Shown: piece after piece, positions 1-64,000 of the stretch | How positions within the stretch are numbered: position 1 is the stretch's first letter | How the letters are laid out: every line of letters starts with the position of its first letter | From: Lachnospiraceae bacterium | GTDB taxonomy: Bacteria > Bacillota > Clostridia > Lachnospirales > Lachnospiraceae | Assembly (NCBI GenBank): GCA_022510565.1 | Contig: JAFLTE010000002.1 | Coordinates: 247,928-311,927, forward strand | Length of the DNA stretch: 64,000 nt | Reading direction: 5' to 3' | Position numbers and translations under genes: made by a program | Notes under the pieces: generated by a model | What the model saw: only the letters and a program-made list of their open reading frames with translations | Told to the model about the DNA's origin: nothing | Database searches by the model: none

Positions 1-760
1 CCCTAAGAACCTCTCCCAAATCACAATCTTCTCTGTGCAGTTCGAAACCACTGCTGTCCATCTTCACATACTCGAACAAAAGCGTAATCAACTCATTCAT
101 TCTCATGGATTTATGATAGATTGTGTCCAGATACTCCTGCCGCTTGTCCCCCTGTACCAAGTCATCCGACAGTGCTTTACTGTAACTGCATAATGTAGTA
201 ATGGGTGTCTTAATATCATGAGCGATATCGGACAGTAACAGATTTCTCTCTCTTTCATAAGCAATCTGCTGCGCTTTTTCCTCCTCCATCAACTCATTAA
301 CTTTCTTAGACACTGTACGATAGTAGTAAAAAGCACCCACAAGATAAGGCAGAACACTCACAAAAATCAGGGCAAGGAACATTATGATAATCAGAAGTCG
401 GAGCACAACTCCCCGGAGTCCCGAAAACAGGGGAGAATCCACAGCAATTTGAAAGGAACCTCCCACATGTTGTCCGATGACACGCTGCGCATAACCACCC
501 AGTCCGTCCGGCAGGAAAGAAGTCATAACATATAATAACATTTGTAATATTAAAAGAACAGGGCTTCCTTTTGCCGTAACAGATACCTGCTGGTCAGCCA
601 GAATCGCTGACATTGTGGGGAGAATCAGACTGTTGTACAGGATACCGAGCGACTGTACCGAAACATAGATGAAGAGCATGGTAATCAGGAATCTGCCAAT
701 CAAAAACCACTTAAGAGACTTCTTTGTTTCATTCTTACTTTCGATTTCCATATACACCAT
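1..760 (-). CDS. Sensor histidine kinase, 3' end cut by window edge
   Basis: Reading the minus strand from an ATG at 760 gives an open frame to the window edge, so the C-terminal catalytic domain is missing here. It is not in the ORF track because it is open-ended. The translation shows a transmembrane segment near residues 17-40 (WFLIGRFLITMLFIYV), an extracytoplasmic stretch, a second hydrophobic segment (LLIIIMFLALIFVSVLPYLV) and then a dimerisation box, LLLSDIAHDIKTPITTL, with the phosphoacceptor His. It follows the response regulator by about 80 bp on the same strand, so it should be its cognate kinase. An AAGAGGG ribosome site lies only 1 nt before ATG 760 and 10 nt before ATG 751, so the true start may be 751. 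The signal sensed is unknown; with a DUF975 protein in the operon, envelope or peptide stress is a guess. Confidence 0.9.
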   Translation of the reverse strand, partial: MVYMEIESKNETKKSLKWFLIGRFLITMLFIYVSVQSLGILYNSLILPTMSAILADQQVSVTAKGSPVLLILQMLLYVMTSFLPDGLGGYAQRVIGQHVGGSFQIAVDSPLFSGLRGVVLRLLIIIMFLALIFVSVLPYLVGAFYYYRTVSKKVNELMEEEKAQQIAYERERNLLLSDIAHDIKTPITTLCSYSKALSDDLVQGDKRQEYLDTIYHKSMRMNELITLLFEYVKMDSSGFELHREDCDLGEVLR

Positions 761-840
761 GCCCTCTTTTCGCCGTTATCCACATAGTTAAACTTTGATT
801 TGATATAAAACCGTTATATAAAATTACTATTTAATACATG

Positions 841-1539
841 CTATTTTTCCATCCGATACCCCAATCCACGTATGGTCTTAATGTATTCTCTGCCGTCTGA
901 ATCCAATTTACTCCGCAGCTTAGAAATACATACCATAATGTTGTTGTCGGACACGAGGTATTCGTCGCCCCATCCCTGTTCATAGAGCTGCTGCTTGGTA
1001 AACACCTTGCCCGGTTCTTCCATAAAGAGCTTCATAATCCGAAACTCTACCGAGGTCAACTCAATCATCTCCTCCGCTCGATACAACAGACAAGCGTCCA
1101 AATCCAACCGCAGATCCTGAACTCTCAGCTCTTTAACTGCTTTGTCCTTATCCCTGCCGCCTCTTGCCCCAAGAGAGTAGAATCTTCGTATATTGGAATT
1201 TACCCGTGCTACCGCCTCCAGGGGCGCAAAGGGTTTGGTGATATAATCATCCGCGCCCATGTCTAAGCCTAATATCTTATCGGAATCAGTGTCCTTGGCA
1301 GACAACATGATAACCGGTATATTATCGTCTTCTCTGATATTTCGTAACACCCGATATCCATCCAATCCCGGCATCATTATATCCAGAATTACCAAGTCGG
1401 GTTTCTCTTTCCGAAGCTTTTCCATGGCTTCCACGCCGTCTGCCGCTTCCGTCACCTCATATCCGTCTTTTTCCAGATACAGGCGCAGCACATCCCGTAT
1501 CTCCGCCTCGTCGTCGGCGATTAAAATTTTATATCCCAT
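841..1539 (-). CDS. OmpR/PhoB-family response regulator (VanR-like)
   Basis: DNA-binding response regulator of 232 aa. The N-terminal receiver domain shows the acidic pair in LIADDEAE, the phosphoacceptor Asp in VILDIMMPGLDG, the Ser of MLSAKD and the Lys of ITKPFAP. The C-terminal half is an OmpR-type winged helix (LTSVEFRIMKLFMEEPGKVF, then TIRGLGYRME). The track starts at a GTG at 1557 that has no ribosome site. I prefer ATG 1539, which has AAAGGCAGG upstream and overlaps the stop of the DUF975 gene by 11 nt, implying translational coupling. It presumably takes phosphate from the kinase at 1-760 and may bind the TTAAG direct repeats before the DUF975 gene. Confidence 0.94.
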   Translation of the reverse strand: MGYKILIADDEAEIRDVLRLYLEKDGYEVTEAADGVEAMEKLRKEKPDLVILDIMMPGLDGYRVLRNIREDDNIPVIMLSAKDTDSDKILGLDMGADDYITKPFAPLEAVARVNSNIRRFYSLGARGGRDKDKAVKELRVQDLRLDLDACLLYRAEEMIELTSVEFRIMKLFMEEPGKVFTKQQLYEQGWGDEYLVSDNNIMVCISKLRSKLDSDGREYIKTIRGLGYRMEK

Positions 1540-2359
1540 CGTCGGCCTGCCTTTCACTCAGTCTGCAGTAAAGTGCTGCCTGCGTCAGATATTTGTAGGG
1601 ACCTACATAGAAGAGTTCTACCACACCACATGTTATTATTCCGAGAAGATGCCAAGGAATAAAGGAAAGGTCAAGTATGAACGCACGCCACTTTTCTCCA
1701 TGCATCATATCGCTGCTCAGACGAAGCGCCTCCTTGTAAGGCATATCCGGCTGTTTCGCCAGGATATATGGCACCATACGGTACTGATATTTCTTATAGA
1801 TACCGGGAATGATAAACAGACATGCCCATCCAAACACTCTAAGGTCCATTTGGAACATGGTTTTTACAATATTCTTATAGGAATGATCGAAGCCGTAGGC
1901 AACTTCTTTCACTTCCGCTTTATCCTCCACACTCTTAACCATGAAGCGGCACACGCCTACGCTGAAAGGGTTTTCCAATAGAGCTATACACGCATATACT
2001 ACTGCCCAGACGGCCAACACCACCAGTAGAATAACAACCGCTATTGTAACACCGTAAACGATTATCTGCACATCGCTCATCTCCTGCATTGAGTCTGCAA
2101 GAGTTTCCATCACTCCATTGACGATACCTTCCCCGGTTTGCGGTACAATCTCAGTAATCGGCTCTACTCCGTCCGCGTACTCAACCTGTGCATCCGCATT
2201 ACGGGTTATCACGACGGAAGATTGGGATGAGCCTGTGCTTGCAGAAGAACTAATTGACCCGTATATCATAATGGATAAAAGCACGACAAGCACAATCTTC
2301 CAATAGTTTCGCGCCAAGGCATCTTTCGCCCGCTGTTTTAATTCTTTTCTTGTCCACAT
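1529..2359 (-). CDS. DUF975 family membrane protein
   Basis: A 276-aa integral membrane protein. Its N-terminus MWTRKELKQRAKDALARNYW is characteristic of DUF975. Hydrophobic segments lie near residues 20-36, 95-130, 170-190 and 225-255. A polar Ser-rich loop of about 60 residues sits between the first two and is probably extracytoplasmic. It is the first gene of a three-gene operon with the response regulator and histidine kinase. The biochemical role of DUF975 proteins is not established; the operon suggests either the regulated target or an accessory sensor of the kinase. The ribosome site is AAGGAG before ATG 2359. Confidence 0.85.
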   Translation of the reverse strand: MWTRKELKQRAKDALARNYWKIVLVVLLSIMIYGSISSSASTGSSQSSVVITRNADAQVEYADGVEPITEIVPQTGEGIVNGVMETLADSMQEMSDVQIIVYGVTIAVVILLVVLAVWAVVYACIALLENPFSVGVCRFMVKSVEDKAEVKEVAYGFDHSYKNIVKTMFQMDLRVFGWACLFIIPGIYKKYQYRMVPYILAKQPDMPYKEALRLSSDMMHGEKWRAFILDLSFIPWHLLGIITCGVVELFYVGPYKYLTQAALYCRLSERQADDGI

Positions 2360-2439
2360 AATTATTTCTCCTTAACCTTACTGAGTTTCGTTGTTAAGGC
2401 TATCCTACCACCCATACCTTAAGCGAAAATCGGAGAACT

Positions 2440-2456
2440 CTTAACGAAACCTTAAA
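2440..2456 (-). promoter_or_regulatory. TTAAGG-N5-TTAAGA direct repeat upstream of the TCS operon
   Basis: On the minus strand two TTAAG(G/A) hexamers recur with an 11-bp period, about 85 bp before the DUF975 start. This is the layout OmpR-family regulators usually recognise. No clear -35 box accompanies it. A third TTAAGG lies about 24 bp downstream. An autoregulatory site is an inference. Confidence 0.4.
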
Positions 2457-2488
2457 GAAGAGTTGGCTCGGCACCCCATTGATAAGAA

Positions 2489-4246
2489 TCAGTCCGCCGA
2501 AAAATTCATATACCTTATATATAGTTCCTCGAAATCCGGCTGCTTCGCCAGATTAATACTGTCTATAGAAAAAATACTGCCTTCCAAGCTTTTTCCGTCA
2601 ATCTTGCCCTGCCACAAATCGCGTCCGATGCGGTAAGCGCCTTCAAGCGACGTATTACCCACCGCCTGGACACTGCCGCGCATATGCTCGGGAAGCAATC
2701 CTATGGCAAAAGCCGCCTCTACATCGAGATAGTGGCCGAATCCGCCCGCAAGAAAGACACGCTCGACTTTGTGCTCATGCAGCTTCGAATTGTTCTGCTG
2801 CTGTTCATTTGACTGAAGTTTATTCTGTCGCAGCTCATCCGTCTGCCCGAGCAGGATTTCCACACCCGCACGCACCGCCGCTTTCGCCATCTGCAGGGAA
2901 CGGATGTCAGCCTGTGTCAGGTAGAGCTTCTGCCCGCTCCTTCCTGATGTAAACCGATATTTTCCTTTGTCCGCAATCTGCGCCGATATTCCTTCGGTAA
3001 AGTATGGCTCCGCCAGCAGTCCACTCTCGTCCATAATCCCCTGTCGAAGAAGTTCTGCAATACACGCCACCATATCGCTTCCCACAATTCCCGCTCCCGC
3101 ACCGCCTTCGAATGCGGGGCCTGCCGCCGTTGCCGTGACAATCATATGCTTCCCGTCCGTAATTGCCATCTCACCGTTGGTTCCTAAATCAATCAGCAAT
3201 GCGGCTGCTTCTTGCTCGTCGGACTTTTTCCGTCTCACCAAATGCCGTAAGGATTCTTTCTCTAAATCATCTGTCAACAGACCACAGACATAGAGTCCGG
3301 CCACAATATCGCCGCCCACAAAAGCACTGATACACGGCACAAGCCATGCCTTAAAATCCCATGCAGGATGCACGAATTCCTGCAGGCCGCACTCTACCGG
3401 TGTAAAAGGACTGTGCCCCAGAGAAGACACATCATACCCCATCAAAAGGTGTTCCATCGTGGTATTTCCCGCAATGCACATACACCGGACAGATACCTCG
3501 TGATGTACGAACCTGTCCACACCATGTTCCAACACTTCTACAACCAATGCCTGCAGCTTGTCCCGATTCCCCTCGCACGATGCCTGAATCCGCGACAGCA
3601 CGTCAGCGCCATAACTTCTCTGGGGATTCATCTCACAGTAGGTGTCTATAATCCGTCCCGTTTCTATCTCCATAAGCTGCATGGCAATGGTAGTTGTTCC
3701 CAAATCAACAGCAATCATAACATTCGCAATCTTATTATCCATTACGTCCGTTACTCTATCATCATTCCAATCCGATACATTGATGGACGGTACTGTATCT
3801 ATATTAGATTCCATAACGCCCGATTTGTGATATACAGTTTGACCATTCGATTGACTTGTATAGTCAACACTTCCCGTCACATCTATCATATCCGATATGA
3901 TAGCAATCTCCGGTGCGTCTATCGTGCATAATTTTATTACACAATCGCTTTTCGGTTTGGCAAGACACGCAAGCCGATACCCCTGACGCAATTCCTCCGG
4001 TTCCAGTACGCTTCGCTCCAGACCTGTGGGCATAGTCGCACCCTGCAGAAACTGTACCCTGCATCGTCCGCAATCCCCTCTTCCGCCACAGAAACTGCCG
4101 CTTATCATATTATTTGCCAACAAAGTTGACATGAGTGTCATAGACGTATCGTGCGTCAGAATTGCAGATTTCTCACTTAAATCGTCAAGTCCGTTATTCA
4201 ATTTATCGTTTTCTACAACGACCGTTATTTTAATTTTTTCAGACAA
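2489..4246 (-). CDS. ASKHA-domain ferredoxin protein, corrinoid-activator (RACo)-like, DUF4445
   Basis: A 585-aa protein with an N-terminal [2Fe-2S] domain (Cys pattern FCGGRGDCGRC, then LACLAK) and a large ASKHA ATPase domain (VDLGTTTIAMQL near the middle, LIDLGTNGEMA, VFLAGGFGHYLD). Family members use ATP to drive reductive reactivation of corrinoid proteins of methyltransferase systems; some are annotated only as DUF4445. No methyltransferase or corrinoid protein lies nearby, so the partner is unknown. The track starts at a TTG (4279). I prefer TTG 4246, nine nt after an AAGGAG that lies within the upstream DUF4250 gene. It overlaps that stop codon, giving translational coupling. The product then begins MSEKIKITVV. 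Confidence 0.85.
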   Translation of the reverse strand: MSEKIKITVVVENDKLNNGLDDLSEKSAILTHDTSMTLMSTLLANNMISGSFCGGRGDCGRCRVQFLQGATMPTGLERSVLEPEELRQGYRLACLAKPKSDCVIKLCTIDAPEIAIISDMIDVTGSVDYTSQSNGQTVYHKSGVMESNIDTVPSINVSDWNDDRVTDVMDNKIANVMIAVDLGTTTIAMQLMEIETGRIIDTYCEMNPQRSYGADVLSRIQASCEGNRDKLQALVVEVLEHGVDRFVHHEVSVRCMCIAGNTTMEHLLMGYDVSSLGHSPFTPVECGLQEFVHPAWDFKAWLVPCISAFVGGDIVAGLYVCGLLTDDLEKESLRHLVRRKKSDEQEAAALLIDLGTNGEMAITDGKHMIVTATAAGPAFEGGAGAGIVGSDMVACIAELLRQGIMDESGLLAEPYFTEGISAQIADKGKYRFTSGRSGQKLYLTQADIRSLQMAKAAVRAGVEILLGQTDELRQNKLQSNEQQQNNSKLHEHKVERVFLAGGFGHYLDVEAAFAIGLLPEHMRGSVQAVGNTSLEGAYRIGRDLWQGKIDGKSLEGSIFSIDSINLAKQPDFEELYIRYMNFSAD

Positions 4247-4412
4247 ACTGATTTTTCTCCTTGTCGTAATGATAATCAATACTTGACAGTTTATCCTCTA
4301 TCTCTGCACGGTCTGTATCCAGATCGTCGCAGAGTGCGTCTAAGTTGGTATAGTAGTCACGCAGTTTCAGGTTAATAAAACTCAATAGCGTAACAGGGTC
4401 TTTCGGAATCAT
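4239..4412 (-). CDS. DUF4250 domain-containing small protein
   Basis: A 57-aa gene too short for the ORF track. The translation starts MIPKDPVTLLSFINLKLRDY and ends DKEKNQFV, matching the DUF4250 pattern of a PKDP..LLS..N.KLRD start followed by an acidic helix with repeated Asp/Glu. AAAGGCGG precedes ATG 4412. It sits 29 nt after the S66-like peptidase gene and its last codons overlap the start of the ASKHA gene, so all three appear to form one operon. DUF4250 has no known function. It is small, acidic and cytoplasmic, with no membrane segment. Confidence 0.85.
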   Translation of the reverse strand: MIPKDPVTLLSFINLKLRDYYTNLDALCDDLDTDRAEIEDKLSSIDYHYDKEKNQFV

Positions 4413-4441
4413 AAAAAACCGCCTTTCTTAATTTTCTGCTG

Positions 4442-5464
4442 TCATTCCATCGACATCTCCACACTGTAGTTTGCGCCGTCACTTACAAGCTGTGCCATAC
4501 TGCCGCAGACGATCGGCATCATGGGGGACAGGTGTCCGATATCCACATCCATTACCACCGGCACATTGTATTTCCTGATTACCTCGTATACCGCCTGATA
4601 CTGGTCAAGCCCCATCATTTCCTGTCCGTGGCAAAGCGGTCTGCCGATGATAAAGCCGCTGCAATGCTTAAACCATCCGGCATGTTCCATCTGCCACATA
4701 GCACGCCTAATGGACATCACATTCAAATCGCAGGATTCAAGAAACCAGAGTATACCGTCATTCTTATATCGCTCCGTATAATCGGTAACTTTATCGTACT
4801 TCGTTCCAAGCAGATTCACCAGACAATCCATGCAGCCACCCAGCAGACGGCCGGAAAGGGTAAGAGGGGTGTCGGGAATATTCCGAATTACGGATGGCTC
4901 CGTAACATTATAAGGCAGTAACGGATGTTCTTCATCCTTCAGCCATTCTTTTTCCCACTTATCATATCCCTCGAACCGTAGGGATTTTCCTGTCAAAAGG
5001 TCCATCGCATCCTGAATGGATTTGTGCCATGGCTCCATACCGAAAGCGGACGCGCAGGGTCCGTAAATGGATGCAGTGTCACACAGAGTTGTCAGCAGGA
5101 AGGTCATATTCGTGTTATCCGAAAAGCCCATATACCATTTAGGAGACGCCTGTCTTATTTTCTCAAAATCCACGAAGTCCAGTGTCTCACACATCAGTTC
5201 CCCGCCGCCACAGGAGATGATACAGTCATTCTCTGCGCTGCAGTAATATTCCGTCAATTCCGCACCGCACTTCTCCGGGGTATTACTGATACCAATTCCC
5301 TCCTGCGCATAGCAGTTGGGACCCAGCTGCAGTTTGTAACCCTGCTCCTTCCATTTGCGCTGCGCATTATTAAAAGCGCTCGTATAAGGCTCGGTCGCAC
5401 ACCCGAAGGAGGGTGCCACAAAGCCGATTGTTCCGTTTGGGGCTAAAAATTCTGGATATCTCAT
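4442..5464 (-). CDS. S66 family peptidase-like protein (LD-carboxypeptidase/MccF fold)
   Basis: A 340-aa protein that follows the S66 layout. It begins with NGTIGFVAPSFG, then ENDCIISCGGGELMCETL, PKWYMGFSDNTNMTFLL, FLESCDLNVMSIRRAMWQM and VDIGHLSPMMPIVCG. The family cleaves L,D-peptide bonds in muropeptides or hydrolyses microcin-type peptide nucleotides, using Ser-Glu-His. The Glu (FLES) and His (IGHLSP) positions are visible. The usual nucleophile motif GG.nS is GGELM here, so the Ser appears replaced by Met, followed by Cys. It may be inactive, use Cys, or have another substrate. It is the first gene of an operon with DUF4250 and the ASKHA protein, behind its own promoter. Confidence 0.8.
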   Translation of the reverse strand: MRYPEFLAPNGTIGFVAPSFGCATEPYTSAFNNAQRKWKEQGYKLQLGPNCYAQEGIGISNTPEKCGAELTEYYCSAENDCIISCGGGELMCETLDFVDFEKIRQASPKWYMGFSDNTNMTFLLTTLCDTASIYGPCASAFGMEPWHKSIQDAMDLLTGKSLRFEGYDKWEKEWLKDEEHPLLPYNVTEPSVIRNIPDTPLTLSGRLLGGCMDCLVNLLGTKYDKVTDYTERYKNDGILWFLESCDLNVMSIRRAMWQMEHAGWFKHCSGFIIGRPLCHGQEMMGLDQYQAVYEVIRKYNVPVVMDVDIGHLSPMMPIVCGSMAQLVSDGANYSVEMSME

Positions 5465-5546
5465 AATGATTCTTCCTTTCTGTTCTCAATATATAAAGAA
5501 ATTTCCTCCATATAATTATAAACAAAATCTCCTATTTACCATGAAA

Positions 5547-5575
5547 ATTATAACATATCCCCACTTATGCAACAA
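5547..5575 (-). promoter_or_regulatory. Sigma-A promoter of the S66 peptidase operon
   Basis: On the minus strand TTGTTG (5570-5575), a 17-bp spacer and TATAAT (5547-5552). It lies about 80 bp before the S66-like gene and directly after the clpB terminator hairpin. Confidence 0.65.
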
Positions 5576-5597
5576 GCCGGACACATCTGTGTCCGGC
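5576..5597 (-). terminator. Hairpin downstream of clpB
   Basis: Perfect 9-bp stem GCCGGACAC / GTGTCCGGC with a 4-nt loop, 80 bp after the clpB stop. On the minus strand it is followed by TTGTTG rather than a clean T-run, so termination may be imperfect. Confidence 0.55.
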
Positions 5598-5676
5598 TCG
5601 TACTTTACAATATTCTCCATAACCTTTCCGCCATCCGATACTTTTGCCTCTACCCGATGTACCTGCATCACTGCCC

Positions 5677-8259
5677 CTACTTTCTGGCGGCTGACAGCTT
5701 GGAATCTTCCACTTTAATCAGTATCGTATCCTTGGCTGCCACCTCGTCCGCGAGAATCAGCTTCGCAGACAGAGTTTCCACATATTTCTGAATATACCTC
5801 TTCAAAGGTCTGGCACCGTATACAGGGTCGTAAGCCTGTTCCACGATAAACCGCTCCGCCTCATCGGTCAGCTCTATCCTAAGTTCCCTGTCGGAAAGCC
5901 GTCTGTTCAGGTCATTCACAATCAAGCGGATGATACCGCCGATATTGTCTCTCGTCAGAGGCTTAAACAGAATGGTTTCGTCCAGACGGTTCAGGAATTC
6001 CGGGCGGAAATGATTTCGTAAATCTCCCATCACCAACTCTTCCGCTTCTGATTTAATATTGCCCTCTTCGTCAATGCCGTCCAACAGATAGCCCGCGCCG
6101 ATATTCGAGGTCATAATCAGAATAGTATTTTTAAAATCTACCGTTCTGCCTTGAGAATCCGTGATTCGTCCGTCGTCCAACACCTGCAAAAGTACGTTGA
6201 ACACATCAGGATGAGCTTTTTCAATCTCGTCAAACAACACAACCGAGTACGGTTTTCTTCTGACCGCTTCGGTCAATTGTCCGCCCTCTTCGTATCCCAC
6301 ATATCCGGGAGGCGCTCCAATCAGTCTGGAAACCGAGTATTTCTCCATATATTCGCTCATATCGATGCGTACCATGTTATTTTCGTCGTCAAAGAGAGCG
6401 GCTGCAAGCGACTTGGCAAGTTCCGTCTTACCCACACCGGTGGGTCCTAAGAACAGGAAAGAGCCAATCGGCTTGGTGGGGTCTTTGATGCCCGCCTTGG
6501 AGCGGATGATGGCTTCCGTCACCTTCGTCACGCCCTCGTCCTGCCCAATCACACGCCTGTGCAGTTCATCATCCAAATGAAGTGTCTTATTGCGCTCGCT
6601 CTCCGTCAGCTTAGACACCGGTATACCCGTCCATCGTGATATAATCTTGGCAATCTCCTCATCGGAAACACTCTCATGTACAAGCGAAAGGTCTTTTTGC
6701 TTAATTTGCTCTTCTTCAATTTCTAACTGCTGCTTAAGTGCAGGCAGTCTGCCATAGCTTAATTCCGCTGCCTTCTCATAATCACCGTCGCGCTGGGCAA
6801 TTTGAATCTGACTATTGACATCGTCGATTTCCTCACGAATTTTGGACAGTTTTTCAACAGATGCCTTTTCATTCTCCCACTGCGCCATGCGGTTTATGAG
6901 TTCTTCCTTGAGCTCCGCCAGTTCCTTCTGCAACTGCGCCAGACGCTCTCCGCTTAAGCGGTCATCCTCTTTTTTTAGGGCAGTCTCCTCAATCTCCAAC
7001 TGCATGACCTTGCGCTGCAGCCCGTCCAGTTCCGTAGGCATGGAATCCAGCTCCGTCTTAATCAGCGCACACGCCTCATCCACCAGGTCGATTGCCTTAT
7101 CCGGCAGGAATCTGTCTGAAATATAGCGATTGGACAGCACCGCCGCGCTGACTAACGCATTGTCCATAATCTTCACACCGTGGAAAACCTCATAACGCTC
7201 TTTTAACCCACGCAGGATGGAAATTGTGTCCTCCACCGTCGGCTCCTCCACCATCACAGGCTGGAAACGCCGCTCCAAAGCCGCGTCTTTCTCGATGTAC
7301 TGACGGTATTCATCCAGTGTCGTTGCGCCGATACAGTGCAATTCGCCCCTCGCCAGCATAGGCTTAAGCATGTTGCCGGCATCCATGGCGCCGTCGGTCT
7401 TACCCGCACCCACGATGGTGTGCAGCTCATCAATGAACAGGATAATCTGTCCGTCGCTGTTTTTCACATCGTCAAGCACCGCTTTCAGACGCTCCTCGAA
7501 CTCGCCCCGGTACTTGGCTCCCGCCACCAGCGCACCCATATCCAAGGCAAAAATCTTCTTATCCTTCAGCCCCTCCGGCACGTCGCCGCGGACAATACGC
7601 TGCGCCAGCCCTTCCGCGACCGCCGTCTTTCCCACGCCCGGCTCACCGATCAGGACCGGGTTATTCTTCGTTTTTCTGGACAAAATGCGGATAACATTGC
7701 GAATCTCGCCGTCTCTGCCTATCACAGGGTCCAACTTCTGATTTCTCGCCCGCTCTACAAGGTCCTGTCCGTATTTCTCCAGCGTATCATAAGTCGCTTC
7801 CGGATTGTCGCTTGTCACTCTCTGATTACCCCTAACCGTGGACAAAGCCTGCAGAAACCGCTCTCTTGTGATGCCGAACTCCCGAAAGATTTCTTTAATC
7901 TCCTTATTCGGGCTTTTTAACATAGCAAGGAAAAGGTGCTCCACGGACACGTACTCATCGCCGAGCTGCTTCGCCTCGTCCTCCGCTGTAATCAGTACTT
8001 TATTGAGGTCCTGACCGATATAAATCTGCCCGCCCTGCACTTTGACGCGTTTCTTAAGTCCCTGTTCCACGCGGTTTAAGAAATACTCTTTCTGTATTTC
8101 CATCTTTTCAATCAATTTTAAAATCAGGCTGTCATCGATGGTGAGCAGGCTGTAAAGCAAATGTTCCTGCTCAATCTCCTGATTGCCGTATTCGTATGCC
8201 AGTTTCTCACATTGTTCCACTGCCTGTATGGATTTCCGGGTAAATTTCGTTAAATTCAT
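5677..8259 (-). CDS. clpB: ATP-dependent chaperone ClpB
   Basis: An 860-aa Hsp100 disaggregase of standard length. The Clp N-domain repeats occupy roughly residues 1-145. NBD1 carries Walker A GEPGVGKT and Walker [11 protein letters not shown] charged coiled-coil middle domain spans about 400-530 and distinguishes ClpB from ClpC. NBD2 carries GPTGVGKT and [14 protein letters not shown]. It rescues aggregated proteins with the DnaK system. It is monocistronic: a CIRCE-overlapped promoter lies upstream and a hairpin downstream. The ribosome site is GGAGGAG just before ATG 8259. Regulation by HrcA is inferred from the CIRCE element. Confidence 0.97.
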
Positions 8260-8326
8260 AATGCTCCTCCTCTCCGAAGCACAACAAACAGTTGTGATAC
8301 ATTATGTTTGTTCTAGTTCTGGTATA

Positions 8327-8355
8327 ACAATACGACTTTTTGTTAGCACTGTCAA
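8327..8355 (-). promoter_or_regulatory. clpB sigma-A promoter
   Basis: TTGACA (8350-8355), 17-bp spacer, TATTGT (8327-8332) on the minus strand, about 70 bp upstream of the clpB start. The -35 box is embedded in the CIRCE element. Confidence 0.75.
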
Positions 8356-8369
8356 TAGATGAGTGCTAA
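8343..8369 (-). promoter_or_regulatory. CIRCE operator (HrcA site)
   Basis: TTAGCACT(G)-N9-GAGTGCTAA, the CIRCE consensus with one mismatch in the left arm on the plus strand. It covers the clpB -35 region, where bound HrcA would block RNA polymerase. HrcA itself is not in this window. Confidence 0.9.
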
Positions 8370-8389
8370 AATTTTCAGAAAATTTATAA

Positions 8390-8422
8390 ATAGGCACCAA
8401 TACTTAAAAGTATGGTGCCTAT
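8390..8422 (-). terminator. Terminator after the glycosyltransferase-like gene
   Basis: Long stem with 9-bp outer arms ATAGGCACC / GGTGCCTAT and an inner AATACTT/AGTAT pairing, 12 bp after the stop at 8435. An AT-rich tract follows on the minus strand. It separates this operon from clpB. Confidence 0.7.
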
Positions 8423-8434
8423 CACATGCCTTCT

Positions 8435-9916
8435 CTATTCCGTTATATTCCTATAGAGAGTGTACATTGAATTTACATGATAAACCTCGTATTCATTTTC
8501 GATGACACTCTTCACTTTCTGATTTTCTATCTCAATTGAAGTTCTGACTACAATCCACTTTGGCGGTGTTTCCCGCAGCATTTGCATAATCTCTTCCTCT
8601 ATTTGAGGAGACAATTCCATATAATGCTCCTGCCATCCGCAATACTTGCTGTAAGGTATGATATCCGTAATGGAATAAAATCTGAGGTGTATCACATATC
8701 CCCAGACAGAATCATAGTCTTCCTCCGGAATGTGAGAGACTATGTCCATCACGGAGTCATAGTTAGTGGTATCGGAAGTTTGATGTATCATCTCCTTGCA
8801 TACCCCTAACATCTTATAGCACGGATATGCGAAACATATGAGCAGTGCAATAACGGCAATGCACCTTCTTCCAAACACCATCTTTTTATCTGCGAAAGCC
8901 GCCATAAGCTGCCAAACACCCAACATTACACCGGGAATAATCAGCATGTAGTCGTGCATCGTACTGTTTCCCATCTGCAGCGTCACAAACATACCCGCCG
9001 AATATGCCACTGCCAAAATCCACATTCGTCTGTTTTTTACTCCGCTGATAATAAAACTGATTATAAGGAAAAGAAGTGTGAATAAATACAATGCTCCTGT
9101 ACCGAATCCGAACCCTTCCCCTTCCGTTCCGTAAATAAACCCAAACACAAAGGTGCAATACAACATATTCTTTATTTCACCGTAATATCCAAAATACAGT
9201 AACGGCGGTATAAAAGCCGCAATCACACCGGCAATAAAAGCCAACGCATTATATGCTAAATTTTTCCATTTCTTTTCCATGAATAAAGAAACCGTTATGG
9301 TCAGAACAATAGCACAAATCAAAACTGCATTTATGATACGTATCAATGAAAGGACACCGAAACAGCAGCCATATATAAAAGCGTAGGAAGGCCGATGCTC
9401 CTTCTTATCACTGATGATATAGTCAAGGGCAAAATACAGCGAAAGAAACAGAAACGACAAACTCCATTCCTCCGTATTGTTTCCGCCCTCCATTGTCGGA
9501 GCCAAAATCAAGAAAAAGGGAATCAATGCAATAAACTTTTTCCAAATGCCTACTCCCTCAAAAAAATGCTCATGTATCCTATAACAAAGGAAAAGCACCA
9601 CACACAGATTCAGATACTGCATTAGAAATACACCGGTTCTTCCGTATATGAATAACTGCCCGAACCATTCAATCAAAAAGAGCCACGGACCCTTCATATC
9701 AAAAAAATCTCTATAGGGAAGATATCCTTTGGCCATACTGGCACCCACATGCTGAAAAAAGGCAGAATCCCAGCCGTGTGCATATGGAAACAGCGGGCTT
9801 GTCATATAAGAGAAAATGAGAAGAAACACTGTCTGTATAAGCAAAAACAATATAATAGCACCCGGCTTTATTTTCTTTTCTTTTATAAAACTCATCTCTT
9901 TCATCGCCAATTTCAT
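8435..9916 (-). CDS. Polytopic membrane protein, glycosyltransferase 39-like
   Basis: A 493-aa protein with about eleven hydrophobic segments. After the first segment comes HGWDSAFFQHVGASMAKG followed by PYRDFFDMKGP. This Asp-containing first loop is typical of GT39/ArnT-like (GT-C) lipid-linked sugar transferases. A later loop has GNSTMHDYM, and the C-terminal 90 residues are soluble. The track begins at 10051 inside the ttcA-like gene. ATG 9916 has GAAAGG upstream and removes the implausible Trp/Arg-rich leader. The gene follows the rhodanese-TtcA gene closely. Donor and acceptor are unknown; membership of GT-C is an inference from topology and the loop motif. Confidence 0.75.
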   Translation of the reverse strand: MKLAMKEMSFIKEKKIKPGAIILFLLIQTVFLLIFSYMTSPLFPYAHGWDSAFFQHVGASMAKGYLPYRDFFDMKGPWLFLIEWFGQLFIYGRTGVFLMQYLNLCVVLFLCYRIHEHFFEGVGIWKKFIALIPFFLILAPTMEGGNNTEEWSLSFLFLSLYFALDYIISDKKEHRPSYAFIYGCCFGVLSLIRIINAVLICAIVLTITVSLFMEKKWKNLAYNALAFIAGVIAAFIPPLLYFGYYGEIKNMLYCTFVFGFIYGTEGEGFGFGTGALYLFTLLFLIISFIISGVKNRRMWILAVAYSAGMFVTLQMGNSTMHDYMLIIPGVMLGVWQLMAAFADKKMVFGRRCIAVIALLICFAYPCYKMLGVCKEMIHQTSDTTNYDSVMDIVSHIPEEDYDSVWGYVIHLRFYSITDIIPYSKYCGWQEHYMELSPQIEEEIMQMLRETPPKWIVVRTSIEIENQKVKSVIENEYEVYHVNSMYTLYRNITE

Positions 9917-9947
9917 AGTACCTTTCTTCTTTTCATGCCGGAATTTC

Positions 9948-11069
9948 TTAATACTCATCCAAAAAGCTGTGGCGGACTCCGTCCAATTTATATGCAACCA
10001 CCGCATCAACATGCACATTCTCCACGCTCTTGAAAATATTTGTCTCCACAAAGGGGTTCGTTTTCTTCATTTCCTTTATCAATTCTTTCACTTCCACACG
10101 CTTGGAACGATTTTCTTCGTTATCGCATGTCGTGCAGGTGTCCGTAAATTTGCAGGCACACTGAATGAAGTGCAATCCGTTGTAATCTCTCCACGCTTTG
10201 ATATCGTCTTCTCTGACAAGATACAGCGGACGAATCAATTCCATCCCTTCAAAATTAGTACTGTGCAGCTTCGGCATCATTGTCTGTACCTGTGCACCGT
10301 ACAGCATACTCATGAGAATCGTCTCGATTACATCATCGTAGTGGTGTCCCAGTGCAATTTTATTACACCCCAGCTCCTTGGCATAGTGATACAGATGCCC
10401 TCTCCTCATTCTCGCGCACAGATAACAGGGCGATTTCTCCACATTGTAGACCGAGTCAAAAATATCTGACTCGAATATAGTAATCGGAATATTGAGTTTT
10501 CTGGCATTTTCCGTAATCACCGTCCGGTTGGCAGGACTGTATCCGGGGTCCATCACCAGAAATTTTACTTCAAACGGAAACTTATTGTGAAGCTTTAATT
10601 CCTGAAAAAGCTTGGCCATGAGCATGGAATCCTTTCCACCGGAAATGCATACGGCTATGCGATCCCCTTCCTTTACCAGCTCATATTGATTGATTGCCTT
10701 TGTAAATTTGCACCAAATGTTTTTCCGGAACTTCTTACGAATGCTCTGTTCCACCTGCGCACTGATTTCCTCTTCTTTTTCCTCCTGCATCCGGGCAAGA
10801 AGCCATGCAGTGTATCCTCCCGACAGACTGACCGCATCGTAACCTTTATCCGAGAGATTTTCTGCCACTTCTATGCTGATCTTGCCTACGCTGCAGCAGA
10901 TAATCAGCTTTTTGCTGAGAGAAACCTCCGGATTGCCTTCTATATTATCCGGCGAAAGGAGAACGGCACCAGGGATCACTCCGTGGGCAGCTTTTGCTTC
11001 GTCCCGTATGTCAATAATCTGATAGCTGTCTTCCTGAAGCTCTTTTAATTGCTGTACTGTTATCTCCAT
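9948..11069 (-). CDS. Rhodanese domain fused to TtcA-like tRNA 2-thiocytidine synthetase
   Basis: A 373-aa fusion. Residues 1-95 are rhodanese-like (IIDIRDEAKAAHGVIPGA, then IICCSVGKIS with a Cys in the active loop position). From about residue 105 the protein is an N-type PP-loop ATPase with the P-loop CISGGKDSMLM, the Fe-S/thiolation pair CYLCARMRRG and a further ACKFTDTC Cys cluster, as in TtcA. TtcA thiolates C32 of tRNA using an Fe-S cluster and a sulfur donor. A fused rhodanese could supply the persulfide in cis. The upstream neighbour is the tRNA-modifying enzyme TcdA, 3 nt away, which supports a tRNA role. The 4Fe-4S ligation is inferred. Confidence 0.85.
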   Translation of the reverse strand: MEITVQQLKELQEDSYQIIDIRDEAKAAHGVIPGAVLLSPDNIEGNPEVSLSKKLIICCSVGKISIEVAENLSDKGYDAVSLSGGYTAWLLARMQEEKEEEISAQVEQSIRKKFRKNIWCKFTKAINQYELVKEGDRIAVCISGGKDSMLMAKLFQELKLHNKFPFEVKFLVMDPGYSPANRTVITENARKLNIPITIFESDIFDSVYNVEKSPCYLCARMRRGHLYHYAKELGCNKIALGHHYDDVIETILMSMLYGAQVQTMMPKLHSTNFEGMELIRPLYLVREDDIKAWRDYNGLHFIQCACKFTDTCTTCDNEENRSKRVEVKELIKEMKKTNPFVETNIFKSVENVHVDAVVAYKLDGVRHSFLDEY

Positions 11070-11072
11070 CTT

Positions 11073-11849
11073 TTACTCCGTTCCGGCGCTGCGTACATCC
11101 TGCGTTAAATCTTTGATCACTTCACCTGCAATGATAAGTCCTGCCACAGACGGCACAAACGCTACGCTCCCGGGTATATCCCTGCGCTCCGTACACTTAT
11201 GTTTCGCACCCGGCGGGCAAATGCAGCCTGTCCTGCAGCTGATTCTCATATCGTCAATCGGGCGGGTGGGCATTTCTTCCGAATACACCACCTTCAATTT
11301 CTTCACACCGCGTTTCTTTAACTCGCGCCGCATGACTTTTGCCAGCGGGCAGACCTTAGTCTTGTAGATATCGGCAACCCTGAACGCGCTTCCGTCCAGC
11401 TTATTGCCGGCTCCCATGCTGCTGATGACGGGAATACCCTTTTCCTGCGCCCGCATGATGATCTCAATCTTGGCGGTCACGGTATCCACCGCATCTACCA
11501 CATAATCATACTCCTCAAAAGGGAATGTGTCGGCGTTTTCGGGCAAAAAGAACGCATTGCGGACTCTGACATCCGCGTTGGGATTGATCTCCAATATGCG
11601 TTCTTTCATAACCTCTGTCTTATATTGTCCGACGGTTCTCCTCGTGGCAATAATCTGGCGATTGAGGTTGGTCAGGCACACTTTGTCGTCATCGACCAAA
11701 TCAAATGCACCCACACCGCTTCTGACAAGTGCCTCACACACATATCCTCCCACACCGCCTATTCCGAACACCGCAACGCGGGAACCACTGAGCTTGTCCA
11801 TGGCCGCTTTGCCTAGGAGCAACTCAGTCCTCGAAAACTGATCTAACAT
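11073..11849 (-). CDS. tcdA: tRNA threonylcarbamoyladenosine dehydratase TcdA (ThiF/MoeB family)
   Basis: A 258-aa E1-like ATPase. It has the nucleotide-binding glycine loop AVFGIGGVGGYVCEALVRSG, the LTNLNRQI motif, DYVVDAVDTVTAKIEII and the ISSMGAGNKLDG segment. A Cys-rich stretch (SCRTGCICPPGAKHKC) and the C-terminal PSVAGLIIAGEVIKDL match TcdA/CsdL. The enzyme dehydrates t6A37 to cyclic ct6A in ANN-decoding tRNAs. It overlaps the MBL gene by 7 nt and ends 3 nt before the TtcA fusion, so the two tRNA-modification genes are co-translated. A HesA/MoeB-like role is less likely given the absence of molybdopterin or thiamin genes. Confidence 0.88.
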   Translation of the reverse strand: MLDQFSRTELLLGKAAMDKLSGSRVAVFGIGGVGGYVCEALVRSGVGAFDLVDDDKVCLTNLNRQIIATRRTVGQYKTEVMKERILEINPNADVRVRNAFFLPENADTFPFEEYDYVVDAVDTVTAKIEIIMRAQEKGIPVISSMGAGNKLDGSAFRVADIYKTKVCPLAKVMRRELKKRGVKKLKVVYSEEMPTRPIDDMRISCRTGCICPPGAKHKCTERRDIPGSVAFVPSVAGLIIAGEVIKDLTQDVRSAGTE

Positions 11850-12436
11850 AATTCAACCTCTTTCCCCGGCTCCACCACCATGGCGCCGTCCGTCACAAAG
11901 CTCTCGGCCTTCTTTAAATCGAACAGTTTGCCGGGCTTCATGTGAATCGGAACCGTATGCTTCGCCTGAATCAGCTTGGCACACTCCACAGCCGCCTTCA
12001 CATTCATTGTAAAGATACCGTCGATAGGCAGAAAAGCATAGTCAATCTGCCTGTCCGCCAGCGTCTCCATCTGCTTGGTCTGCGCGGTGTCCCCCGCAAA
12101 ATAAATCAGAAGCCCGTCCACGGAAACCAAATAACCCACACATTCTTCTTTATGGTGATTCTTGTTGTATGCTTCCGTTGCTTCTATATTAATATCTTTG
12201 ACTGTAAATTTCCGGTACTCGCCGCCCCGAAGCGCGTCCATGTTCTGGATGACCACGCAGCCGTCCGCATGGATGGGCAAATCAATCTGATTGTGGTCAT
12301 GGTGCTGATGTGTCACCAGAATCAAATCCGCCGGCTTATCATATCCGTCTCCGATATACGGATCGATATAGACAACCGTTCCACTGTTTGATGTGAGCCG
12401 TAGACTTCCATGTCCCTGATAAAGTAATTTAGCCAT
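11843..12436 (-). CDS. MBL-fold metallo-hydrolase
   Basis: A 197-aa metallo-beta-lactamase fold protein. It begins MAKLLYQGHGSLRLTS and carries the metal motif LVTHQHHDHNQI, the AGDTAQ loop and a final HMKPGKLF His. It resembles the UPF0173/YycJ-like small hydrolases; substrate unknown. The track start at 12511 lies inside the esterase gene. ATG 12436 has GGAGGG 5 nt upstream and matches the family's usual start. It sits between the esterase (20 bp upstream) and tcdA (7-nt overlap) in one operon. Confidence 0.85.
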   Translation of the reverse strand: MAKLLYQGHGSLRLTSNSGTVVYIDPYIGDGYDKPADLILVTHQHHDHNQIDLPIHADGCVVIQNMDALRGGEYRKFTVKDINIEATEAYNKNHHKEECVGYLVSVDGLLIYFAGDTAQTKQMETLADRQIDYAFLPIDGIFTMNVKAAVECAKLIQAKHTVPIHMKPGKLFDLKKAESFVTDGAMVVEPGKEVELC

Positions 12437-12456
12437 TGTTTCCCTCCGTTCTTGGT

Positions 12457-13287
12457 TTAACGCACATTTCCGCTGTTTATCCCGGCGCCGCCGCGCTCCA
12501 GCGGAAGCCATTCCATTGCTTTCTTAATATAAGTATCCCAGAAATCCCACTCGTGATTTCCGGGTCCTACCTCAAAAGTCACCTCAACGCCCTTATCCTG
12601 TAGGAACTGTGCAAAGTCCTGATTAGTTTCAAGCAGGTGGTCGTCCCGACCGCATGCCATGTAGATTGCGGGAAATTGTGCTTTCTCCTCGATTAACTTC
12701 TCCACAAGATATTTGGGATTCTTGTCGCTTATGAGCACTTCCTCCAAATCCCCAAAAAAAGCCTCCGCAAAGTCTCTCCGCTCAATAATGTTCGCGGTAT
12801 CGTTGGTTCTGTCCTTAAGCTGATCCACAATCAGAGCAGACGAGAGCGCCACAATCGCCCCAAAAGTATCATGGTATTTCAGACCGTTTCTCATTGCGCC
12901 GTATCCGCCCATGGAAAGGCCGCCGATATAAGTATCCTCTCTCTTATGGGACAGAGGAAATATCTTACGTGTCAATTCTACCAGTTCCCGTCCGATAAAT
13001 TCTCCGTAATTGTTTAGTCCCGCGGGATAATCCAAATAAAATGCATTGTCGCCGGAAGGCATGACAACCGCCAGATCGTTTTCCTCCGCAAAGCGCTGGA
13101 TTCTTGTACCGTTCACCCAGTCGGTATAGTTGCCGAAAATCCCATGCAGCAGATAGAGTGTCTTATAAGGCTTATCCTCACGTATCGGCATGCCCGGGGC
13201 AATCATCTTATCCGCCGGTATAATTACGTTCACCGGCACGGTGCGCATCAGCGCCTTAGACAAAAGATTCATCTGTATAAAAGCCAT
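12457..13287 (-). CDS. Alpha/beta-hydrolase esterase (EstA/esterase D-like)
   Basis: A 276-aa cytoplasmic hydrolase. The chain shows YLLHGIFGNYTDWVNGTRI (oxyanion region), the nucleophile elbow YIGGLSMGGYGAMRNG, the Asp region ACGRDDHLLE and the His region GPGNHEWDFWDTYIKKAMEWLP. This is the tributyrin/feruloyl/S-formylglutathione esterase group. There is no signal peptide. It is the first gene of the operon that continues through the MBL hydrolase, tcdA and the ttcA fusion. The natural ester is not evident. The start has GGAGGA upstream. Confidence 0.88.
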   Translation of the reverse strand: MAFIQMNLLSKALMRTVPVNVIIPADKMIAPGMPIREDKPYKTLYLLHGIFGNYTDWVNGTRIQRFAEENDLAVVMPSGDNAFYLDYPAGLNNYGEFIGRELVELTRKIFPLSHKREDTYIGGLSMGGYGAMRNGLKYHDTFGAIVALSSALIVDQLKDRTNDTANIIERRDFAEAFFGDLEEVLISDKNPKYLVEKLIEEKAQFPAIYMACGRDDHLLETNQDFAQFLQDKGVEVTFEVGPGNHEWDFWDTYIKKAMEWLPLERGGAGINSGNVR

Positions 13288-13343
13288 ACTATGTCCTCCT
13301 TTATCTTATATTTGCAATAGAGGTATTTTTCTTCACTGTAAAT

Positions 13344-13372
13344 AGCATACCACAAGATGATTGTTTTGCGAA
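13344..13372 (-). promoter_or_regulatory. Possible promoter of the esterase operon
   Basis: TTCGCA (13367-13372), 17-bp spacer, TATGCT (13344-13349) on the minus strand, about 60 bp before the esterase start. The -35 is weak. Confidence 0.4.
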
Positions 13373-13380
13373 TCCACTCC

Positions 13381-13409
13381 TTGAATTTTTCATATATTAG
13401 GAGTAAAAT
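13381..13409 (+). promoter_or_regulatory. Promoter of the OFA-family MFS gene
   Basis: TTGAAT (13381-13386), 17-bp spacer, TAAAAT (13404-13409), about 70 bp before the ATG. It is divergent from the esterase promoter. Confidence 0.6.
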
Positions 13410-13480
13410 AATGTGGGATTACAACATCCTAGATCAGTATTTACATATTTTGTATAACGAAAGAAAGGATACTTTGTACA

Positions 13481-14788
13481 ATGAAAAAGAATGAAAACAA
13501 ATGGATACGTGCCGCGATTCCGGCGCTTTTACTCCATTGCAGTATCGGTACGGTTTACTGTTGGTCTATTTTCAGTCAGGAAATAGCCGACTATATCGGT
13601 TTCTCCAAGGGAGCTACGGAGTGGGCATTCAGCTTCGCCATCTTTTTCCTCGGAATGTCGGCAGCGTTTTTAGGTAACGTAGTTGAGAAGGATATTCACA
13701 AGTCCTCCCTGATTGCTGCAGTCTGCTTTGCACTGGGTATGGCGGGCACCGGATTCTTCATCTATTACGGCGGACAGCATCAACAGAGTACTCTGGCGCT
13801 TATCGGTATCTACATATGTTACGGTTTTATTATGGGTATCGGTCTCGGAACCGGTTATTTGTCTCCGGTCAAGACACTTATGCTCTGGTTTGAGGACAGA
13901 AAAGGTCTGGCAACCGGTCTTGCCGTAGCAGGTTTCGGTGCAGCGAAGGCAATCGCAAGCCCGATTATGCAGGCAATGTTGGAGAATCTGGGTGAAGGCG
14001 GCATCTACAAGATGTTCCTGATTCTCGCATGTGTATATTTTGTTATGATGTTCGTGGGACATCTGCTCTTAAAGAAGCCGGAAGGATGGCACGAGCCTCA
14101 GACGAAGGAAAAAGGTCAGGGTATCATCTCTGTTATTAAAACAAGACCGATTCCGAACTATATCGGTATCTGGCTGATGTTCTACATCAACATCACCTGC
14201 GGTCTGGCACTGATTTCTCAGGAAAAAATGATTGTAAAATGTATCGGTCTTGCCGGTGTGGTAGGTATTATCTCCACGGTTTCCGCAATCTTTAATGCGG
14301 GCGGACGTCTGGGCTTCTCCGCATGGGCGGATACCATGAAGGACAGAAACACCATCTACAAGCTGATTTTCGTACTTTCCATCATCTTTACCGCTCTGGT
14401 AATGGTGACGGGCGGTATCAAGAACGGCGACGGAAATATTGTACTGACGATTCTTGTTCTCGGATTGATTTTCGTAGTCAATGCAGGTTACGGCGGTGGT
14501 TTCTCCAATGTACCGACACTGCTCTCCGACCATTACGGAATGGGCAGCATCAGCGCACTGCATGGTATTACCTTGTCCGCATGGGCATTTGCGGGACTTA
14601 CCGGTAACCAGATTGCGAACTTTATCGTAAACAGCACGGGAGAGTTTACTGTAGACTCACACGGCAACAGTATCAATCCTATCGGGTACCAGAATGTACT
14701 GTACTTTACAATCGTGCTCTATATCGTTGCATTGCTGATGAGCATCTTCCTGGTACGGCCGATGAATAAAGATAAGAAGGAGAGCTAA
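13481..14788 (+). CDS. OFA family MFS transporter (oxalate/formate antiporter-like)
   Basis: A 435-aa carrier with about twelve transmembrane segments. The N-terminus PALLLHCSIGTVYCWSIFS, the motif-A-like loop FEDRKGLATGLAVAGFGAAKAIASP and NAGGRLGFSAWAD are typical of the OFA branch of the major facilitator superfamily. This branch carries small carboxylates such as oxalate, formate or lactate. No oxalate-degradation gene is near, so the substrate cannot be named. It is a single-gene unit with its own promoter and a strong downstream terminator. Confidence 0.88.
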   Translation: MKKNENKWIRAAIPALLLHCSIGTVYCWSIFSQEIADYIGFSKGATEWAFSFAIFFLGMSAAFLGNVVEKDIHKSSLIAAVCFALGMAGTGFFIYYGGQHQQSTLALIGIYICYGFIMGIGLGTGYLSPVKTLMLWFEDRKGLATGLAVAGFGAAKAIASPIMQAMLENLGEGGIYKMFLILACVYFVMMFVGHLLLKKPEGWHEPQTKEKGQGIISVIKTRPIPNYIGIWLMFYINITCGLALISQEKMIVKCIGLAGVVGIISTVSAIFNAGGRLGFSAWADTMKDRNTIYKLIFVLSIIFTALVMVTGGIKNGDGNIVLTILVLGLIFVVNAGYGGGFSNVPTLLSDHYGMGSISALHGITLSAWAFAGLTGNQIANFIVNSTGEFTVDSHGNSINPIGYQNVLYFTIVLYIVALLMSIFLVRPMNKDKKES

Positions 14789-14840
14789 AAAATCGGCATT
14801 CGCTTATGAATAACCGGTTATAAAGACTTACAGGTAAGAG

Positions 14841-14874
14841 AAAACCGCTCCGGCATATGTCGGAGCGGTTTTTT
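14841..14874. terminator. Bidirectional intrinsic terminator
   Basis: Stem AAAACCGCTCCG / CGGAGCGGTTTT with T6 on the plus strand and A-rich flank on the other. It lies between the convergent MFS and FtsX-type permease genes. Confidence 0.9.
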
Positions 14875-14896
14875 AGAAAATGAATTTCTTCTACCC

Positions 14897-17506
14897 TCAT
14901 CCCTTCCTGTCCCCGACATCTGTCCTTCTGTTGGGATAAATCATGGACAGCCCGGCGATTGCCGCCGCCAGCGCGATTCCCGGCAGGAGCGCTGTATCGG
15001 GCTTAATGTAAGGTAAAACTTCGGAAGCTTTCCGCAGCACTGCGACACTGATAATATGCCCGAACAGATACCCCGGAATAACCGCCCACAATACCGTGTA
15101 GAGGTTTTCCAACCGAAGCACCTTTAGTAAAAGCCTTTTCATCATACCGATTGCCTGCAGGGTTGAGAACTCCTCTTTTCTCTCGGCAATACCGCTGACC
15201 GTGCTGTTCAGGAAATTCACCAGCGCCATCACACCCACCAGAACCGCCAGCCCGTTGCCGATTAAGCCGATCTCCATGGCAAATTGTTCCATAGCGTGCC
15301 TATATGTGCCTTTGGAACGGCAGGATACAACATCTTCCCCACCCATTCTTTCCAGACATGCCCGTACTTCCGGTTCCACTCTCGCAAGAGTGTCCGCGTC
15401 AGGCGCATTCATCGTCACCATGAACAGCTCCGGCTGTTTCCAAAAGCTGTCCATAAGCTGTGTGGGAAGAATGTATTCAAATCCGCTTGTATGCTTGTCT
15501 CCCCGTGCCATCTGATTCTGATAGGTGTCACTGACCACCGCCAGCACCGTATATTCCTTCGTGCGCAGAGAATCATATAAAATATATCTTCCGTTCTCGT
15601 CCTGTGTCTTGTCTATGCTCTCCGGGAACTCATCATACAGCCTCACCACATCGTCGGCATGATAGTAAGTATCCCCATCACCATCAAGGGCAACCGCCAG
15701 CACATACTCACCGGACTCATATTTCTCCCTGTCGATCACTCCCTCAAAAACTTCAAATTCCGAAATCTGTTCATAATCATAGAAACGGTAACTTTGCTGT
15801 ACCAGTATAGGTTTCCCTTCTTCTCTGTATGCCTGCGCTCGCGGCATAAGTAGTTCTTTTGCTGTACTGCTTTCTTCAAGCCCTTCTTGATAGTCGTCAT
15901 TGTCCAGTACAATTTCGCAGTATTTTTCAGCATCCCCGTCATACAGAAAAGAATATGTGCCCAGGTTATAATGATAGACTGTTTCCATCCCCTCCGAAGC
16001 CTTCTCCAGTTCCGCGCGCAACTCTCCTGGAATTTCCTGCACATTTCCTATTCCACCGGTTTCCATGAACCGCAGCATCTGATCGGTAGCTATCTCAATA
16101 TCCGCAAAAAGGTTGAACTGCGCAATCAACGCGTCAACATTCAGACTGCGTATGATATTCATGGTTGTCACGAAAATCAACATAACAATGCTCACGGATG
16201 TGACCACAAGCGCTGTCTTTTTCCTACGTTTTCTGAGATTCTTTCTGGCAAAGCATCCCGGCGTAAACCGCGCACTGTGCATCCTGCTGATTTTCTCCTT
16301 ATGGCTGTCCGTGAAACCAACCGTGTGGACCGGCGGCGTTTGCGACAGAATACGCATAGGCTTGCCGGCACCGATATAAACCACGATGAAGGACAGTGCC
16401 GCCGCATATAGAAAATATTCAGGTCTTAGTATAAGTGTCTGCTTCCCTTCCAGCCCCACATAGGATGCCATCACCGGCATCAGCACATAGCAGAATATAA
16501 CCCCAATCAGACACCCTATGGGAAGACCTATCACATACTGCCTGAGGGTATGACGGCGTAAAATACTCTTAATCTGCTTCTCCGTTACGCCAATCAGCTT
16601 CAGCTGTCCGTACTGCACTACATTTTTGACACCGGAAATATAGTAGATCGTATAGACCATCAATCCTGCGCAGATTACAGTGAGCGAGATCAGTCCGCCT
16701 AACAGAGCCATTGCCCCCGGACTCAGCTTGTCGCCTGCAGCCGGATTAATCACCGCAGCCGTCTCATACTTCTGGGGTCCTAACCCATGCGCCTCAAACT
16801 CCCGCGATATTAACCCCTGGAGAATGTTCACCAACTCCTCGGCGGTATATTTCCCACTCTCAAAGCGGCAGTATGTTTGCAGCACTGAGCCACTTTGATC
16901 ACTCATAAAAAATTCTTCGGATGCATATACCCTTGCTTCATCCAGTACGTTATTGGCGGTACAGATTCCGCTGACCACCGCATCCTGCTCCACTTCCTGC
17001 GCCACCGTTGTCAGCTTAATATGAATAACGTCTCCCACATGGACATCCCCGCCATAATTTTCAATAAACCGCTCGTCCACCGCAATTTCGCCATCTTTCT
17101 GCGGCCATCTTCCCTCTATCACCTCATTGAAATTCCATCCGGCAGTCTTTTCATCGGTATAAAGAAGCAAATTTCCTGTCTTTTCCGCCTTATCCGTCTC
17201 ATAAAACCCCATATACACTACATATGTTACCTCATCAAAATAGCCGCTGTCCCGCAACAGATCGGACCAGTGCACGGTTGAAATCATATAGATGCCTTCC
17301 GCCTGCGAACCGAATATCATCTGCTGATTCCGCCTCGTCAGTGCCGTGATGGATATGATCGTGGAAAGCACTGCAACGACCATCATCGCCGACAAAGCGA
17401 TCGCTGTAATCGCCGTAACGTTTCTTCTTTTATCCGAATGGTACAGCTTGGAAGACAGATTTCTAAGCATTCGGTTCGACACGTTTGTTCCCTTAGGCAT
17501 ACTCAT
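14897..17506 (-). CDS. FtsX-family ABC transporter permease
   Basis: An 869-aa permease with a transmembrane helix near residues 30-52, a large extracytoplasmic domain, a first FtsX core near 265-385, a linker, a second helix near 430-450, another large extracytoplasmic domain and a final FtsX core near 745-860 (LVGVMALVNFLNSTVSGIAERKEEF). Such duplicated proteins partner MacB/LolD-like ATPases in peptide, lipoprotein or antibiotic-response transport. The start ATG overlaps the TGA of the BlaI-ATPase fusion gene as ATGA, so the two are translationally coupled and should form one transporter. Substrate unknown. No dedicated peptide or two-component gene flanks it. Confidence 0.88.
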   Translation of the reverse strand: MSMPKGTNVSNRMLRNLSSKLYHSDKRRNVTAITAIALSAMMVVAVLSTIISITALTRRNQQMIFGSQAEGIYMISTVHWSDLLRDSGYFDEVTYVVYMGFYETDKAEKTGNLLLYTDEKTAGWNFNEVIEGRWPQKDGEIAVDERFIENYGGDVHVGDVIHIKLTTVAQEVEQDAVVSGICTANNVLDEARVYASEEFFMSDQSGSVLQTYCRFESGKYTAEELVNILQGLISREFEAHGLGPQKYETAAVINPAAGDKLSPGAMALLGGLISLTVICAGLMVYTIYYISGVKNVVQYGQLKLIGVTEKQIKSILRRHTLRQYVIGLPIGCLIGVIFCYVLMPVMASYVGLEGKQTLILRPEYFLYAAALSFIVVYIGAGKPMRILSQTPPVHTVGFTDSHKEKISRMHSARFTPGCFARKNLRKRRKKTALVVTSVSIVMLIFVTTMNIIRSLNVDALIAQFNLFADIEIATDQMLRFMETGGIGNVQEIPGELRAELEKASEGMETVYHYNLGTYSFLYDGDAEKYCEIVLDNDDYQEGLEESSTAKELLMPRAQAYREEGKPILVQQSYRFYDYEQISEFEVFEGVIDREKYESGEYVLAVALDGDGDTYYHADDVVRLYDEFPESIDKTQDENGRYILYDSLRTKEYTVLAVVSDTYQNQMARGDKHTSGFEYILPTQLMDSFWKQPELFMVTMNAPDADTLARVEPEVRACLERMGGEDVVSCRSKGTYRHAMEQFAMEIGLIGNGLAVLVGVMALVNFLNSTVSGIAERKEEFSTLQAIGMMKRLLLKVLRLENLYTVLWAVIPGYLFGHIISVAVLRKASEVLPYIKPDTALLPGIALAAAIAGLSMIYPNRRTDVGDRKG

Positions 17507-18534
17507 CTCTCCTCCAATCTACCGTCTTTCATATGCAGAATGCGGTCACATTCCCCGGTAAGCGCCTCATTGTGCGTAATCATAACAACGGTCTGTCCGA
17601 AGTCCCGAACCGCCCGCTTTAAAAGTTCCATCACATCCTCCGTGGAGGCTGAGTCCAAGTTCCCCGTGGGTTCGTCCGCCAGAATAATGGCAGGCGTGGA
17701 AATCAGCGCACGGGCTATAGCCACTCTCTGCTGCTGCCCGCCGGATAACTCCGCAGGGAGTCTGTGCTCCAGTCCCGTAAGTCCCAGAGCATCCATAATC
17801 CTGCCAAACAGTTCACTATCCTCCAGATTTCCGCCCATCTGGACAGGCAGAACAATATTCTCATACACGGACATGACGGAAATCAGGTTATAGTTTTGGA
17901 AAATAAAACCGATTCGCTTCCTGCGGAATTCCGTCAATTCGTCACTTGCCAGCTTGCCGATATCGACTCCCTCCACATAAATCTTGCCGGATGTGGGTTT
18001 ATCCAGTCCGCCGCACACATTTAGAAAAGTGCTTTTACCGCTTCCCGATGCGCCCACCACAGCCACAAACTCGCCCTTATTAATCCGTGCATTCACATGG
18101 TAGAGGGCATTTACCACATTTGCACCCTCGCCATACTGTCTGCATACGTCCACCAGTTTTACGATGCTTCCGTCCTGATTAATTCTCTCCGAACCGATTG
18201 CGGCAGCATCTTGTCCGGCTGCTCTGCTTGCCTTCGTAAAAGCCGCTACGAAATTACCGATTTTCCCATCATACATATGGTTGATGGCTTCATTCATCTG
18301 CATATAATTGTACTGTTCTCTGCCGTACACAGCCTCAACCATCCTGCTTTCTCTTTTTACCAGACCCTTTTCCTCCAGCCTCGATAGGAAAGTATTTAAC
18401 GTCTGTCTTTTCCACTCTTTGCCGTCCTCCTGAAAAAGAGCAAGAAGTCGGGACTGCTTGACACACTCATTCAGCTCCCACAACTTCTCCATCACTTCCA
18501 GTTCGGCATCGGTAATATTGTAAATGTTTCTCAT
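17503..18534 (-). CDS. BlaI/MecI-type repressor fused to an ABC transporter ATPase
   Basis: One 343-aa frame with two modules. Residues 1 to about 100 match the BlaI/MecI/CopY winged helix: MRNIYNITDAELEVMEKLW, then RQTLNTFLSRLEEKGLVKRE and YGREQYNYM. After a short linker the ABC ATPase begins near residue 123, with Walker A GASGSGKST (161-169), LSGGQQQRVAIARAL and Walker B IILADEPTGNLD, as in MacB/LolD. No in-frame ATG occurs in the linker, although a GTG could allow a shorter product. Normally the repressor is a separate protein of about 125 aa. The permease gene is coupled downstream. A perfect consensus promoter with a BlaI-like dyad lies upstream, so autoregulation is likely. A sequencing-error fusion cannot be excluded but would need an in-frame loss of stop and start. 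Confidence 0.88.
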   Translation of the reverse strand: MRNIYNITDAELEVMEKLWELNECVKQSRLLALFQEDGKEWKRQTLNTFLSRLEEKGLVKRESRMVEAVYGREQYNYMQMNEAINHMYDGKIGNFVAAFTKASRAAGQDAAAIGSERINQDGSIVKLVDVCRQYGEGANVVNALYHVNARINKGEFVAVVGASGSGKSTFLNVCGGLDKPTSGKIYVEGVDIGKLASDELTEFRRKRIGFIFQNYNLISVMSVYENIVLPVQMGGNLEDSELFGRIMDALGLTGLEHRLPAELSGGQQQRVAIARALISTPAIILADEPTGNLDSASTEDVMELLKRAVRDFGQTVVMITHNEALTGECDRILHMKDGRLEER

Positions 18535-18558
18535 GCAATTTCTCCGTCTATGTATTTT

Positions 18559-18575
18559 GACTATATTTTGTAGTC
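18559..18575 (-). promoter_or_regulatory. BlaI/MecI-like operator dyad
   Basis: Inverted repeat GACTA-N7-TAGTC containing GACTACA, close in form to the TACA/TGTA operators of BlaI, MecI and CopY repressors. It starts 6 bp after the -10 box, over the expected transcription start of the fusion gene. Confidence 0.65.
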
Positions 18576-18581
18576 ATTTTA

Positions 18582-18610
18582 ATTATATTGAAACATTATC
18601 CGCTTGTCAA
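18582..18610 (-). promoter_or_regulatory. Perfect consensus promoter of the BlaI-ABC operon
   Basis: TTGACA (18605-18610), exactly 17 bp, TATAAT (18582-18587) on the minus strand, about 50 bp before the start codon. Such a strong promoter would need repression. Confidence 0.85.
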
Positions 18611-18648
18611 TAGTGGTTGTGGCACCGTAGAGAAACAAAAATTTTATT

Positions 18649-18837
18649 ATGTTGTCATTAATTATTGACAATGTTCAAGAGCACGTAGATAACAGCTATA
18701 AGCTAGTATCTATTATATTTATTGAGGAGGATGAAGAGACGAGGGCTGATCTCAAAGAAATGGCTCTTTACATGGACTACTATGTCGAGTTTGAAAACCT
18801 AATTATGGATGTGCTCGGCGATAACCAAGAATCGTGA
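18649..18837 (+). CDS. Hypothetical acidic small protein, possibly a remnant
   Basis: A 62-aa frame (starts MLSLIIDNVQEHVDNSYKL) rich in Asp and Glu and with no recognised domain. There is no Shine-Dalgarno before its ATG. In the +1 frame an open stretch from about 18806 continues to a stop at 18922 (contains REDGIYDYTLSYVGNR). The pair could therefore be one frameshifted, decayed gene. It lies alone between the divergent BlaI promoter and a terminator. I do not recognise the family. Confidence 0.25.
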   Translation: MLSLIIDNVQEHVDNSYKLVSIIFIEEDEETRADLKEMALYMDYYVEFENLIMDVLGDNQES

Positions 18838-18991
18838 GGATGGTATTTATGATTATACGCTCAGTTATGTAGGCAACAGAAAACTTGAAAGTCTTAATTC
18901 TACTATAGCTATGGCACATTGATGCATCTCTACTCTGATATTAGTTTCCCCACTGGTGCAGACTCAGACCTACAAGCAAAAAATAGAAAAA

Positions 18992-19027
18992 ACCGATTCG
19001 GCGTTGTGCCGAATCGGTCTTTTATTT
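18992..19027. terminator. Bidirectional terminator after the first Rpn gene
   Basis: Stem ACCGATTCGGC / GCCGAATCGGT with a 5-nt loop, a T-rich tail on the plus strand and T6 on the minus strand. It lies 12 bp after the Rpn stop. Confidence 0.85.
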
Positions 19028-19038
19028 ATTTGGATTTG

Positions 19039-19935
19039 TTAAAAAGTGCGTATATTCCGTATTTCTTCAGGCAGCAACTCCATCATAAGCTGTTCCTGAT
19101 ATGCCTTATCCTGAGTGGCGCGCTTTAAGTCATCAAGTCTGTCCCGGTCTATCAGGATGGAGTTAAGTTTGTTCAAACGGATTTCACCCTGAGCCAAACC
19201 CTGCTCCAAGCCTGCCTCGCGTCCTTCTTCATACAGCGTCCGAAAATGCAGTTCTTCATCATATTCATAAATACTCACTTTTATCGCCTCCGCTCTATTC
19301 CTTCTTAAAAAATCCGACAAGATACCCTCTGCAATACATTCGTCCACTGCTTTTTCTACCGCTTCAGCCAGCAGCATCTGTTTTGCATAAGTCCTTACCC
19401 TCTCCACATACATTGCATAGTCCTTAAGCGTCTTGCACGCATCCATGATCTCCTCGTTGCGACCATAGTTGATGTTATACATTGACACGGTCAGTTCCAG
19501 TTCAGGATGTTCCTGTTTTTTCTCGTAAGCATCCGATAACTTTAGAATCTGCCTCTCCGGTTGGGGATCTGTCCCGTTGTAAAACACCACAAATCGCGGC
19601 GAGGGAATCCTGATTAGTTTTGAACCGTACAAGTCTTTATTATAAGTTCTTTTTTGTAGGATATCCGCCACATAGAACAGGTCCCTAAGCGGCATGTTAG
19701 GGTTCACCGTGAACTGGTGTTCATAGAGCATCAACTCAAGGTCAAATACAAAAGATACGTCGTTCTTGTAATTCATGTAGACCGCGTTCTCTAACGTGGC
19801 AATCTCCAGTCCTTCCACATCAATATATTCCGTTTTATTCAATGCATTATAAAGACTCAGTAGATTCTCCCTGTTCTTAAAAAGCATGCGGAAAATGGTA
19901 TCCTTGTAGTTGCGCTGTACTTTTACTTCATTCAT
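19039..19935 (-). CDS. Rpn family recombination-promoting nuclease/putative transposase
   Basis: A 298-aa protein of the PD-(D/E)XK Rpn family. It has RNYKDTIFRMLFKNRENLLSLY at the N-terminus and the core VFDLELMLYEHQFTVNPNMPLRD, which supplies the acidic residues and Gln of the nuclease site. Near the C-terminus is a Gly/Glu repeat (EEGREAGLEQGLAQGE). Rpn proteins are DNA endonucleases often called transposases in databases; no inverted repeats or target duplications are visible here. The Shine-Dalgarno before ATG 19935 is buried in a perfect hairpin, which suggests translational restraint. It is monocistronic. Confidence 0.9.
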   Translation of the reverse strand: MNEVKVQRNYKDTIFRMLFKNRENLLSLYNALNKTEYIDVEGLEIATLENAVYMNYKNDVSFVFDLELMLYEHQFTVNPNMPLRDLFYVADILQKRTYNKDLYGSKLIRIPSPRFVVFYNGTDPQPERQILKLSDAYEKKQEHPELELTVSMYNINYGRNEEIMDACKTLKDYAMYVERVRTYAKQMLLAEAVEKAVDECIAEGILSDFLRRNRAEAIKVSIYEYDEELHFRTLYEEGREAGLEQGLAQGEIRLNKLNSILIDRDRLDDLKRATQDKAYQEQLMMELLPEEIRNIRTF

Positions 19936-19940
19936 CTTGT

Positions 19941-19963
19941 GTCCTCCTTTGTTGCAGGAGGAC
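19941..19963 (-). promoter_or_regulatory. Hairpin sequestering the Rpn ribosome binding site
   Basis: On the minus strand a perfect 8-bp stem GTCCTCCT / AGGAGGAC with a 7-nt loop ends 5 nt before the ATG. The whole AGGAGG lies in the 3' arm, so translation should require unfolding. Confidence 0.7.
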
Positions 19964-20164
19964 TGTTTTAGCTTCAGATTCTCCTGCTTTTATGAAATGT
20001 TGATTGGAATAAAAGCATGGATTTTCTGAAACTTAGAAATTAGAAAGTATTTGACAAACGAATTTATTCGTTTTTGTTGAGAAAATATGCTTTTCTGAAT
20101 TATAACATATTATTAACGGAATTGTAAATATGTTTTGGATTAAAAATGAAAACAACGTAAAACT

Positions 20165-21088
20165 TTACCGCCTTTCAATCTCAATCCACGGATCTATTCG
20201 ATGAACGACCAGCTTATTCAAAAACTCGTTGTAGCACTTGGCATTCTCCTTGTCACTGTCAACCCAGAGCAAATCTGCCAAATAGAAATAGTTTATGTCG
20301 CAATGATTCTTATACGGTACTGTCATTTTTACCGACCAGTTTTTGCCGTTGATCATAATATGACTGCTGCCTATTCCCACGTTTTCCTCTCCCAGTTCAT
20401 AGAAAAAGGAGAAACCTTCGGGCGGAGCGGCATTAACATCCATCATCCTGCCTATGAAGTTATTAGCCACTATTGTATTCCACTTTTGATTAAAATTAGG
20501 TCTGCCGGTCACATCCATGTTACCCTGAAAATCCTCGTCTCTTTTTGAGGCATCTATCTCAAGTCCGTATTTTTCACCATACTCCTTGACGGCTTCCTGC
20601 AGCAGTTCATGCATTTCTTCCGCCCGATAATAGTAGTCCGCGTTGTAATAAAGCGTATACCTTGTGTCTATACCCTGACTGTAGGCATACTCTTTTCCTT
20701 CTGCGGCACATGCCCATACCGCCTCCTGATAATTTGCATCCAGAAAAGTCTCATATACGTTGAGGATTGTGTTTTTGTCTCTGCTGTTAAAACAATATTC
20801 CGCAAAGAACTCCTTGATGTCTTCCTTGCTGATCTGACCGCTATAATATCCAGCCATCACTTCTCTCATTTCCGCCTTGTTGTCCTGTGCCGGCCAGTCT
20901 ATCACAGCAAATTTCGTATATGTGCCGGGAGTGATTCTGGAACAGCCGGACCGCTCAAATACATCCATCGTTTGTTCCACCGATAGTGCCTTGCTCAAGT
21001 CGGTTGTCGGTCTGCTTGCCCTGATCTTATCAGCATAGCTTGAACTCTCCGTAACATTAGCATAGGGATTTACATTAATATAGAACAT
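20165..21088 (-). CDS. Hypothetical protein, second of a two-gene unit
   Basis: A 307-aa protein that I cannot assign. It starts MFYINVNPYANVTESSSY, is soluble and polar, and has no signal peptide or membrane segment. A Tyr-rich acidic middle (YYNADYYYRAEEMHELL) is followed by NVGIGSSHIMINGKNWSVKM and a C-terminus ending IDPWIEIERR. The track start is a TTG that overlaps the ribosome site. ATG 21088 has GAGGAGG six nt upstream and is preferred. The gene begins 20 nt after the 206-aa-class unknown gene on the same strand, so the two are one operon and may work together. Confidence 0.75.
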   Translation of the reverse strand: MFYINVNPYANVTESSSYADKIRASRPTTDLSKALSVEQTMDVFERSGCSRITPGTYTKFAVIDWPAQDNKAEMREVMAGYYSGQISKEDIKEFFAEYCFNSRDKNTILNVYETFLDANYQEAVWACAAEGKEYAYSQGIDTRYTLYYNADYYYRAEEMHELLQEAVKEYGEKYGLEIDASKRDEDFQGNMDVTGRPNFNQKWNTIVANNFIGRMMDVNAAPPEGFSFFYELGEENVGIGSSHIMINGKNWSVKMTVPYKNHCDINYFYLADLLWVDSDKENAKCYNEFLNKLVVHRIDPWIEIERR

Positions 21089-21108
21089 CTGCGTCCTCCT
21101 CAAGAATG

Positions 21109-21723
21109 TTATCTGTTCGCTTCATATGCTGCGGCTGCCTGCATCATACGGCTTCCACTGTACCATTCTTTCACCAACCGGCTATGTTGTAACTCCTGCG
21201 CTGTTGCTTCCTCTTTCAGAATTTTCTCCTGTAGCTTTTTAGCCTGCTCCCTCTTTTCAAGATAACGTGCTTCAATATCTTTCATTTTATTCTTCTTCCC
21301 ACTGTCTCTCTTATAAAAAGTGTTCTGGGAACGCAGATGATATTCTGAATCGTTGCAGTCAGGCCACGAATCTGCACTATAATCTTTACCGGTAGCACCA
21401 ACCTTAATTAAAACGGAACAATTGCGAGGGGCATATGAATCTCCCACATCTCGCTGGATTAAAGACAATACTTTTTCCCTGTATCCCGGATCGGCTTTCA
21501 TATTTTCAAATGCTTTTTCTGATATGCTGACAGCCCAGCTATATACCGTTCTGTGATTTATTATCTTTTCTAAATCTGTATAAAACTCTTTCTTAAAAGC
21601 TGCCATCTCTTCCGCTTCCGACATTAGAGAAGTCTTTTCCGCAGTTTCTGTTTCTGATGTGTTTTTCTTTGTACTCTGCGCATAAGCAGAATAATTGTTT
21701 TCATATAATGTGCTGATTTCCAT
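21109..21723 (-). CDS. Hypothetical protein, first of a two-gene unit
   Basis: A 204-aa soluble protein starting MEISTLYENNYSAYAQ, with a low-complexity Ser/Thr/Glu stretch to about residue 35. A helical region and the block SVLIKVGATGKDYSADSWPDC follow, then a long Lys/Glu-rich probable coiled coil (MKDIEARYLEKREQAKKLQEK). The N-terminal style recalls DUF6033-type Lachnospiraceae proteins, but I am not sure. The track start is a GTG only 2 nt after AAAGGGG; ATG 21723 at 8-nt spacing is preferred. It is co-transcribed with the 307-aa unknown protein. Confidence 0.7.
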   Translation of the reverse strand: MEISTLYENNYSAYAQSTKKNTSETETAEKTSLMSEAEEMAAFKKEFYTDLEKIINHRTVYSWAVSISEKAFENMKADPGYREKVLSLIQRDVGDSYAPRNCSVLIKVGATGKDYSADSWPDCNDSEYHLRSQNTFYKRDSGKKNKMKDIEARYLEKREQAKKLQEKILKEEATAQELQHSRLVKEWYSGSRMMQAAAAYEANR

Positions 21724-21834
21724 TGTCACTACCCCTTTAACATGATGCTGAAATGTTTTTTACTGTTTATTATTTCGACATACTTTAGATTGTCCCTTAT
21801 TTCATTTCATGCCATTTTCATTCTGTTTCGTGAC

Positions 21835-21867
21835 AAAAAACAGGTAGCAACACTCGGTCACTGCCTG
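21835..21867 (-). terminator. Terminator after the ABC exporter operon
   Basis: Imperfect stem beginning CAGG and ending CCTG with T6 after it on the minus strand, about 30 bp beyond the stop at 21899. Confidence 0.65.
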
Positions 21868-21898
21868 CCATTCTGTAATCATCTATTCTGTTAATGCC

Positions 21899-23797
21899 CT
21901 ACGTCGCAATCGCATTGCCCGTATACAACTGGTAGTACTTGCCCTTCTCTTCGAGAAGCTGCTCGTGGGTACCTCGCTCGATGATACGTCCCTGCTCCAA
22001 TACCATGATACAGTCAGAGTTCTTGACGGTGGAGAGCCTGTGGGCTATCACGAAAGTGGTTCTGCCCTTCATCAGCTTATCCATACCGTCCTGCACGATA
22101 CGCTCCGTACGGGTATCGATGGAACTGGTCGCCTCATCCAGAATCAGCACCGGCGGGTCGGCAATCGCCGCACGCGCTATGGCAAGAAGCTGTCTCTGTC
22201 CCTGACTTAAGTTCGCGCCGTCCCCGGTCAGAACGGTATCGTATCCTTCCGGCAGAAGTCTTATAAATCCGTCCGCGTTGGCTAACTTCGCGGCAGCAAT
22301 CACTTCCTCATCGGTGGCATCCAGCTTACCGTATCTGATGTTTTCCATAACCGTTCCCGTAAAGAGGTGGGTATCCTGAAGCACGATACCAAGAGAGCGG
22401 CGAAGATCCGCTTTCTTAATCTTATTCACATTGATGCCGTCGTATCTGATCTTACCGTCCTGTATGTCATAGAAGCGGTTAATCAGATTGGTGATGGTGG
22501 TCTTGCCCGCGCCCGTGGAGCCCACGAACGCAATCTTCTGACCCGGTTCGGCATAAAGCTTCACATCATGCAGCACAATCTTGTCGTCATTGTAGCCGAA
22601 GTCCACACCGTCAAACACGACATCACCTTTTAATTCCTCATAATCCACGGAATGGTCCGCCTGATGTTCATGCCGCCAAGCCCAACGTCCGGTACGAGCC
22701 TCACTCTCCGTAAGCTTCCCGTTCTCTTCCCTGACATTGACAAGCGTCACATAACCCTCATCCGTTTCAGGCACTTCATCCATCATCTTGAAAACACGCT
22801 CTGCACCCGCCAAAGCCATAACAATAGAGTTAAATTGTTGACTCACTTGGTTAATGGGCATGTTAAAGCTTTTATTAAAAGTCAGAAAGCTTGCCAGCGC
22901 GCCGAGCGTCAGACCGGAAATACCTGAAAGCGCCAGCGCAGCACCAACGATTGCGCAGACCACATAGCTTACATTACCGAGCTGCATATTGACCGGCCCC
23001 ACAATGTTGACCAGATAGTTGGCTCTGTCCGCACTGTGATACAGATTATCATTGAGCTCATTAAATTGTTTGATATTCTCTTCCTCATGGCAGAAGACTT
23101 TCACTACCTTCTGACCGTTCATCATCTCTTCTATAAATCCGTTAACCTTACCCAAATCCTGCTGCTGTTGTAAGAAATACTTGCCGCTTAAGCCCGCCGT
23201 CTTCTTCGTCACCATCAGCATCATGGCTACCATTATCAGGGTCACGAGCGTCAGAGGAATACTCAGAATCAACATACTGATAAACACACTGACAATCGTG
23301 ATGGCACTGTTAAACACCTGGGGCATACTCTGACTGATCATCTGACGCAGTGTATCGGTGTCGTTGGTATAGGTTGACATAATATCTCCATGTGCGTGCG
23401 TATCAAAGTATTTAATCGGGAGTGTCTCCATATGGGAGAACAAATCATCACGCACATTGCGCAGCGTTCCTTGCGTCACGGCGATCATAATTCGATTGTA
23501 GATATAGGTTGACGCCACTCCTATCGCATAAAATCCCGCTACCCGAAGGATTGCCAATGCAAGCGGATGATAATCGGGAGTGTCCGCCACAAGCATCGGT
23601 GCAATATAATCGTCAATCAGTCTCTGGATAAACATCGTTCCCTGCACATTCGCCAGCACACTGACAAAAATCAGTATCGCAACGATAACCAGATGCGGTC
23701 CGTAATTCTTAGCCACATATTTCATCAACCTCTTGAAAACCTTGCCCGGATTCTCTATTTTCTTTCCTCTCGGCATTCTTCCCATCGGTCCCGGCAT
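21899..23797 (-). CDS. ABC exporter half-transporter B (MdlB-like)
   Basis: A 632-aa fused membrane/ATPase subunit. About six transmembrane helices occupy residues 30-330. The ATPase carries Walker A GSTGAGKTT, signature NLSQGQRQLLAIARA and a canonical Walker B VLILDEATSSID. Compared with typical half-exporters it has an inserted stretch of about 40 residues (around LTESEARTGRWAWRHEHQ) before the ATPase. Its ATG overlaps the TAA of the upstream half-transporter (TAATG), so the two form a heterodimer. Such pairs usually export drugs, lipids or peptides; the substrate is not evident. Confidence 0.93.
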   Translation of the reverse strand: MPGPMGRMPRGKKIENPGKVFKRLMKYVAKNYGPHLVIVAILIFVSVLANVQGTMFIQRLIDDYIAPMLVADTPDYHPLALAILRVAGFYAIGVASTYIYNRIMIAVTQGTLRNVRDDLFSHMETLPIKYFDTHAHGDIMSTYTNDTDTLRQMISQSMPQVFNSAITIVSVFISMLILSIPLTLVTLIMVAMMLMVTKKTAGLSGKYFLQQQQDLGKVNGFIEEMMNGQKVVKVFCHEEENIKQFNELNDNLYHSADRANYLVNIVGPVNMQLGNVSYVVCAIVGAALALSGISGLTLGALASFLTFNKSFNMPINQVSQQFNSIVMALAGAERVFKMMDEVPETDEGYVTLVNVREENGKLTESEARTGRWAWRHEHQADHSVDYEELKGDVVFDGVDFGYNDDKIVLHDVKLYAEPGQKIAFVGSTGAGKTTITNLINRFYDIQDGKIRYDGINVNKIKKADLRRSLGIVLQDTHLFTGTVMENIRYGKLDATDEEVIAAAKLANADGFIRLLPEGYDTVLTGDGANLSQGQRQLLAIARAAIADPPVLILDEATSSIDTRTERIVQDGMDKLMKGRTTFVIAHRLSTVKNSDCIMVLEQGRIIERGTHEQLLEEKGKYYQLYTGNAIAT

Positions 23798-25548
23798 TAC
23801 TCTTCACCTGCCTTTTCATCGAAATCCCCACCACCGCTGGTCTGGGACTCATATACTTCACGATAGATTTCATTACTTTCAAGCAGCTCTTCATGGCTTC
23901 CGAAACCGTTAATACGACCGTCATCCATGACAATAATGCGGTCCGCGTTCTGCACGCTGGACACACGCTGTGCAATAATCAACTTGGTTGTATCCGGAAT
24001 CTCCTCCGCAAAAGCCTTTCTTATCTTCGCGTCCGTTGCCGTATCCACGGCGCTGGTACTGTCGTCCAGTATAAGCACCTTCGGCTTTTTCAGAAGAGCT
24101 CTGGCAATACAGAGTCTCTGCTTCTGACCACCCGATACGTTAGTGCCGCCCTGCTCTATATATGTATTGTAGCCGTCAGGCATTTTCTCAATAAATTCAT
24201 CCGCGCAAGCCAGACGGCAGGCCCGTCTGCATTCTTCCTCCGTGGCGTTCTCGTCGCCCCACCTTAAGTTCTCCAGAATCGTACCGGAGAAAAGCACATT
24301 CTTCTGCAGTACCACCGCAACCTGATTACGCAGACTCTCCATATCATACTCTCGTACATCCCGTCCGCCGACCATGACCGAACCTGAAGTTACATCGTAT
24401 AGTCTGCTGATCAGATTAATCAGACTGGTCTTAGAGCTTCCGGTGCCGCCGATAATTCCTATCGTCTCACCTGCATTAATCTTTATACTGATATCGCGTA
24501 GCACAGACTTGTCTACGTCTCCATAATAGGAAAAGTTCACATCACGAAACTCAATTTCACCGTTTGTCACTTCATGAATAGGATTGACTGGATTAGTCAA
24601 ATTGCTCTTTTCATTTAACACTTCCGTAATACGCCTTGCACTGGCCATACTCATGCTCATCATAACGAAAATCATAGACAGCATCATCAGGCTCATCAGA
24701 ATATTCATGCAGTACGCCAGGAGACTCATCAGTTCTCCCGTCATCAATTCATCCTGAACTATCAGTTTCGCACCAATCCAGCTAATCAGCAGGATACAAC
24801 TGTAAACCGTAAACTGCATGACAGGCATATTGAGGACAACATTTCTCTCCGCCTTTGAGAAAATATCAAAGATGCCCTGGCTGGCCTTCTTAAATTTGTC
24901 CGTCTCGTGCTCCTCCCGCACATACGCCTTCACTACGCGGATGGCGCTTACATTCTCCTGCACGGAGGCATTCAACTCATCGTATTTGGGGAAAGCCATC
25001 TGGAAATATTTCATTGCCTTTCTGATGATAAAGGCCAGTACAATCGCCAACAGAACTACCGCAACCATATACACTGACGCAAGCCGCGCATTGATGAAAA
25101 ACGCCATTGCCATGGCACATATCATACTGATGGGCGCACGGAAACACATACGCAGAATCATCTGATAAGCCATCTGCATATATGTCACGTCCGTGGTAAG
25201 TCTTGTCACCAGACCTGCCGTGCTGAATTTATCCAGGTTGGAAAAGGAGAATGTCTGTATATTCTCAAACATTGCCTGACGTAAGTTTCTGGCAAAACCG
25301 GTAGATGCTCTGGCCCCGAACTTACCGCCCATGATACCGCAGAACAGACCTAACAGTGCCGCTGCAATCATCATGCCTCCCACTATATAGATATGCCGCA
25401 TATTTCCCGCCTCTACACCATCATCAATAATTGATGCCATCAGAAACGGTATCAGCGTCTCAAATATGACTTCCAGAATCATAAAAATCGGCGTCAGAAT
25501 GGATTCTTTCTTAAATTCCTTAATCTGTGCCGCTAATGTTTTGATCAT
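23797..25548 (-). CDS. ABC exporter half-transporter A with degenerate Walker B (MdlA-like)
   Basis: A 583-aa membrane/ATPase subunit with six helices (residues ~15-320). The ATPase has GGTGSSKTS as its Walker A, signature NVSGGQKQRL and VLILDDSTSAVD. The catalytic Glu after Walker B is Asp, the usual mark of the non-hydrolysing site in asymmetric heterodimeric exporters. The Walker A is also unusual, with Ser where Gly normally precedes Lys. Its partner is the translationally coupled gene at 21899-23797. A promoter (TTGACA-17-AATGAT) lies just upstream. Confidence 0.93.
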   Translation of the reverse strand: MIKTLAAQIKEFKKESILTPIFMILEVIFETLIPFLMASIIDDGVEAGNMRHIYIVGGMMIAAALLGLFCGIMGGKFGARASTGFARNLRQAMFENIQTFSFSNLDKFSTAGLVTRLTTDVTYMQMAYQMILRMCFRAPISMICAMAMAFFINARLASVYMVAVVLLAIVLAFIIRKAMKYFQMAFPKYDELNASVQENVSAIRVVKAYVREEHETDKFKKASQGIFDIFSKAERNVVLNMPVMQFTVYSCILLISWIGAKLIVQDELMTGELMSLLAYCMNILMSLMMLSMIFVMMSMSMASARRITEVLNEKSNLTNPVNPIHEVTNGEIEFRDVNFSYYGDVDKSVLRDISIKINAGETIGIIGGTGSSKTSLINLISRLYDVTSGSVMVGGRDVREYDMESLRNQVAVVLQKNVLFSGTILENLRWGDENATEEECRRACRLACADEFIEKMPDGYNTYIEQGGTNVSGGQKQRLCIARALLKKPKVLILDDSTSAVDTATDAKIRKAFAEEIPDTTKLIIAQRVSSVQNADRIIVMDDGRINGFGSHEELLESNEIYREVYESQTSGGGDFDEKAGEE

Positions 25549-25588
25549 ATGATATCCCTACTCTCTTCGTTTTTGCCCACCATTAACT

Positions 25589-25617
25589 ATCATTGACCAA
25601 AACAATTTTTATGTCAA
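25589..25617 (-). promoter_or_regulatory. Promoter of the ABC exporter operon
   Basis: TTGACA (25612-25617), 17-bp spacer, AATGAT (25589-25594), about 40 bp before ATG 25548. Confidence 0.6.
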
Positions 25618-25656
25618 TAAATTCCACAAATATTTCACAGAAATTTCAGAGTTGAT

Positions 25657-26754
25657 TTACTCTATGTCACTCTCCGTATAGTAACCGGAATCAATCAACA
25701 GTTTTTTATAGTTATTGACATCCGCAAATACAGGCTCACACAGATAAGCGGGGACAGCACCTGTTCCGTTATCATATGTGTCGGTGTCATTGATCGGAGG
25801 CTCACCGCCATGCATAATGGCATCAACCATTTCCACCGTCTTGGCTGAAAGAATGCGGGTATCCTTGAAAATAGACATGGACTGCTTACCTGCAATCATA
25901 TTCTTAACGTTTGCAATATCACAATCCTGCCCCGTAATAATCGGCCATGTGCCTGTGTAGTTAGCCTCCAGAGACTTCTCCACGCCAAGCGCTACCGAAT
26001 CACTGGCACACAGAACCGCGCTCAAATCCATGCTGTCGGCATAATATTCGGAAATAAGAGCATCCATTCTATCCTGCGCCGCCTGAGTAGACCATTTATC
26101 TGTTGCCACTGTCTCAAAATCGGTCTGTCCGGATTTCACCACCAATTTGTCCTCGTTGATATACGGCGTAAGAACATCCATAGCGCCATTATAGAAATAG
26201 ATTGCATTATTATCAGCGGAGTCTCCCGCCACAATCTCCATATAAAACGGTCCTGCGGCATTGTCGAGATCCAACTTGTCCCTGATATACTCTCCCTGCT
26301 TCGTACCTACCATATAATTATCAAATGTAGCATAATAGGAAACCGCTTCGGAATTTTTGATAAGACGGTCATAAGCAATAACCGGAATACCTTTATCTCT
26401 TGCCGGTGCAAGCACTTCAGCCAAAGAGTCGCCGTTGACGGGTGCGATAACAAGCAATTCACAGTCAGATTCGATCATGTCCTTAATCTGGGATATCTGA
26501 GTCTCGGCATCGTTGGATGCAAACCGCAGATCCACCTCATATCCGGCTTTTTCCAAATCTGCCTGTATATTGGAACCATCCTGATTCCATCTCTGCAACT
26601 CCTGCGCAGGCATCGACACGCCTACCTTGCCGTTGCCGAATCCAAACGCCGCCCCTTCCAGTTCAGAGTAAGAAGAAGTAAAACCACTGCACCCGGCTAA
26701 CATGGATACAACAATAGCCGTTACCGGAATAAAACGCCATAATCTCTTTTTCAT
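25657..26754 (-). CDS. Sugar-binding lipoprotein (XylF/ChvE-like periplasmic-binding family)
   Basis: A 365-aa type I solute-binding protein. It has a lipoprotein signal peptide (MKKRLWRFIPVTAIVVSMLAGC) followed by KVGVSMPAQELQRWNQDGSN, LLVIAPVNGDSLAEVL, VIAYDRLIKNSEAVSYY and ITGQDCDIANVKNM, the pattern of D-xylose/multiple-sugar binding proteins. Track start 26787 would place extra residues before the signal peptide. ATG 26754 with GGGGG upstream gives a clean lipoprotein start. No permease or ATPase adjoins it, so it is an orphan here and may serve a transporter or receptor encoded elsewhere. Confidence 0.88.
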   Translation of the reverse strand: MKKRLWRFIPVTAIVVSMLAGCSGFTSSYSELEGAAFGFGNGKVGVSMPAQELQRWNQDGSNIQADLEKAGYEVDLRFASNDAETQISQIKDMIESDCELLVIAPVNGDSLAEVLAPARDKGIPVIAYDRLIKNSEAVSYYATFDNYMVGTKQGEYIRDKLDLDNAAGPFYMEIVAGDSADNNAIYFYNGAMDVLTPYINEDKLVVKSGQTDFETVATDKWSTQAAQDRMDALISEYYADSMDLSAVLCASDSVALGVEKSLEANYTGTWPIITGQDCDIANVKNMIAGKQSMSIFKDTRILSAKTVEMVDAIMHGGEPPINDTDTYDNGTGAVPAYLCEPVFADVNNYKKLLIDSGYYTESDIE

Positions 26755-26851
26755 GTTTTTCCCCCATACCATAGTGTTGCTGTGCATCTTGAAAATACTT
26801 CGCGTCGCTTATTTTTCTTTTGCGCTCATTATATCATATATTGTAAGAAAA

Positions 26852-29800
26852 CTACAGCCAAATCTCTTCCCCAAGCTTAAAAGAGTAGAGAATCCGCTCC
26901 ATGTCTGCATACCCGAAGGACTGTTTCAACGCTTCCGCATAATAATCAAGCTGCACATGATAGCGGCCTGTTAATTCCTGAGCTGTCTCCACCGCATCAG
27001 TCTTATAGTCCAACAGCACACATCTGCCATCCTCCTCGAAAAAGACATCAATAATTCCCTGAATAAGCACCGTCTCATCCTGAGGGAACTCACTGCTTAG
27101 GCGGCTCGCCGGAAGTCCCATCACAAAAGGCTGCTCCTTATAGAGCCTGCCCGACCTCGCAGCCTCGCCCATCCGCGCTGCTGTTTTGCTCATCAAAAAT
27201 CCCACAATCTTAGGTATCGACACCACATCATAATATTCCTCCGACAGTCTGCCCTCCTGCCGCATCTTGGCAAGCTGCCCCTCCAACAGTGCAGTGGCTT
27301 TCTCTCTATTTCTGTTGACTTCAATAGTCAATTCTGTGAAATCAAACAATTCCATCACTTTATGGAAAGCACTTCCTCGCATGGAGCCGCTGACACGTTC
27401 ATCCTTTTTCAGAAACTCCGGAAGATAGGGCACTACCGTTTCCTCTTCAAATAACTTGAAAGAAAAGTCACTCTCTTCCCGCATCCCGGCCATCTTTAAT
27501 TCCGACACGGTTGTCTTAGTGTAGAGATTCTTTAAATTATCATGCGGATATTGATATACAAAATTATCTGACATACGTGTCATAAGCGTAATGTCCACAT
27601 CCTTTGCCCTATCGGACAGCAGAAGCTTTCTTTTTGCCTCCTCCATTCGCACCGCTTCTTCCAGCTTTTCTTCTACCCGTTCCTCCCAGCCGGACAATGT
27701 CACGCGAATACTCATATCACGGTCATGGAGAAGGCTGTTTTTTTCCGGAGTGGTCCCGCAAGTTCGGTACCATTCATCCATACATTTATTTCCGGCCAGA
27801 GCCGCAAGCACCAATTCCATAAAACTGCCCATGTCAAGAAGTGTATCGTAAGGCAGTAACGTCTCTTTTCTTCGTGCTAAATACAGCATTTTCCCTATAG
27901 TTTTTTCAGGCGCTTTGATACATCCGGTCAGAATCAGCTTCTCTTTCGCTCTTGTCATCGCCACGTACAGAATCCGCATCTCCTCCGCCAGATTGTCTGT
28001 TTTCAGTTTCTCGGCTATCACGTTCTTGCGCAAATCAGCACCCCGCACGCGCCTGTCGGAATCCACATAATCCACGCCGATTCCTTCGTCAATATCAAGC
28101 ACAAGACGCCCGTTAACGTCTCTTGACTGAAAACCCTTGGCAAGTCCCGACACGAAGCAGACCGGGAATTCCAACCCCTTGCTTTTATGGATACTCATAA
28201 TGCGCACCACGTCCGCATTTTCATTGAGCATCCCTGCCTCGCCGTAGTCCACCTCGTACTTCTCCAGCTGCTCCATATAGCGCAGAAAATGATACAGCCC
28301 GAAATAGCTGGTCTTCTCATATTCAGCCGCTTTTACCAGAAGCATCTCCACGTTGGCGCGGCGCTTACTGCCCTCAGGTTTCACCGCCACATAATTTAGA
28401 TAGTCCGTCTCCCGCAATATCGTCTGTAACAGCTCCTGCACCGAAAGATAGGATGCCAGCTTGCGATACCGTTCAATGCGGGCAAGGAAACCGCTGATTT
28501 TATCGGCGAGCTGCTGTGCGATTGGAACATCATCTGTCAGCGCACCGCTCTCCACATATGATTTAGTCAGTTCCGCCTCCGCATATCCCTTCAGCGCATC
28601 GTACAGATACTTTTTCTTAGGAAAAGCGGCACGAATCAGGGCAATCTCCTCATCGTCAAACCCTCCGAGATAAGCGTGCAGCACTCCGTACAGCGGAATA
28701 TCCTGTAACGGATTGTCCAATATACGCAGGAAATGTAATAACTCCTGCACTTCACTTGCTGCAAAATAGCCGGTGCGCGATGTCATATGTACCGGAATTC
28801 CCTCTCCTTCCAGCACCTTCTTAAAGACTTCATCCCAGCCTGAAACAGTGCGCATCAGAATCACAATATCCCGATAACACAACGGACGGAGCGCACCGCT
28901 CTCCTTATCCGTCACCCGAAATTCCTTAAGCATCTCTTTGATCTTAGCCGCCACGCCGTAGGCTTCCTGCTCTTTGGCTGTGAGTTCTTCCGGCTTTTCG
29001 TCAGTCCTAAACAGCAATAGTTCCGTATCATTATATCCGTCCAAATCTTGCTCCGGATAAACCGCGCCCGGATGAAGAGCTGCCAGTTCATCGTACACGA
29101 TGCCTCCCACATCTTCTCCCATAAGCTGCTCAAACACCGTATTGACGCTGTCAAGCACCTCCCTGCGGCTACGGAAATTCTGATGGAGGTCAATCTTTTC
29201 CGCCTTCATAGCCTCTTGGTCTGTCTGCTGCCCGTAAGAGACGTACTTTTCCAGAAAGAGTTCCGGCCTCGCCAGACGGAACTTATATATGCTCTGCTTC
29301 ACGTCGCCCACCATAAAGCGATTGTATCTGCCTTCATCCTCACCGGAAATACACGACAGGATATACTCCTGCACCAGATTACTGTCCTGATATTCATCGA
29401 TGAGTATCTCGTGAAAATAGCTTCGATATTCCAACGCAGTCCTAGTCGGCACACAGTTTCCATTCTCGCCGTTTTCCACGAGAATAGACAGGGCAAAGTG
29501 TTCTATATCATCAAAATCCAGAATATTCTTGTCCCTCTTTGTTTCATCAAAAGCTTTCTTAAAGGCGAGCGTCAAATCCACCAGAGATTCTACCGCCGCC
29601 CTGCAGTTTTCCATCTGCCGCATCGTCTGCTCCCTCGACTTAAAAAAGAACTTCTTCTGCAGCTCCCCAAGCTGCTCCTTGACCTGCGTGCGAGTATCCT
29701 TGACCGTTTCCCTCTTGAGGGGAGATACCGTCTCATCTTTCTTGGAAGGAAGTCTGTCAAACCGCAATGCACCGAATGCAGTATACAGTGCGTCGTAGCC

Positions 29801-30631
29801 TTCCGCGCAGCTACGCAGGAGCCCTTGAACCATCTCCCGCTCGCGCTCCAAAATCTCACCGTACATATAGGGACCGTCGGACTCTCCACACATACGGATC
29901 GCCTCGTCAAGCCGACCCTCAAATCCTTGTAAAAGAAGTGACGTGCGCCGCATCATGTCTGCAACCCAGGGAATGCGCTCGAAGGCATCGGCTGACAGTG
30001 CGCCGTCCTGTCCACAATCCTCCGGCTGCAAACTGTAATCCATCTTCCGCTGCGCAAGCCATTCCTCCGGAAAAGGGGTACTCATGGCAAAGTCATAGAG
30101 CTTCCACACAATTTCCTCAACCGCCTCGTCACGTCTGCCCTGACTGAAATACTCCATACAATTTATAAATTCAGGATCTCCCACGGCATAGCGCTCTTCC
30201 AGCACCTGCGCAAGCACATCCCGGCGCAGCAGCTTAATCTCCCCCTCCTCCGCAATCCGAAAACCGGGGTCTAAGCCGATAGTGTGGAATTGATTGCGAA
30301 GCACGAAAAGACAGAAGCTGTCAATCGTGGTAATCTTAGCATTGTGCAAAAGTGTGGTCTGTCTTTGCAGATGCTCGTTCTCCGGATTGGCTGCAAGCCT
30401 GTCGTTTAGGGCATTGCTGATTCTCTCCCGCATTTCTGCTGCAGCAGCGTTTGTGAACGTTACCACCAGCAACCGGTCAATATCCACAGGATGCTCAATG
30501 TCACTGACCATCTTCACAATGCGCTCCACTAAAACCGCCGTCTTGCCGGAGCCTGCCGCAGCGGACACAAGCAGGTTGTGCCCTCGGGCATCGATAATAT
30601 GCTGTTGTTTCTCCGTAAAGGAAATGCTCAT
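26852..30631 (-). CDS. addA: ATP-dependent helicase/nuclease subunit AddA
   Basis: A 1259-aa UvrD-type helicase-nuclease of normal length. Walker A is LLVSAAAGSGKTAVLV near the N-terminus. Helicase motifs include LIDEYQDSNLVQ, DLHQNFRSR, MSIHKSKGLEFPVCFV and LYVAMTRAKEKL. The C-terminal RecB-type nuclease shows the Asp/Lys motif VLLDYKTDAVETAQ. With AddB it processes double-strand breaks to Chi-like sites for RecA loading. It begins 17 nt after addB on the same strand. The ribosome site TAGGAG lies before ATG 30631. Confidence 0.97.
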   Translation of the reverse strand: MSISFTEKQQHIIDARGHNLLVSAAAGSGKTAVLVERIVKMVSDIEHPVDIDRLLVVTFTNAAAAEMRERISNALNDRLAANPENEHLQRQTTLLHNAKITTIDSFCLFVLRNQFHTIGLDPGFRIAEEGEIKLLRRDVLAQVLEERYAVGDPEFINCMEYFSQGRRDEAVEEIVWKLYDFAMSTPFPEEWLAQRKMDYSLQPEDCGQDGALSADAFERIPWVADMMRRTSLLLQGFEGRLDEAIRMCGESDGPYMYGEILEREREMVQGLLRSCAEGYDALYTAFGALRFDRLPSKKDETVSPLKRETVKDTRTQVKEQLGELQKKFFFKSREQTMRQMENCRAAVESLVDLTLAFKKAFDETKRDKNILDFDDIEHFALSILVENGENGNCVPTRTALEYRSYFHEILIDEYQDSNLVQEYILSCISGEDEGRYNRFMVGDVKQSIYKFRLARPELFLEKYVSYGQQTDQEAMKAEKIDLHQNFRSRREVLDSVNTVFEQLMGEDVGGIVYDELAALHPGAVYPEQDLDGYNDTELLLFRTDEKPEELTAKEQEAYGVAAKIKEMLKEFRVTDKESGALRPLCYRDIVILMRTVSGWDEVFKKVLEGEGIPVHMTSRTGYFAASEVQELLHFLRILDNPLQDIPLYGVLHAYLGGFDDEEIALIRAAFPKKKYLYDALKGYAEAELTKSYVESGALTDDVPIAQQLADKISGFLARIERYRKLASYLSVQELLQTILRETDYLNYVAVKPEGSKRRANVEMLLVKAAEYEKTSYFGLYHFLRYMEQLEKYEVDYGEAGMLNENADVVRIMSIHKSKGLEFPVCFVSGLAKGFQSRDVNGRLVLDIDEGIGVDYVDSDRRVRGADLRKNVIAEKLKTDNLAEEMRILYVAMTRAKEKLILTGCIKAPEKTIGKMLYLARRKETLLPYDTLLDMGSFMELVLAALAGNKCMDEWYRTCGTTPEKNSLLHDRDMSIRVTLSGWEERVEEKLEEAVRMEEAKRKLLLSDRAKDVDITLMTRMSDNFVYQYPHDNLKNLYTKTTVSELKMAGMREESDFSFKLFEEETVVPYLPEFLKKDERVSGSMRGSAFHKVMELFDFTELTIEVNRNREKATALLEGQLAKMRQEGRLSEEYYDVVSIPKIVGFLMSKTAARMGEAARSGRLYKEQPFVMGLPASRLSSEFPQDETVLIQGIIDVFFEEDGRCVLLDYKTDAVETAQELTGRYHVQLDYYAEALKQSFGYADMERILYSFKLGEEIWL

Positions 30632-30648
30632 GGTTATGCTCCTACAGA

Positions 30649-33600
30649 TTATTCTTTCGTCTGCACTGTACCTTGTTCATCTATCTCTTCTTTAATATGC
30701 ATCAGCGCATCATCAGCGCTCATCTTGGGCAGTCTTCGCATCCGATAGCCCTCGATACGGCTGTCATAGCCGCACACGCTCTTGTAAGCGCAGTAAGTAC
30801 ATGCCTGGTTTCCGTTCTGTTCATAGGGATTGACCGATATGGTTCCATCCAGAATACTGCGTCCCAACTGTCGAATCTTCTGGTTTACATAATTCGATAC
30901 CGTATACATATCCTCCTCACTTATGACACTGGAGTAAGCTGAGAAGGTTCCGTCTTTTTTCCGCTCCAACGGCAGAATATCTGATTTGACGGTAAACTCG
31001 TTATCAAGCAATCTGACAGCATCGTCACTTTCATTGACTATTCCGGTCATCTTAAGTTCCTGCAATAGTCTGGCATTAATTTCCTCCGGCGTCATATTCT
31101 CCCCGTCTTCCACCATGGGATCGTCGATATGATAGTACAGCATCGCCGCAGGAATAACCTTTTTATCCGGGTGCTTTTTCTGCTCCATCTCCACTGCGGC
31201 GTTCATATAGACTACAAGCTGCAGCTGCAGTCCATAGTAGAGTGCCGCCAAATCAAATTTGCGGTTGCCGGACTTGTAGTCAATGACTTTCACGTACACA
31301 GAATCGTCCGTCTCACATGTATCCACCCTGTCAATGCGTCCCCGCAGACGCATTTTATCCTGTTCAGTCAACGCAATGTTGAGCGCATCCAAGTCCTCAA
31401 TCGCGGAGAAAGACATCTCGAAGCGCTCCGGCACAAAAGCGCCTTTCTTCAGCTGTGTCTGCAAAGTCAATACAGTTCGGTTCAGGATTGCTGTCATTCT
31501 TTTCAATAAATATCTGTTGCGGGCACTGCTGTACAGAATCGTCTCCCCATAGTTCATCGCATATGCTTCCAGTGCTTCCGCCACCATCCGCCGTGCCTCC
31601 TCCTCGAGGAAATCAAACCATGTATGCCCGTTTTCCGTCAGCTTCTGCGCAAAGAGCTCCAGCACACCATGGAACACATTACCCATGTCCACATCCTCGA
31701 AACTGTAATCCCCCCGCTCCTTAAGCGCCAGACCGTACTGCAGGAAATGCTCATAGGCACAGGCGGCATACCGCTCTAAGCGACTGACACTGTTCTGTAG
31801 AATGGTTCCGTAAAGGGCACGCGTCACCATCTTGGAAAGCGGTGTGTCGGTATAGCGGTAAAATGCCGTCTCAATCAGCCTGTCCACCGAGTCCTGATAT
31901 TCAGGCTTGGCATGATAGCTGTGGTAGAAGGTGTACATCTGTCTCTTCCTATCGTCCTGCAGTCTTCCGCCCGCATACTCCCGCAACATATCCGCCATAA
32001 TACTAAGCCCATCCGTACCACAGACAAGCTGTTCTTCCACAGGATAAGTCTCAGGCACCTCCACAGTAAGCAGCGGATACAGTTTATACATAAGCTCAAC
32101 CAGATAGGCAGGTCGTAAACTGCGCCCATCGTTTCCCACTTTAGCGTAAGACAGATATAAATGCTCCGATGGTTTAGTCATATTCAGATACAGATACAAC
32201 CTCTGGATATACATCTGTTGTCTTGGGGACGGCGCAAGCTCCAGATTGGACTCTCTTAAGAACTCCCTGTCTATGTCCGAAATAATTCCGCCGGCACCTC
32301 CGTCCTTAGGGATATTGCCGTCATTCACCCCCATGAAAAAGAGTACTCTGACCTGTTTCAAACGTGTTCTCTCAATATCGCCCACCAGCACACGGTCTAC
32401 ATTCTGCGGAATCGTACCTACACTAATCTCCGCAAGACCCGAATCCAAAATATCCGCGAACTCCCTGCGCTCCATCTTTTCATCCGAAAGAAGGCCGTAA
32501 ATCTGGTCAAGCAAATCTATCACTAACGCATAAATCTGCCCGTATTCCTTGGCACGCGCCAAATCACCTTCCTCCCGAAACTGCCGCTCATAATGCGCCA
32601 ATTTCTGCTGCAGCTCATTTTGCACCAGGAAATCGTAGAGTGCATGCACCATCTCTCCTGCGGTGTGCATCGGCTGCAGCAAAGGGGATAGCTGTTCCAT
32701 CATGGTCTCTCGCATGGCATTGTGCTGCTCCAACCTGCACAAAGCAGCCTCCTCACCCTCTTTGTCTTCCTCTTTATAGATAAATATACTGCTCCATTTC
32801 TTCTGTCCACGAATACCATATCTACGGACATAGTTCTCCAGCCTGTCCACATCCTCCGAGGAAGCACCCGTAAGTCCGGTGCGCAGATAGTGAAACACCG
32901 ACTCAAAGCTGAAGTCCTGCAGCACGATCTGAAGGGCGCTCCTGACATATTCCGCAAAAGGATTCCGCAGAATCCCTCTCGTATGGTCCAGGTAAATAGG
33001 AATGCCGAACTTGGCAAACTCCTCCTCTATAACGCTTCCGTAGACTTCCATGTCCCCCGTCACTACCGCAATGTCCCTATAGTGCAGATTGTTCCCCTGT
33101 TCCTCCGAATCGGAAAGCAGCTTACGTATCGCAATACAGGTCTGCCGAATCTCTTCCCGTGGGGTGGATGCTTCATACAAATGGATATTATCCACCGATT
33201 GCTTATACACATCTGCCGGATAGCGGAACAGATTGCGTTCCAGATGGGACAACTCTGCGTTCTGTGCAAATCGGGGCAGCCTGCCGGATATCCTCTCCGT
33301 GCACCAAACCGGTTTGTCCTCCGTCACATCGACTTGCTCGGTCAACCTGCGTAAATCGGCCACGGTTTTCTTGCTCAAATGAAAAAGCTTGTGCTCACCG
33401 TCAAGCTGATAGGGATTTTCCCTGTCATCAACCGTGACCGTCACAATAACCCGCTTAGTCAATCGAATCAGTTCCTGTATAACACGGTTCTGAATCGGCG
33501 TAAACCCTGTAAACCCGTCGAAAGCAATGACACTGTTTCGTATAATCTCGGATTTCGGCAGCGCTTCCTTAAGTCTGTCGAGCGTCTCCTCCGTTGTGAT

Positions 33601-34122
33601 AAATTTTTCATGAATATAGTCTAGGAATGCCTGATAAAGCACGCCAAGGTCCTGCAATTTATAATACAGTGCGCCGCGAGAACGGGCGTAATCGACCAGT
33701 GTCTCCATTTCCCGTGTACCAATACCGTACTGCATAAACTCCGAGATAGCAGACTTCACCTCATGGATATAGCCAATCTTGTGCAGATGGGAGCCCATGA
33801 CCTGCAACCGCTCCCGACACTGTTGCGCCACCTTGCGGAGCACCAGGCTCTTGCCCGTGTCGTCCAGAATCGGTACATTCTCATACCCCACCTCTTCCAG
33901 AATGCGGTGGGTCAGTCTGCCAAAGCTCAGAACGTCTATATTCATAATAATATGGTTGGGATGCTCCACCACCAGATCCATCTGCGTCTGCATGGTGAAC
34001 TGATCGGGCACAATCAGCAGATAATCCGTTCTTGGATTCTCACTGGCTGCCCGTATGATATCCTCATGAAGTTTCTGACTCTTGCCGGAGCCGGATGCTC
34101 CGAAATAAAATTGAAGTGACAC
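30649..34122 (-). CDS. addB: ATP-dependent nuclease subunit AddB
   Basis: A 1157-aa partner of AddA. It starts at a GTG with LQFYFGASGSGKSQKL (Walker A), carries an inactive-helicase-type core and ends with a RecB-like nuclease (VKVIDYKSGNRKFDL). Four Cys typical of the AddB iron-sulfur staple are visible: YAACAYEHF upstream of the nuclease and CTYCAYKSVC after it. The cluster holds the nuclease domain together in characterised AddB proteins. The order addB-addA is the standard one. GAGGACGG precedes the GTG. Confidence 0.96.
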   Translation of the reverse strand: MSLQFYFGASGSGKSQKLHEDIIRAASENPRTDYLLIVPDQFTMQTQMDLVVEHPNHIIMNIDVLSFGRLTHRILEEVGYENVPILDDTGKSLVLRKVAQQCRERLQVMGSHLHKIGYIHEVKSAISEFMQYGIGTREMETLVDYARSRGALYYKLQDLGVLYQAFLDYIHEKFITTEETLDRLKEALPKSEIIRNSVIAFDGFTGFTPIQNRVIQELIRLTKRVIVTVTVDDRENPYQLDGEHKLFHLSKKTVADLRRLTEQVDVTEDKPVWCTERISGRLPRFAQNAELSHLERNLFRYPADVYKQSVDNIHLYEASTPREEIRQTCIAIRKLLSDSEEQGNNLHYRDIAVVTGDMEVYGSVIEEEFAKFGIPIYLDHTRGILRNPFAEYVRSALQIVLQDFSFESVFHYLRTGLTGASSEDVDRLENYVRRYGIRGQKKWSSIFIYKEEDKEGEEAALCRLEQHNAMRETMMEQLSPLLQPMHTAGEMVHALYDFLVQNELQQKLAHYERQFREEGDLARAKEYGQIYALVIDLLDQIYGLLSDEKMERREFADILDSGLAEISVGTIPQNVDRVLVGDIERTRLKQVRVLFFMGVNDGNIPKDGGAGGIISDIDREFLRESNLELAPSPRQQMYIQRLYLYLNMTKPSEHLYLSYAKVGNDGRSLRPAYLVELMYKLYPLLTVEVPETYPVEEQLVCGTDGLSIMADMLREYAGGRLQDDRKRQMYTFYHSYHAKPEYQDSVDRLIETAFYRYTDTPLSKMVTRALYGTILQNSVSRLERYAACAYEHFLQYGLALKERGDYSFEDVDMGNVFHGVLELFAQKLTENGHTWFDFLEEEARRMVAEALEAYAMNYGETILYSSARNRYLLKRMTAILNRTVLTLQTQLKKGAFVPERFEMSFSAIEDLDALNIALTEQDKMRLRGRIDRVDTCETDDSVYVKVIDYKSGNRKFDLAALYYGLQLQLVVYMNAAVEMEQKKHPDKKVIPAAMLYYHIDDPMVEDGENMTPEEINARLLQELKMTGIVNESDDAVRLLDNEFTVKSDILPLERKKDGTFSAYSSVISEEDMYTVSNYVNQKIRQLGRSILDGTISVNPYEQNGNQACTYCAYKSVCGYDSRIEGYRMRRLPKMSADDALMHIKEEIDEQGTVQTKE

Positions 34123-34225
34123 TTGTCCGTCCTCTGCTGTGTACCGTTACCTATATACACATGATAACACAAGCCGACACAATTATCTATCAGTAAAAAG
34201 AACCCTATCTATCAACAGACAGAAA

Positions 34226-34276
34226 AGTACCCGGTTCCTGACAAACCTCTTAAGGCCATGCCGAGTCCCGGGTACT
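34226..34276 (-). terminator. Possible terminator after metQ
   Basis: 9-bp stem AGTACCCGG / CCGGGTACT around a 33-nt loop, followed on the minus strand by TTTTCTG. It lies about 55 bp past the metQ stop. Confidence 0.5.
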
Positions 34277-34329
34277 CTTCAGCAGTATACACAATATTTT
34301 AAACAAATATTGTCTCAATTTAAAACCGC

Positions 34330-35217
34330 TTAATTGAACGGAATTACACCACCGTCATAAGTATTATTGATATACTCTACTATCGCATCGGATTTCAAAG
34401 CGTCTACCAATGCCTTGATTCCCTCATTGTTCTCGTTGCCTTCCAGAACAGCGATAACATTCACATACGTCTGCGCCGCCTCGGAATCAGACAACTCGTA
34501 AGCTACCGCATCTTTGCTCACGGAGAAACCTGCCTCCATCGCATAGTTGCCGTTCATAACCGCAAATGCAACCTCATCTTTCACTCTGGGAACCTGTGCT
34601 GCTTCCAACTCCTGAATCTCAACACCATACGGATTGTCAACAATATCTCTTACCGTTGCCTCCAAGCCAACACCGTCCTTCAGAGTAAGAATACCGTTGT
34701 CCTGAAGTAACAGAAGTGCTCTTGCCTCGTTGGTTGTATCATTAGGTACAGCAATTACATCGCCGCTTTCAAGAGTAGACAAATCACTCTTTGTACCCGG
34801 ATAGATACCAAACGGCTCATAGTGGATACCACCGGCATTTACAAGATGAGTGCCCTGTTCCTCGTTAAAGGAATTAAGATAAGGAATGTGCTGAAAATAG
34901 TTGGCATCGAATTCGCCGCTCTCTACAACTAAGTTCGGCTGCACATAATCGTTAAACACTGTAACTTGCAGGTCCCAGCCCTGCTCTGCAAGGATAGGCT
35001 TAACCTGTTCCAAAACCTCTGCATGGGGTGTCGCGGATGCCGCAACGGTAATCGTACCCTTTGACTCAACTCCTGCCCCAGACTCAGCCCCCTCTGCATC
35101 TGCCGTATTTCCGTTTGTTGCAGGCGCAGATGATGCTCCATTGCTGTCCCCGCACGCTGTCAGCACACCGAGTGCCAAAGCTGCTGTTAAAATACTTGCA
35201 ATAACTTTTTTCTTCAT
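34330..35217 (-). CDS. metQ: MetQ/NlpA family methionine-binding lipoprotein
   Basis: A 295-aa lipoprotein. The signal peptide is MKKKVIASILTAALALGVLTAC, then a Ser/Ala/Gly linker and the NlpA domain with TITVAASATPHAEVLEQVKP, NYFQHIPYLNSFNEEQG, VIAVPNDTTNEARALLLLQ and FAVMNGNYA. The track start at 35286 has a leader without a ribosome site. ATG 35217 has GGAGGAGG upstream. It delivers methionine to the MetI/MetN transporter encoded immediately upstream. Confidence 0.94.
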   Translation of the reverse strand: MKKKVIASILTAALALGVLTACGDSNGASSAPATNGNTADAEGAESGAGVESKGTITVAASATPHAEVLEQVKPILAEQGWDLQVTVFNDYVQPNLVVESGEFDANYFQHIPYLNSFNEEQGTHLVNAGGIHYEPFGIYPGTKSDLSTLESGDVIAVPNDTTNEARALLLLQDNGILTLKDGVGLEATVRDIVDNPYGVEIQELEAAQVPRVKDEVAFAVMNGNYAMEAGFSVSKDAVAYELSDSEAAQTYVNVIAVLEGNENNEGIKALVDALKSDAIVEYINNTYDGGVIPFN

Positions 35218-35296
35218 AATACTTCCTCCTCCAGCGTTTATAACGCTTTTTCTATATAAAAAGCTTAGCTTCTTATATCTAATCATATGTTTCTTG

Positions 35297-35959
35297 CTAC
35301 CGTTTTCTTCTGTCCAGTTTCACCGACATCTTCATACCGATTGTCTGGAAAATCTGTACCAATATAACTAATAACACAACGGCCACAAGCATGATTTCCG
35401 ATTCGTAACGGTAATAACCATAACGCATCGCAATATCTCCGAGACCGCCACCGCCGACAATACCCGCCATTGCAGAATAGCCGAGAATCGTGCCGAGAGC
35501 AATGGTGACACCCACCAGGATAGAGGTTCTTGCCTCCACTAACAGCACTCTAACGATAATATTTATGGTACTTACGCCCATACTCTGTGCCGCTTCAATC
35601 ACACCGCGATCCACCTCATTTAAGGACGACTCAATCATTCTCCCGATAAAAGGTGCCGCCGCTATCGTGAGAGGTACTACTGTTGCTGCCGTTCCATAGC
35701 TTCTTCCCACAATCAACTTGGTCAACGGCATAATCAGTATCAATAATATTAAGAACGGAACACTTCTAATTATATTGGCAATTACATCCAATATCTTGTA
35801 TACCACTGCATTGGGTCTGATACCACTTTTGTCAGTCACAGCAAGGGCAATTCCGATAGGCATTCCCAGAATATATCCAAACAAAGTTGACAGCAGTGTC
35901 ATAAACAGTGTTTCCTTGATACCGTCCCACATCATTAGGGTCATTTCACTAGTCCACAT
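35297..35959 (-). CDS. metI: Methionine ABC transporter permease MetI
   Basis: A 220-aa permease with five or six hydrophobic segments and the EAA-type loop EVDRGVIEAAQSMGVST. It matches MetI in length and in the segments LFGYILGMPIGIALAVTD and SVPFLILLILIMPLT. It overlaps the end of metN by 11 nt, and metQ starts about 80 bp after it. Together the three encode a D/L-methionine importer. Confidence 0.94.
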   Translation of the reverse strand: MWTSEMTLMMWDGIKETLFMTLLSTLFGYILGMPIGIALAVTDKSGIRPNAVVYKILDVIANIIRSVPFLILLILIMPLTKLIVGRSYGTAATVVPLTIAAAPFIGRMIESSLNEVDRGVIEAAQSMGVSTINIIVRVLLVEARTSILVGVTIALGTILGYSAMAGIVGGGGLGDIAMRYGYYRYESEIMLVAVVLLVILVQIFQTIGMKMSVKLDRRKR

Positions 35960-37019
35960 AGCCGTCCACCTCCTCTACAGCAAGACCTCTCTGGGTAAGA
36001 TAAGCCTTCATATCTTCCTGCATCTGTACATCATCCGGCAGACTTAATATCATCTCACCTCTGGCAATGCCCTCTACATTCTTGGTATCTGCCCGAAGTA
36101 TATTAATCGGCTGTCCGAACCGCAGCACCATATTGGCGATAACCGGCTCGAAAGAGGAATTAACGGAAAAGGCGATACGGATACAACATTTACCCTTCAT
36201 CAGATCTCTTTGATGGCTCTCCAGTGTGCGGCGCTCCTCGCCTTTTCCCTTGACGATCAGCTCCTTTGCCTCCTTCGTCTTCGGGTGGGCAAAAATATCA
36301 GATACCCTGCCCTGCTCTACCAAATGACCGTTTCCGATGATTGCTACGTGGGAACAGATTTCTCTGACCACAGACATCTCATGAGTGATAATCACTATCG
36401 TGATGCCATATTCCCTGTTTATCTGTTTTAAAAGCCGCAAAATCGACTGTGTCGTCTGCGGGTCAAGCGCGCTCGTCGCTTCATCGCACAGCAAAATCTT
36501 GGGATTTACCGCAAGCGCTCTGGCAATCGCTACACGCTGCTTCTGTCCGCCGGATAACTGAGCCGGATAGGCATTGGCTTTCTCCGTCATATCCACAATC
36601 TCAAGCAGTTCCATTGCACGCTGCCTTGCCGCTTTCCTGCTCATGCCTCCGCCCGTTCCGCCGTTTTTCTTACTCACGCCGCCATACAGAAGCGGAAAAC
36701 ATATGTTGTCTACAACATTCTTCTGCATCAACAGATTGAAGTGCTGGAAAATCATGGCAATCTCAGCACGTTTTGCGCGAAGCTCAGTTTCAGACAATGT
36801 GCTTAAATCCCTGCCTTCAATCTCCACCGTACCTGAGGTCGGTCGCTCCAGAAAATTCAGGCAGCGCACCAATGTGCTTTTGCCCGCTCCCGACATACCG
36901 ATGATTCCGTAGATATCCCCTGCCTGAATCGACAAGTCAATTCCCTGCAATGCCTCCACATCGGCATCCTTAGTCACGAATGTCTTGCTCAGGCCGCGGA
37001 CTTCTATTATTCCCGCCAT
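35949..37019 (-). CDS. metN: Methionine ABC transporter ATPase MetN
   Basis: A 356-aa ATPase. Walker A GMSGAGKST, signature QLSGGQKQRVAIARAL and Walker B ILLCDEATSALDP are present. The last 80 residues form the ferredoxin-like NIL domain (IRIAFSVNSSFEPVIANMV), which mediates methionine trans-inhibition in MetN. A 20-residue insert with GGTGGG lies before the signature. It heads the metN-metI-metQ operon and is preceded by a promoter with a dyad rather than by a SAM riboswitch or T-box. Confidence 0.95.
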   Translation of the reverse strand: MAGIIEVRGLSKTFVTKDADVEALQGIDLSIQAGDIYGIIGMSGAGKSTLVRCLNFLERPTSGTVEIEGRDLSTLSETELRAKRAEIAMIFQHFNLLMQKNVVDNICFPLLYGGVSKKNGGTGGGMSRKAARQRAMELLEIVDMTEKANAYPAQLSGGQKQRVAIARALAVNPKILLCDEATSALDPQTTQSILRLLKQINREYGITIVIITHEMSVVREICSHVAIIGNGHLVEQGRVSDIFAHPKTKEAKELIVKGKGEERRTLESHQRDLMKGKCCIRIAFSVNSSFEPVIANMVLRFGQPINILRADTKNVEGIARGEMILSLPDDVQMQEDMKAYLTQRGLAVEEVDGYVD

Positions 37020-37050
37020 CTTATTTTATCCCTCATTTCTTCCGTATTCC

Positions 37051-37076
37051 TTCATACTTGACTACTTTAGTATGAA
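37051..37076 (-). promoter_or_regulatory. Dyad at the metNIQ promoter (ACT-N5-AGT, Rrf2/CymR-like)
   Basis: Perfect 8-bp arms TTCATACT / AGTATGAA with a 10-bp spacer, overlapping the -10 box. Inside it CATACT-AAAGT-AGT echoes the cysK dyad CCTACT-N5-AGTAGG. A shared sulfur repressor is an inference. Confidence 0.5.
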
Positions 37077-37092
37077 CAGCGGGGTTTGTCAA
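37064..37092 (-). promoter_or_regulatory. metNIQ promoter
   Basis: TTGACA (37087-37092), 17-bp spacer, TAAAGT (37064-37069), about 45 bp before metN. Confidence 0.6.
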
Positions 37093-37140
37093 GCTATATG
37101 CCGAAAGAATATCTGCGTATCGGCTGCCGGACCAACGCTC

Positions 37141-38079
37141 TTATTCTATCGAAAACAGCGCGGTAGACAGATATCTGTCTCCCGAGTCAGGTAAAAGTAC
37201 CACAATCGTCTTACCCTTGTTCTCGGGACGTTTCGCAAGCTGCGTCGCTGCATGAAGTGCTGCACCGGAAGAGATACCCACCAACACACCTTCTTCTACC
37301 GCGATAGCTCTTCCGGCAGCAAAAGCATCTTCGTTGGAAACCTGAATGATTTCATCGTAAATACCGGTGTTCAATACCTCGGGCACGAATCCTGCACCGA
37401 TTCCCTGAATCTTATGTGCTCCCGGTGCACCGCCTGACAGAACGGGGCTGCTCTCAGGCTCTACCGCCACAATCTTGACATTGGGATTATGTTCTTTCAG
37501 ATACTCGCCCACACCTGTGACCGTACCGCCGGTACCGACACCCGCTACGAAAATATCCACTTTACCGTCCGTGTCTTCCCAGATTTCAGGACCCGTGGTT
37601 GCTTTATGTACCGCCGGGTTCGCAGGATTGACGAACTGTCCTAAGATGATAGAGCCGGGAGTAGCTGCCTGAAGCTCCTCCGCCTTGGCGATTGCACCCT
37701 TCATGCCCTTAGCTCCCTCTGTCAGCACCAGTTCAGCACCGTACGCCTGTAAAAGTTTTCTTCGCTCAACACTCATTGTCTCCGGTAAGGTTAAAATTGC
37801 TTTATAGCCTTTCGCAGCCGCTACTGCCGCCAAGCCGATACCTGTATTTCCGGAAGTGGGCTCGATGATGGTTGCGCCGGGTTTCAGCTTGCCCGCTTTC
37901 TCGGCATCCTCAATCATGCTCAGTGCAATACGGTCCTTTACGGAACCTGCCGGATTAAAATACTCTAATTTCACTAACAGTGTAGCGTCTGTAATGTCAT
38001 GGTTCTTCTCATAATTGGCAACCTCCAGCAAAGGTGTCTTACCAATCAGTTCTGTTGCGCTCTTCTTAATATTTGCCAT
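37141..38079 (-). CDS. cysK: Cysteine synthase A (O-acetylserine sulfhydrylase)
   Basis: A 312-aa PLP enzyme. The PLP lysine is in [12 protein letters not shown], the substrate loop in [20 protein letters not shown], the phosphate-binding glycines in [15 protein letters not shown] and the late Ser/Gly loop in [12 protein letters not shown]. It forms cysteine from O-acetylserine and sulfide. ATG 38079 has GGAGGAAATT directly upstream; the track ATG at 38091 falls before that site. The neighbouring methionine importer and similar upstream dyads suggest common control by sulfur amino acid supply. Confidence 0.96.
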
Positions 38080-38185
38080 AATTTCCTCCATTCTAAAGCA
38101 TTTGCTTTTTGCCCGCTCTTTTACGAGTTTATTTGCTCTTATAATAAGTTATTCCTGCACATAAAATATACAGGTTTGTTTATTT

Positions 38186-38202
38186 CCTACTTGTTCAGTA
38201 GG
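38186..38202 (-). promoter_or_regulatory. Rrf2/CymR-like operator at cysK
   Basis: Inverted repeat CCTACT-N5-AGTAGG lies 14 bp after the -10 box. The form matches Rrf2-family (CymR/IscR-like) sites that repress cysteine synthesis genes in Firmicutes. Confidence 0.6.
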
Positions 38203-38216
38203 TTTTGTATGAAATG

Positions 38217-38245
38217 ATAATACACCTCTATATAGAATATGTCAA
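38217..38245 (-). promoter_or_regulatory. cysK promoter
   Basis: TTGACA (38240-38245), 17-bp spacer, TATTAT (38217-38222) on the minus strand. Confidence 0.75.
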
Positions 38246-38292
38246 TATATTTCTTAAAAAAATTTTTTCTTAATTATAGATGGCACAAAAAG

Positions 38293-38320
38293 ACCGGAGA
38301 TACTTCTAAATATCTCCGGT
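38293..38320 (-). terminator. Terminator after the second Rpn gene
   Basis: 10-bp stem ACCGGAGATA / TATCTCCGGT with an 8-nt loop, followed by CTTTTTG on the minus strand. Confidence 0.8.
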
Positions 38321-38351
38321 TAAATAATGATTCTACTAATATGAACCTGTC

Positions 38352-39221
38352 TCAATTATTATCTAAAATATCACGGACATTTGCCTCCGATATACCAACT
38401 TTATCTGCAATCTGTATCACAGACAAACCCATTTCAGCATATGCCAAAACCTTGCCTTCCTGTCTGCCCTCTTCTCGACCTTCTGCCAGTCCCTCTTCTT
38501 TTGCATCCACTCGAAGTTCATTCATCCATTCCCTTGTCGTCATATACCGTCCCTCCGTCTGTGCGTCCTGTTTGACTTTCCGCACACGCTCCAGAATCTT
38601 CTCGATCTTCTCATTTGCCGTCCGCATTTCATTTGTATGCTCTATGCACCTTAAAAACTCTATCAGTTCCTGATTAGTCTCATTGTCATTGCATCCCCTT
38701 GTATTTAAAAATATCTTCTTTGTACCGTCTCCCAACGCCAGTTCCGGCTCCTCTAAACACCGGTTTTCAAAAGTATAGCAGTATCTCCCATACCCAAACA
38801 AGTCAAAAGTACATATGAAGATAACAATTCCGTCAGGAAGTTTTCGGTAATCTACCTCACCCTTCTTCATCATCTTCACATCTACCATACTCTGGTAATG
38901 CCTACTCCTGCGAGGCAGATGATAGCGGTTCACATTCTGTATCTCCACACTGTAGACAGTGTCCTCTTCGTCCTCAAAACAGACATCCAATCGAATCCCT
39001 TTATATATGGGATGAACCTCCAACTCATGTTCTCTGCTATGTTGTATCACCTTCGATATCTTCCTGCCCAGAATGATTTCCAATGCCGTGCGGCATGTCT
39101 CCGGATCATTCATCACTTCCCCAAATAGGAAGTGGTTTGTCAGATTCAGCTCCTTGAGCGGAACATAGTTGCCACTCTCCGCAGCCCTGCCGGAGCGGTT
39201 TTCTCTTGTGTTTTCTCCCAT
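38352..39221 (-). CDS. Rpn family nuclease/putative transposase (second copy, divergent)
   Basis: A 289-aa Rpn-type protein of a different subfamily from the one at 19 kb. It has LNLTNHFLFGEVMNDPETCRTALEIILG, then RLDVCFEDEEDTVYSVEIQN, which supplies the Asp and E-x-Q of the PD-(D/E)XK site, and RSRHYQSMVDVKMMKKG. A Gly/Glu repeat (EEGLAEGREEGRQEG) leads into a C-terminal helix-turn-helix-like segment (GLSVIQIADKVGISEANVRDIL). I chose ATG 39221, 6 nt after AAAAGGAG. The track ATG at 39242 lies in the loop of an upstream hairpin. It is monocistronic. Confidence 0.88.
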   Translation of the reverse strand: MGENTRENRSGRAAESGNYVPLKELNLTNHFLFGEVMNDPETCRTALEIILGRKISKVIQHSREHELEVHPIYKGIRLDVCFEDEEDTVYSVEIQNVNRYHLPRRSRHYQSMVDVKMMKKGEVDYRKLPDGIVIFICTFDLFGYGRYCYTFENRCLEEPELALGDGTKKIFLNTRGCNDNETNQELIEFLRCIEHTNEMRTANEKIEKILERVRKVKQDAQTEGRYMTTREWMNELRVDAKEEGLAEGREEGRQEGKVLAYAEMGLSVIQIADKVGISEANVRDILDNN

Positions 39222-39231
39222 ATGCTTCTCC

Positions 39232-39252
39232 TTTTCCGACATTCTCGGAAAA
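39232..39252 (-). promoter_or_regulatory. Hairpin abutting the Rpn ribosome binding site
   Basis: Perfect 8-bp stem TTTTCCGA / TCGGAAAA with a 5-nt loop. On the minus strand its 3' arm runs straight into GGAG of the Shine-Dalgarno, so the site is partly occluded. Confidence 0.5.
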
Positions 39253-39613
39253 CGAAAAAGCGCTTACACCAAATTCATCCGCCTCAAATGTCTGTTGTAA
39301 AATAGTAATTGAAATAAGCAAAGACATTCGAATGCAGTAGAATTTTAGATGTTCAGAATGTGAGATTGCTTAAAATGATTGTAACAGGCATTGTATGGAA
39401 AGGCAAGTAAAATATTTATAAATTCTGTTTGAACATATACGTTTTTTCGTATTTTCATCATTCTCACTTTATGCCCTGTACATTTTATATACAGATATGG
39501 GAACAGCCCTTAATAAAACAATCCGGTACGATTATAACCGTACCGGATTGTTCTTACTTAATATTATTTTTATATACTTGTCATTCTTGCCGTTGGTTCG
39601 GATGATACTCTTT
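39253..39613. other. Intergenic region between the second Rpn gene and glgP
   Basis: About 360 bp of AT-rich sequence without a credible gene. Apart from the glgP terminator at 39519-39550 I see nothing that I can name; the Rpn promoter must lie here but no box pair is convincing. Confidence 0.6.
39519..39550. terminator. Terminator after glgP
   Basis: Perfect 12-bp stem CAATCCGGTACG / CGTACCGGATTG with an 8-nt loop, followed on the minus strand by TTTTATT. Confidence 0.85.
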
Positions 39614-41923
39614 TTATCTCAACTTCCAGATATCCCTATTGTACTCGGCAATCGTTCTGTCGGATGAGAAGAATCCTGCCTTTGCAATATTGACAAGCAT
39701 CATTTTCCGCCACTTCTTCCGGTCCTCATAGTCCGCCATCATCTTGTCTTTGGTTGCAATATAATCCTCCAAATCTAACAGCGTCATAAACCAGTCCTTG
39801 TTCAGCAGTTCATTGTACAATCTCTGCAGATTCTCTTTATGTCCTACCTTCAGTGCCTGTTTGCTGACGATAAAGTCTACCGCCTCTTTGATGACCGGAC
39901 TCTTCTTGTAGTAATCCTTGGATACATAGTCCGCCTTCTCGTAGTGCTTGATGACAGTCTCGGACTTCTCGCCAAAGATATAGATATTGTCATCACCCAC
40001 TAATTCGTGAATCTCTACATTCGCACCATCGGACGTGCCCAGCGTGACAGCACCGTTTAACATAAATTTCATGTTGCCTGTTCCGGATGCCTCTTTAGAC
40101 GCAAGAGAAATCTGCTCGGAGATATCACAAGCGGGAATCATCTTCTCCGCATAAGCCACATTGTAATTCTCCACCATCAGAACCGTCATGTAAGGACTCA
40201 CGTCAGGGTCATTATTGACAATCTCCTGCAACACGAGCAACAGGTGGATGATGTCCTGCGCAATCACATAAGCGGGTGCTGCCTTCGCGCCGAAGATAAA
40301 GGTCATGGGTCTTGCGGGCTTCTTGCCGGCCTTAATCTCCAGATATTTATGAATAATGTAAAGTGCATTCATCTGCTGCCGTTTGTATTCGTGCAGTCTC
40401 TTACTCTGTATGTCAAAGATGGAGTCAGGGTTTAACGTGACACCTTCCACTTCCTTAACATAGGCTGCAAAAGCTTTCTTACGATTCATCTTAATCTCAG
40501 CGATACGATCAAGCACAGCTTCGTCATCGATAAACTCCAGAAGTTTCTCCAGCTTATCCGCATCTTTCTTGTAGCCGTCACCGATTGTCTGCGAAAGGAA
40601 ATCAGCCAGTTCGTGGTTGCAGGACAGGAGCCATCTTCTGAAAGTAATGCCGTTGGTCTTGTTGTTGAACTTCTCCGGATAAATCTTGTAGAACGCATTC
40701 AGCTCCGTATCCTTTAAGATTTCCGTATGAATCGCCGCTACACCGTTTACGGAAAAACCATAGTGAATATCAATGTGCGCCATATGCACTCTCTTATCCT
40801 TATCGATAATCTGCACCTTAGGGTCTTTGTATTTCTTAGCCACCCTCTTATCTAATTCCTTGATAATCGGTACTAGCTGCGGCACAACTTTCTCCAGATA
40901 TTTGAGCGGCCACTTTTCAAGCGCCTCTGCCAGGATCGTATGATTCGTGTATGCGCATGTTTTGCTGACAACCTCGATCGCCTCGTCCATCGAAAATGCC
41001 TTATCATCCACAAGGATCCTGATCAACTCCGGAATGATCATTGTGGGGTGAGTGTCGTTGATCTGGATGACTGCATGATCATACATTCTGCGCAGATCAT
41101 ACTTCTTCTCTTTCATCTCATATAAAATCAACTGTGCCGCATTGCTTACCATGAAATACTGTTGATAAATACGAAGTAGATTTCCTGCCTCGTCAGAGTC
41201 GTCCGGATATAAGAATAAGGTCAGGTTCTTCTCAATATCCTCCTTATCAAAGTCGATTCCTTTCTTGATAAGATCCTCGTCAATGGACTCAAGATCAAAC
41301 AGTCTCAGTTTGTTGACACCATTGCCATATCCAATGACATCAATGTCATAAAGTCTGGAAGTCACCTTTTTCTTTCCGAAAGAAACCTCAAAGGAGATGT
41401 CTGTCTTATTCAACCATGACCGATCCTCAATCCAGTCATTCTTCTCTGCAGTCTGCAATTTATCCTTAAACACCTGCTTGAATAGACCGAAGTGGTAGTT
41501 TAAGCCGATTCCCTCACCGGGAAGTCCCAGTGTTGCGATAGAATCAAGAAAACATGCCGCAAGACGTCCCAGACCCCCGTTGCCGAGCGACGGTTCCGGC
41601 TCAAACTCTTCGATTTCACTCAGTTTTTTCCCATTTTTAGTCAGGATTTCATTCAGTTTGTCATAAACACCTAAATTTATTATGTTGTTGGACAGAAGCT
41701 TGCCAATCAAAAACTCAGCGGAAATATAGTAAATCTTTTTCTCACCCTCAATCCGCTCGGAAACCTGCATCAACTTTTTGGATAACTGCAGCAGACTGTA
41801 GTAGAGTTCTTCGTTGCTGCATTCCGCTATGCTCTTGCCGTAGCCGCTTTGCGTCTCTCCCTCCAGTTCTTTTTCCAGATTCATAACTAATACATCTCTT
41901 TTCAGGTTACTTGCCTGTGCCAT
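39614..41923 (-). CDS. glgP: Glycogen/maltodextrin phosphorylase
   Basis: A 769-aa PLP-dependent GT35 enzyme, a little shorter than E. coli GlgP. Recognisable parts are [38 protein letters not shown], the [19 protein letters not shown] region, [12 protein letters not shown] and the PLP lysine in [28 protein letters not shown]. It releases glucose-1-phosphate from alpha-1,4-glucans. It begins 35 bp after a LacI-type regulator on the same strand, with no promoter visible between, so both probably share the LacI operator. The glucose-1-phosphate would feed the PPi-dependent glycolysis encoded at 45 kb. Confidence 0.95.
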
Positions 41924-41958
41924 AATGTTCCCTCCTATAGATTATGTATATTTTCCTA

Positions 41959-42948
41959 TTAACATATAATATCTAAGTATTTCATCCTTATTAACTGATA
42001 ATCAAGCACAATCTGTTTTCCTTCACCGCCGTCAATTAACCGCTTTAATTCTGTGACTGCCTCGGATGCAATACGCTTGAAATCTTGTCTGACCGTGTTC
42101 ATCTGCTTACCGGCATATCCCATCAATGTAATGCCGTCGAAACCGCATACCGGACGGAAAATGTCCATCTCTATAAGCGCCTTCATCGCTCCTATCGCCA
42201 TCAAGTCGGAGGCGCATACCACGATATCCTTTTTCTTGGCATATTTAAAAGTCAGGTTTCTCGCCTGCAATTCGGAAAAATCACCGTTTCGCACAAGAAG
42301 CGGTAAATTTCTTTCCTCGGCAAGCCGCCTAATGCCATTAAGCCGTTCTTCCGTCACATAACCGTTCTTCTTGCCTGCCAGATAGAGAATGCTCTTGCCC
42401 TTATTTTCTATAAGAGTTTTTTTCGCCACATCGTACTGCGCTTTCTCCTGCGCAATCCAAACGGAAGAAGTATTCTCATTTACAAGCGGCGCATCAACCA
42501 CAACAATCTTAAAAATCTGCGTCTCTATCAGCCTGTGGAGCACCTTGTCCTCCTTGGACATTCCGTAAATAATAAGCCCCGTTATGCTCTGAGACTGCAA
42601 ATAGCGTATCACTTCATCAATGCTTTTATTCTTTAGCATCGAATAAAACACCGTGATAACATCCAGATTCAAGCTCACCGCCTGCCCGATCGTTCCGGCC
42701 ATATACTGCATATTGATTTCGTCTACCGCCTGCGACACGTTATCCAAATTCAGAAGCATAGCCACTCTGCCTGACTGCTTCGACGAAAGTGCCGCTGCCA
42801 CAGAATTGGGGACAAAATTTAAGTCTGCCACCGCCTGATTTACTTTTCTCTTCGTCTCCTCGCTGACATTGGGATAATTATTCAACACCTTAGATACGGT
42901 GGAAATTGCCACACCCGCCTGCTTAGCGACATCTTTAATAGATACCAT
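41959..42948 (-). CDS. LacI family transcriptional regulator
   Basis: A 329-aa repressor. The DNA-binding head VSIKDVAKQAGVAISTVSKVLNNYPNVSE is followed by the hinge region NSVAAALSS and a periplasmic-binding-like effector domain. The track start at 42999 is a TTG that would place the operator inside the coding region. ATG 42948 gives the canonical LacI N-terminus, although its ribosome site (CGGATG) is weak. A near-perfect 28-bp palindrome lies 24 bp upstream over the transcription start. Because glgP follows, it probably controls glucan use and its own synthesis; effector unknown. Confidence 0.92.
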   Translation of the reverse strand: MVSIKDVAKQAGVAISTVSKVLNNYPNVSEETKRKVNQAVADLNFVPNSVAAALSSKQSGRVAMLLNLDNVSQAVDEINMQYMAGTIGQAVSLNLDVITVFYSMLKNKSIDEVIRYLQSQSITGLIIYGMSKEDKVLHRLIETQIFKIVVVDAPLVNENTSSVWIAQEKAQYDVAKKTLIENKGKSILYLAGKKNGYVTEERLNGIRRLAEERNLPLLVRNGDFSELQARNLTFKYAKKKDIVVCASDLMAIGAMKALIEMDIFRPVCGFDGITLMGYAGKQMNTVRQDFKRIASEAVTELKRLIDGGEGKQIVLDYQLIRMKYLDIIC

Positions 42949-42972
42949 ACCATCATCCGTTCTCGGGAAAAT

Positions 42973-43000
42973 GTTGTGTGGAAATCGTTTTCCACACAAC
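42973..43000 (-). promoter_or_regulatory. LacI-type operator, 12-bp perfect inverted repeat
   Basis: Arms GTTGTGTGGAAA / TTTCCACACAAC separated by 4 bp with a central CG, the classical LacI/GalR form. It starts one bp after the -10 box of the regulator promoter. Confidence 0.85.
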
Positions 43001-43001
43001 T

Positions 43002-43030
43002 ATCATATACCAATCCGAGTCGTTTGTAAA
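43002..43030 (-). promoter_or_regulatory. Promoter of the lacI-type gene and glgP
   Basis: TTTACA (43025-43030), 17-bp spacer, TATGAT (43002-43007) on the minus strand. Confidence 0.7.
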
Positions 43031-43084
43031 CTTTTCTTTTTATTTTTTTTACTTCTGCAAGTAAACAAGTATGTAACAGAGCTG

Positions 43085-43113
43085 TTGACCACTGTCAGGA
43101 GGCATACTATAAT
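43085..43113 (+). promoter_or_regulatory. Promoter of the chromate transporter pair
   Basis: TTGACC (43085-43090), 17-bp spacer, TATAAT (43108-43113). A palindrome CGTTAACG (43117-43124) lies at the expected start site and may be an operator. Confidence 0.7.
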
Positions 43114-43149
43114 AATCGTTAACGTTTCACACTAATAAGGAGAATATGT

Positions 43150-43710
43150 ATGAAAAAATTTCCTGAAGCGCTGCAGCTGTTTCTCACATTTCTAAAACTT
43201 GGCTGCTTTACCTTCGGAGGCGGATGGAGCATCGTTGCACAGATGCAAAGAATCTTTGTCGATGAAAAGAAAAGTATAACGGAGGAAGAACTTGTTGATT
43301 TGACAAGCGTTGCCAGAAGTCTTCCCGGAACGATGGTCGGCAATGTTGCCATGCTCTTTGGCTACCGCTCTCTGGGAATCCTCGGTGGTATAGTCTGCAT
43401 TCTGGGCATTATTATACCTCCCATGCTAATGTTATCGGCAATCGCTTTTTTCTACACGGCATTCCGTGACAACACGTGGATTGCCGCGGCCATGAGCGGT
43501 GTAAGAGCCGCTGTTGTTCCGATTATCATAAGCGCTGCTGTGGGAATGGTTAAAGGTTCTTTCAAATATCCTCCTTGCATTCTCGTTATGCTTTTGGCTC
43601 TGGGATTGTATTTGTTTCTACATATGAACTGTGTGTATCTTGTACTCATCGGCGCAGTATGCGGCATTCTCATCTCTGATTTTTATGAAAGAAGAGGTAT
43701 CGAGAAATGA
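43150..43710 (+). CDS. Chromate transporter, short-chain subunit 1
   Basis: A 186-aa single-domain CHR protein. Its N-terminus has FLTFLKLGCFTFGGGWSIVAQMQ, then SVARSLPGTMVGNVAMLFGY and four or five hydrophobic segments. Short CHR proteins work as pairs; the partner starts in the overlapping ATGA at its 3' end. Substrate in anaerobes is often not chromate, and may be another oxyanion. The ribosome site AAGGAG precedes the ATG. Confidence 0.88.
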   Translation: MKKFPEALQLFLTFLKLGCFTFGGGWSIVAQMQRIFVDEKKSITEEELVDLTSVARSLPGTMVGNVAMLFGYRSLGILGGIVCILGIIIPPMLMLSAIAFFYTAFRDNTWIAAAMSGVRAAVVPIIISAAVGMVKGSFKYPPCILVMLLALGLYLFLHMNCVYLVLIGAVCGILISDFYERRGIEK

Positions 43711-44246
43711 TTTATCTTCAACTGTTTTGGAGCTTTCTTAAAATCGGATTTACAAGTTTCGGCGGACTTTCCATGATTCCGCTCATCAGCAGCGAGATGC
43801 TTGCCCACAACTGGATGACGGCTGAGGAGGTTTCCGATATCGTGGCGATTGCGGAAATGACACCCGGACCGCTGGGGCTTAACTGTGCAACCTTCGCGGG
43901 CATTCGCACGGCAGGCATCCTTGGGGCTATGGCTGCCAACCTGGGGGTTCTTATGCCCTCTTTTACCCTGTGTCTTATAGCGGCAATCTTTTTCACAAGG
44001 TTTAAAGAAGCCCGACTGATGCAGAACATCATGATAGGGGTCCGCCCCGCATGTCTGGCAATGGTTATAGGAGTGTGCCTCACTCTTGCACCTACCAACT
44101 ATATTGAAAGCGGCGGGATTGCCGTTCCATCGATTATAATTGGAATTTTGGACACCGTATTATTATTAAGATATAAAGTCAGTATTCCTAAAGTCATTCT
44201 GCTAAGTGCAGTACTGGGTCTTTTGGTTCATGGAATAATTGCCTGA
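43707..44246 (+). CDS. Chromate transporter, short-chain subunit 2
   Basis: A 179-aa CHR-domain protein. It shows LKIGFTSFGGLSMIPLISSEM, ADIVAIAEMTPGPLGLNCATFAG-type core (EMTPGPLGLN) and about five hydrophobic segments. It overlaps subunit 1 by 4 nt and is expected to insert with opposite topology. It converges with the XRE regulator gene, only 7 bp away. Confidence 0.88.
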   Translation: MIYLQLFWSFLKIGFTSFGGLSMIPLISSEMLAHNWMTAEEVSDIVAIAEMTPGPLGLNCATFAGIRTAGILGAMAANLGVLMPSFTLCLIAAIFFTRFKEARLMQNIMIGVRPACLAMVIGVCLTLAPTNYIESGGIAVPSIIIGILDTVLLLRYKVSIPKVILLSAVLGLLVHGIIA

Positions 44247-44253
44247 CTGTTCG

Positions 44254-45081
44254 CTAGTTTACGTCGTATGATAAGCGCGACAGCCGCATGCAGACCCGTT
44301 CAACCAGCTGCTCTACTGAAATTTCGGGATTTGTGTACAAGTCATTTTCCAAGTTCTCAATAAGCTTAGACAGATATTTGGGTGAATTCCCGCGAGCCAG
44401 AAAATGTCTGTACACCTCCTGTAGGAGACCGTAAGAAATTTTCTCAGGAATAATGCCCTCAATCAGTGCCGGATGACTGAGTTTCAAATTGTCCGTCAAA
44501 TCTTTCATTAAATCCCTGCTTAAAACTTCCCCGTAATTTTCCCTCACAATACGGCCTAATATCTGAATCATATGCTCCAGAACAGCTCCATCCACTTTCG
44601 GAACTCTCTCCCTGTGCAGAACCTTATCGTAGACTTTTACAACAAATTCGTCCGGTTCCAACTTCAAATCGTCCTTCAGTCTGACTACCGGGAGCAGTAT
44701 GCCTTCCCAAGACAGCTGAATACGCAGTTCCGCCACCAATCCCATATAATCATTCTCCAGAAAGATTTGCACTAAATCCTTCCCAAACGAAAGCACCAAC
44801 GGCTCCAAGCAATACCGCAGATTTTTCAAAACCTCCTCCGAATAATTGCCGCTGCCGCTTTTTTCGTCACTCTTGTTCTCCAATCCCAACAATATATCTG
44901 CACTCACATTCAGAGCCTTGCATAATTGAGCGAAAAGGGTAATATCCGGCAGACTCTGGCCTCTTTCCCACTTGGAAATCGCCTGAGGAGTTACTCCCAT
45001 CCGCAAAGCCAGCTCTTCCTGAGTCATATTTGCATTCTGTCGCAGGTTCAAAATGCTTTTTCCAAATTCTTCCATACTCAT
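44254..45081 (-). CDS. XRE family transcriptional regulator
   Basis: A 275-aa protein with an N-terminal Cro/CI helix-turn-helix (LRQNANMTQEELALRMGVTPQAISKWERGQSLPD). The C-terminal 200 residues are helical and not recognised. The DNA-binding start is typical of Lachnospiraceae regulators that combine a short HTH with a large sensory part. I prefer ATG 45081, since GGAG lies 11 nt upstream; ATG 45075 is possible. Its target is unknown; the convergent chromate transporter genes are the nearest candidates only by position. Confidence 0.85.
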   Translation of the reverse strand: MSMEEFGKSILNLRQNANMTQEELALRMGVTPQAISKWERGQSLPDITLFAQLCKALNVSADILLGLENKSDEKSGSGNYSEEVLKNLRYCLEPLVLSFGKDLVQIFLENDYMGLVAELRIQLSWEGILLPVVRLKDDLKLEPDEFVVKVYDKVLHRERVPKVDGAVLEHMIQILGRIVRENYGEVLSRDLMKDLTDNLKLSHPALIEGIIPEKISYGLLQEVYRHFLARGNSPKYLSKLIENLENDLYTNPEISVEQLVERVCMRLSRLSYDVN

Positions 45082-45263
45082 TGTAATACATTCTCCTTTC
45101 CAATACATTACGGATTCCTACATTCCACCGAAAGCACTGCTTTCGTTTTTTGTCATGGTAACATTTCCATAATCAAAAGTAAAACAACCTGTAATTGAAC
45201 CTACTCTCAACTTCCGGCAAATTCTTATTGTACAGTAGACGTTATGATATTAAGCCATAGAAA

Positions 45264-45290
45264 AAGGCTGAATCCGTCGGATTCAGCCTT
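45264..45290 (-). terminator. Terminator after the PPi-PFK gene
   Basis: Perfect 12-bp stem AAGGCTGAATCC / GGATTCAGCCTT with a 3-nt loop; on the minus strand it continues TTTCTATGG. It lies 14 bp past the stop. Confidence 0.8.
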
Positions 45291-45304
45291 TGTTATATCA
45301 TGTC

Positions 45305-46531
45305 TTACTTGCGTACCAAGTGTCTCGGCAGACCGTTTACGAAAAGCGGCTGCAACTCGCCCATGATAAGCGGTCTTGCATATTTCTCGTAACCGTCGGT
45401 CAGACCCTTGCCGTCTGCCGTAATCCACTCATCGGGAACGTTTCTCTCAACGTTTGCGATTGCATGGATATCATATGCGCTTGTGCCGCACTGGTAAGGA
45501 GCGTCACCGTTTCTGTCAAGTGTAATCATCATACCGGTCTTGCCATCCTCTGCTGCCATAACCGCATCGTAACCAACCTGGAATGCCTCGTTGATGTCTG
45601 TCAGGGAAGCCAAGTGAGTAGCTGCTCTCTGTAAAGTGGAGAACTCGATTGCACGGGTCTTAAGACCTGTCTCAGCAGCAATCTTGTCTGCCAACATTAC
45701 TGCCGTACCGGACATCTGCTTGTGACCGAATGCGTCTACGGCTACCTCTTTGCCAAGCTCACATACATATCTGCCGTCCGCAACCTTAACGCCCTCGGAT
45801 ACGGCAATAACTACGGAAGACTTTCTTGCTGCCAGATCTTTGACATCCTCAACAAACTTATCAATATCAAAAACTCTCTCAGGGAGATAGATAGCGTCAC
45901 ATCCGCTGCAGTCGTCGCCTTTAGCAAGCGCTGCTGCCGCTGTCAGCCATCCTGCGTTACGTCCCATAATCTCCACGATACAGATAGTGGGCTTCTTCGC
46001 ACCGAAGGACTCGTTATCGCGGATAATCTCTTTCAGAGATGCTGCGATATACTTTGCTGCGGAGCCGTAGCCCGGACAATGGTCTGTCACCGGCAGATCA
46101 TTGTCGATGGTCTTGGGAACACCCATGAATCTCTGCGGTTTATTGTGAGCTGCCGCATAATCGGACAACATTTTAACGGTATCCATGGAGTCGTTACCGC
46201 CTGCATAGAACAGGCACTCAATATCATGCTTCTCCATAATCTCGAATACTTTCTCATATACATCTTCGTGACCTTCGATTTTAGGCATCTTGAAACGACA
46301 GGAGCCTAAGAATGCGGAGGGTGTTCTCTTTAACAATTCGATTCCGGTCTCATCATCCAAATACTCGCCCAAATCGATCATTCTATCCTCTAAAAATCCC
46401 TCGATACCGTGAACCATACCATAAATCTTCTTCACACCCAACTTCTTCGCTGCAGCGTACACACCCGCAACGGAAGAATTGATTACGGCTGTAGGGCCGC
46501 CAGACTGTCCAACAACAATATTTCCTTTCAT
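45305..46531 (-). CDS. Pyrophosphate-dependent 6-phosphofructokinase
   Basis: A 408-aa PFK-family enzyme. It begins MKGNIVVGQSGGPTAVINSS and carries YAGGNDSMDT and VPKTIDNDLPVTDHCPGYGSAAKY. The Asp in GGNDS and the Lys in PKTIDND replace the Gly residues of ATP-dependent PFK, which is the known mark of PPi-dependent enzymes (EC 2.7.1.90). Using PPi saves ATP and makes the step reversible. The track start at 46624 includes a leader containing the promoter; ATG 46531 matches the family. It has its own promoter divergent from degV. Confidence 0.92.
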   Translation of the reverse strand: MKGNIVVGQSGGPTAVINSSVAGVYAAAKKLGVKKIYGMVHGIEGFLEDRMIDLGEYLDDETGIELLKRTPSAFLGSCRFKMPKIEGHEDVYEKVFEIMEKHDIECLFYAGGNDSMDTVKMLSDYAAAHNKPQRFMGVPKTIDNDLPVTDHCPGYGSAAKYIAASLKEIIRDNESFGAKKPTICIVEIMGRNAGWLTAAAALAKGDDCSGCDAIYLPERVFDIDKFVEDVKDLAARKSSVVIAVSEGVKVADGRYVCELGKEVAVDAFGHKQMSGTAVMLADKIAAETGLKTRAIEFSTLQRAATHLASLTDINEAFQVGYDAVMAAEDGKTGMMITLDRNGDAPYQCGTSAYDIHAIANVERNVPDEWITADGKGLTDGYEKYARPLIMGELQPLFVNGLPRHLVRK

Positions 46532-46595
46532 TGTTATCTCTCCTTTATCTTTTCTTATATTGAATACTTGTCCGTAGTCCACGGACACCAACACG

Positions 46596-46624
46596 ATTAT
46601 ACCAAATAAATCCAGTGAACACAA
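46596..46624 (-). promoter_or_regulatory. PPi-PFK promoter
   Basis: TTGTGT (46619-46624), 17-bp spacer, TATAAT (46596-46601). A 7-bp dyad TGTCCGT / ACGGACA (46569-46587) lies just after the start site and could be an operator or a 5' stabilising hairpin. Confidence 0.65.
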
Positions 46625-46745
46625 GGCAAAACAATCACGGAATTTGATTTGAATTTAGTTACGGAAAGTGTTACACTTTTCTATAATATGGCTACCACAA
46701 TTACAATGTTTTATTGTGAGATTTCATGTAGAAAAGAGGGATTAT

Positions 46746-47633
46746 ATGAGCGATTACATTCTAAGCTGTTGTTCCACGGCTGACCTGACAGAAGAACACT
46801 TCCGTGAGAGAAACATCTCCTACATCTGTTTTCACTATGAGTTGGACGGTGTACAGTACATGGACGATTTGGGCAAGTCGATGCCCTTTGATAAGTTCTA
46901 TGCCGCCATGACAAACGGCGCGGACACCAAGACTTCGCAGATAAATGCAGACGAATTCATTGCATATTTTGAGCCGTTTTTAAAGGAAGGGAAAGATATC
47001 CTGCACCTCTCTCTCTCCTCCGGTATCTCCGGTGTGGTAAACTCGGCCATGATTGCTAAAAATATGCTGTCCGAGGAATATCCTGAGCGCAAGATTTATA
47101 TTCTGGATTCCCTTGCGGCATCTTCCGGCTATGGTCTGCTCATGGATAAACTGGCTGACCTGCGGGATGACGGCATGGGTATCGATGAGTTGTATCAGTG
47201 GGCGGAGGAGAATCGCCTTAAGCTGAATCATTGGTTTTTCTCCACGGACCTGACCTTTTACATCAAGGGCGGTCGTGTATCCAAGGCATCCGGCTTTATC
47301 GGCGGTATGCTAAATATCTGTCCTCTTTTAAATGTGGACTATCAGGGCAAATTGATTCCGCGGTATAAGATTCGCACGAAGCGTAAAGTCATTCAGACGG
47401 TGGTAGACAAAATGGAGGAATGTCTGGAGGAAGGCCGTGATTACAGCGGAAAATGCTATATATCACAGTCCGCCTGCTATGAAGATGCAAGAGCGGTGGC
47501 CGACCTGATTGAGGAACGTTTCCCTAATCTGGACGGCAAGGTGCTCATCAACAGTATCGGCACCACCATCGGGGCACACACAGGCCCCGGCACGGTCGCT
47601 GTATTTTTCTGGGGAAAAGAAAGGGTTGACTAA
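46746..47633 (+). CDS. DegV family protein
   Basis: A 295-aa fatty-acid-binding-fold protein. It begins MSDYILSCCSTADLTEEHF and includes TSQINADEFIAYFEPFL, DILHLSLSSGISGVVNSA, ILDSLAASSGYGLL and HTGPGTVAVFFWG. DegV/FakB proteins present fatty acids to a fatty acid kinase. No FakA is near, so the ligand and partner are not known. The track start at 46668 lacks support; ATG 46746 has AGAGGG upstream. A TATAAT at 46682-46687 with a poor -35 may be the promoter. Confidence 0.9.
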   Translation: MSDYILSCCSTADLTEEHFRERNISYICFHYELDGVQYMDDLGKSMPFDKFYAAMTNGADTKTSQINADEFIAYFEPFLKEGKDILHLSLSSGISGVVNSAMIAKNMLSEEYPERKIYILDSLAASSGYGLLMDKLADLRDDGMGIDELYQWAEENRLKLNHWFFSTDLTFYIKGGRVSKASGFIGGMLNICPLLNVDYQGKLIPRYKIRTKRKVIQTVVDKMEECLEEGRDYSGKCYISQSACYEDARAVADLIEERFPNLDGKVLINSIGTTIGAHTGPGTVAVFFWGKERVD

Positions 47634-47647
47634 ATTAGTCAACCCTT
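47621..47647. terminator. Terminator overlapping the degV stop codon
   Basis: 13-bp palindrome arms AAGGGTTGACTAA / TTAGTCAACCCTT contain the stop codon. It lies between convergent degV and the cation exchanger. Confidence 0.75.
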
Positions 47648-47685
47648 AAAATTTTCGTATTCCCTTTCGTGAACGAGCTTGCACG

Positions 47686-48627
47686 CTATATTATCAGGTA
47701 GGCAAAATACGCCGCATAGCACGCCAACATACAAACGCCTCCCAGACGTCCGAGGCGCTTGTTCTTCACAACCAACACCCACAGAAGAACTACCGTTGCG
47801 ATACACACGATACTGTCCACAAAGAAATTGGCCGCATAGGTGACAGGCGTAATCAGAGCGGAAGTACCCACCACAAACAGAATATTGAAAATGTTGCTTC
47901 CTACGATATTGCCCACCGCAATGTCCGCCTTGCCCTTGATTGCTGCCGTCGCACTTGTCACGAGCTCAGGAAGCGATGTGCCGAATGCCACGATGGTAAG
48001 TCCGATCAGTCTCTCGCTCATGCCGAAGATACGTGCCAATGCCGTAGCCGCATCTACCGCCACATCGGAGCCGAGCACAATCATCACGGCACCCACTATA
48101 ATTAACAGAATCATTTTCCAAATCGGCATCGGTTTATCTTCATCCGAAGTCTCCTCCGGAGTATTCTCGCCCTTTTTCGCTATCTGAAGCAGATATACCA
48201 TATATAGGAACATCAACGCCCATAGAATAACCCCATCAAAACGTCCCACCTCATTGTCGGTATAACCGATTCCCATAAGCAGAGCCGATACCAAAATCAC
48301 AAACGGCAGCTCATACCTGACTGTGGAGCGCTGTACCGCAATAGGCGTGATAATTGATGTGACACCCAGAATCAAAAGAACATTCATAATATTGCTTCCT
48401 ACCACATTGCCGATGGTAATCTCCGCGCTTCCTTTCAGTGCCGCAGACACGCTGACCGCCGCCTCCGGCAGGGATGTTCCGATTGCCACAATGGTAAGAC
48501 CTATGACAAGCTGCGGAATTCCGAATTTCTCCGCCACCTTGCTTGCGCCGTCCACGAACCAGTCCGCGCCCTTGACTAAAAGCACAAAGCCGATTGCCAA
48601 TAATACAAGTTGAATTACTACCTCCAT
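47686..48627 (-). CDS. Calcium/sodium antiporter (CaCA family)
   Basis: A 313-aa exchanger with about ten helices arranged as two inverted repeats. The two alpha motifs are visible: IGTSLPEAAVSVSAALKGSAEITIGNVVGSN and FGTSLPELVTSATAAIKGKADIAVGNIVGSN. These carry the ion-binding acidic and polar residues. It resembles YrbG and probably exports Ca2+ against Na+ or H+. The track start at 48711 lies in the upstream terminator; ATG 48627 has GAGGG upstream. Monocistronic. Confidence 0.92.
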   Translation of the reverse strand: MEVVIQLVLLAIGFVLLVKGADWFVDGASKVAEKFGIPQLVIGLTIVAIGTSLPEAAVSVSAALKGSAEITIGNVVGSNIMNVLLILGVTSIITPIAVQRSTVRYELPFVILVSALLMGIGYTDNEVGRFDGVILWALMFLYMVYLLQIAKKGENTPEETSDEDKPMPIWKMILLIIVGAVMIVLGSDVAVDAATALARIFGMSERLIGLTIVAFGTSLPELVTSATAAIKGKADIAVGNIVGSNIFNILFVVGTSALITPVTYAANFFVDSIVCIATVVLLWVLVVKNKRLGRLGGVCMLACYAAYFAYLII

Positions 48628-48697
48628 TTTATCCCTCATTTCCGAAGCATAATGCTTCTGTTCATTAAGATACCTGTTGTCCCATTGTAATAAAAAA

Positions 48698-48730
48698 GAG
48701 ACTTTCGGCATATTTCATGCTAAAAGTCTC
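48698..48730 (-). terminator. Terminator after the tandem MATE genes
   Basis: Stem GAGACTTT / AAAGTCTC with an inner GCAT/ATGC pairing, followed by T6 on the minus strand. Confidence 0.85.
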
Positions 48731-48896
48731 GTTCTTTCCGTGTCAGAAAGCGTGTAAACATGACTCTCGTCAGGGTATGTTGCTTACACAGGATAACTAC
48801 TCCCTCTTAACTTGTGACAAATTTAACATATGCATTTTCTGTTGTCAAGAACATATCTGTATTTTATACATTTTCTTATCATGGAAAAGTGCAAAT

Positions 48897-50234
48897 TCAT
48901 TCGCCGCTTCTCGCTCTGCGCATAATGGGATTGCGCAGTATGCTGATAATCAGCGGAATCACCATAAGTGCCCACACAATGGGCTCCGACAACACCACGC
49001 CCATGTACTGAAGGGACGGCACCAACAGATAGGCGATTGCCACTTTTCCAACCAACTCAATCAGGCTTGAGACAAGAGGCGTTTTGCTGTCCCCAAAGCC
49101 CTGCATGCTGTTTCTCAGAATACAGATAATGGCTGGCAGGAAATAGAACGATGCGTTCACCTTTAAATAAAGTACCGCATTGTCTATAATCTCCGGCTGT
49201 GCACTCGCCGTAATCAGATTAATGAGTACCGGTGACAACGTAAACACCACAAGAAGCACCAACAGATACCAGCCGAAAGAAAACCAAATCGTATCCCGTA
49301 TTCCCTGCCGAATACGCCCGTATTCCTCAGCACCCAGATTCTGCCCGCAATAGGTGGCAAGAGCCGTCCCGAGGACAAAGAATACCATCAGGAACAAAGA
49401 TGTCGCTTTCCTTGCGCCCGTATGAGCCACAATAATGTTCATTCCAAGTGCGTTGATTGCAGTCTGCAAGGCCAGAGATCCCATCAGCACAAAGGATAGC
49501 ATGAAGCCCATAGAAAAGCCTCTCGGCAAAAGTTCCCTGTACATCTCCTTCTTAGGCGCAACATCGGCTGCCTGCAGTCTGATTTGCGGATATTTCTTTC
49601 GCATATAGATAAAACATAATACCGCCGACAACGCCTGAGCCGCCACGGTCGCATAGGCCGCACCCGCCACTCCCATCTGAAGCCGCAGAATAAACAGATA
49701 ATCCAATCCGATATTTAAGAGATTGGAGATCACCAAAAACAAAAGCGGGGTAAAGGAATCGCCTATTGCACGCAGAATGGCTGCACATACATTATAAAGA
49801 GTCGTGGCAATCAAGCCCGCAATGATAATTCTGATATAGGCGGATGCCTCCGGTGCAAGTTCCGCCGAAATATTCAAAAAATCCAGAATCTGAGGAAGAA
49901 AAATCAGGCACCCCACACTGAGCAGCACAGTAAGCGCTGCACTCAATACTACCGTGCCGCCGATAGCCTTCCGCAGACTCCTATCATTCTGCGCACCAAA
50001 GTAAGTAGCTACGATAATACCAAAACCGCAAACTACACCGTTGATAAACTCAATCAGAAGATCACTCAAAGAGGTGGTCGCTCCTACTGCCGCCAGAGAA
50101 GACTCACCCAAGGTACTGCCGATAATCCGTGTATCAATCAGGCTGTAGCCCAACTGGAACAATTGCCCTATGTAAAGTGGTATTGCAAAAAGTAAAATAA
50201 CCTTTAACGGTTTCCCTTGTGTCAGATTTTTCAT
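48897..50234 (-). CDS. MATE family efflux transporter
   Basis: A 445-aa pump with about twelve helices. It begins MKNLTQGKPLKVILLFAIPLYIGQLFQLGYSLIDTRIIG and carries the second-half repeat (LFLMVFFVLGTALATYCGQNLGAEEYGRI), both typical of MATE Na+/H+-drug antiporters. It starts 11 bp after a second MATE gene on the same strand. The two are not near-identical and may export different compounds, or act as successive members of one resistance operon. Substrates unknown. Confidence 0.92.
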   Translation of the reverse strand: MKNLTQGKPLKVILLFAIPLYIGQLFQLGYSLIDTRIIGSTLGESSLAAVGATTSLSDLLIEFINGVVCGFGIIVATYFGAQNDRSLRKAIGGTVVLSAALTVLLSVGCLIFLPQILDFLNISAELAPEASAYIRIIIAGLIATTLYNVCAAILRAIGDSFTPLLFLVISNLLNIGLDYLFILRLQMGVAGAAYATVAAQALSAVLCFIYMRKKYPQIRLQAADVAPKKEMYRELLPRGFSMGFMLSFVLMGSLALQTAINALGMNIIVAHTGARKATSLFLMVFFVLGTALATYCGQNLGAEEYGRIRQGIRDTIWFSFGWYLLVLLVVFTLSPVLINLITASAQPEIIDNAVLYLKVNASFYFLPAIICILRNSMQGFGDSKTPLVSSLIELVGKVAIAYLLVPSLQYMGVVLSEPIVWALMVIPLIISILRNPIMRRARSGE

Positions 50235-50245
50235 GCATTCTTCTC

Positions 50246-51628
50246 CTATCGTATTTTCGAAAGAGCCTCTTTAGACAAAATCTTCTTAATATTCAGCATA
50301 AACAGAACAGTCGCCGTGGCTGCGGAGATTGTATCAGAAATCGGCTCCGCATAGTAGACTCCCATTACACCGATAAAATGCGGCAGGATAAGCGCCAGCG
50401 GTATGAGCAGGATAATCTTACGCATCACTGCAATAAAAAGCGAAACTTTCGCCTGCCCCAATGCCAGAAACGTGGGCTGAATCCCGTTCTGCAGCCCAAA
50501 TACAAGCATACCCGCCATAAAAACAGGCATCACCTGTCCCGTCAGAATCACCAGTTCCGCCTCATTTGTAAAGAATCCCGCATAAAACCGCGGAAAAAGC
50601 ATGACTGTCGCCGTAGTTAAAAACCTGAAGCCAAAACATACACCGATCAGCCACCCATACAATCTTTTGACCCGTCCAAAATTCCCGGCCCCGTAATTGT
50701 AGCTGACAATAGGTGCCAAGCCCTGCGTAAATCCGTTGAGCGGTGCAGAGAACAACTGCATGATACTTTGCATAATCGTCAAAGAACCGACATGCATGTC
50801 ACCACCGTATACCTGCAAGCCGTGATTGAGCACAATGCTGATAAAACTCTCCGTCGCACTCATGATAAAAGGGGAGACACCGAGTGAAAACACGCTCCCC
50901 AAGATGCTAAAGTCAATTCGCATACAGTCTCTGCGAATTTTCAGGGAAGATTTCCTCCCGAAAAGAAAAGCAAGCACCCACGCGGCACTTAATCCCTGTG
51001 AGATGACCGTAGCCGCCGCCGCACCCTTAACTCCCATATGAAGTCCGAAAATAAAAACGGGGTCTAACACAATATTGGCTATCGCCCCAATCAGCACTGA
51101 AATCATAGCTGTTTTCGAGCGGCTCTGACAGATAATAAATGCATTTAAGCCCAACGCCAATTCCACAAAGAGCGTTCCGGAAAGGTAGATGGAAAGGTAG
51201 TCCGTGGCATAACCGATTGTTGCATCACTGGCACCGAACATATATAACAGCGGTCTCTGGAAGGCATAGAAAAACACCATCAATACCGCCGTGCATATCA
51301 GCAGGAAAGCAACACTGTTCCCAAGTATCTTCTCCGCATGCTCCCTGTCACCTTTACCCAGCCAGATTGCTGCCAGAGGTGCGGCTCCGTTGCTGATAAA
51401 AGCCGAAAAAGCCGAGATAAACATGGTGATACAAAATGTAACGCCCACACCGGTCAGCGCATTGGCACCCACACCTGCCATAAGTCCGATATAGATACGG
51501 TCAATCACACTGTATAGAACGTTGATAATCTGCGCGAGAATGGCAGGAACCGTCATGCTCACCATCAGCTTGCCGATGGATTCCGTCGCCATGCGTTCTT
51601 CCCGCGTCATTGTTGTTGCAGCTGCCAT
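50246..51628 (-). CDS. MATE family efflux transporter
   Basis: A 460-aa pump with about twelve helices. It begins with a polar leader, then IGKLMVSMTVPAILAQIINVLYSVIDRIYIG. Other signatures are GVGVTFCITMFISAFSAFISNGAAPLAAIWLGKGD and NGFTQGLAPIVSYNYGAGNF. This N-terminal style belongs to the DinF/NorM-like MATE branch common in Clostridia. It heads the two-gene MATE unit. AAAGGAG is 13 nt before ATG 51628, rather far, so a later start such as the Met of MTREERM is possible. Confidence 0.92.
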   Translation of the reverse strand: MAAATTMTREERMATESIGKLMVSMTVPAILAQIINVLYSVIDRIYIGLMAGVGANALTGVGVTFCITMFISAFSAFISNGAAPLAAIWLGKGDREHAEKILGNSVAFLLICTAVLMVFFYAFQRPLLYMFGASDATIGYATDYLSIYLSGTLFVELALGLNAFIICQSRSKTAMISVLIGAIANIVLDPVFIFGLHMGVKGAAAATVISQGLSAAWVLAFLFGRKSSLKIRRDCMRIDFSILGSVFSLGVSPFIMSATESFISIVLNHGLQVYGGDMHVGSLTIMQSIMQLFSAPLNGFTQGLAPIVSYNYGAGNFGRVKRLYGWLIGVCFGFRFLTTATVMLFPRFYAGFFTNEAELVILTGQVMPVFMAGMLVFGLQNGIQPTFLALGQAKVSLFIAVMRKIILLIPLALILPHFIGVMGVYYAEPISDTISAATATVLFMLNIKKILSKEALSKIR

Positions 51629-51820
51629 ACTTTGAGACTAACTCCTTTAGCTGTGGTATATACATTTAGAGATATTCAAAAATTGTACCTTATTTCTTAT
51701 TAACACAAGAGCCCTTGCAATGCAATACTTAATTTGCTAACATAAAGGCCAGGCCCGGCAACTGCCTATGTATGCCACTGCGATTACAGCATTATTTTGT
51801 AATTTGGTAGGAGAACACAA

Positions 51821-53227
51821 ATGAGAATACCCAACAAGACACCACTTAAAATACTATCCGCATTGATTATACTGGCGACACTCAATATCCGCTTTGTATG
51901 TACGCATCTTTTTATACCGGGGAACATCGATACGGTATTTCCCACAGCCTGTAAGGTTATAGAGACAATCGGCTATATCCTGATTGCGTACCTCAACTTC
52001 TTTCCCACGTTTACAACGCGCAAAGTCTCAACCACAAGAAATAAAGTGTTGGAGGACGGTGCTTCTCTTTTACAGCTTTTTCTCTCAACTACAGTGATAG
52101 AGTGTGTTTTCTCCATTTCGTCTCTTATCGCGATTCTTGTTACACACATTTACGCAGACAGCAACCTCGGATCCAGCTATCCGCTGGTATGGGTACGCCA
52201 TCTGATCGTCGCTTTTGTGGTAGAGCTTGTTCTTTTCTGGAACGGCATCATACGGGTCTATTTGACTTCCGTACAGCTCGGTATGAAGTGGCGTATCATC
52301 GGCATTATCTGCGGTTGGATTCCCGTTGCCCAGATTTACGCCCTGTGCAGAATCATCCGTATCGCAGGCGATGAGGCTTTGTATGAGAATGAAAAGTATC
52401 TGCTGAACCTAATACGCGCCGAAAATCAGGAATGCCAAACGCGCTACCCGATTCTGCTTGTCCACGGTGTGTTTTTCCGTGATTTCCGCTTCTTTAATTA
52501 CTGGGGCAGAGTTCCCGCCGAACTAAAAAGAAACGGCGCGGATATCTATTACGGTAACCAGCAATCCGCCGCTTCCGTTGCACGCTGCGGTGAAGAACTG
52601 ACGGCACGTATCAGGGATGTCCTGAAAGAGACCGGATGTGACAAGGTGAATATTATCGCACATTCTAAAGGCGGATTGGACAGCCGCTATGCCATCTCCG
52701 TATGCGGTGCCGCCGACTGCGTGGCATCTCTTACTACCGTGAACACGCCACACCGCGGATGCATTTTTGCAGATTATCTGCTTAATAAAATCCCCGACAA
52801 GGTATGTCACAGCGTATCCTCTAAGTATAACGCGACGTTGAAACGCTTCGGCGACCACGACCCTGATTTTCTGGAAGCTGTACAGGATTTGACGGCATCT
52901 GCCTGCGAGGGCATGAATGACAAGATGCCCGACTGCCCCGGAGTGTACTACCAAAGCGTGGGAACGAAGATGAATCGCGCCTCCAGCGGAAGATTTCCTC
53001 TGAATATGGTCTATCCTATGGTGAAGCACTTTGACGGTGACAATGACGGACTCGTATCTGTGGAGAGCATGAAATGGGGAAGCCGTTTTACATATCTGAC
53101 CGTTCCGAAAGGCAGAGGCATCTCCCACGGCGATATGATTGATTTGAACCGGGAGAACATCCCCGGCTTTGACGTGAGGGAATTCTATGTAGGTCTGGTA
53201 CATAACTTGAAAGAGATGGGTTATTAG
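51821..53227 (+). CDS. Membrane-anchored lipase-like alpha/beta hydrolase
   Basis: A 468-aa two-part protein. Residues 1-190 contain five hydrophobic segments (for example LLQLFLSTTVIECVFSIS). The C-terminal part is a triacylglycerol-lipase-like hydrolase with ILLVHGVFFRDFRFFNYWG (oxyanion), the nucleophile elbow NIIAHSKGGLDSRYA, NTPHRGCIFADYLL, the Asp region GDNDGLVSVESMKWG and the His in GISHGDMIDL. The elbow is A-H-S-K-G rather than G-x-S-x-G, which occurs in some bacterial lipases. Substrate unknown; membrane lipids are plausible. GTAGGAG precedes the ATG. Confidence 0.85.
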   Translation: MRIPNKTPLKILSALIILATLNIRFVCTHLFIPGNIDTVFPTACKVIETIGYILIAYLNFFPTFTTRKVSTTRNKVLEDGASLLQLFLSTTVIECVFSISSLIAILVTHIYADSNLGSSYPLVWVRHLIVAFVVELVLFWNGIIRVYLTSVQLGMKWRIIGIICGWIPVAQIYALCRIIRIAGDEALYENEKYLLNLIRAENQECQTRYPILLVHGVFFRDFRFFNYWGRVPAELKRNGADIYYGNQQSAASVARCGEELTARIRDVLKETGCDKVNIIAHSKGGLDSRYAISVCGAADCVASLTTVNTPHRGCIFADYLLNKIPDKVCHSVSSKYNATLKRFGDHDPDFLEAVQDLTASACEGMNDKMPDCPGVYYQSVGTKMNRASSGRFPLNMVYPMVKHFDGDNDGLVSVESMKWGSRFTYLTVPKGRGISHGDMIDLNRENIPGFDVREFYVGLVHNLKEMGY

Positions 53228-53241
53228 TCCATCTCTTTCTT
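53210..53241 (+). terminator. Terminator overlapping the lipase stop codon
   Basis: 10-bp stem AAAGAGATGG / CCATCTCTTT around the stop codon, followed by CTTTTC. Confidence 0.7.
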
Positions 53242-53252
53242 TTCTCATGTAT

Positions 53253-54185
53253 TCATACATCATTGACCTTTCGTTCAAACTCTTCCCGCGTCATGTTGGC
53301 TCGTTTGGCACCTTCCGACAAATCCAGAAGTCCATCGCGTACTAATGAAATCATGCTGTTGATAATACCTTCTGTCCTGCCCTCTGCCTTGCCGATATCA
53401 ATCCCACGATTTAAAATCTTATCCGCTTCCAGTTCCAGTATTTCTCCTCCCATGATATCTTCAACTCCTTTCTTCACGTTTGACCATTTGGACGCAAGAC
53501 TATCCGCTACTTTTACTGTCATATCACGGATCATCTGTCTCTCGTATTCGGTCAGTCTTTCCTCTGTCACTTTCTGCTGTAATGCCTTCGCAAATCTCTT
53601 ATAGACTTGCAATAAATCTTCCATCCTCTCAGGACTGTCATTTATCTTTTCCAATTCTTTCTCATACGCGAAGATATGAAACGGAATCAGAAAATACAGT
53701 TCCTTCTTAAGAATCTCATCTGACGTATACTCCGGCACTTTTAAAATCGGTATCTCATAGGAGATACAACCGTTCGGCACTTTATATGTCACACGCATTG
53801 TGCGTGGGGTATCTGCCGGACACCGCAGATACAGGAGCGCGGAATAGGGAAAAGTAAAAGTCGTCTCATCCTCTTCCGTCTGCGCATTTTCCGCTGCGAT
53901 CTGGGCATCATACTCAAATATCCGTACAGTTATGGTGCCGTCCGTGCTGCTCTGGCACTCCGCATGATAACGCTTATCCCGTATGCCGATATGGGAATCC
54001 GTGATGCGCTTCTTCTGGTGTCGGTTCCCGACAAAGAACTCGTTATGGAACACATTCACTTTCTCCCGCAATCCGTACTCCTCATAAAAAACCTCATTGA
54101 TAAGCGGGATCACAAGCATCGGACATTTGACCAGAAGCGTACGGAACGCATCGTCATAGGGCGTATTTACATTTTCTTTCGTCAA
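53253..54185 (-). CDS. Rpn family nuclease/putative transposase (third copy, divergent)
   Basis: A 310-aa Rpn-type protein. It begins TTG-encoded MTKENVNTPYDDAFRTLL; the nuclease core is DSHIGIRDKRYHAECQSSTDG, the D...E-x-Q form, followed by VRIFEYDAQIA. A Gly/Glu repeat (NRGIDIGKAEGRTEG) precedes the C-terminal helix. It is unlike the other two Rpn proteins in this window and belongs to the subfamily with an IPFHIFAYEKELEKI segment. AAAGGAG lies 10 nt before the TTG. A promoter lies about 100 bp upstream. No flanking repeats were seen. Confidence 0.85.
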   Translation of the reverse strand: MTKENVNTPYDDAFRTLLVKCPMLVIPLINEVFYEEYGLREKVNVFHNEFFVGNRHQKKRITDSHIGIRDKRYHAECQSSTDGTITVRIFEYDAQIAAENAQTEEDETTFTFPYSALLYLRCPADTPRTMRVTYKVPNGCISYEIPILKVPEYTSDEILKKELYFLIPFHIFAYEKELEKINDSPERMEDLLQVYKRFAKALQQKVTEERLTEYERQMIRDMTVKVADSLASKWSNVKKGVEDIMGGEILELEADKILNRGIDIGKAEGRTEGIINSMISLVRDGLLDLSEGAKRANMTREEFERKVNDV

Positions 54186-54281
54186 TTACTGTTTTCTCCT
54201 TTCTCCGTTGAATAGCTGCAACTCAAAATGATTACAGATTTTAATTCTGTTATAGAGAAAAGAGTCGTTTCTTTAGACTTT

Positions 54282-54310
54282 ATTATACGAAATAACAACT
54301 TATTATGCAA
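54282..54310 (-). promoter_or_regulatory. Promoter of the third Rpn gene
   Basis: TTGCAT (54305-54310), 17-bp spacer, TATAAT (54282-54287) on the minus strand. Confidence 0.65.
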
Positions 54311-54546
54311 GTCATAAAATAGTCTTTACCTATACACTCTATGGGTGTACAAATGTGCTTTATCCAACGAAGTTTCTTGTCTCTGTAACTTGTTTTTACC
54401 AGAATCTCTACCGGGAATCTGACAGAACTTGTCATGAATGTGCTTTCCGCACATGATGAAATATATCTGATAGTCTGTATCGTATCAGACGAAATTTAGA
54501 TTGTCAAGGGTATTTTCGCTTTTGGAAAAGAATCAACATTACATAT

Positions 54547-54568
54547 GTGGCGGGAACACACCCGCCAC
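54547..54568 (-). terminator. Hairpin after the GH2 gene
   Basis: Perfect 8-bp GC-rich stem GTGGCGGG / CCCGCCAC with a 6-nt loop, 12 bp past the stop; the T-run is weak. Confidence 0.6.
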
Positions 54569-54579
54569 AGTTTTCTACC

Positions 54580-57500
54580 TCAATATACACTGTCCAGCCA
54601 CTGTGATTCTAACTCCTGCCGTGGCTTGAAATCTTCCGATTCTGCATAGGTAAGCAGACTGTTGTAAAGCCAGTTGACCTCCGGGCTGTCTGTGTCCGAC
54701 AGATTCGACTGGCAGACAAGAAGGCTGCCTTCACCGACCTTCGCCTCATAGACCAGTCCCAGCTTATGGTTTCTTCCGAAATTATCTATCATCCAAATAA
54801 GCGGCTCCACCGGCTGTCCATCCAGAATCGCAATCCTTGTATCTGTCACAATCCGCCACCACTGAGGCGTAGTACATCCATCCGTCGGAAACCGTGTAAA
54901 CATCGGATGATTCTTGTCCATACATAAGCCCATGGTACCTACCGGAAGCGGTCTGCCCATGCTCTCGGAGATGGATGCAAACATCGGATAGCACCAGAAA
55001 TCCGTACAATATGTGCCCTCGATTGACATTTCCTCTCTGATACTGTTGCCAAAATAAAGTACTTTTTTACCCACACGCAGGGCATCAAGCATCTGTGCTT
55101 TGTCGGATGTAACCAGAACATTTGATGTGCCGGGCGATTTTATCTTAGATACCGCAGGGTATACGTAGATGTCGTAGTGATTTGACAGGCCCCTTTCCGG
55201 CACGCCGTTACTGCCACCACAAGCGGTATCTTCTCCACACTCTGTCACCCTGACCGTCACCCGATATTTCTTCGGCTCGGCGCAGTCGGGCAGCGTGAGA
55301 CTGCCGCGCCCGCAGCTTTTTAGGCGGGTCAGTTCCATAGTGCTGTTGTGCACCGCTTGAGCATATACCTTGCCGACTTTTCCTCTCATCGACTTACTGT
55401 CACTGTCTGCGCATGACCCATGCCGAGGGCTGTCCGAAAGTTCCTCCCCACAACACTCCGCCAGCTCCACGGTAATCTCCACAGGCGTCTCCTCATCCGG
55501 CCGCATATCACACAGCAGGATTTCATAAGCCAACTGCTCGCCTGCCTGATACACATAGGTGGGGAATGACAGCATGATAACTCTGTCATTGCAGAACTGC
55601 CTCCACTCTTCTGCGCTCACCAGCCCCTTATTTTCCATAAAAGCATTCAGGATACCCACAAGTGCTGTACCCTGCCCCGTAAAATCCTGCAAGTCCAATA
55701 GCTGAAAACCCGAAAGCTCCCGACTCCGAAATGCAGTCTCAAGCTCTCTCTTATAACACTCCACCGCCAGATGCCCCGACGCCCTGAAGAAACGCTCCGC
55801 CATGTGAAGCATTCCTTTATCCTCCAAACGTTTTCTGAAAATACGAAGATTCTCCGGTTGCAGTACACCTGTATACTTCTCAATCTCGGTGTAATCGGGA
55901 TAAACCTCATACTGTCCAATCTCGTGAGATACCACCGGCACATGGGGAATCAGTTCATCACCCGCCTGCGCCCGAACCTTCTTCGTTCCGGTTCCGTACT
56001 GAATCTCAATCTCACCCTCGGTCTGCGCAGCTCCTGCTTCCTTCGCTCCCGTTATCTTCTCCGTTTCGCCTTCGTTTAACGATTCCGTCGCAATCCTTTG
56101 TCCGGCTTCCGACATTGGGCAGATAAACTCATCATAGCTGTGGCAGTTATCCGGTATATTCACTTGAATATGCCCCTGCGGTGCGTCGCACATGGCATAG
56201 GAGCCGCGAAACAGCCTCTCTTTGGCAAACCGCACACCGCTGAAAAAGTCGTCATTTTCCAATATGGCAGGACAGAACTGAAAGTTGTTGGAGCCCTGCA
56301 CATACCAGTGCCGACTGTCCGCAGCCTTATACTGTCCTAAAATATCATTAAGTACTTCCTGATTTCCCCACAACTCATTCCCGAGAGAAAAGATCACGAA
56401 TGACGGATGATTGCCGAAGGCCTGCAATATACGGAAGCCCTCCTGCAAAAGCCACTCTCTGGCTGCCCGCTCGCTGTCGCTCTCCTGCTCACCCGCCACG
56501 GTTCCCCAAAAAGGAAGTTCCGGTGCCAAATAGATTCCCATCTCATCCGCTGCCGAGAAAGCCGCCTCCGGCGGACAGCAAGTGTGAAACCGATAATGAT
56601 TGATTCCGTACTCTTTCGCTATGCCGAACAGCTTTTTCCATGAATCTTTATCCATGGGTGCATACCCAGTCAACGGGAAAATCATGCCGTCATGTTTTCC
56701 CCGCAGCATGACAGGCAGGTCATTTAGATAAAATGTCCTTTCTTGCGTATGTAAATCCCGAAAACCGATTATTTCTGACGCTTCTGTCACAATCTGTTGA
56801 CCGCCTCGATAAACACTCACCGTCACCTCATAGAGATTGGGTGTATATTCATTCCACAGGGCAATTTCCTTTTCTGCGGGTATGTCAATGCGCAGAGTGT
56901 GCTCTGTGATTCCGCTCTGTAAGGGCAGCTCTAACTCTATAGCAGTCTCTGCAAGAGTTTCTCTACACTCCACAGGACAACACACAATATGCGCCCGTAC
57001 CGTCTTTGCATCCTGTTTTTCCGCATTTTTTCGCTCTTCTACAGGAAAATCATCCCCTGCATAAAAGCTGTTTCCTTCCATAAATGCGGAAGAAAACTCC
57101 GTGTGAAAGCGCACTTCCAGATTCCTGCTCTCTGCACGGGCTGTAACACACAGGTTTTCCACCCGCACCACAGGCTCCAGTTCAAGCGCAATCCGCCCCA
57201 ACATACCGTTCCAATTGGTCTGGGTATCGGGGGAGGTCATATGTCCTCCGGAAGTTTTGTAATCCACGTTACTGACCATTACAGTCAATCTATGTGACGC
57301 TCTTGTCAGATACTTGGTCAAATCGTATTTATGGGCCACAGCAAAGCTATCCTGTGTTCCCACAAAGCGGTCGTCCAACCAAACATAGGAGATCCGCGTC
57401 CGCTCGATTACAAGCTGCGCCAAATCTCCTACATGTTCCTCGGGAATCTCCAGCATACGGGAATACCATGCATAGCCTTCAAAATGATAGGTTTCCGTCA

Positions 57501-57666
57501 GGTATCCCGTCTCCTTCGCGTCCCCGCGTATTCCTTTCTTCGCCTCGGCGGTGGTGGTGGGCAGCATGATTGTATCGTCAAGCGTACGCCCGTAATATTT
57601 GTTCTCAATCCCCACCTTATCCGCATCCAGACAAAACTCCCATTCTCCGCGTAAGTCTATCGTCAT
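54580..57666 (-). CDS. Glycoside hydrolase family 2 protein
   Basis: A 1028-aa cytoplasmic enzyme without signal peptide. An N-terminal jelly-roll sugar-binding domain (LRGEWEFCLDADKVG, VWLDDRFVGTQDSF) is followed by an Ig-like sandwich and a TIM barrel beginning LPVMLRGKHDGMIFP. The acid/base Glu is in FVIFSLGNELWG and the probable nucleophile in VPVVSHEIGQYEVYPD. The C-terminal 400 residues include a beta-rich region and an unrecognised end domain. Specificity (beta-galactosidase, beta-glucuronidase or another) cannot be read from the motifs. ATG 57666 has GAGG 9 nt upstream; the track start at 57693 lacks one. It follows the SBP gene with its own promoter. Confidence 0.85.
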   Translation of the reverse strand: MTIDLRGEWEFCLDADKVGIENKYYGRTLDDTIMLPTTTAEAKKGIRGDAKETGYLTETYHFEGYAWYSRMLEIPEEHVGDLAQLVIERTRISYVWLDDRFVGTQDSFAVAHKYDLTKYLTRASHRLTVMVSNVDYKTSGGHMTSPDTQTNWNGMLGRIALELEPVVRVENLCVTARAESRNLEVRFHTEFSSAFMEGNSFYAGDDFPVEERKNAEKQDAKTVRAHIVCCPVECRETLAETAIELELPLQSGITEHTLRIDIPAEKEIALWNEYTPNLYEVTVSVYRGGQQIVTEASEIIGFRDLHTQERTFYLNDLPVMLRGKHDGMIFPLTGYAPMDKDSWKKLFGIAKEYGINHYRFHTCCPPEAAFSAADEMGIYLAPELPFWGTVAGEQESDSERAAREWLLQEGFRILQAFGNHPSFVIFSLGNELWGNQEVLNDILGQYKAADSRHWYVQGSNNFQFCPAILENDDFFSGVRFAKERLFRGSYAMCDAPQGHIQVNIPDNCHSYDEFICPMSEAGQRIATESLNEGETEKITGAKEAGAAQTEGEIEIQYGTGTKKVRAQAGDELIPHVPVVSHEIGQYEVYPDYTEIEKYTGVLQPENLRIFRKRLEDKGMLHMAERFFRASGHLAVECYKRELETAFRSRELSGFQLLDLQDFTGQGTALVGILNAFMENKGLVSAEEWRQFCNDRVIMLSFPTYVYQAGEQLAYEILLCDMRPDEETPVEITVELAECCGEELSDSPRHGSCADSDSKSMRGKVGKVYAQAVHNSTMELTRLKSCGRGSLTLPDCAEPKKYRVTVRVTECGEDTACGGSNGVPERGLSNHYDIYVYPAVSKIKSPGTSNVLVTSDKAQMLDALRVGKKVLYFGNSIREEMSIEGTYCTDFWCYPMFASISESMGRPLPVGTMGLCMDKNHPMFTRFPTDGCTTPQWWRIVTDTRIAILDGQPVEPLIWMIDNFGRNHKLGLVYEAKVGEGSLLVCQSNLSDTDSPEVNWLYNSLLTYAESEDFKPRQELESQWLDSVY

Positions 57667-57727
57667 AAAATCTGTCCTCTTCTCGACTGTCATGCATATC
57701 CGGTCAGTTTTTCTTATCTATGACGAT

Positions 57728-57756
57728 ATTATACTCAATGTGTTTATAGAAAACAA
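57728..57756 (-). promoter_or_regulatory. GH2 gene promoter
   Basis: TTGTTT (57751-57756), 17-bp spacer, TATAAT (57728-57733), about 60 bp before the GH2 start. Confidence 0.65.
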
Positions 57757-57762
57757 GCTACG

Positions 57763-57788
57763 CAATCATCAACATCGGTTGATAATTG
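57763..57788 (-). promoter_or_regulatory. Dyad upstream of the GH2 promoter
   Basis: Arms CAATCATCAAC / GTTGATAATTG (10 of 11 pairs) around ATCG, 6 bp upstream of the -35 box and 29 bp after the SBP stop. It could be an activator site or the SBP terminator stem; a TTGTTTTC tract follows. Confidence 0.4.
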
Positions 57789-57817
57789 TGCAGCTTGTAT
57801 TCATAGCACATGATTCC

Positions 57818-60178
57818 TTACTCCGCCATATAAATCGCTACCGTTCTCTCAATCGAGCTCAGCGCATCCTCCAGCGTCCTTCCCCCTCTTATATATTCAA
57901 CTCCGCTGTCAAATACCGCCTTTTCCAGCACGCTGTCCGGAATATACGCCGTATCCGCCGAAGCGAGTTGTGACTTAAATGCCGCAATCTGCTCATCTGC
58001 AGGCCAGTAAACTGAGAAAGATACCATATTCCCCTCCGAATCGGTAGTCGCCCAGGATGTATACTCACCGTTTTCTTGCAATATATCTTTATTCGGCGTA
58101 AACTGTATATCAAACGCCTCCTGATTGAGCGGGAATCCCTCATAGGAACTCTGCACATCTGCGGATAAGAATACGTCCATAAATTCTTTCGCCGCATCGA
58201 TATGCCCTGAGGCAGCATTGATGCCAAGCATCGTTCCCGGCATAAATACATTACTGCATTGTCCCTCCATAGGCAGAACCTTCGTATCTTCAAACTCTTT
58301 AACCTTATCTAAAGACATCACCTGTTGGTAATCATAACCTGCTTCCACCCAGCCGGACAGCAGATACTGCTCATCGCAGATATAATTAAGAATATCCAGA
58401 TATATTCTCCAATTCACCATATATTCGTCAATACCATAGAAAGAAGCCATCCTCGCGCTGCGCCCCGTGTAGTTTTGAGCGGTATCCGCGTCTAATCCAT
58501 CCATCTGTGCATCATAGATACGTTTGCATTGTTCCAGATACTCTCCGATGCTCTCTATATTCAATGTTCCGTCTGCTGTAATCCACTTCGGAGCACTGGT
58601 CGGTGCAAACCGTTTCATCATGTCGCCGGGACTGCATATGCCGATAATATTTTCTCCAGGATGCTCCCTACGCATTTTCTCCACAGCTTCCCCTATATCT
58701 GATAGGTCTTTCACACTATCTATATATTCTCCCTTGGCCGCTATCATCGAAACTTCTATAATCGCAGGCGCCATATACGCCTTGCCGTCGATTTTCATGG
58801 CTTCTATTATATTATCAAAAAGTGGTTCGTTCGCACTGTACTGTGACAGATAATCGGTCATATCCAATAACAGTCCCTTATCCGCATAGGAGCTTATCGG
58901 CAAGTCGTCCAGCACAATCAAATCAGGCCCTGTTCCCGCCATAATCTCCGTGTTCAGTTTCTTCACGGCATCTTCCCTCGTCACTGCATCTCCATTGCTC
59001 ATGCCAATCTGATAGGAGACAAAGGTGTCCGGATTCTGTGTCTGATAGAGCGAAATCGCCTGTCTGATGTTATTATCCTCTCTCAGGCTGTATATTGTAA
59101 TCATATTTTCCGGCACGGAAGGCACGTTGGGGTCGTAAGTAAACCGCAGCAGCTTACTGCCGGGGCAAAGTACCAGAAATACGTTGTCTTCCGGCTGTAT
59201 CATAGAAATAATGCTATAGTTTGGATTGCTCAAAAGGGACAGATTACCGTCCACAAGCTGCTCCACCATATTTCCCCCGATTGCGTGGCGATGGATTCCT
59301 TTCGAACCCACTATATAAACCGTATCATCATCGCCGGGCATCAACTGCATAGTGCCATAGTCCGAACCGTTATAATCACGGCTGCTATAATTGTCCTCCG
59401 TAAACTCTTTGAGTACATTGTCCTCCACATAGTCCCCCGCATCCAAGTCATAGATGACAGGTCTCTCAAAGGCATCCCAACCACTGTCTATAAACATCAG
59501 ATTCCCTTTGACCCAAATCCAGGAAGCGTACTCAGGTGTCAAAACTTTCTCGCTGCTGCCGTCCCTATGTAGCTCATAGATGCTCTCCACAGTCTTTGCA
59601 AAAATACGTCCTTCATCGCTTACAATAACCTGTGTAACATACATATCTTCCTCAGTCAGAGCGATTTCTGCAGGCACCTGAGTCCCGTCCGGCAGAATCA
59701 GCTTTACCGTAGGATTATAATCATTGTCATCCGGTGTTGAATCATAGACAACTATCGCCGTCCCGTCCGGCGCCATCGTCATCTCACCAATATAGTTTTT
59801 CTCATTCTTCATGGAAGTAAACCAATCCGGCGTCTCTGCATCCCAAGTAATCCCTTTATCCTTAGATACCAGCAGTCCCGTATTATTGTCCAAAATCACA
59901 ATACTGCCGTCCTCCCGCATACCCATGAAGCGGGGCCACGACAACTGTTCCGACAGGTCAAACTCCTCTTCCACATAGCGTCCCATAGCCGTCTGCCCGC
60001 CCGCATCCGCGGCATCTCCGGTCTGACCACTGTTCTGCTGCGCACTGTTGCCCGCATTTCCCGCATCCGCACCGGTCACTTCCGATGCATCGCCGTCTCC
60101 TCCGCAGCCAGTCAATGTAAATATCATGGTTGCTGCAAGAAGGAGGCATAATATCTTCTTTTTTCCTTTATTCAACAT
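57818..60178 (-). CDS. Beta-propeller-like/extracellular solute-binding fusion lipoprotein
   Basis: A 786-aa lipoprotein. The lipobox is LTGCGG (Cys 25), then a Gly/Ala/Asp linker to about residue 62. Residues ~75-360 contain repeated short beta motifs such as EDGSIVILDNNTGLLVSKDKGITW and YIGEMTMAPDGTAIVVYDS, the look of a BNR-type propeller. From about 365 (NMITIYSLREDNNIRQAISLYQTQNPD) a family 1 extracellular sugar-binding domain follows (AGTGPDLIVLDDLPI, MLGINAASGHIDAAKEFMDVFLS). No ABC permease is near. It is divergent from a two-component system and shares tandem repeats with it, so a sensing or regulated role is likely. AGGAGAGGA precedes ATG 60178. Confidence 0.85.
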   Translation of the reverse strand: MLNKGKKKILCLLLAATMIFTLTGCGGDGDASEVTGADAGNAGNSAQQNSGQTGDAADAGGQTAMGRYVEEEFDLSEQLSWPRFMGMREDGSIVILDNNTGLLVSKDKGITWDAETPDWFTSMKNEKNYIGEMTMAPDGTAIVVYDSTPDDNDYNPTVKLILPDGTQVPAEIALTEEDMYVTQVIVSDEGRIFAKTVESIYELHRDGSSEKVLTPEYASWIWVKGNLMFIDSGWDAFERPVIYDLDAGDYVEDNVLKEFTEDNYSSRDYNGSDYGTMQLMPGDDDTVYIVGSKGIHRHAIGGNMVEQLVDGNLSLLSNPNYSIISMIQPEDNVFLVLCPGSKLLRFTYDPNVPSVPENMITIYSLREDNNIRQAISLYQTQNPDTFVSYQIGMSNGDAVTREDAVKKLNTEIMAGTGPDLIVLDDLPISSYADKGLLLDMTDYLSQYSANEPLFDNIIEAMKIDGKAYMAPAIIEVSMIAAKGEYIDSVKDLSDIGEAVEKMRREHPGENIIGICSPGDMMKRFAPTSAPKWITADGTLNIESIGEYLEQCKRIYDAQMDGLDADTAQNYTGRSARMASFYGIDEYMVNWRIYLDILNYICDEQYLLSGWVEAGYDYQQVMSLDKVKEFEDTKVLPMEGQCSNVFMPGTMLGINAASGHIDAAKEFMDVFLSADVQSSYEGFPLNQEAFDIQFTPNKDILQENGEYTSWATTDSEGNMVSFSVYWPADEQIAAFKSQLASADTAYIPDSVLEKAVFDSGVEYIRGGRTLEDALSSIERTVAIYMAE

Positions 60179-60214
60179 ACTGTCTTCCTCTCCTATACTA
60201 ATGATGTTGCAGAC

Positions 60215-60247
60215 AGCATACCAAAAAAATCTCTAATATTTCTCTAA
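60215..60247 (-). promoter_or_regulatory. SBP promoter with tandem response-regulator repeats
   Basis: On the minus strand TTAGAGA-N4-TTAGAGA (11-bp period, 60230-60247), then 9 bp, then TATGCT as -10 (60215-60220). No -35 box is recognisable, as expected for an activated promoter. Confidence 0.65.
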
Positions 60248-60264
60248 GATATATTAAGAAATTC

Positions 60265-60297
60265 TTAGAGATTCTTTAAAGATTCATATGTTAAGAT
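60265..60297 (+). promoter_or_regulatory. TCS promoter with mirrored tandem repeats
   Basis: TTAGAGA-N4-TTAAAGA (60265-60282, 11-bp period), then 9 bp, then TAAGAT as -10 (60292-60297). The geometry is identical to the SBP side in mirror image. Confidence 0.65.
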
Positions 60298-60374
60298 TGT
60301 ATCATTCCCAATCAGACAACGTTCGGGTATGAACAAAATAAGGGTCTGATTTCACCGAAAGGATTTGATACACC

Positions 60375-61052
60375 ATGCGCATCTTACTGGCAGAGGACGA
60401 CAGAGACTTGAATAAAGCGTTGGCATGGCAGCTTAACGGACAGGGCTACATCGTAGATTCCTGCTACGACGGAGAAGAGGCTCTCTACTACGGCGAACAG
60501 AATATTTACGATGTGATTCTGTTGGACCGCATGCTGCCCTATCTGGAAGGCACGGAGGTGCTTTCAACCCTACGGCAGCAGTCCGTCAACGTCCCCATCA
60601 TACTGATTACGGCACTCGGAACAGTGCAGGACAAAATTTCCGGGCTTGATTTAGGCGCGGACGACTATCTTGTAAAACCCTTTGATTTTGAAGAACTGTT
60701 GGCAAGAATACGATGCGTTACCAGACGCTCCACCACATTAAATCCACAGTCCGACCTTATCTCCTGCCATGATGTCACTTGGTCGGGACGGGATATGTGC
60801 TTAAGCGGCCCCTCAGGCAGCACTACCTTATCTAAACGGGAGAGCAGTCTTCTGGAAAGTTTCCTGCATATGCCGGAGCAGACCCTCGCCCGCGAGATGC
60901 TCCTGTTAAAAGTATGGGGACCGGACAGTGATGTGGAGGACGGCAATCTGGACAACTATATCTACTTCCTGCGTCGGCGGCTGAAAACGGTAGGCAGCTT
61001 ATTGCAGATTAAAACAGTTCGAGGAGTGGGGTATAAGCTATATGTTTCATAA
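60375..61052 (+). CDS. OmpR-family response regulator
   Basis: A 225-aa response regulator. The receiver shows LLAEDDRDL, the phosphoacceptor in VILLDRMLPYLEG, LITALG and LVKPFDFEEL. The C-terminal winged helix includes LSKRESSLLESFLHMPEQTL and ends TVRGVGYKLYV. It overlaps the kinase gene by 11 nt. It probably activates both its own promoter and that of the divergent lipoprotein through the TTARAGA repeats. GAAAGG precedes the ATG. Confidence 0.95.
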   Translation: MRILLAEDDRDLNKALAWQLNGQGYIVDSCYDGEEALYYGEQNIYDVILLDRMLPYLEGTEVLSTLRQQSVNVPIILITALGTVQDKISGLDLGADDYLVKPFDFEELLARIRCVTRRSTTLNPQSDLISCHDVTWSGRDMCLSGPSGSTTLSKRESSLLESFLHMPEQTLAREMLLLKVWGPDSDVEDGNLDNYIYFLRRRLKTVGSLLQIKTVRGVGYKLYVS

Positions 61053-62349
61053 GGCACACCTATTTTTTGCTATATTGTACGGCGGAACCACCGCTGCCAT
61101 CATGATTATTATGTCACTGTCATATCTGCGCATATCGGAGAAAAATCTCCACAATAATCAATTTGCCTCTTTTGAAAATGATGTCGGTACTGTCGTCATC
61201 AGTCTGGAACAATCTACTTATATATCCATGCAGTGGCTTGCGGGAATAGAATCCAGGAACGGGTACAGCATATTTGTCATTGACAATGGCGTTCCTTTTC
61301 TCTACAATACATTGCGCAATCCAGTTGACTCATATAGTCAAATGTTGTTGACGGAAAGCTTGGATGCATATAATATCATGTTTAAGACAGAGAAGGTTGA
61401 AACTGAAGGCAGCAGCTATTCAGGGGTTTGGCATACCGAATATGAGTTTATCTCTCCTACCACAGGTAATTCCTATTTCTGTGCCTTAATTGATATAGAG
61501 AGAAATACATCACTGTCACAAATTATCATTCTCCACTCTCTGGAAGATCTTCGCACATCAATACGAAACCAACGTATCCTCTTTTTATGGATGAATCTGG
61601 GTACCGTCACGGCGCTGTTCATCTTTGCGTACCTTTTCACGGGCAAACTATTAAAACCCTTACAAGAAAATCAGGAGAGACATATGCAGTTTATTGCCGC
61701 TGCATCCCATGAACTGCGCACCCCATTGTCCGTCATTCTGGCAAGCAGCGAATGTTGCCGGAGTGCCGATGCCGCAGAACAGGCAGGCTTTTTCAACACC
61801 ATTCGCAAAGAGGGACGGCGAATGAACAACCTCATTGATGAGATGCTGATGTTAGCTCATTCCGGTATAAAACACTTCCCCATTGAGAAAAAATCCGTGG
61901 AGTTAGATACTCTGTGCATCAACACATACGAAGCTTTTGAGCCACTGTGCAGACAGAAAGGTATTACGCTGTCGCTGACACTTCCCGACATGCCTCTGAT
62001 ACGCTGTGCCTGCGATTCCGACCGCATTGCCCAAGTACTGTCTGTCCTGCTGCATAATGCGGTCAGCTACACGCCCGAGGGTGGCTGCATTGAACTTGCT
62101 CTTGCCTATCACCGCGAGCGCAGAAGTTCTTTTGAAATCACAGTCACAGACACAGGGGTCGGAATTTCTGACGACGACAAACGCCATATTTTTGAGCGCT
62201 TTTATCGAGCCGAGAAATCCCGAAGCACCAAAGGACACTTCGGATTAGGTCTGTCTATCGCTTATGAGATTGTCACTGCTCATCACGGTAAAATCTCCGT
62301 GCAGGACAATCCCGGCGGCGGAAGCGTATTTTCGGTCAGACTGCCTTAA
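61042..62349 (+). CDS. Sensor histidine kinase
   Basis: A 435-aa kinase. Transmembrane segments lie near residues 6-28 and 185-207, with an extracytoplasmic sensor of about 155 residues between. The dimerisation box FIAAASHELRTPLSVIL carries the phosphoacceptor His. The ATPase domain shows LLHNAVSYTPEGG (N box), VTDTGVGISDDD (G1) and GHFGLGLSIAYEIV (G2). It is translationally coupled to the response regulator. The extracellular sensor might interact with the neighbouring sugar-binding lipoprotein. Confidence 0.94.
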   Translation: MFHKAHLFFAILYGGTTAAIMIIMSLSYLRISEKNLHNNQFASFENDVGTVVISLEQSTYISMQWLAGIESRNGYSIFVIDNGVPFLYNTLRNPVDSYSQMLLTESLDAYNIMFKTEKVETEGSSYSGVWHTEYEFISPTTGNSYFCALIDIERNTSLSQIIILHSLEDLRTSIRNQRILFLWMNLGTVTALFIFAYLFTGKLLKPLQENQERHMQFIAAASHELRTPLSVILASSECCRSADAAEQAGFFNTIRKEGRRMNNLIDEMLMLAHSGIKHFPIEKKSVELDTLCINTYEAFEPLCRQKGITLSLTLPDMPLIRCACDSDRIAQVLSVLLHNAVSYTPEGGCIELALAYHRERRSSFEITVTDTGVGISDDDKRHIFERFYRAEKSRSTKGHFGLGLSIAYEIVTAHHGKISVQDNPGGGSVFSVRLP

Positions 62350-62472
62350 TGCTTGTATCGCTGTTTCCACATATTCGATTTCCACATATTCTCATAGAAT
62401 TCTTGAATTTTTCTTATTTATCACCTATACTATAAGTAACAAAGCACTGATTGAATACTATAGAAAGGAACG

Positions 62473-62661
62473 ATGACTATGGCAGAGAATACATCCTTCA
62501 CAGCTTTTCCCGCAAATAAATTTGAGGCTTTGGCAATGCTTTATATGCAAAACCAAAATCTGTCCGGTTTTACTCCCGAACAGCTTCTCGATAAATTTCA
62601 GGACGCTTACGCAAGAATACGTGACCATGAAAGAGCGAGAGGACAAGTTACGTATAATTAG
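62473..62661 (+). CDS. Small hypothetical protein
   Basis: A 62-aa soluble protein (MTMAENTSFTAFPANKF... ending RGQVTYN), probably helical, with LYMQNQNLSGFTPEQLLDKFQDAYARIRDHE in its core. GAAAGG lies before the first ATG, and the second ATG (62479) has better spacing. A strong terminator follows. No family recognised with certainty; the clean gene signals argue that it is real. Confidence 0.7.
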   Translation: MTMAENTSFTAFPANKFEALAMLYMQNQNLSGFTPEQLLDKFQDAYARIRDHERARGQVTYN

Positions 62662-62685
62662 TACAGCATAACTCGTATAATAAAG

Positions 62686-62713
62686 AAGTCAGGCACTCAC
62701 GCCTGACTTTTTT
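62686..62713. terminator. Terminator between the small protein and SDR genes
   Basis: 9-bp stem AAGTCAGGC / GCCTGACTT, 6-nt loop, T-run on the plus strand. Its A-rich other flank makes it usable in both directions. Confidence 0.85.
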
Positions 62714-62736
62714 ATTATCGCCCTGTTACTGCCCAA

Positions 62737-63495
62737 TTATAAACTTGCACCGAAATCCGTCACAATAATCTGACCGGTCATGGCGCGCGACTCATCACTT
62801 GCCAGGAAAAGAAGAATATTCGCTACATCCTCCGGCATGCACGGCTGCGTGCGAAGATTGGAATGAGTCGACATCGCGCCGAACATATCCTGATCCAATG
62901 CGTCCGCCTTCATGTCCGATGTCATCGGAGTCACGATTGTTCCCGGACATACTGCATTGCAGCGGATTCCCTGCGCCTGAAAACGAAGTGCAGTATGCTT
63001 GGTCACACCAATAATCGCCGCCTTAGAGGAAACATAGGCGGCACCGCCGCATCCTGCATAACCGGCCACAGAGGCCACATTGACAATACTTGCACCCGCA
63101 GACATCCGACTGCTGGCAGCGCGCATACACCGCATCGTTCCCTTCTGATTCGTCTCCACAATTCGGTCAAGGTCCTCGTCGGTAAATCTGTCAATAGGCT
63201 TTAATCCCTCTTCCAGAATCCCTGCATTGTTGATGAGGATGTCAATTTTCCCAAACCTCTCCATGACGGTCTGCATCAAACGCTCCGGGTCTTCCGGCTT
63301 GGAAATATCGGTGGAAATGGCAAGAATCTGCCCTCCCGACTGCAGAATCTCATCTGCAATCTGCTTAAGCGCCGCTTCTCTTCGAGCCGTAATTACAACG
63401 GCTGCACCCTCTGCCGCAAACAGCTTGGCGCATGCCGCCCCTACACCGGAATTGCCGCCGGTGATGACGGCTACCTTATCTTTTAATCGATCCAT
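62737..63495 (-). CDS. SDR family oxidoreductase
   Basis: A 252-aa classical short-chain dehydrogenase. The cofactor loop is VAVITGGNSGVGAACAK, then ILINNAGILEEG, the catalytic Ser in IVNVASVAGYAG, Tyr-x3-Lys in AAYVSSKAAIIG and RCNAVCPGTIVTPM. It reduces or oxidises a small carbonyl/alcohol; the Arg after the second strand (VITARREAALK) suggests NADP(H). The substrate is not evident from neighbours. AAAGGAGG precedes ATG 63495. Confidence 0.92.
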   Translation of the reverse strand: MDRLKDKVAVITGGNSGVGAACAKLFAAEGAAVVITARREAALKQIADEILQSGGQILAISTDISKPEDPERLMQTVMERFGKIDILINNAGILEEGLKPIDRFTDEDLDRIVETNQKGTMRCMRAASSRMSAGASIVNVASVAGYAGCGGAAYVSSKAAIIGVTKHTALRFQAQGIRCNAVCPGTIVTPMTSDMKADALDQDMFGAMSTHSNLRTQPCMPEDVANILLFLASDESRAMTGQIIVTDFGASL

Positions 63496-63563
63496 ATTGG
63501 TCCTCCTTTGCTATGGTTTTCGTCTATTTATCATTTTTCCTCATAACTGTCTCCTTAAACAAA

Positions 63564-63588
63564 AAAAGTGCCGATAATAGGCACTTTT
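63564..63588 (-). terminator. Terminator after the tRNA-Leu gene
   Basis: Stem AAAAGTGCC / GGCACTTTT with a 7-nt loop and T7 on the minus strand, 12 bp after the tRNA. Confidence 0.8.
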
Positions 63589-63599
63589 ACAAATAAAAA

Positions 63600-63679
<80 letters not shown>

Positions 63680-63761
63680 ATAGATACGGGCTGCATGATT
63701 GCCGCCCGCCCAAGTATCATATCATTTTCGCATCACGATGTCAACGGCTTGCCACGCTGTT

Positions 63762-64000
63762 CTATGCTTCTGCCCGATTGTTCGCTTCGTCATAATGCAC
63801 CACTTCATCACTTTCCCCGATATGTCGAATCACCTGCTTATTAATTTGCATCATAAAAATGATCGTCATAAGCAGCGACATCAACTCCGCAATCGGAAAT
63901 GCCCACCACACATAATTGACATCGCCCGACAGGGAAAGCAAGTACGCAGCAGGAAGAAGGACCACAAGCTGTCTTGCAATAGATACTACCATACTGTACC
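63762..64000 (-). CDS. MATE family efflux transporter, C-terminal fragment
   Basis: The frame is open at the right edge and ends at 63762. The visible 79 residues contain SIARQLVVLLPAAYLLSLSGDVNYVWWAFPIAELMSLL and a polar tail. The R-x4-LLP and VWWAFPIAE pattern is typical of the last two helices of MATE pumps. The start lies beyond the window. It is the third MATE gene here. Its stop is about 80 bp before the tRNA-Leu gene on the same strand. Confidence 0.8.
   Translation of the reverse strand, partial: YSMVVSIARQLVVLLPAAYLLSLSGDVNYVWWAFPIAELMSLLMTIIFMMQINKQVIRHIGESDEVVHYDEANNRAEA

Follow-up and report, generated by a model that had tools for sequence, protein, structure and literature searches.

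The divergent promoters of a two-component system and a solute-binding lipoprotein gene in a Lachnospiraceae bacterium share one 33-bp pattern, TTARAGA-N4-TTARAGA-N6-TG-N-TANNNT, in which two direct repeats stand at a fixed distance from an extended -10 box. Judging from the sequence, the repeated words very probably serve the regulator of the neighbouring gene pair itself as landing sites. Most likely, a phosphorylated dimer of this OmpR-family response regulator (RR, gene start at 60375) would replace the -35 contact at each array, activating the target genes and the operon of the RR and its histidine kinase (HK). The promoters would work like those of CiaR and PhoB, yet belong to neither regulon, and the regulon is new.

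The window, i.e., the whole stretch of 64,000 nucleotides analysed, contained exact matches to the full pattern at 60215-60247 (-) and 60265-60297 (+) (Table 1), in an AT-rich intergenic stretch and inverted relative to each other. The original prediction had claimed TTAGAGA-N4-TTARAGA with an 11-bp period on both strands, 9 bp from TATGCT (-) and TAAGAT (+), and no -35 box. The repeats were present at 60265-60282 (+) and 60247-60230 (-); direct reading of 60201-60320 gave the same 11-bp period and 9-bp distances, and the outer ends of the two full matches coincided with the predicted limits. At a 17-nt spacer, AGATTC (+) and AGAAAT (-) agreed with TTGACA in 0 and 1 of 6 positions, and a promoter scan found no sigma-70 -35/-10 pair at either site, bearing out the lack of a -35 box. 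Classical sigma-70 promoters with a -35 were thus ruled out at the sites. A feature absent from the prediction is that both -10 boxes are extended, since TGn precedes both hexamers (TATGtTAAGAT; TTGGTATGCT). The string TTAAGAAATTCTTAGAGA, from the region of the third unit TTAAGAA, was unaltered in several close relatives. The third unit and the first RR-side half-site (60254-60271, TTAAGAAATTCTTA) also form a near-perfect palindrome, kept in the closest relatives.

Table 1 Promoter elements and flanking genes in the window.
Feature	Position	Strand	Details
Array TTAGAGA-TTCT-TTAAAGA, RR-HK promoter	60265..60282	+	Half-sites 60265-60271 and 60276-60282; exact pattern match
Array TTAGAGA-AATA-TTAGAGA, lipoprotein promoter	60230..60247	-	Half-sites 60241-60247 and 60230-60236; exact pattern match
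Extended -10 of RR-HK promoter, TG-T-TAAGAT	60289..60297	+	Hexamer 60292-60297, 9 nt past array
Extended -10 of lipoprotein promoter, TG-G-TATGCT	60215..60223	-	Hexamer 60220-60215, 9 nt past array
Third in-phase unit TTAAGAA, possible extra half-site	60254..60260	+	11 bp upstream of RR-side array
OmpR-family response regulator, 225 aa, proposed array binder	60375..61052	+	Pfam Response_reg, Trans_reg_C
Sensor histidine kinase, 435 aa, overlaps RR gene	61042..62349	+	Pfam HisKA, HATPase_c
Solute-binding lipoprotein, 786 aa	57818..60178	-	Pfam SBP_bac_8 / SBP_bac_1
GH2-family glycoside hydrolase	54580..57693	-	Downstream of lipoprotein; Pfam GH2 domains; same order in L122

The RR had the two domains of the OmpR/PhoB family (Response_reg, E = 1e-27; Trans_reg_C, E = 4e-17). 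Orthologues of the kinase adjoined the RR in relatives and had an invariant SHELRTP, as expected of a cognate kinase. For the solute-binding protein (SBP), the predicted model (pLDDT 84.9) had a beta-rich domain at residues ~65-350, followed by a carbohydrate-type SBP domain, and its best PDB matches were sugar-binding proteins. The N-terminal domain (~290 residues) was conserved, propeller-like and outside the Pfam SBP domain; it could be assigned no solved fold from the PDB matches listed, which were sugar-binding proteins. The GH2 gene is possibly co-transcribed with the lipoprotein.

The pattern was rare. Without the -10 box, it was found twice in the window (0.01 expected from dinucleotide shuffles), and the entire 3.2-Mb genome had three copies, each with TGnTAnnnT at the same offset. 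The genome search proposed with the prediction thus gave three exact sites: the two window arrays and a third, on a different contig, that precedes an ABC-permease/HlyD operon. The sole other near match, with one mismatch over the 33 bp, was at G000:C43:43094. The full pattern occurred in 51 of 60 genus genomes and in 8 of 200 family genomes (199 genera), the reversed-pattern control in 0 of either set.

Orthologous loci were found via the kinase. The search began in the genus and was widened to 80 named Lachnospiraceae contigs, among them those of Kineothrix alysoides, Parablautia muri, Lachnoclostridium sp. An196 and [Clostridium] symbiosum; L125, misplaced in alignment A3, was disregarded there. 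Aligning these intergenic regions, as the prediction had suggested, showed that the repeats are conserved. With at most one mismatch, the RR-side array was present at 67 of 77 loci (42 exact), compared with 14 and 0 for the reversed control; the opposite-strand array was present at 33 (23 exact), compared with 4 and 1. After removal of near-identical upstream regions, 54 of 63 loci were still positive. Among half-site spacings from N0 to N11 at the relatives' loci, none besides N4 was found. The offset of TGnTAnnnT was the same in 62 of the 70 plus-strand sites of relatives and in 32 of their 34 minus-strand sites. The array was retained upstream of RR orthologues down to 60-65% RR identity, and the lipoprotein-side array kept to the lipoprotein side. 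Where an SBP gene was divergent from the RR (42 loci), both promoters were found in 36 and at least one in all; at six loci with other divergent genes the RR-side promoter was absent.

The gap between the divergent arrays ranged from 6 to 85 bp among relatives, showing that they are two independent promoters and ruling out a single mirror or palindromic operator. Of the “mirror-image” repeats first described, the inverted arrangement therefore stands, and the single mirror element does not. Among the sites scored, the second half-site was TTAAAGA in 72% on the RR side and TTAGAGA in all on the SBP side, a difference that may set different affinities.

Exact copies of the pattern were tied almost exclusively to a small set of genes. 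Many relatives had a divergent operon SBP-PERM1-PERM2-HlyD. In the window species the permease-HlyD genes were on another contig, with the third exact site immediately upstream, and PERM1 apart from SBP had its own exact site in the window genome, G005, G010, G012 and G014. In the collected loci, 126 of 129 distinct exact sites preceded SBP (47), RR (39), a small lipoprotein (28), an amidase (11) or PERM1 (1), proportions that are not unbiased because the set includes loci gathered by kinase homology and 20 loci picked by eye. Two of the remaining three sites were at contig ends and one before an SBP-like lipoprotein; that unrelated targets are almost missing is informative all the same. A C39-like peptidase gene followed the site on G000:C43; its orthologues had a weaker copy of the same geometry upstream in four relatives and none in three others.

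The ~200-aa lipoproteins repeatedly found under exact motif copies (L285, L287, L291, L298, L301 and others) had no Pfam match and a conserved GGKVRSI..DSFVISRTL...LVTIRC. Membrane-anchored N-acetylmuramoyl-L-alanine amidases (Amidase_2) had exact copies in six genomes (L290, L293, L294, L299, L300 and L302), and several of them carried long basic low-complexity N-termini. At L119:3455-6622 (-), corresponding to G000:C43, a protein in which RCC1-like repeats are joined with a BlaR1/M56 peptidase domain was encoded downstream of a BlaI-like regulator and the C39-like peptidase gene with the one-mismatch motif promoter.

The layout used to find CiaR promoters of streptococci is TTTAAG-N5-TTTAAG-N10-TATAAT (PMC3091779). 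The window layout, TTARAG-N5-TTARAG-N10-[-10], matches it: both have two 6-bp direct repeats with an 11-bp period, a distance of 10 nt between the last G and the -10, no -35 and an OmpR-family RR. Extracytoplasmic targets are a further likeness. However, the half-site is TTAGAG/TTAAAG instead of TTTAAG and the recognition helix NLDNYIYFLRRRLK instead of VVEVYVSKVRKKL, which places the window RR outside the CiaR regulon. The window -10 is also extended, the target genes are those of an SBP/permease cassette and of an amidase, and the host belongs to the Lachnospiraceae.

PhoB-dependent promoters lack a -35 and act through sigma region 4, as in the sigma4-PhoB-DNA complex 3T72 (PMC4496699). In them, RR repeats replace the missing -35, and we propose the same for the window arrays, which have the hallmarks of OmpR/PhoB-type promoters, 11-bp direct repeats by a -10 without a -35, with the fixed offset given above. 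PhoB repeats are arranged head-to-tail with an 11-bp period. The window RR differs from PhoB in half-site sequence and regulon, and it scored 167 bits against the NCBIfam PhoB model (cut-off 296.2), so it is not a PhoB equivalog. The cassette resembles the YesMN-type sugar-ABC cassettes of Firmicutes, with an SBP and two permeases under an adjoining two-component system. Those cassettes use AraC-type regulators, whereas here the RR is of the OmpR type, the cassette also encodes an HlyD-like protein, and an extra N-terminal beta domain is present in the SBP. A search of the open literature found no description of the motif or the cassette. The regulon is new on these grounds: half-site, recognition helix and target set differ from those of CiaR and PhoB, and that search gave no description.

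Together, the layout shared with CiaR promoters and an array position at which PhoB-type regulators hold sigma region 4 make activation and positive autoregulation the best reading. The geometry of an OmpR-family activator, as originally predicted, is supported by the CiaR-like layout, the family of the neighbouring RR and the retention of the array at its orthologues. On sensing its putative signal, the kinase would phosphorylate the RR, which would bind each TTAGAGA-N4-TTARAGA array as a head-to-tail dimer, on one helix face at about -22 to -39. There it would stand in for the -35 by holding sigma region 4, and RNA polymerase would use the extended -10, TGnTAnnnT. The plus-strand array would drive the RR-HK operon (autoregulation), and the opposite-strand array the solute-binding lipoprotein and perhaps GH2. 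In the window genome, further copies would drive the ABC-permease/HlyD operon and probably also the C39-like peptidase gene; in relatives, the regulon would add the small lipoprotein and the membrane-anchored N-acetylmuramoyl-L-alanine amidase. The prediction that the regulator drives both divergent genes at once is retained for a shared, predicted regulator and dropped for a shared element: the arrays are independent promoters, so “at once” means a common regulator.

We weighed three other explanations. Repeats arising by chance, or some structural feature (a hairpin or an RNA motif, for instance), might be suspected in an AT-rich stretch with inverted arrays. This is hardly credible, as the shuffle expectation was 0.01, reversed-pattern controls were near zero, and conservation already refutes it; that only the N4 spacing occurs and that the reversed control was 0 in the 60 genus and 200 family genomes show that the arrays are not chance. 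The gap between the arrays was not conserved and thus leaves no fixed hairpin. An Rfam search of the region gave no match and a terminator search no terminator-like site, ruling out a hairpin, riboswitch or terminator. It is also very unlikely that a different transcription factor owns the motif, with the cassette merely one of its targets. In its favour, the motif occurs in some assemblies that lack a close kinase, as in G012 (83% complete), where the sites were present. Against our own reading, only 4 of the 8 motif-bearing family genomes had a kinase match at E <= 1e-90, although in the other 4 the site adjoined a more distant RR, HK or SBP. Against the rival, all ten non-own exact sites in the 200 family genomes were at genes of this type (RR/HK/SBP or permease). 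Across the family, the motif also precedes the RR gene itself, and it co-occurs with the kinase across genomes (Fisher p 4e-5), whereas the strict motif is missing from other RR genes: none of 16 other RR-like matches in the genome had it upstream within one mismatch. The recognition helix NLDNYIYFLRRRLK was nearly invariant in the 80 relatives (NLDNY[IV][HY]FLRRRL).

As a third alternative, the same RR on the same arrays might repress, or repress one side and activate the other, which we consider improbable. An extended -10 (TGn) can support -35-independent transcription. With TGn at both -10 boxes, some activator-free transcription is conceivable, making repression possible; the array overlaps the -35 region, and the TTAAAGA/TTAGAGA difference between the two sides could mean different responses. 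Against this, the strict distance from array to -10 at every target suits a sigma-contacting activator, while repressor sites usually vary, and the CiaR and PhoB promoters of the same geometry are activated. Activation by the neighbouring RR therefore remains our preferred reading.

To our knowledge, few two-component regulons of gut Lachnospiraceae have been defined. The same sites recur in many gut bacteria before a limited group of cell-surface genes, which allows the gene set of the regulator to be read from the DNA. One motif, with almost no false matches, reveals all predicted targets of an orphan regulator across dozens of species, most of them uncultured, and ties a solute-binding/ABC cassette to cell-wall hydrolases. 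More tentatively, the SBP lipoprotein might be both a target and an extracellular co-sensor of the kinase, with uptake of a released glycan or peptidoglycan fragment coupled to production of the surface amidase and peptidase and promoter strengths graded by TTAGAGA/TTAAAGA, in an undescribed cell-envelope regulon of Lachnospiraceae. The regulon is directly testable in cultured relatives, e.g., Kineothrix alysoides and Parablautia muri.
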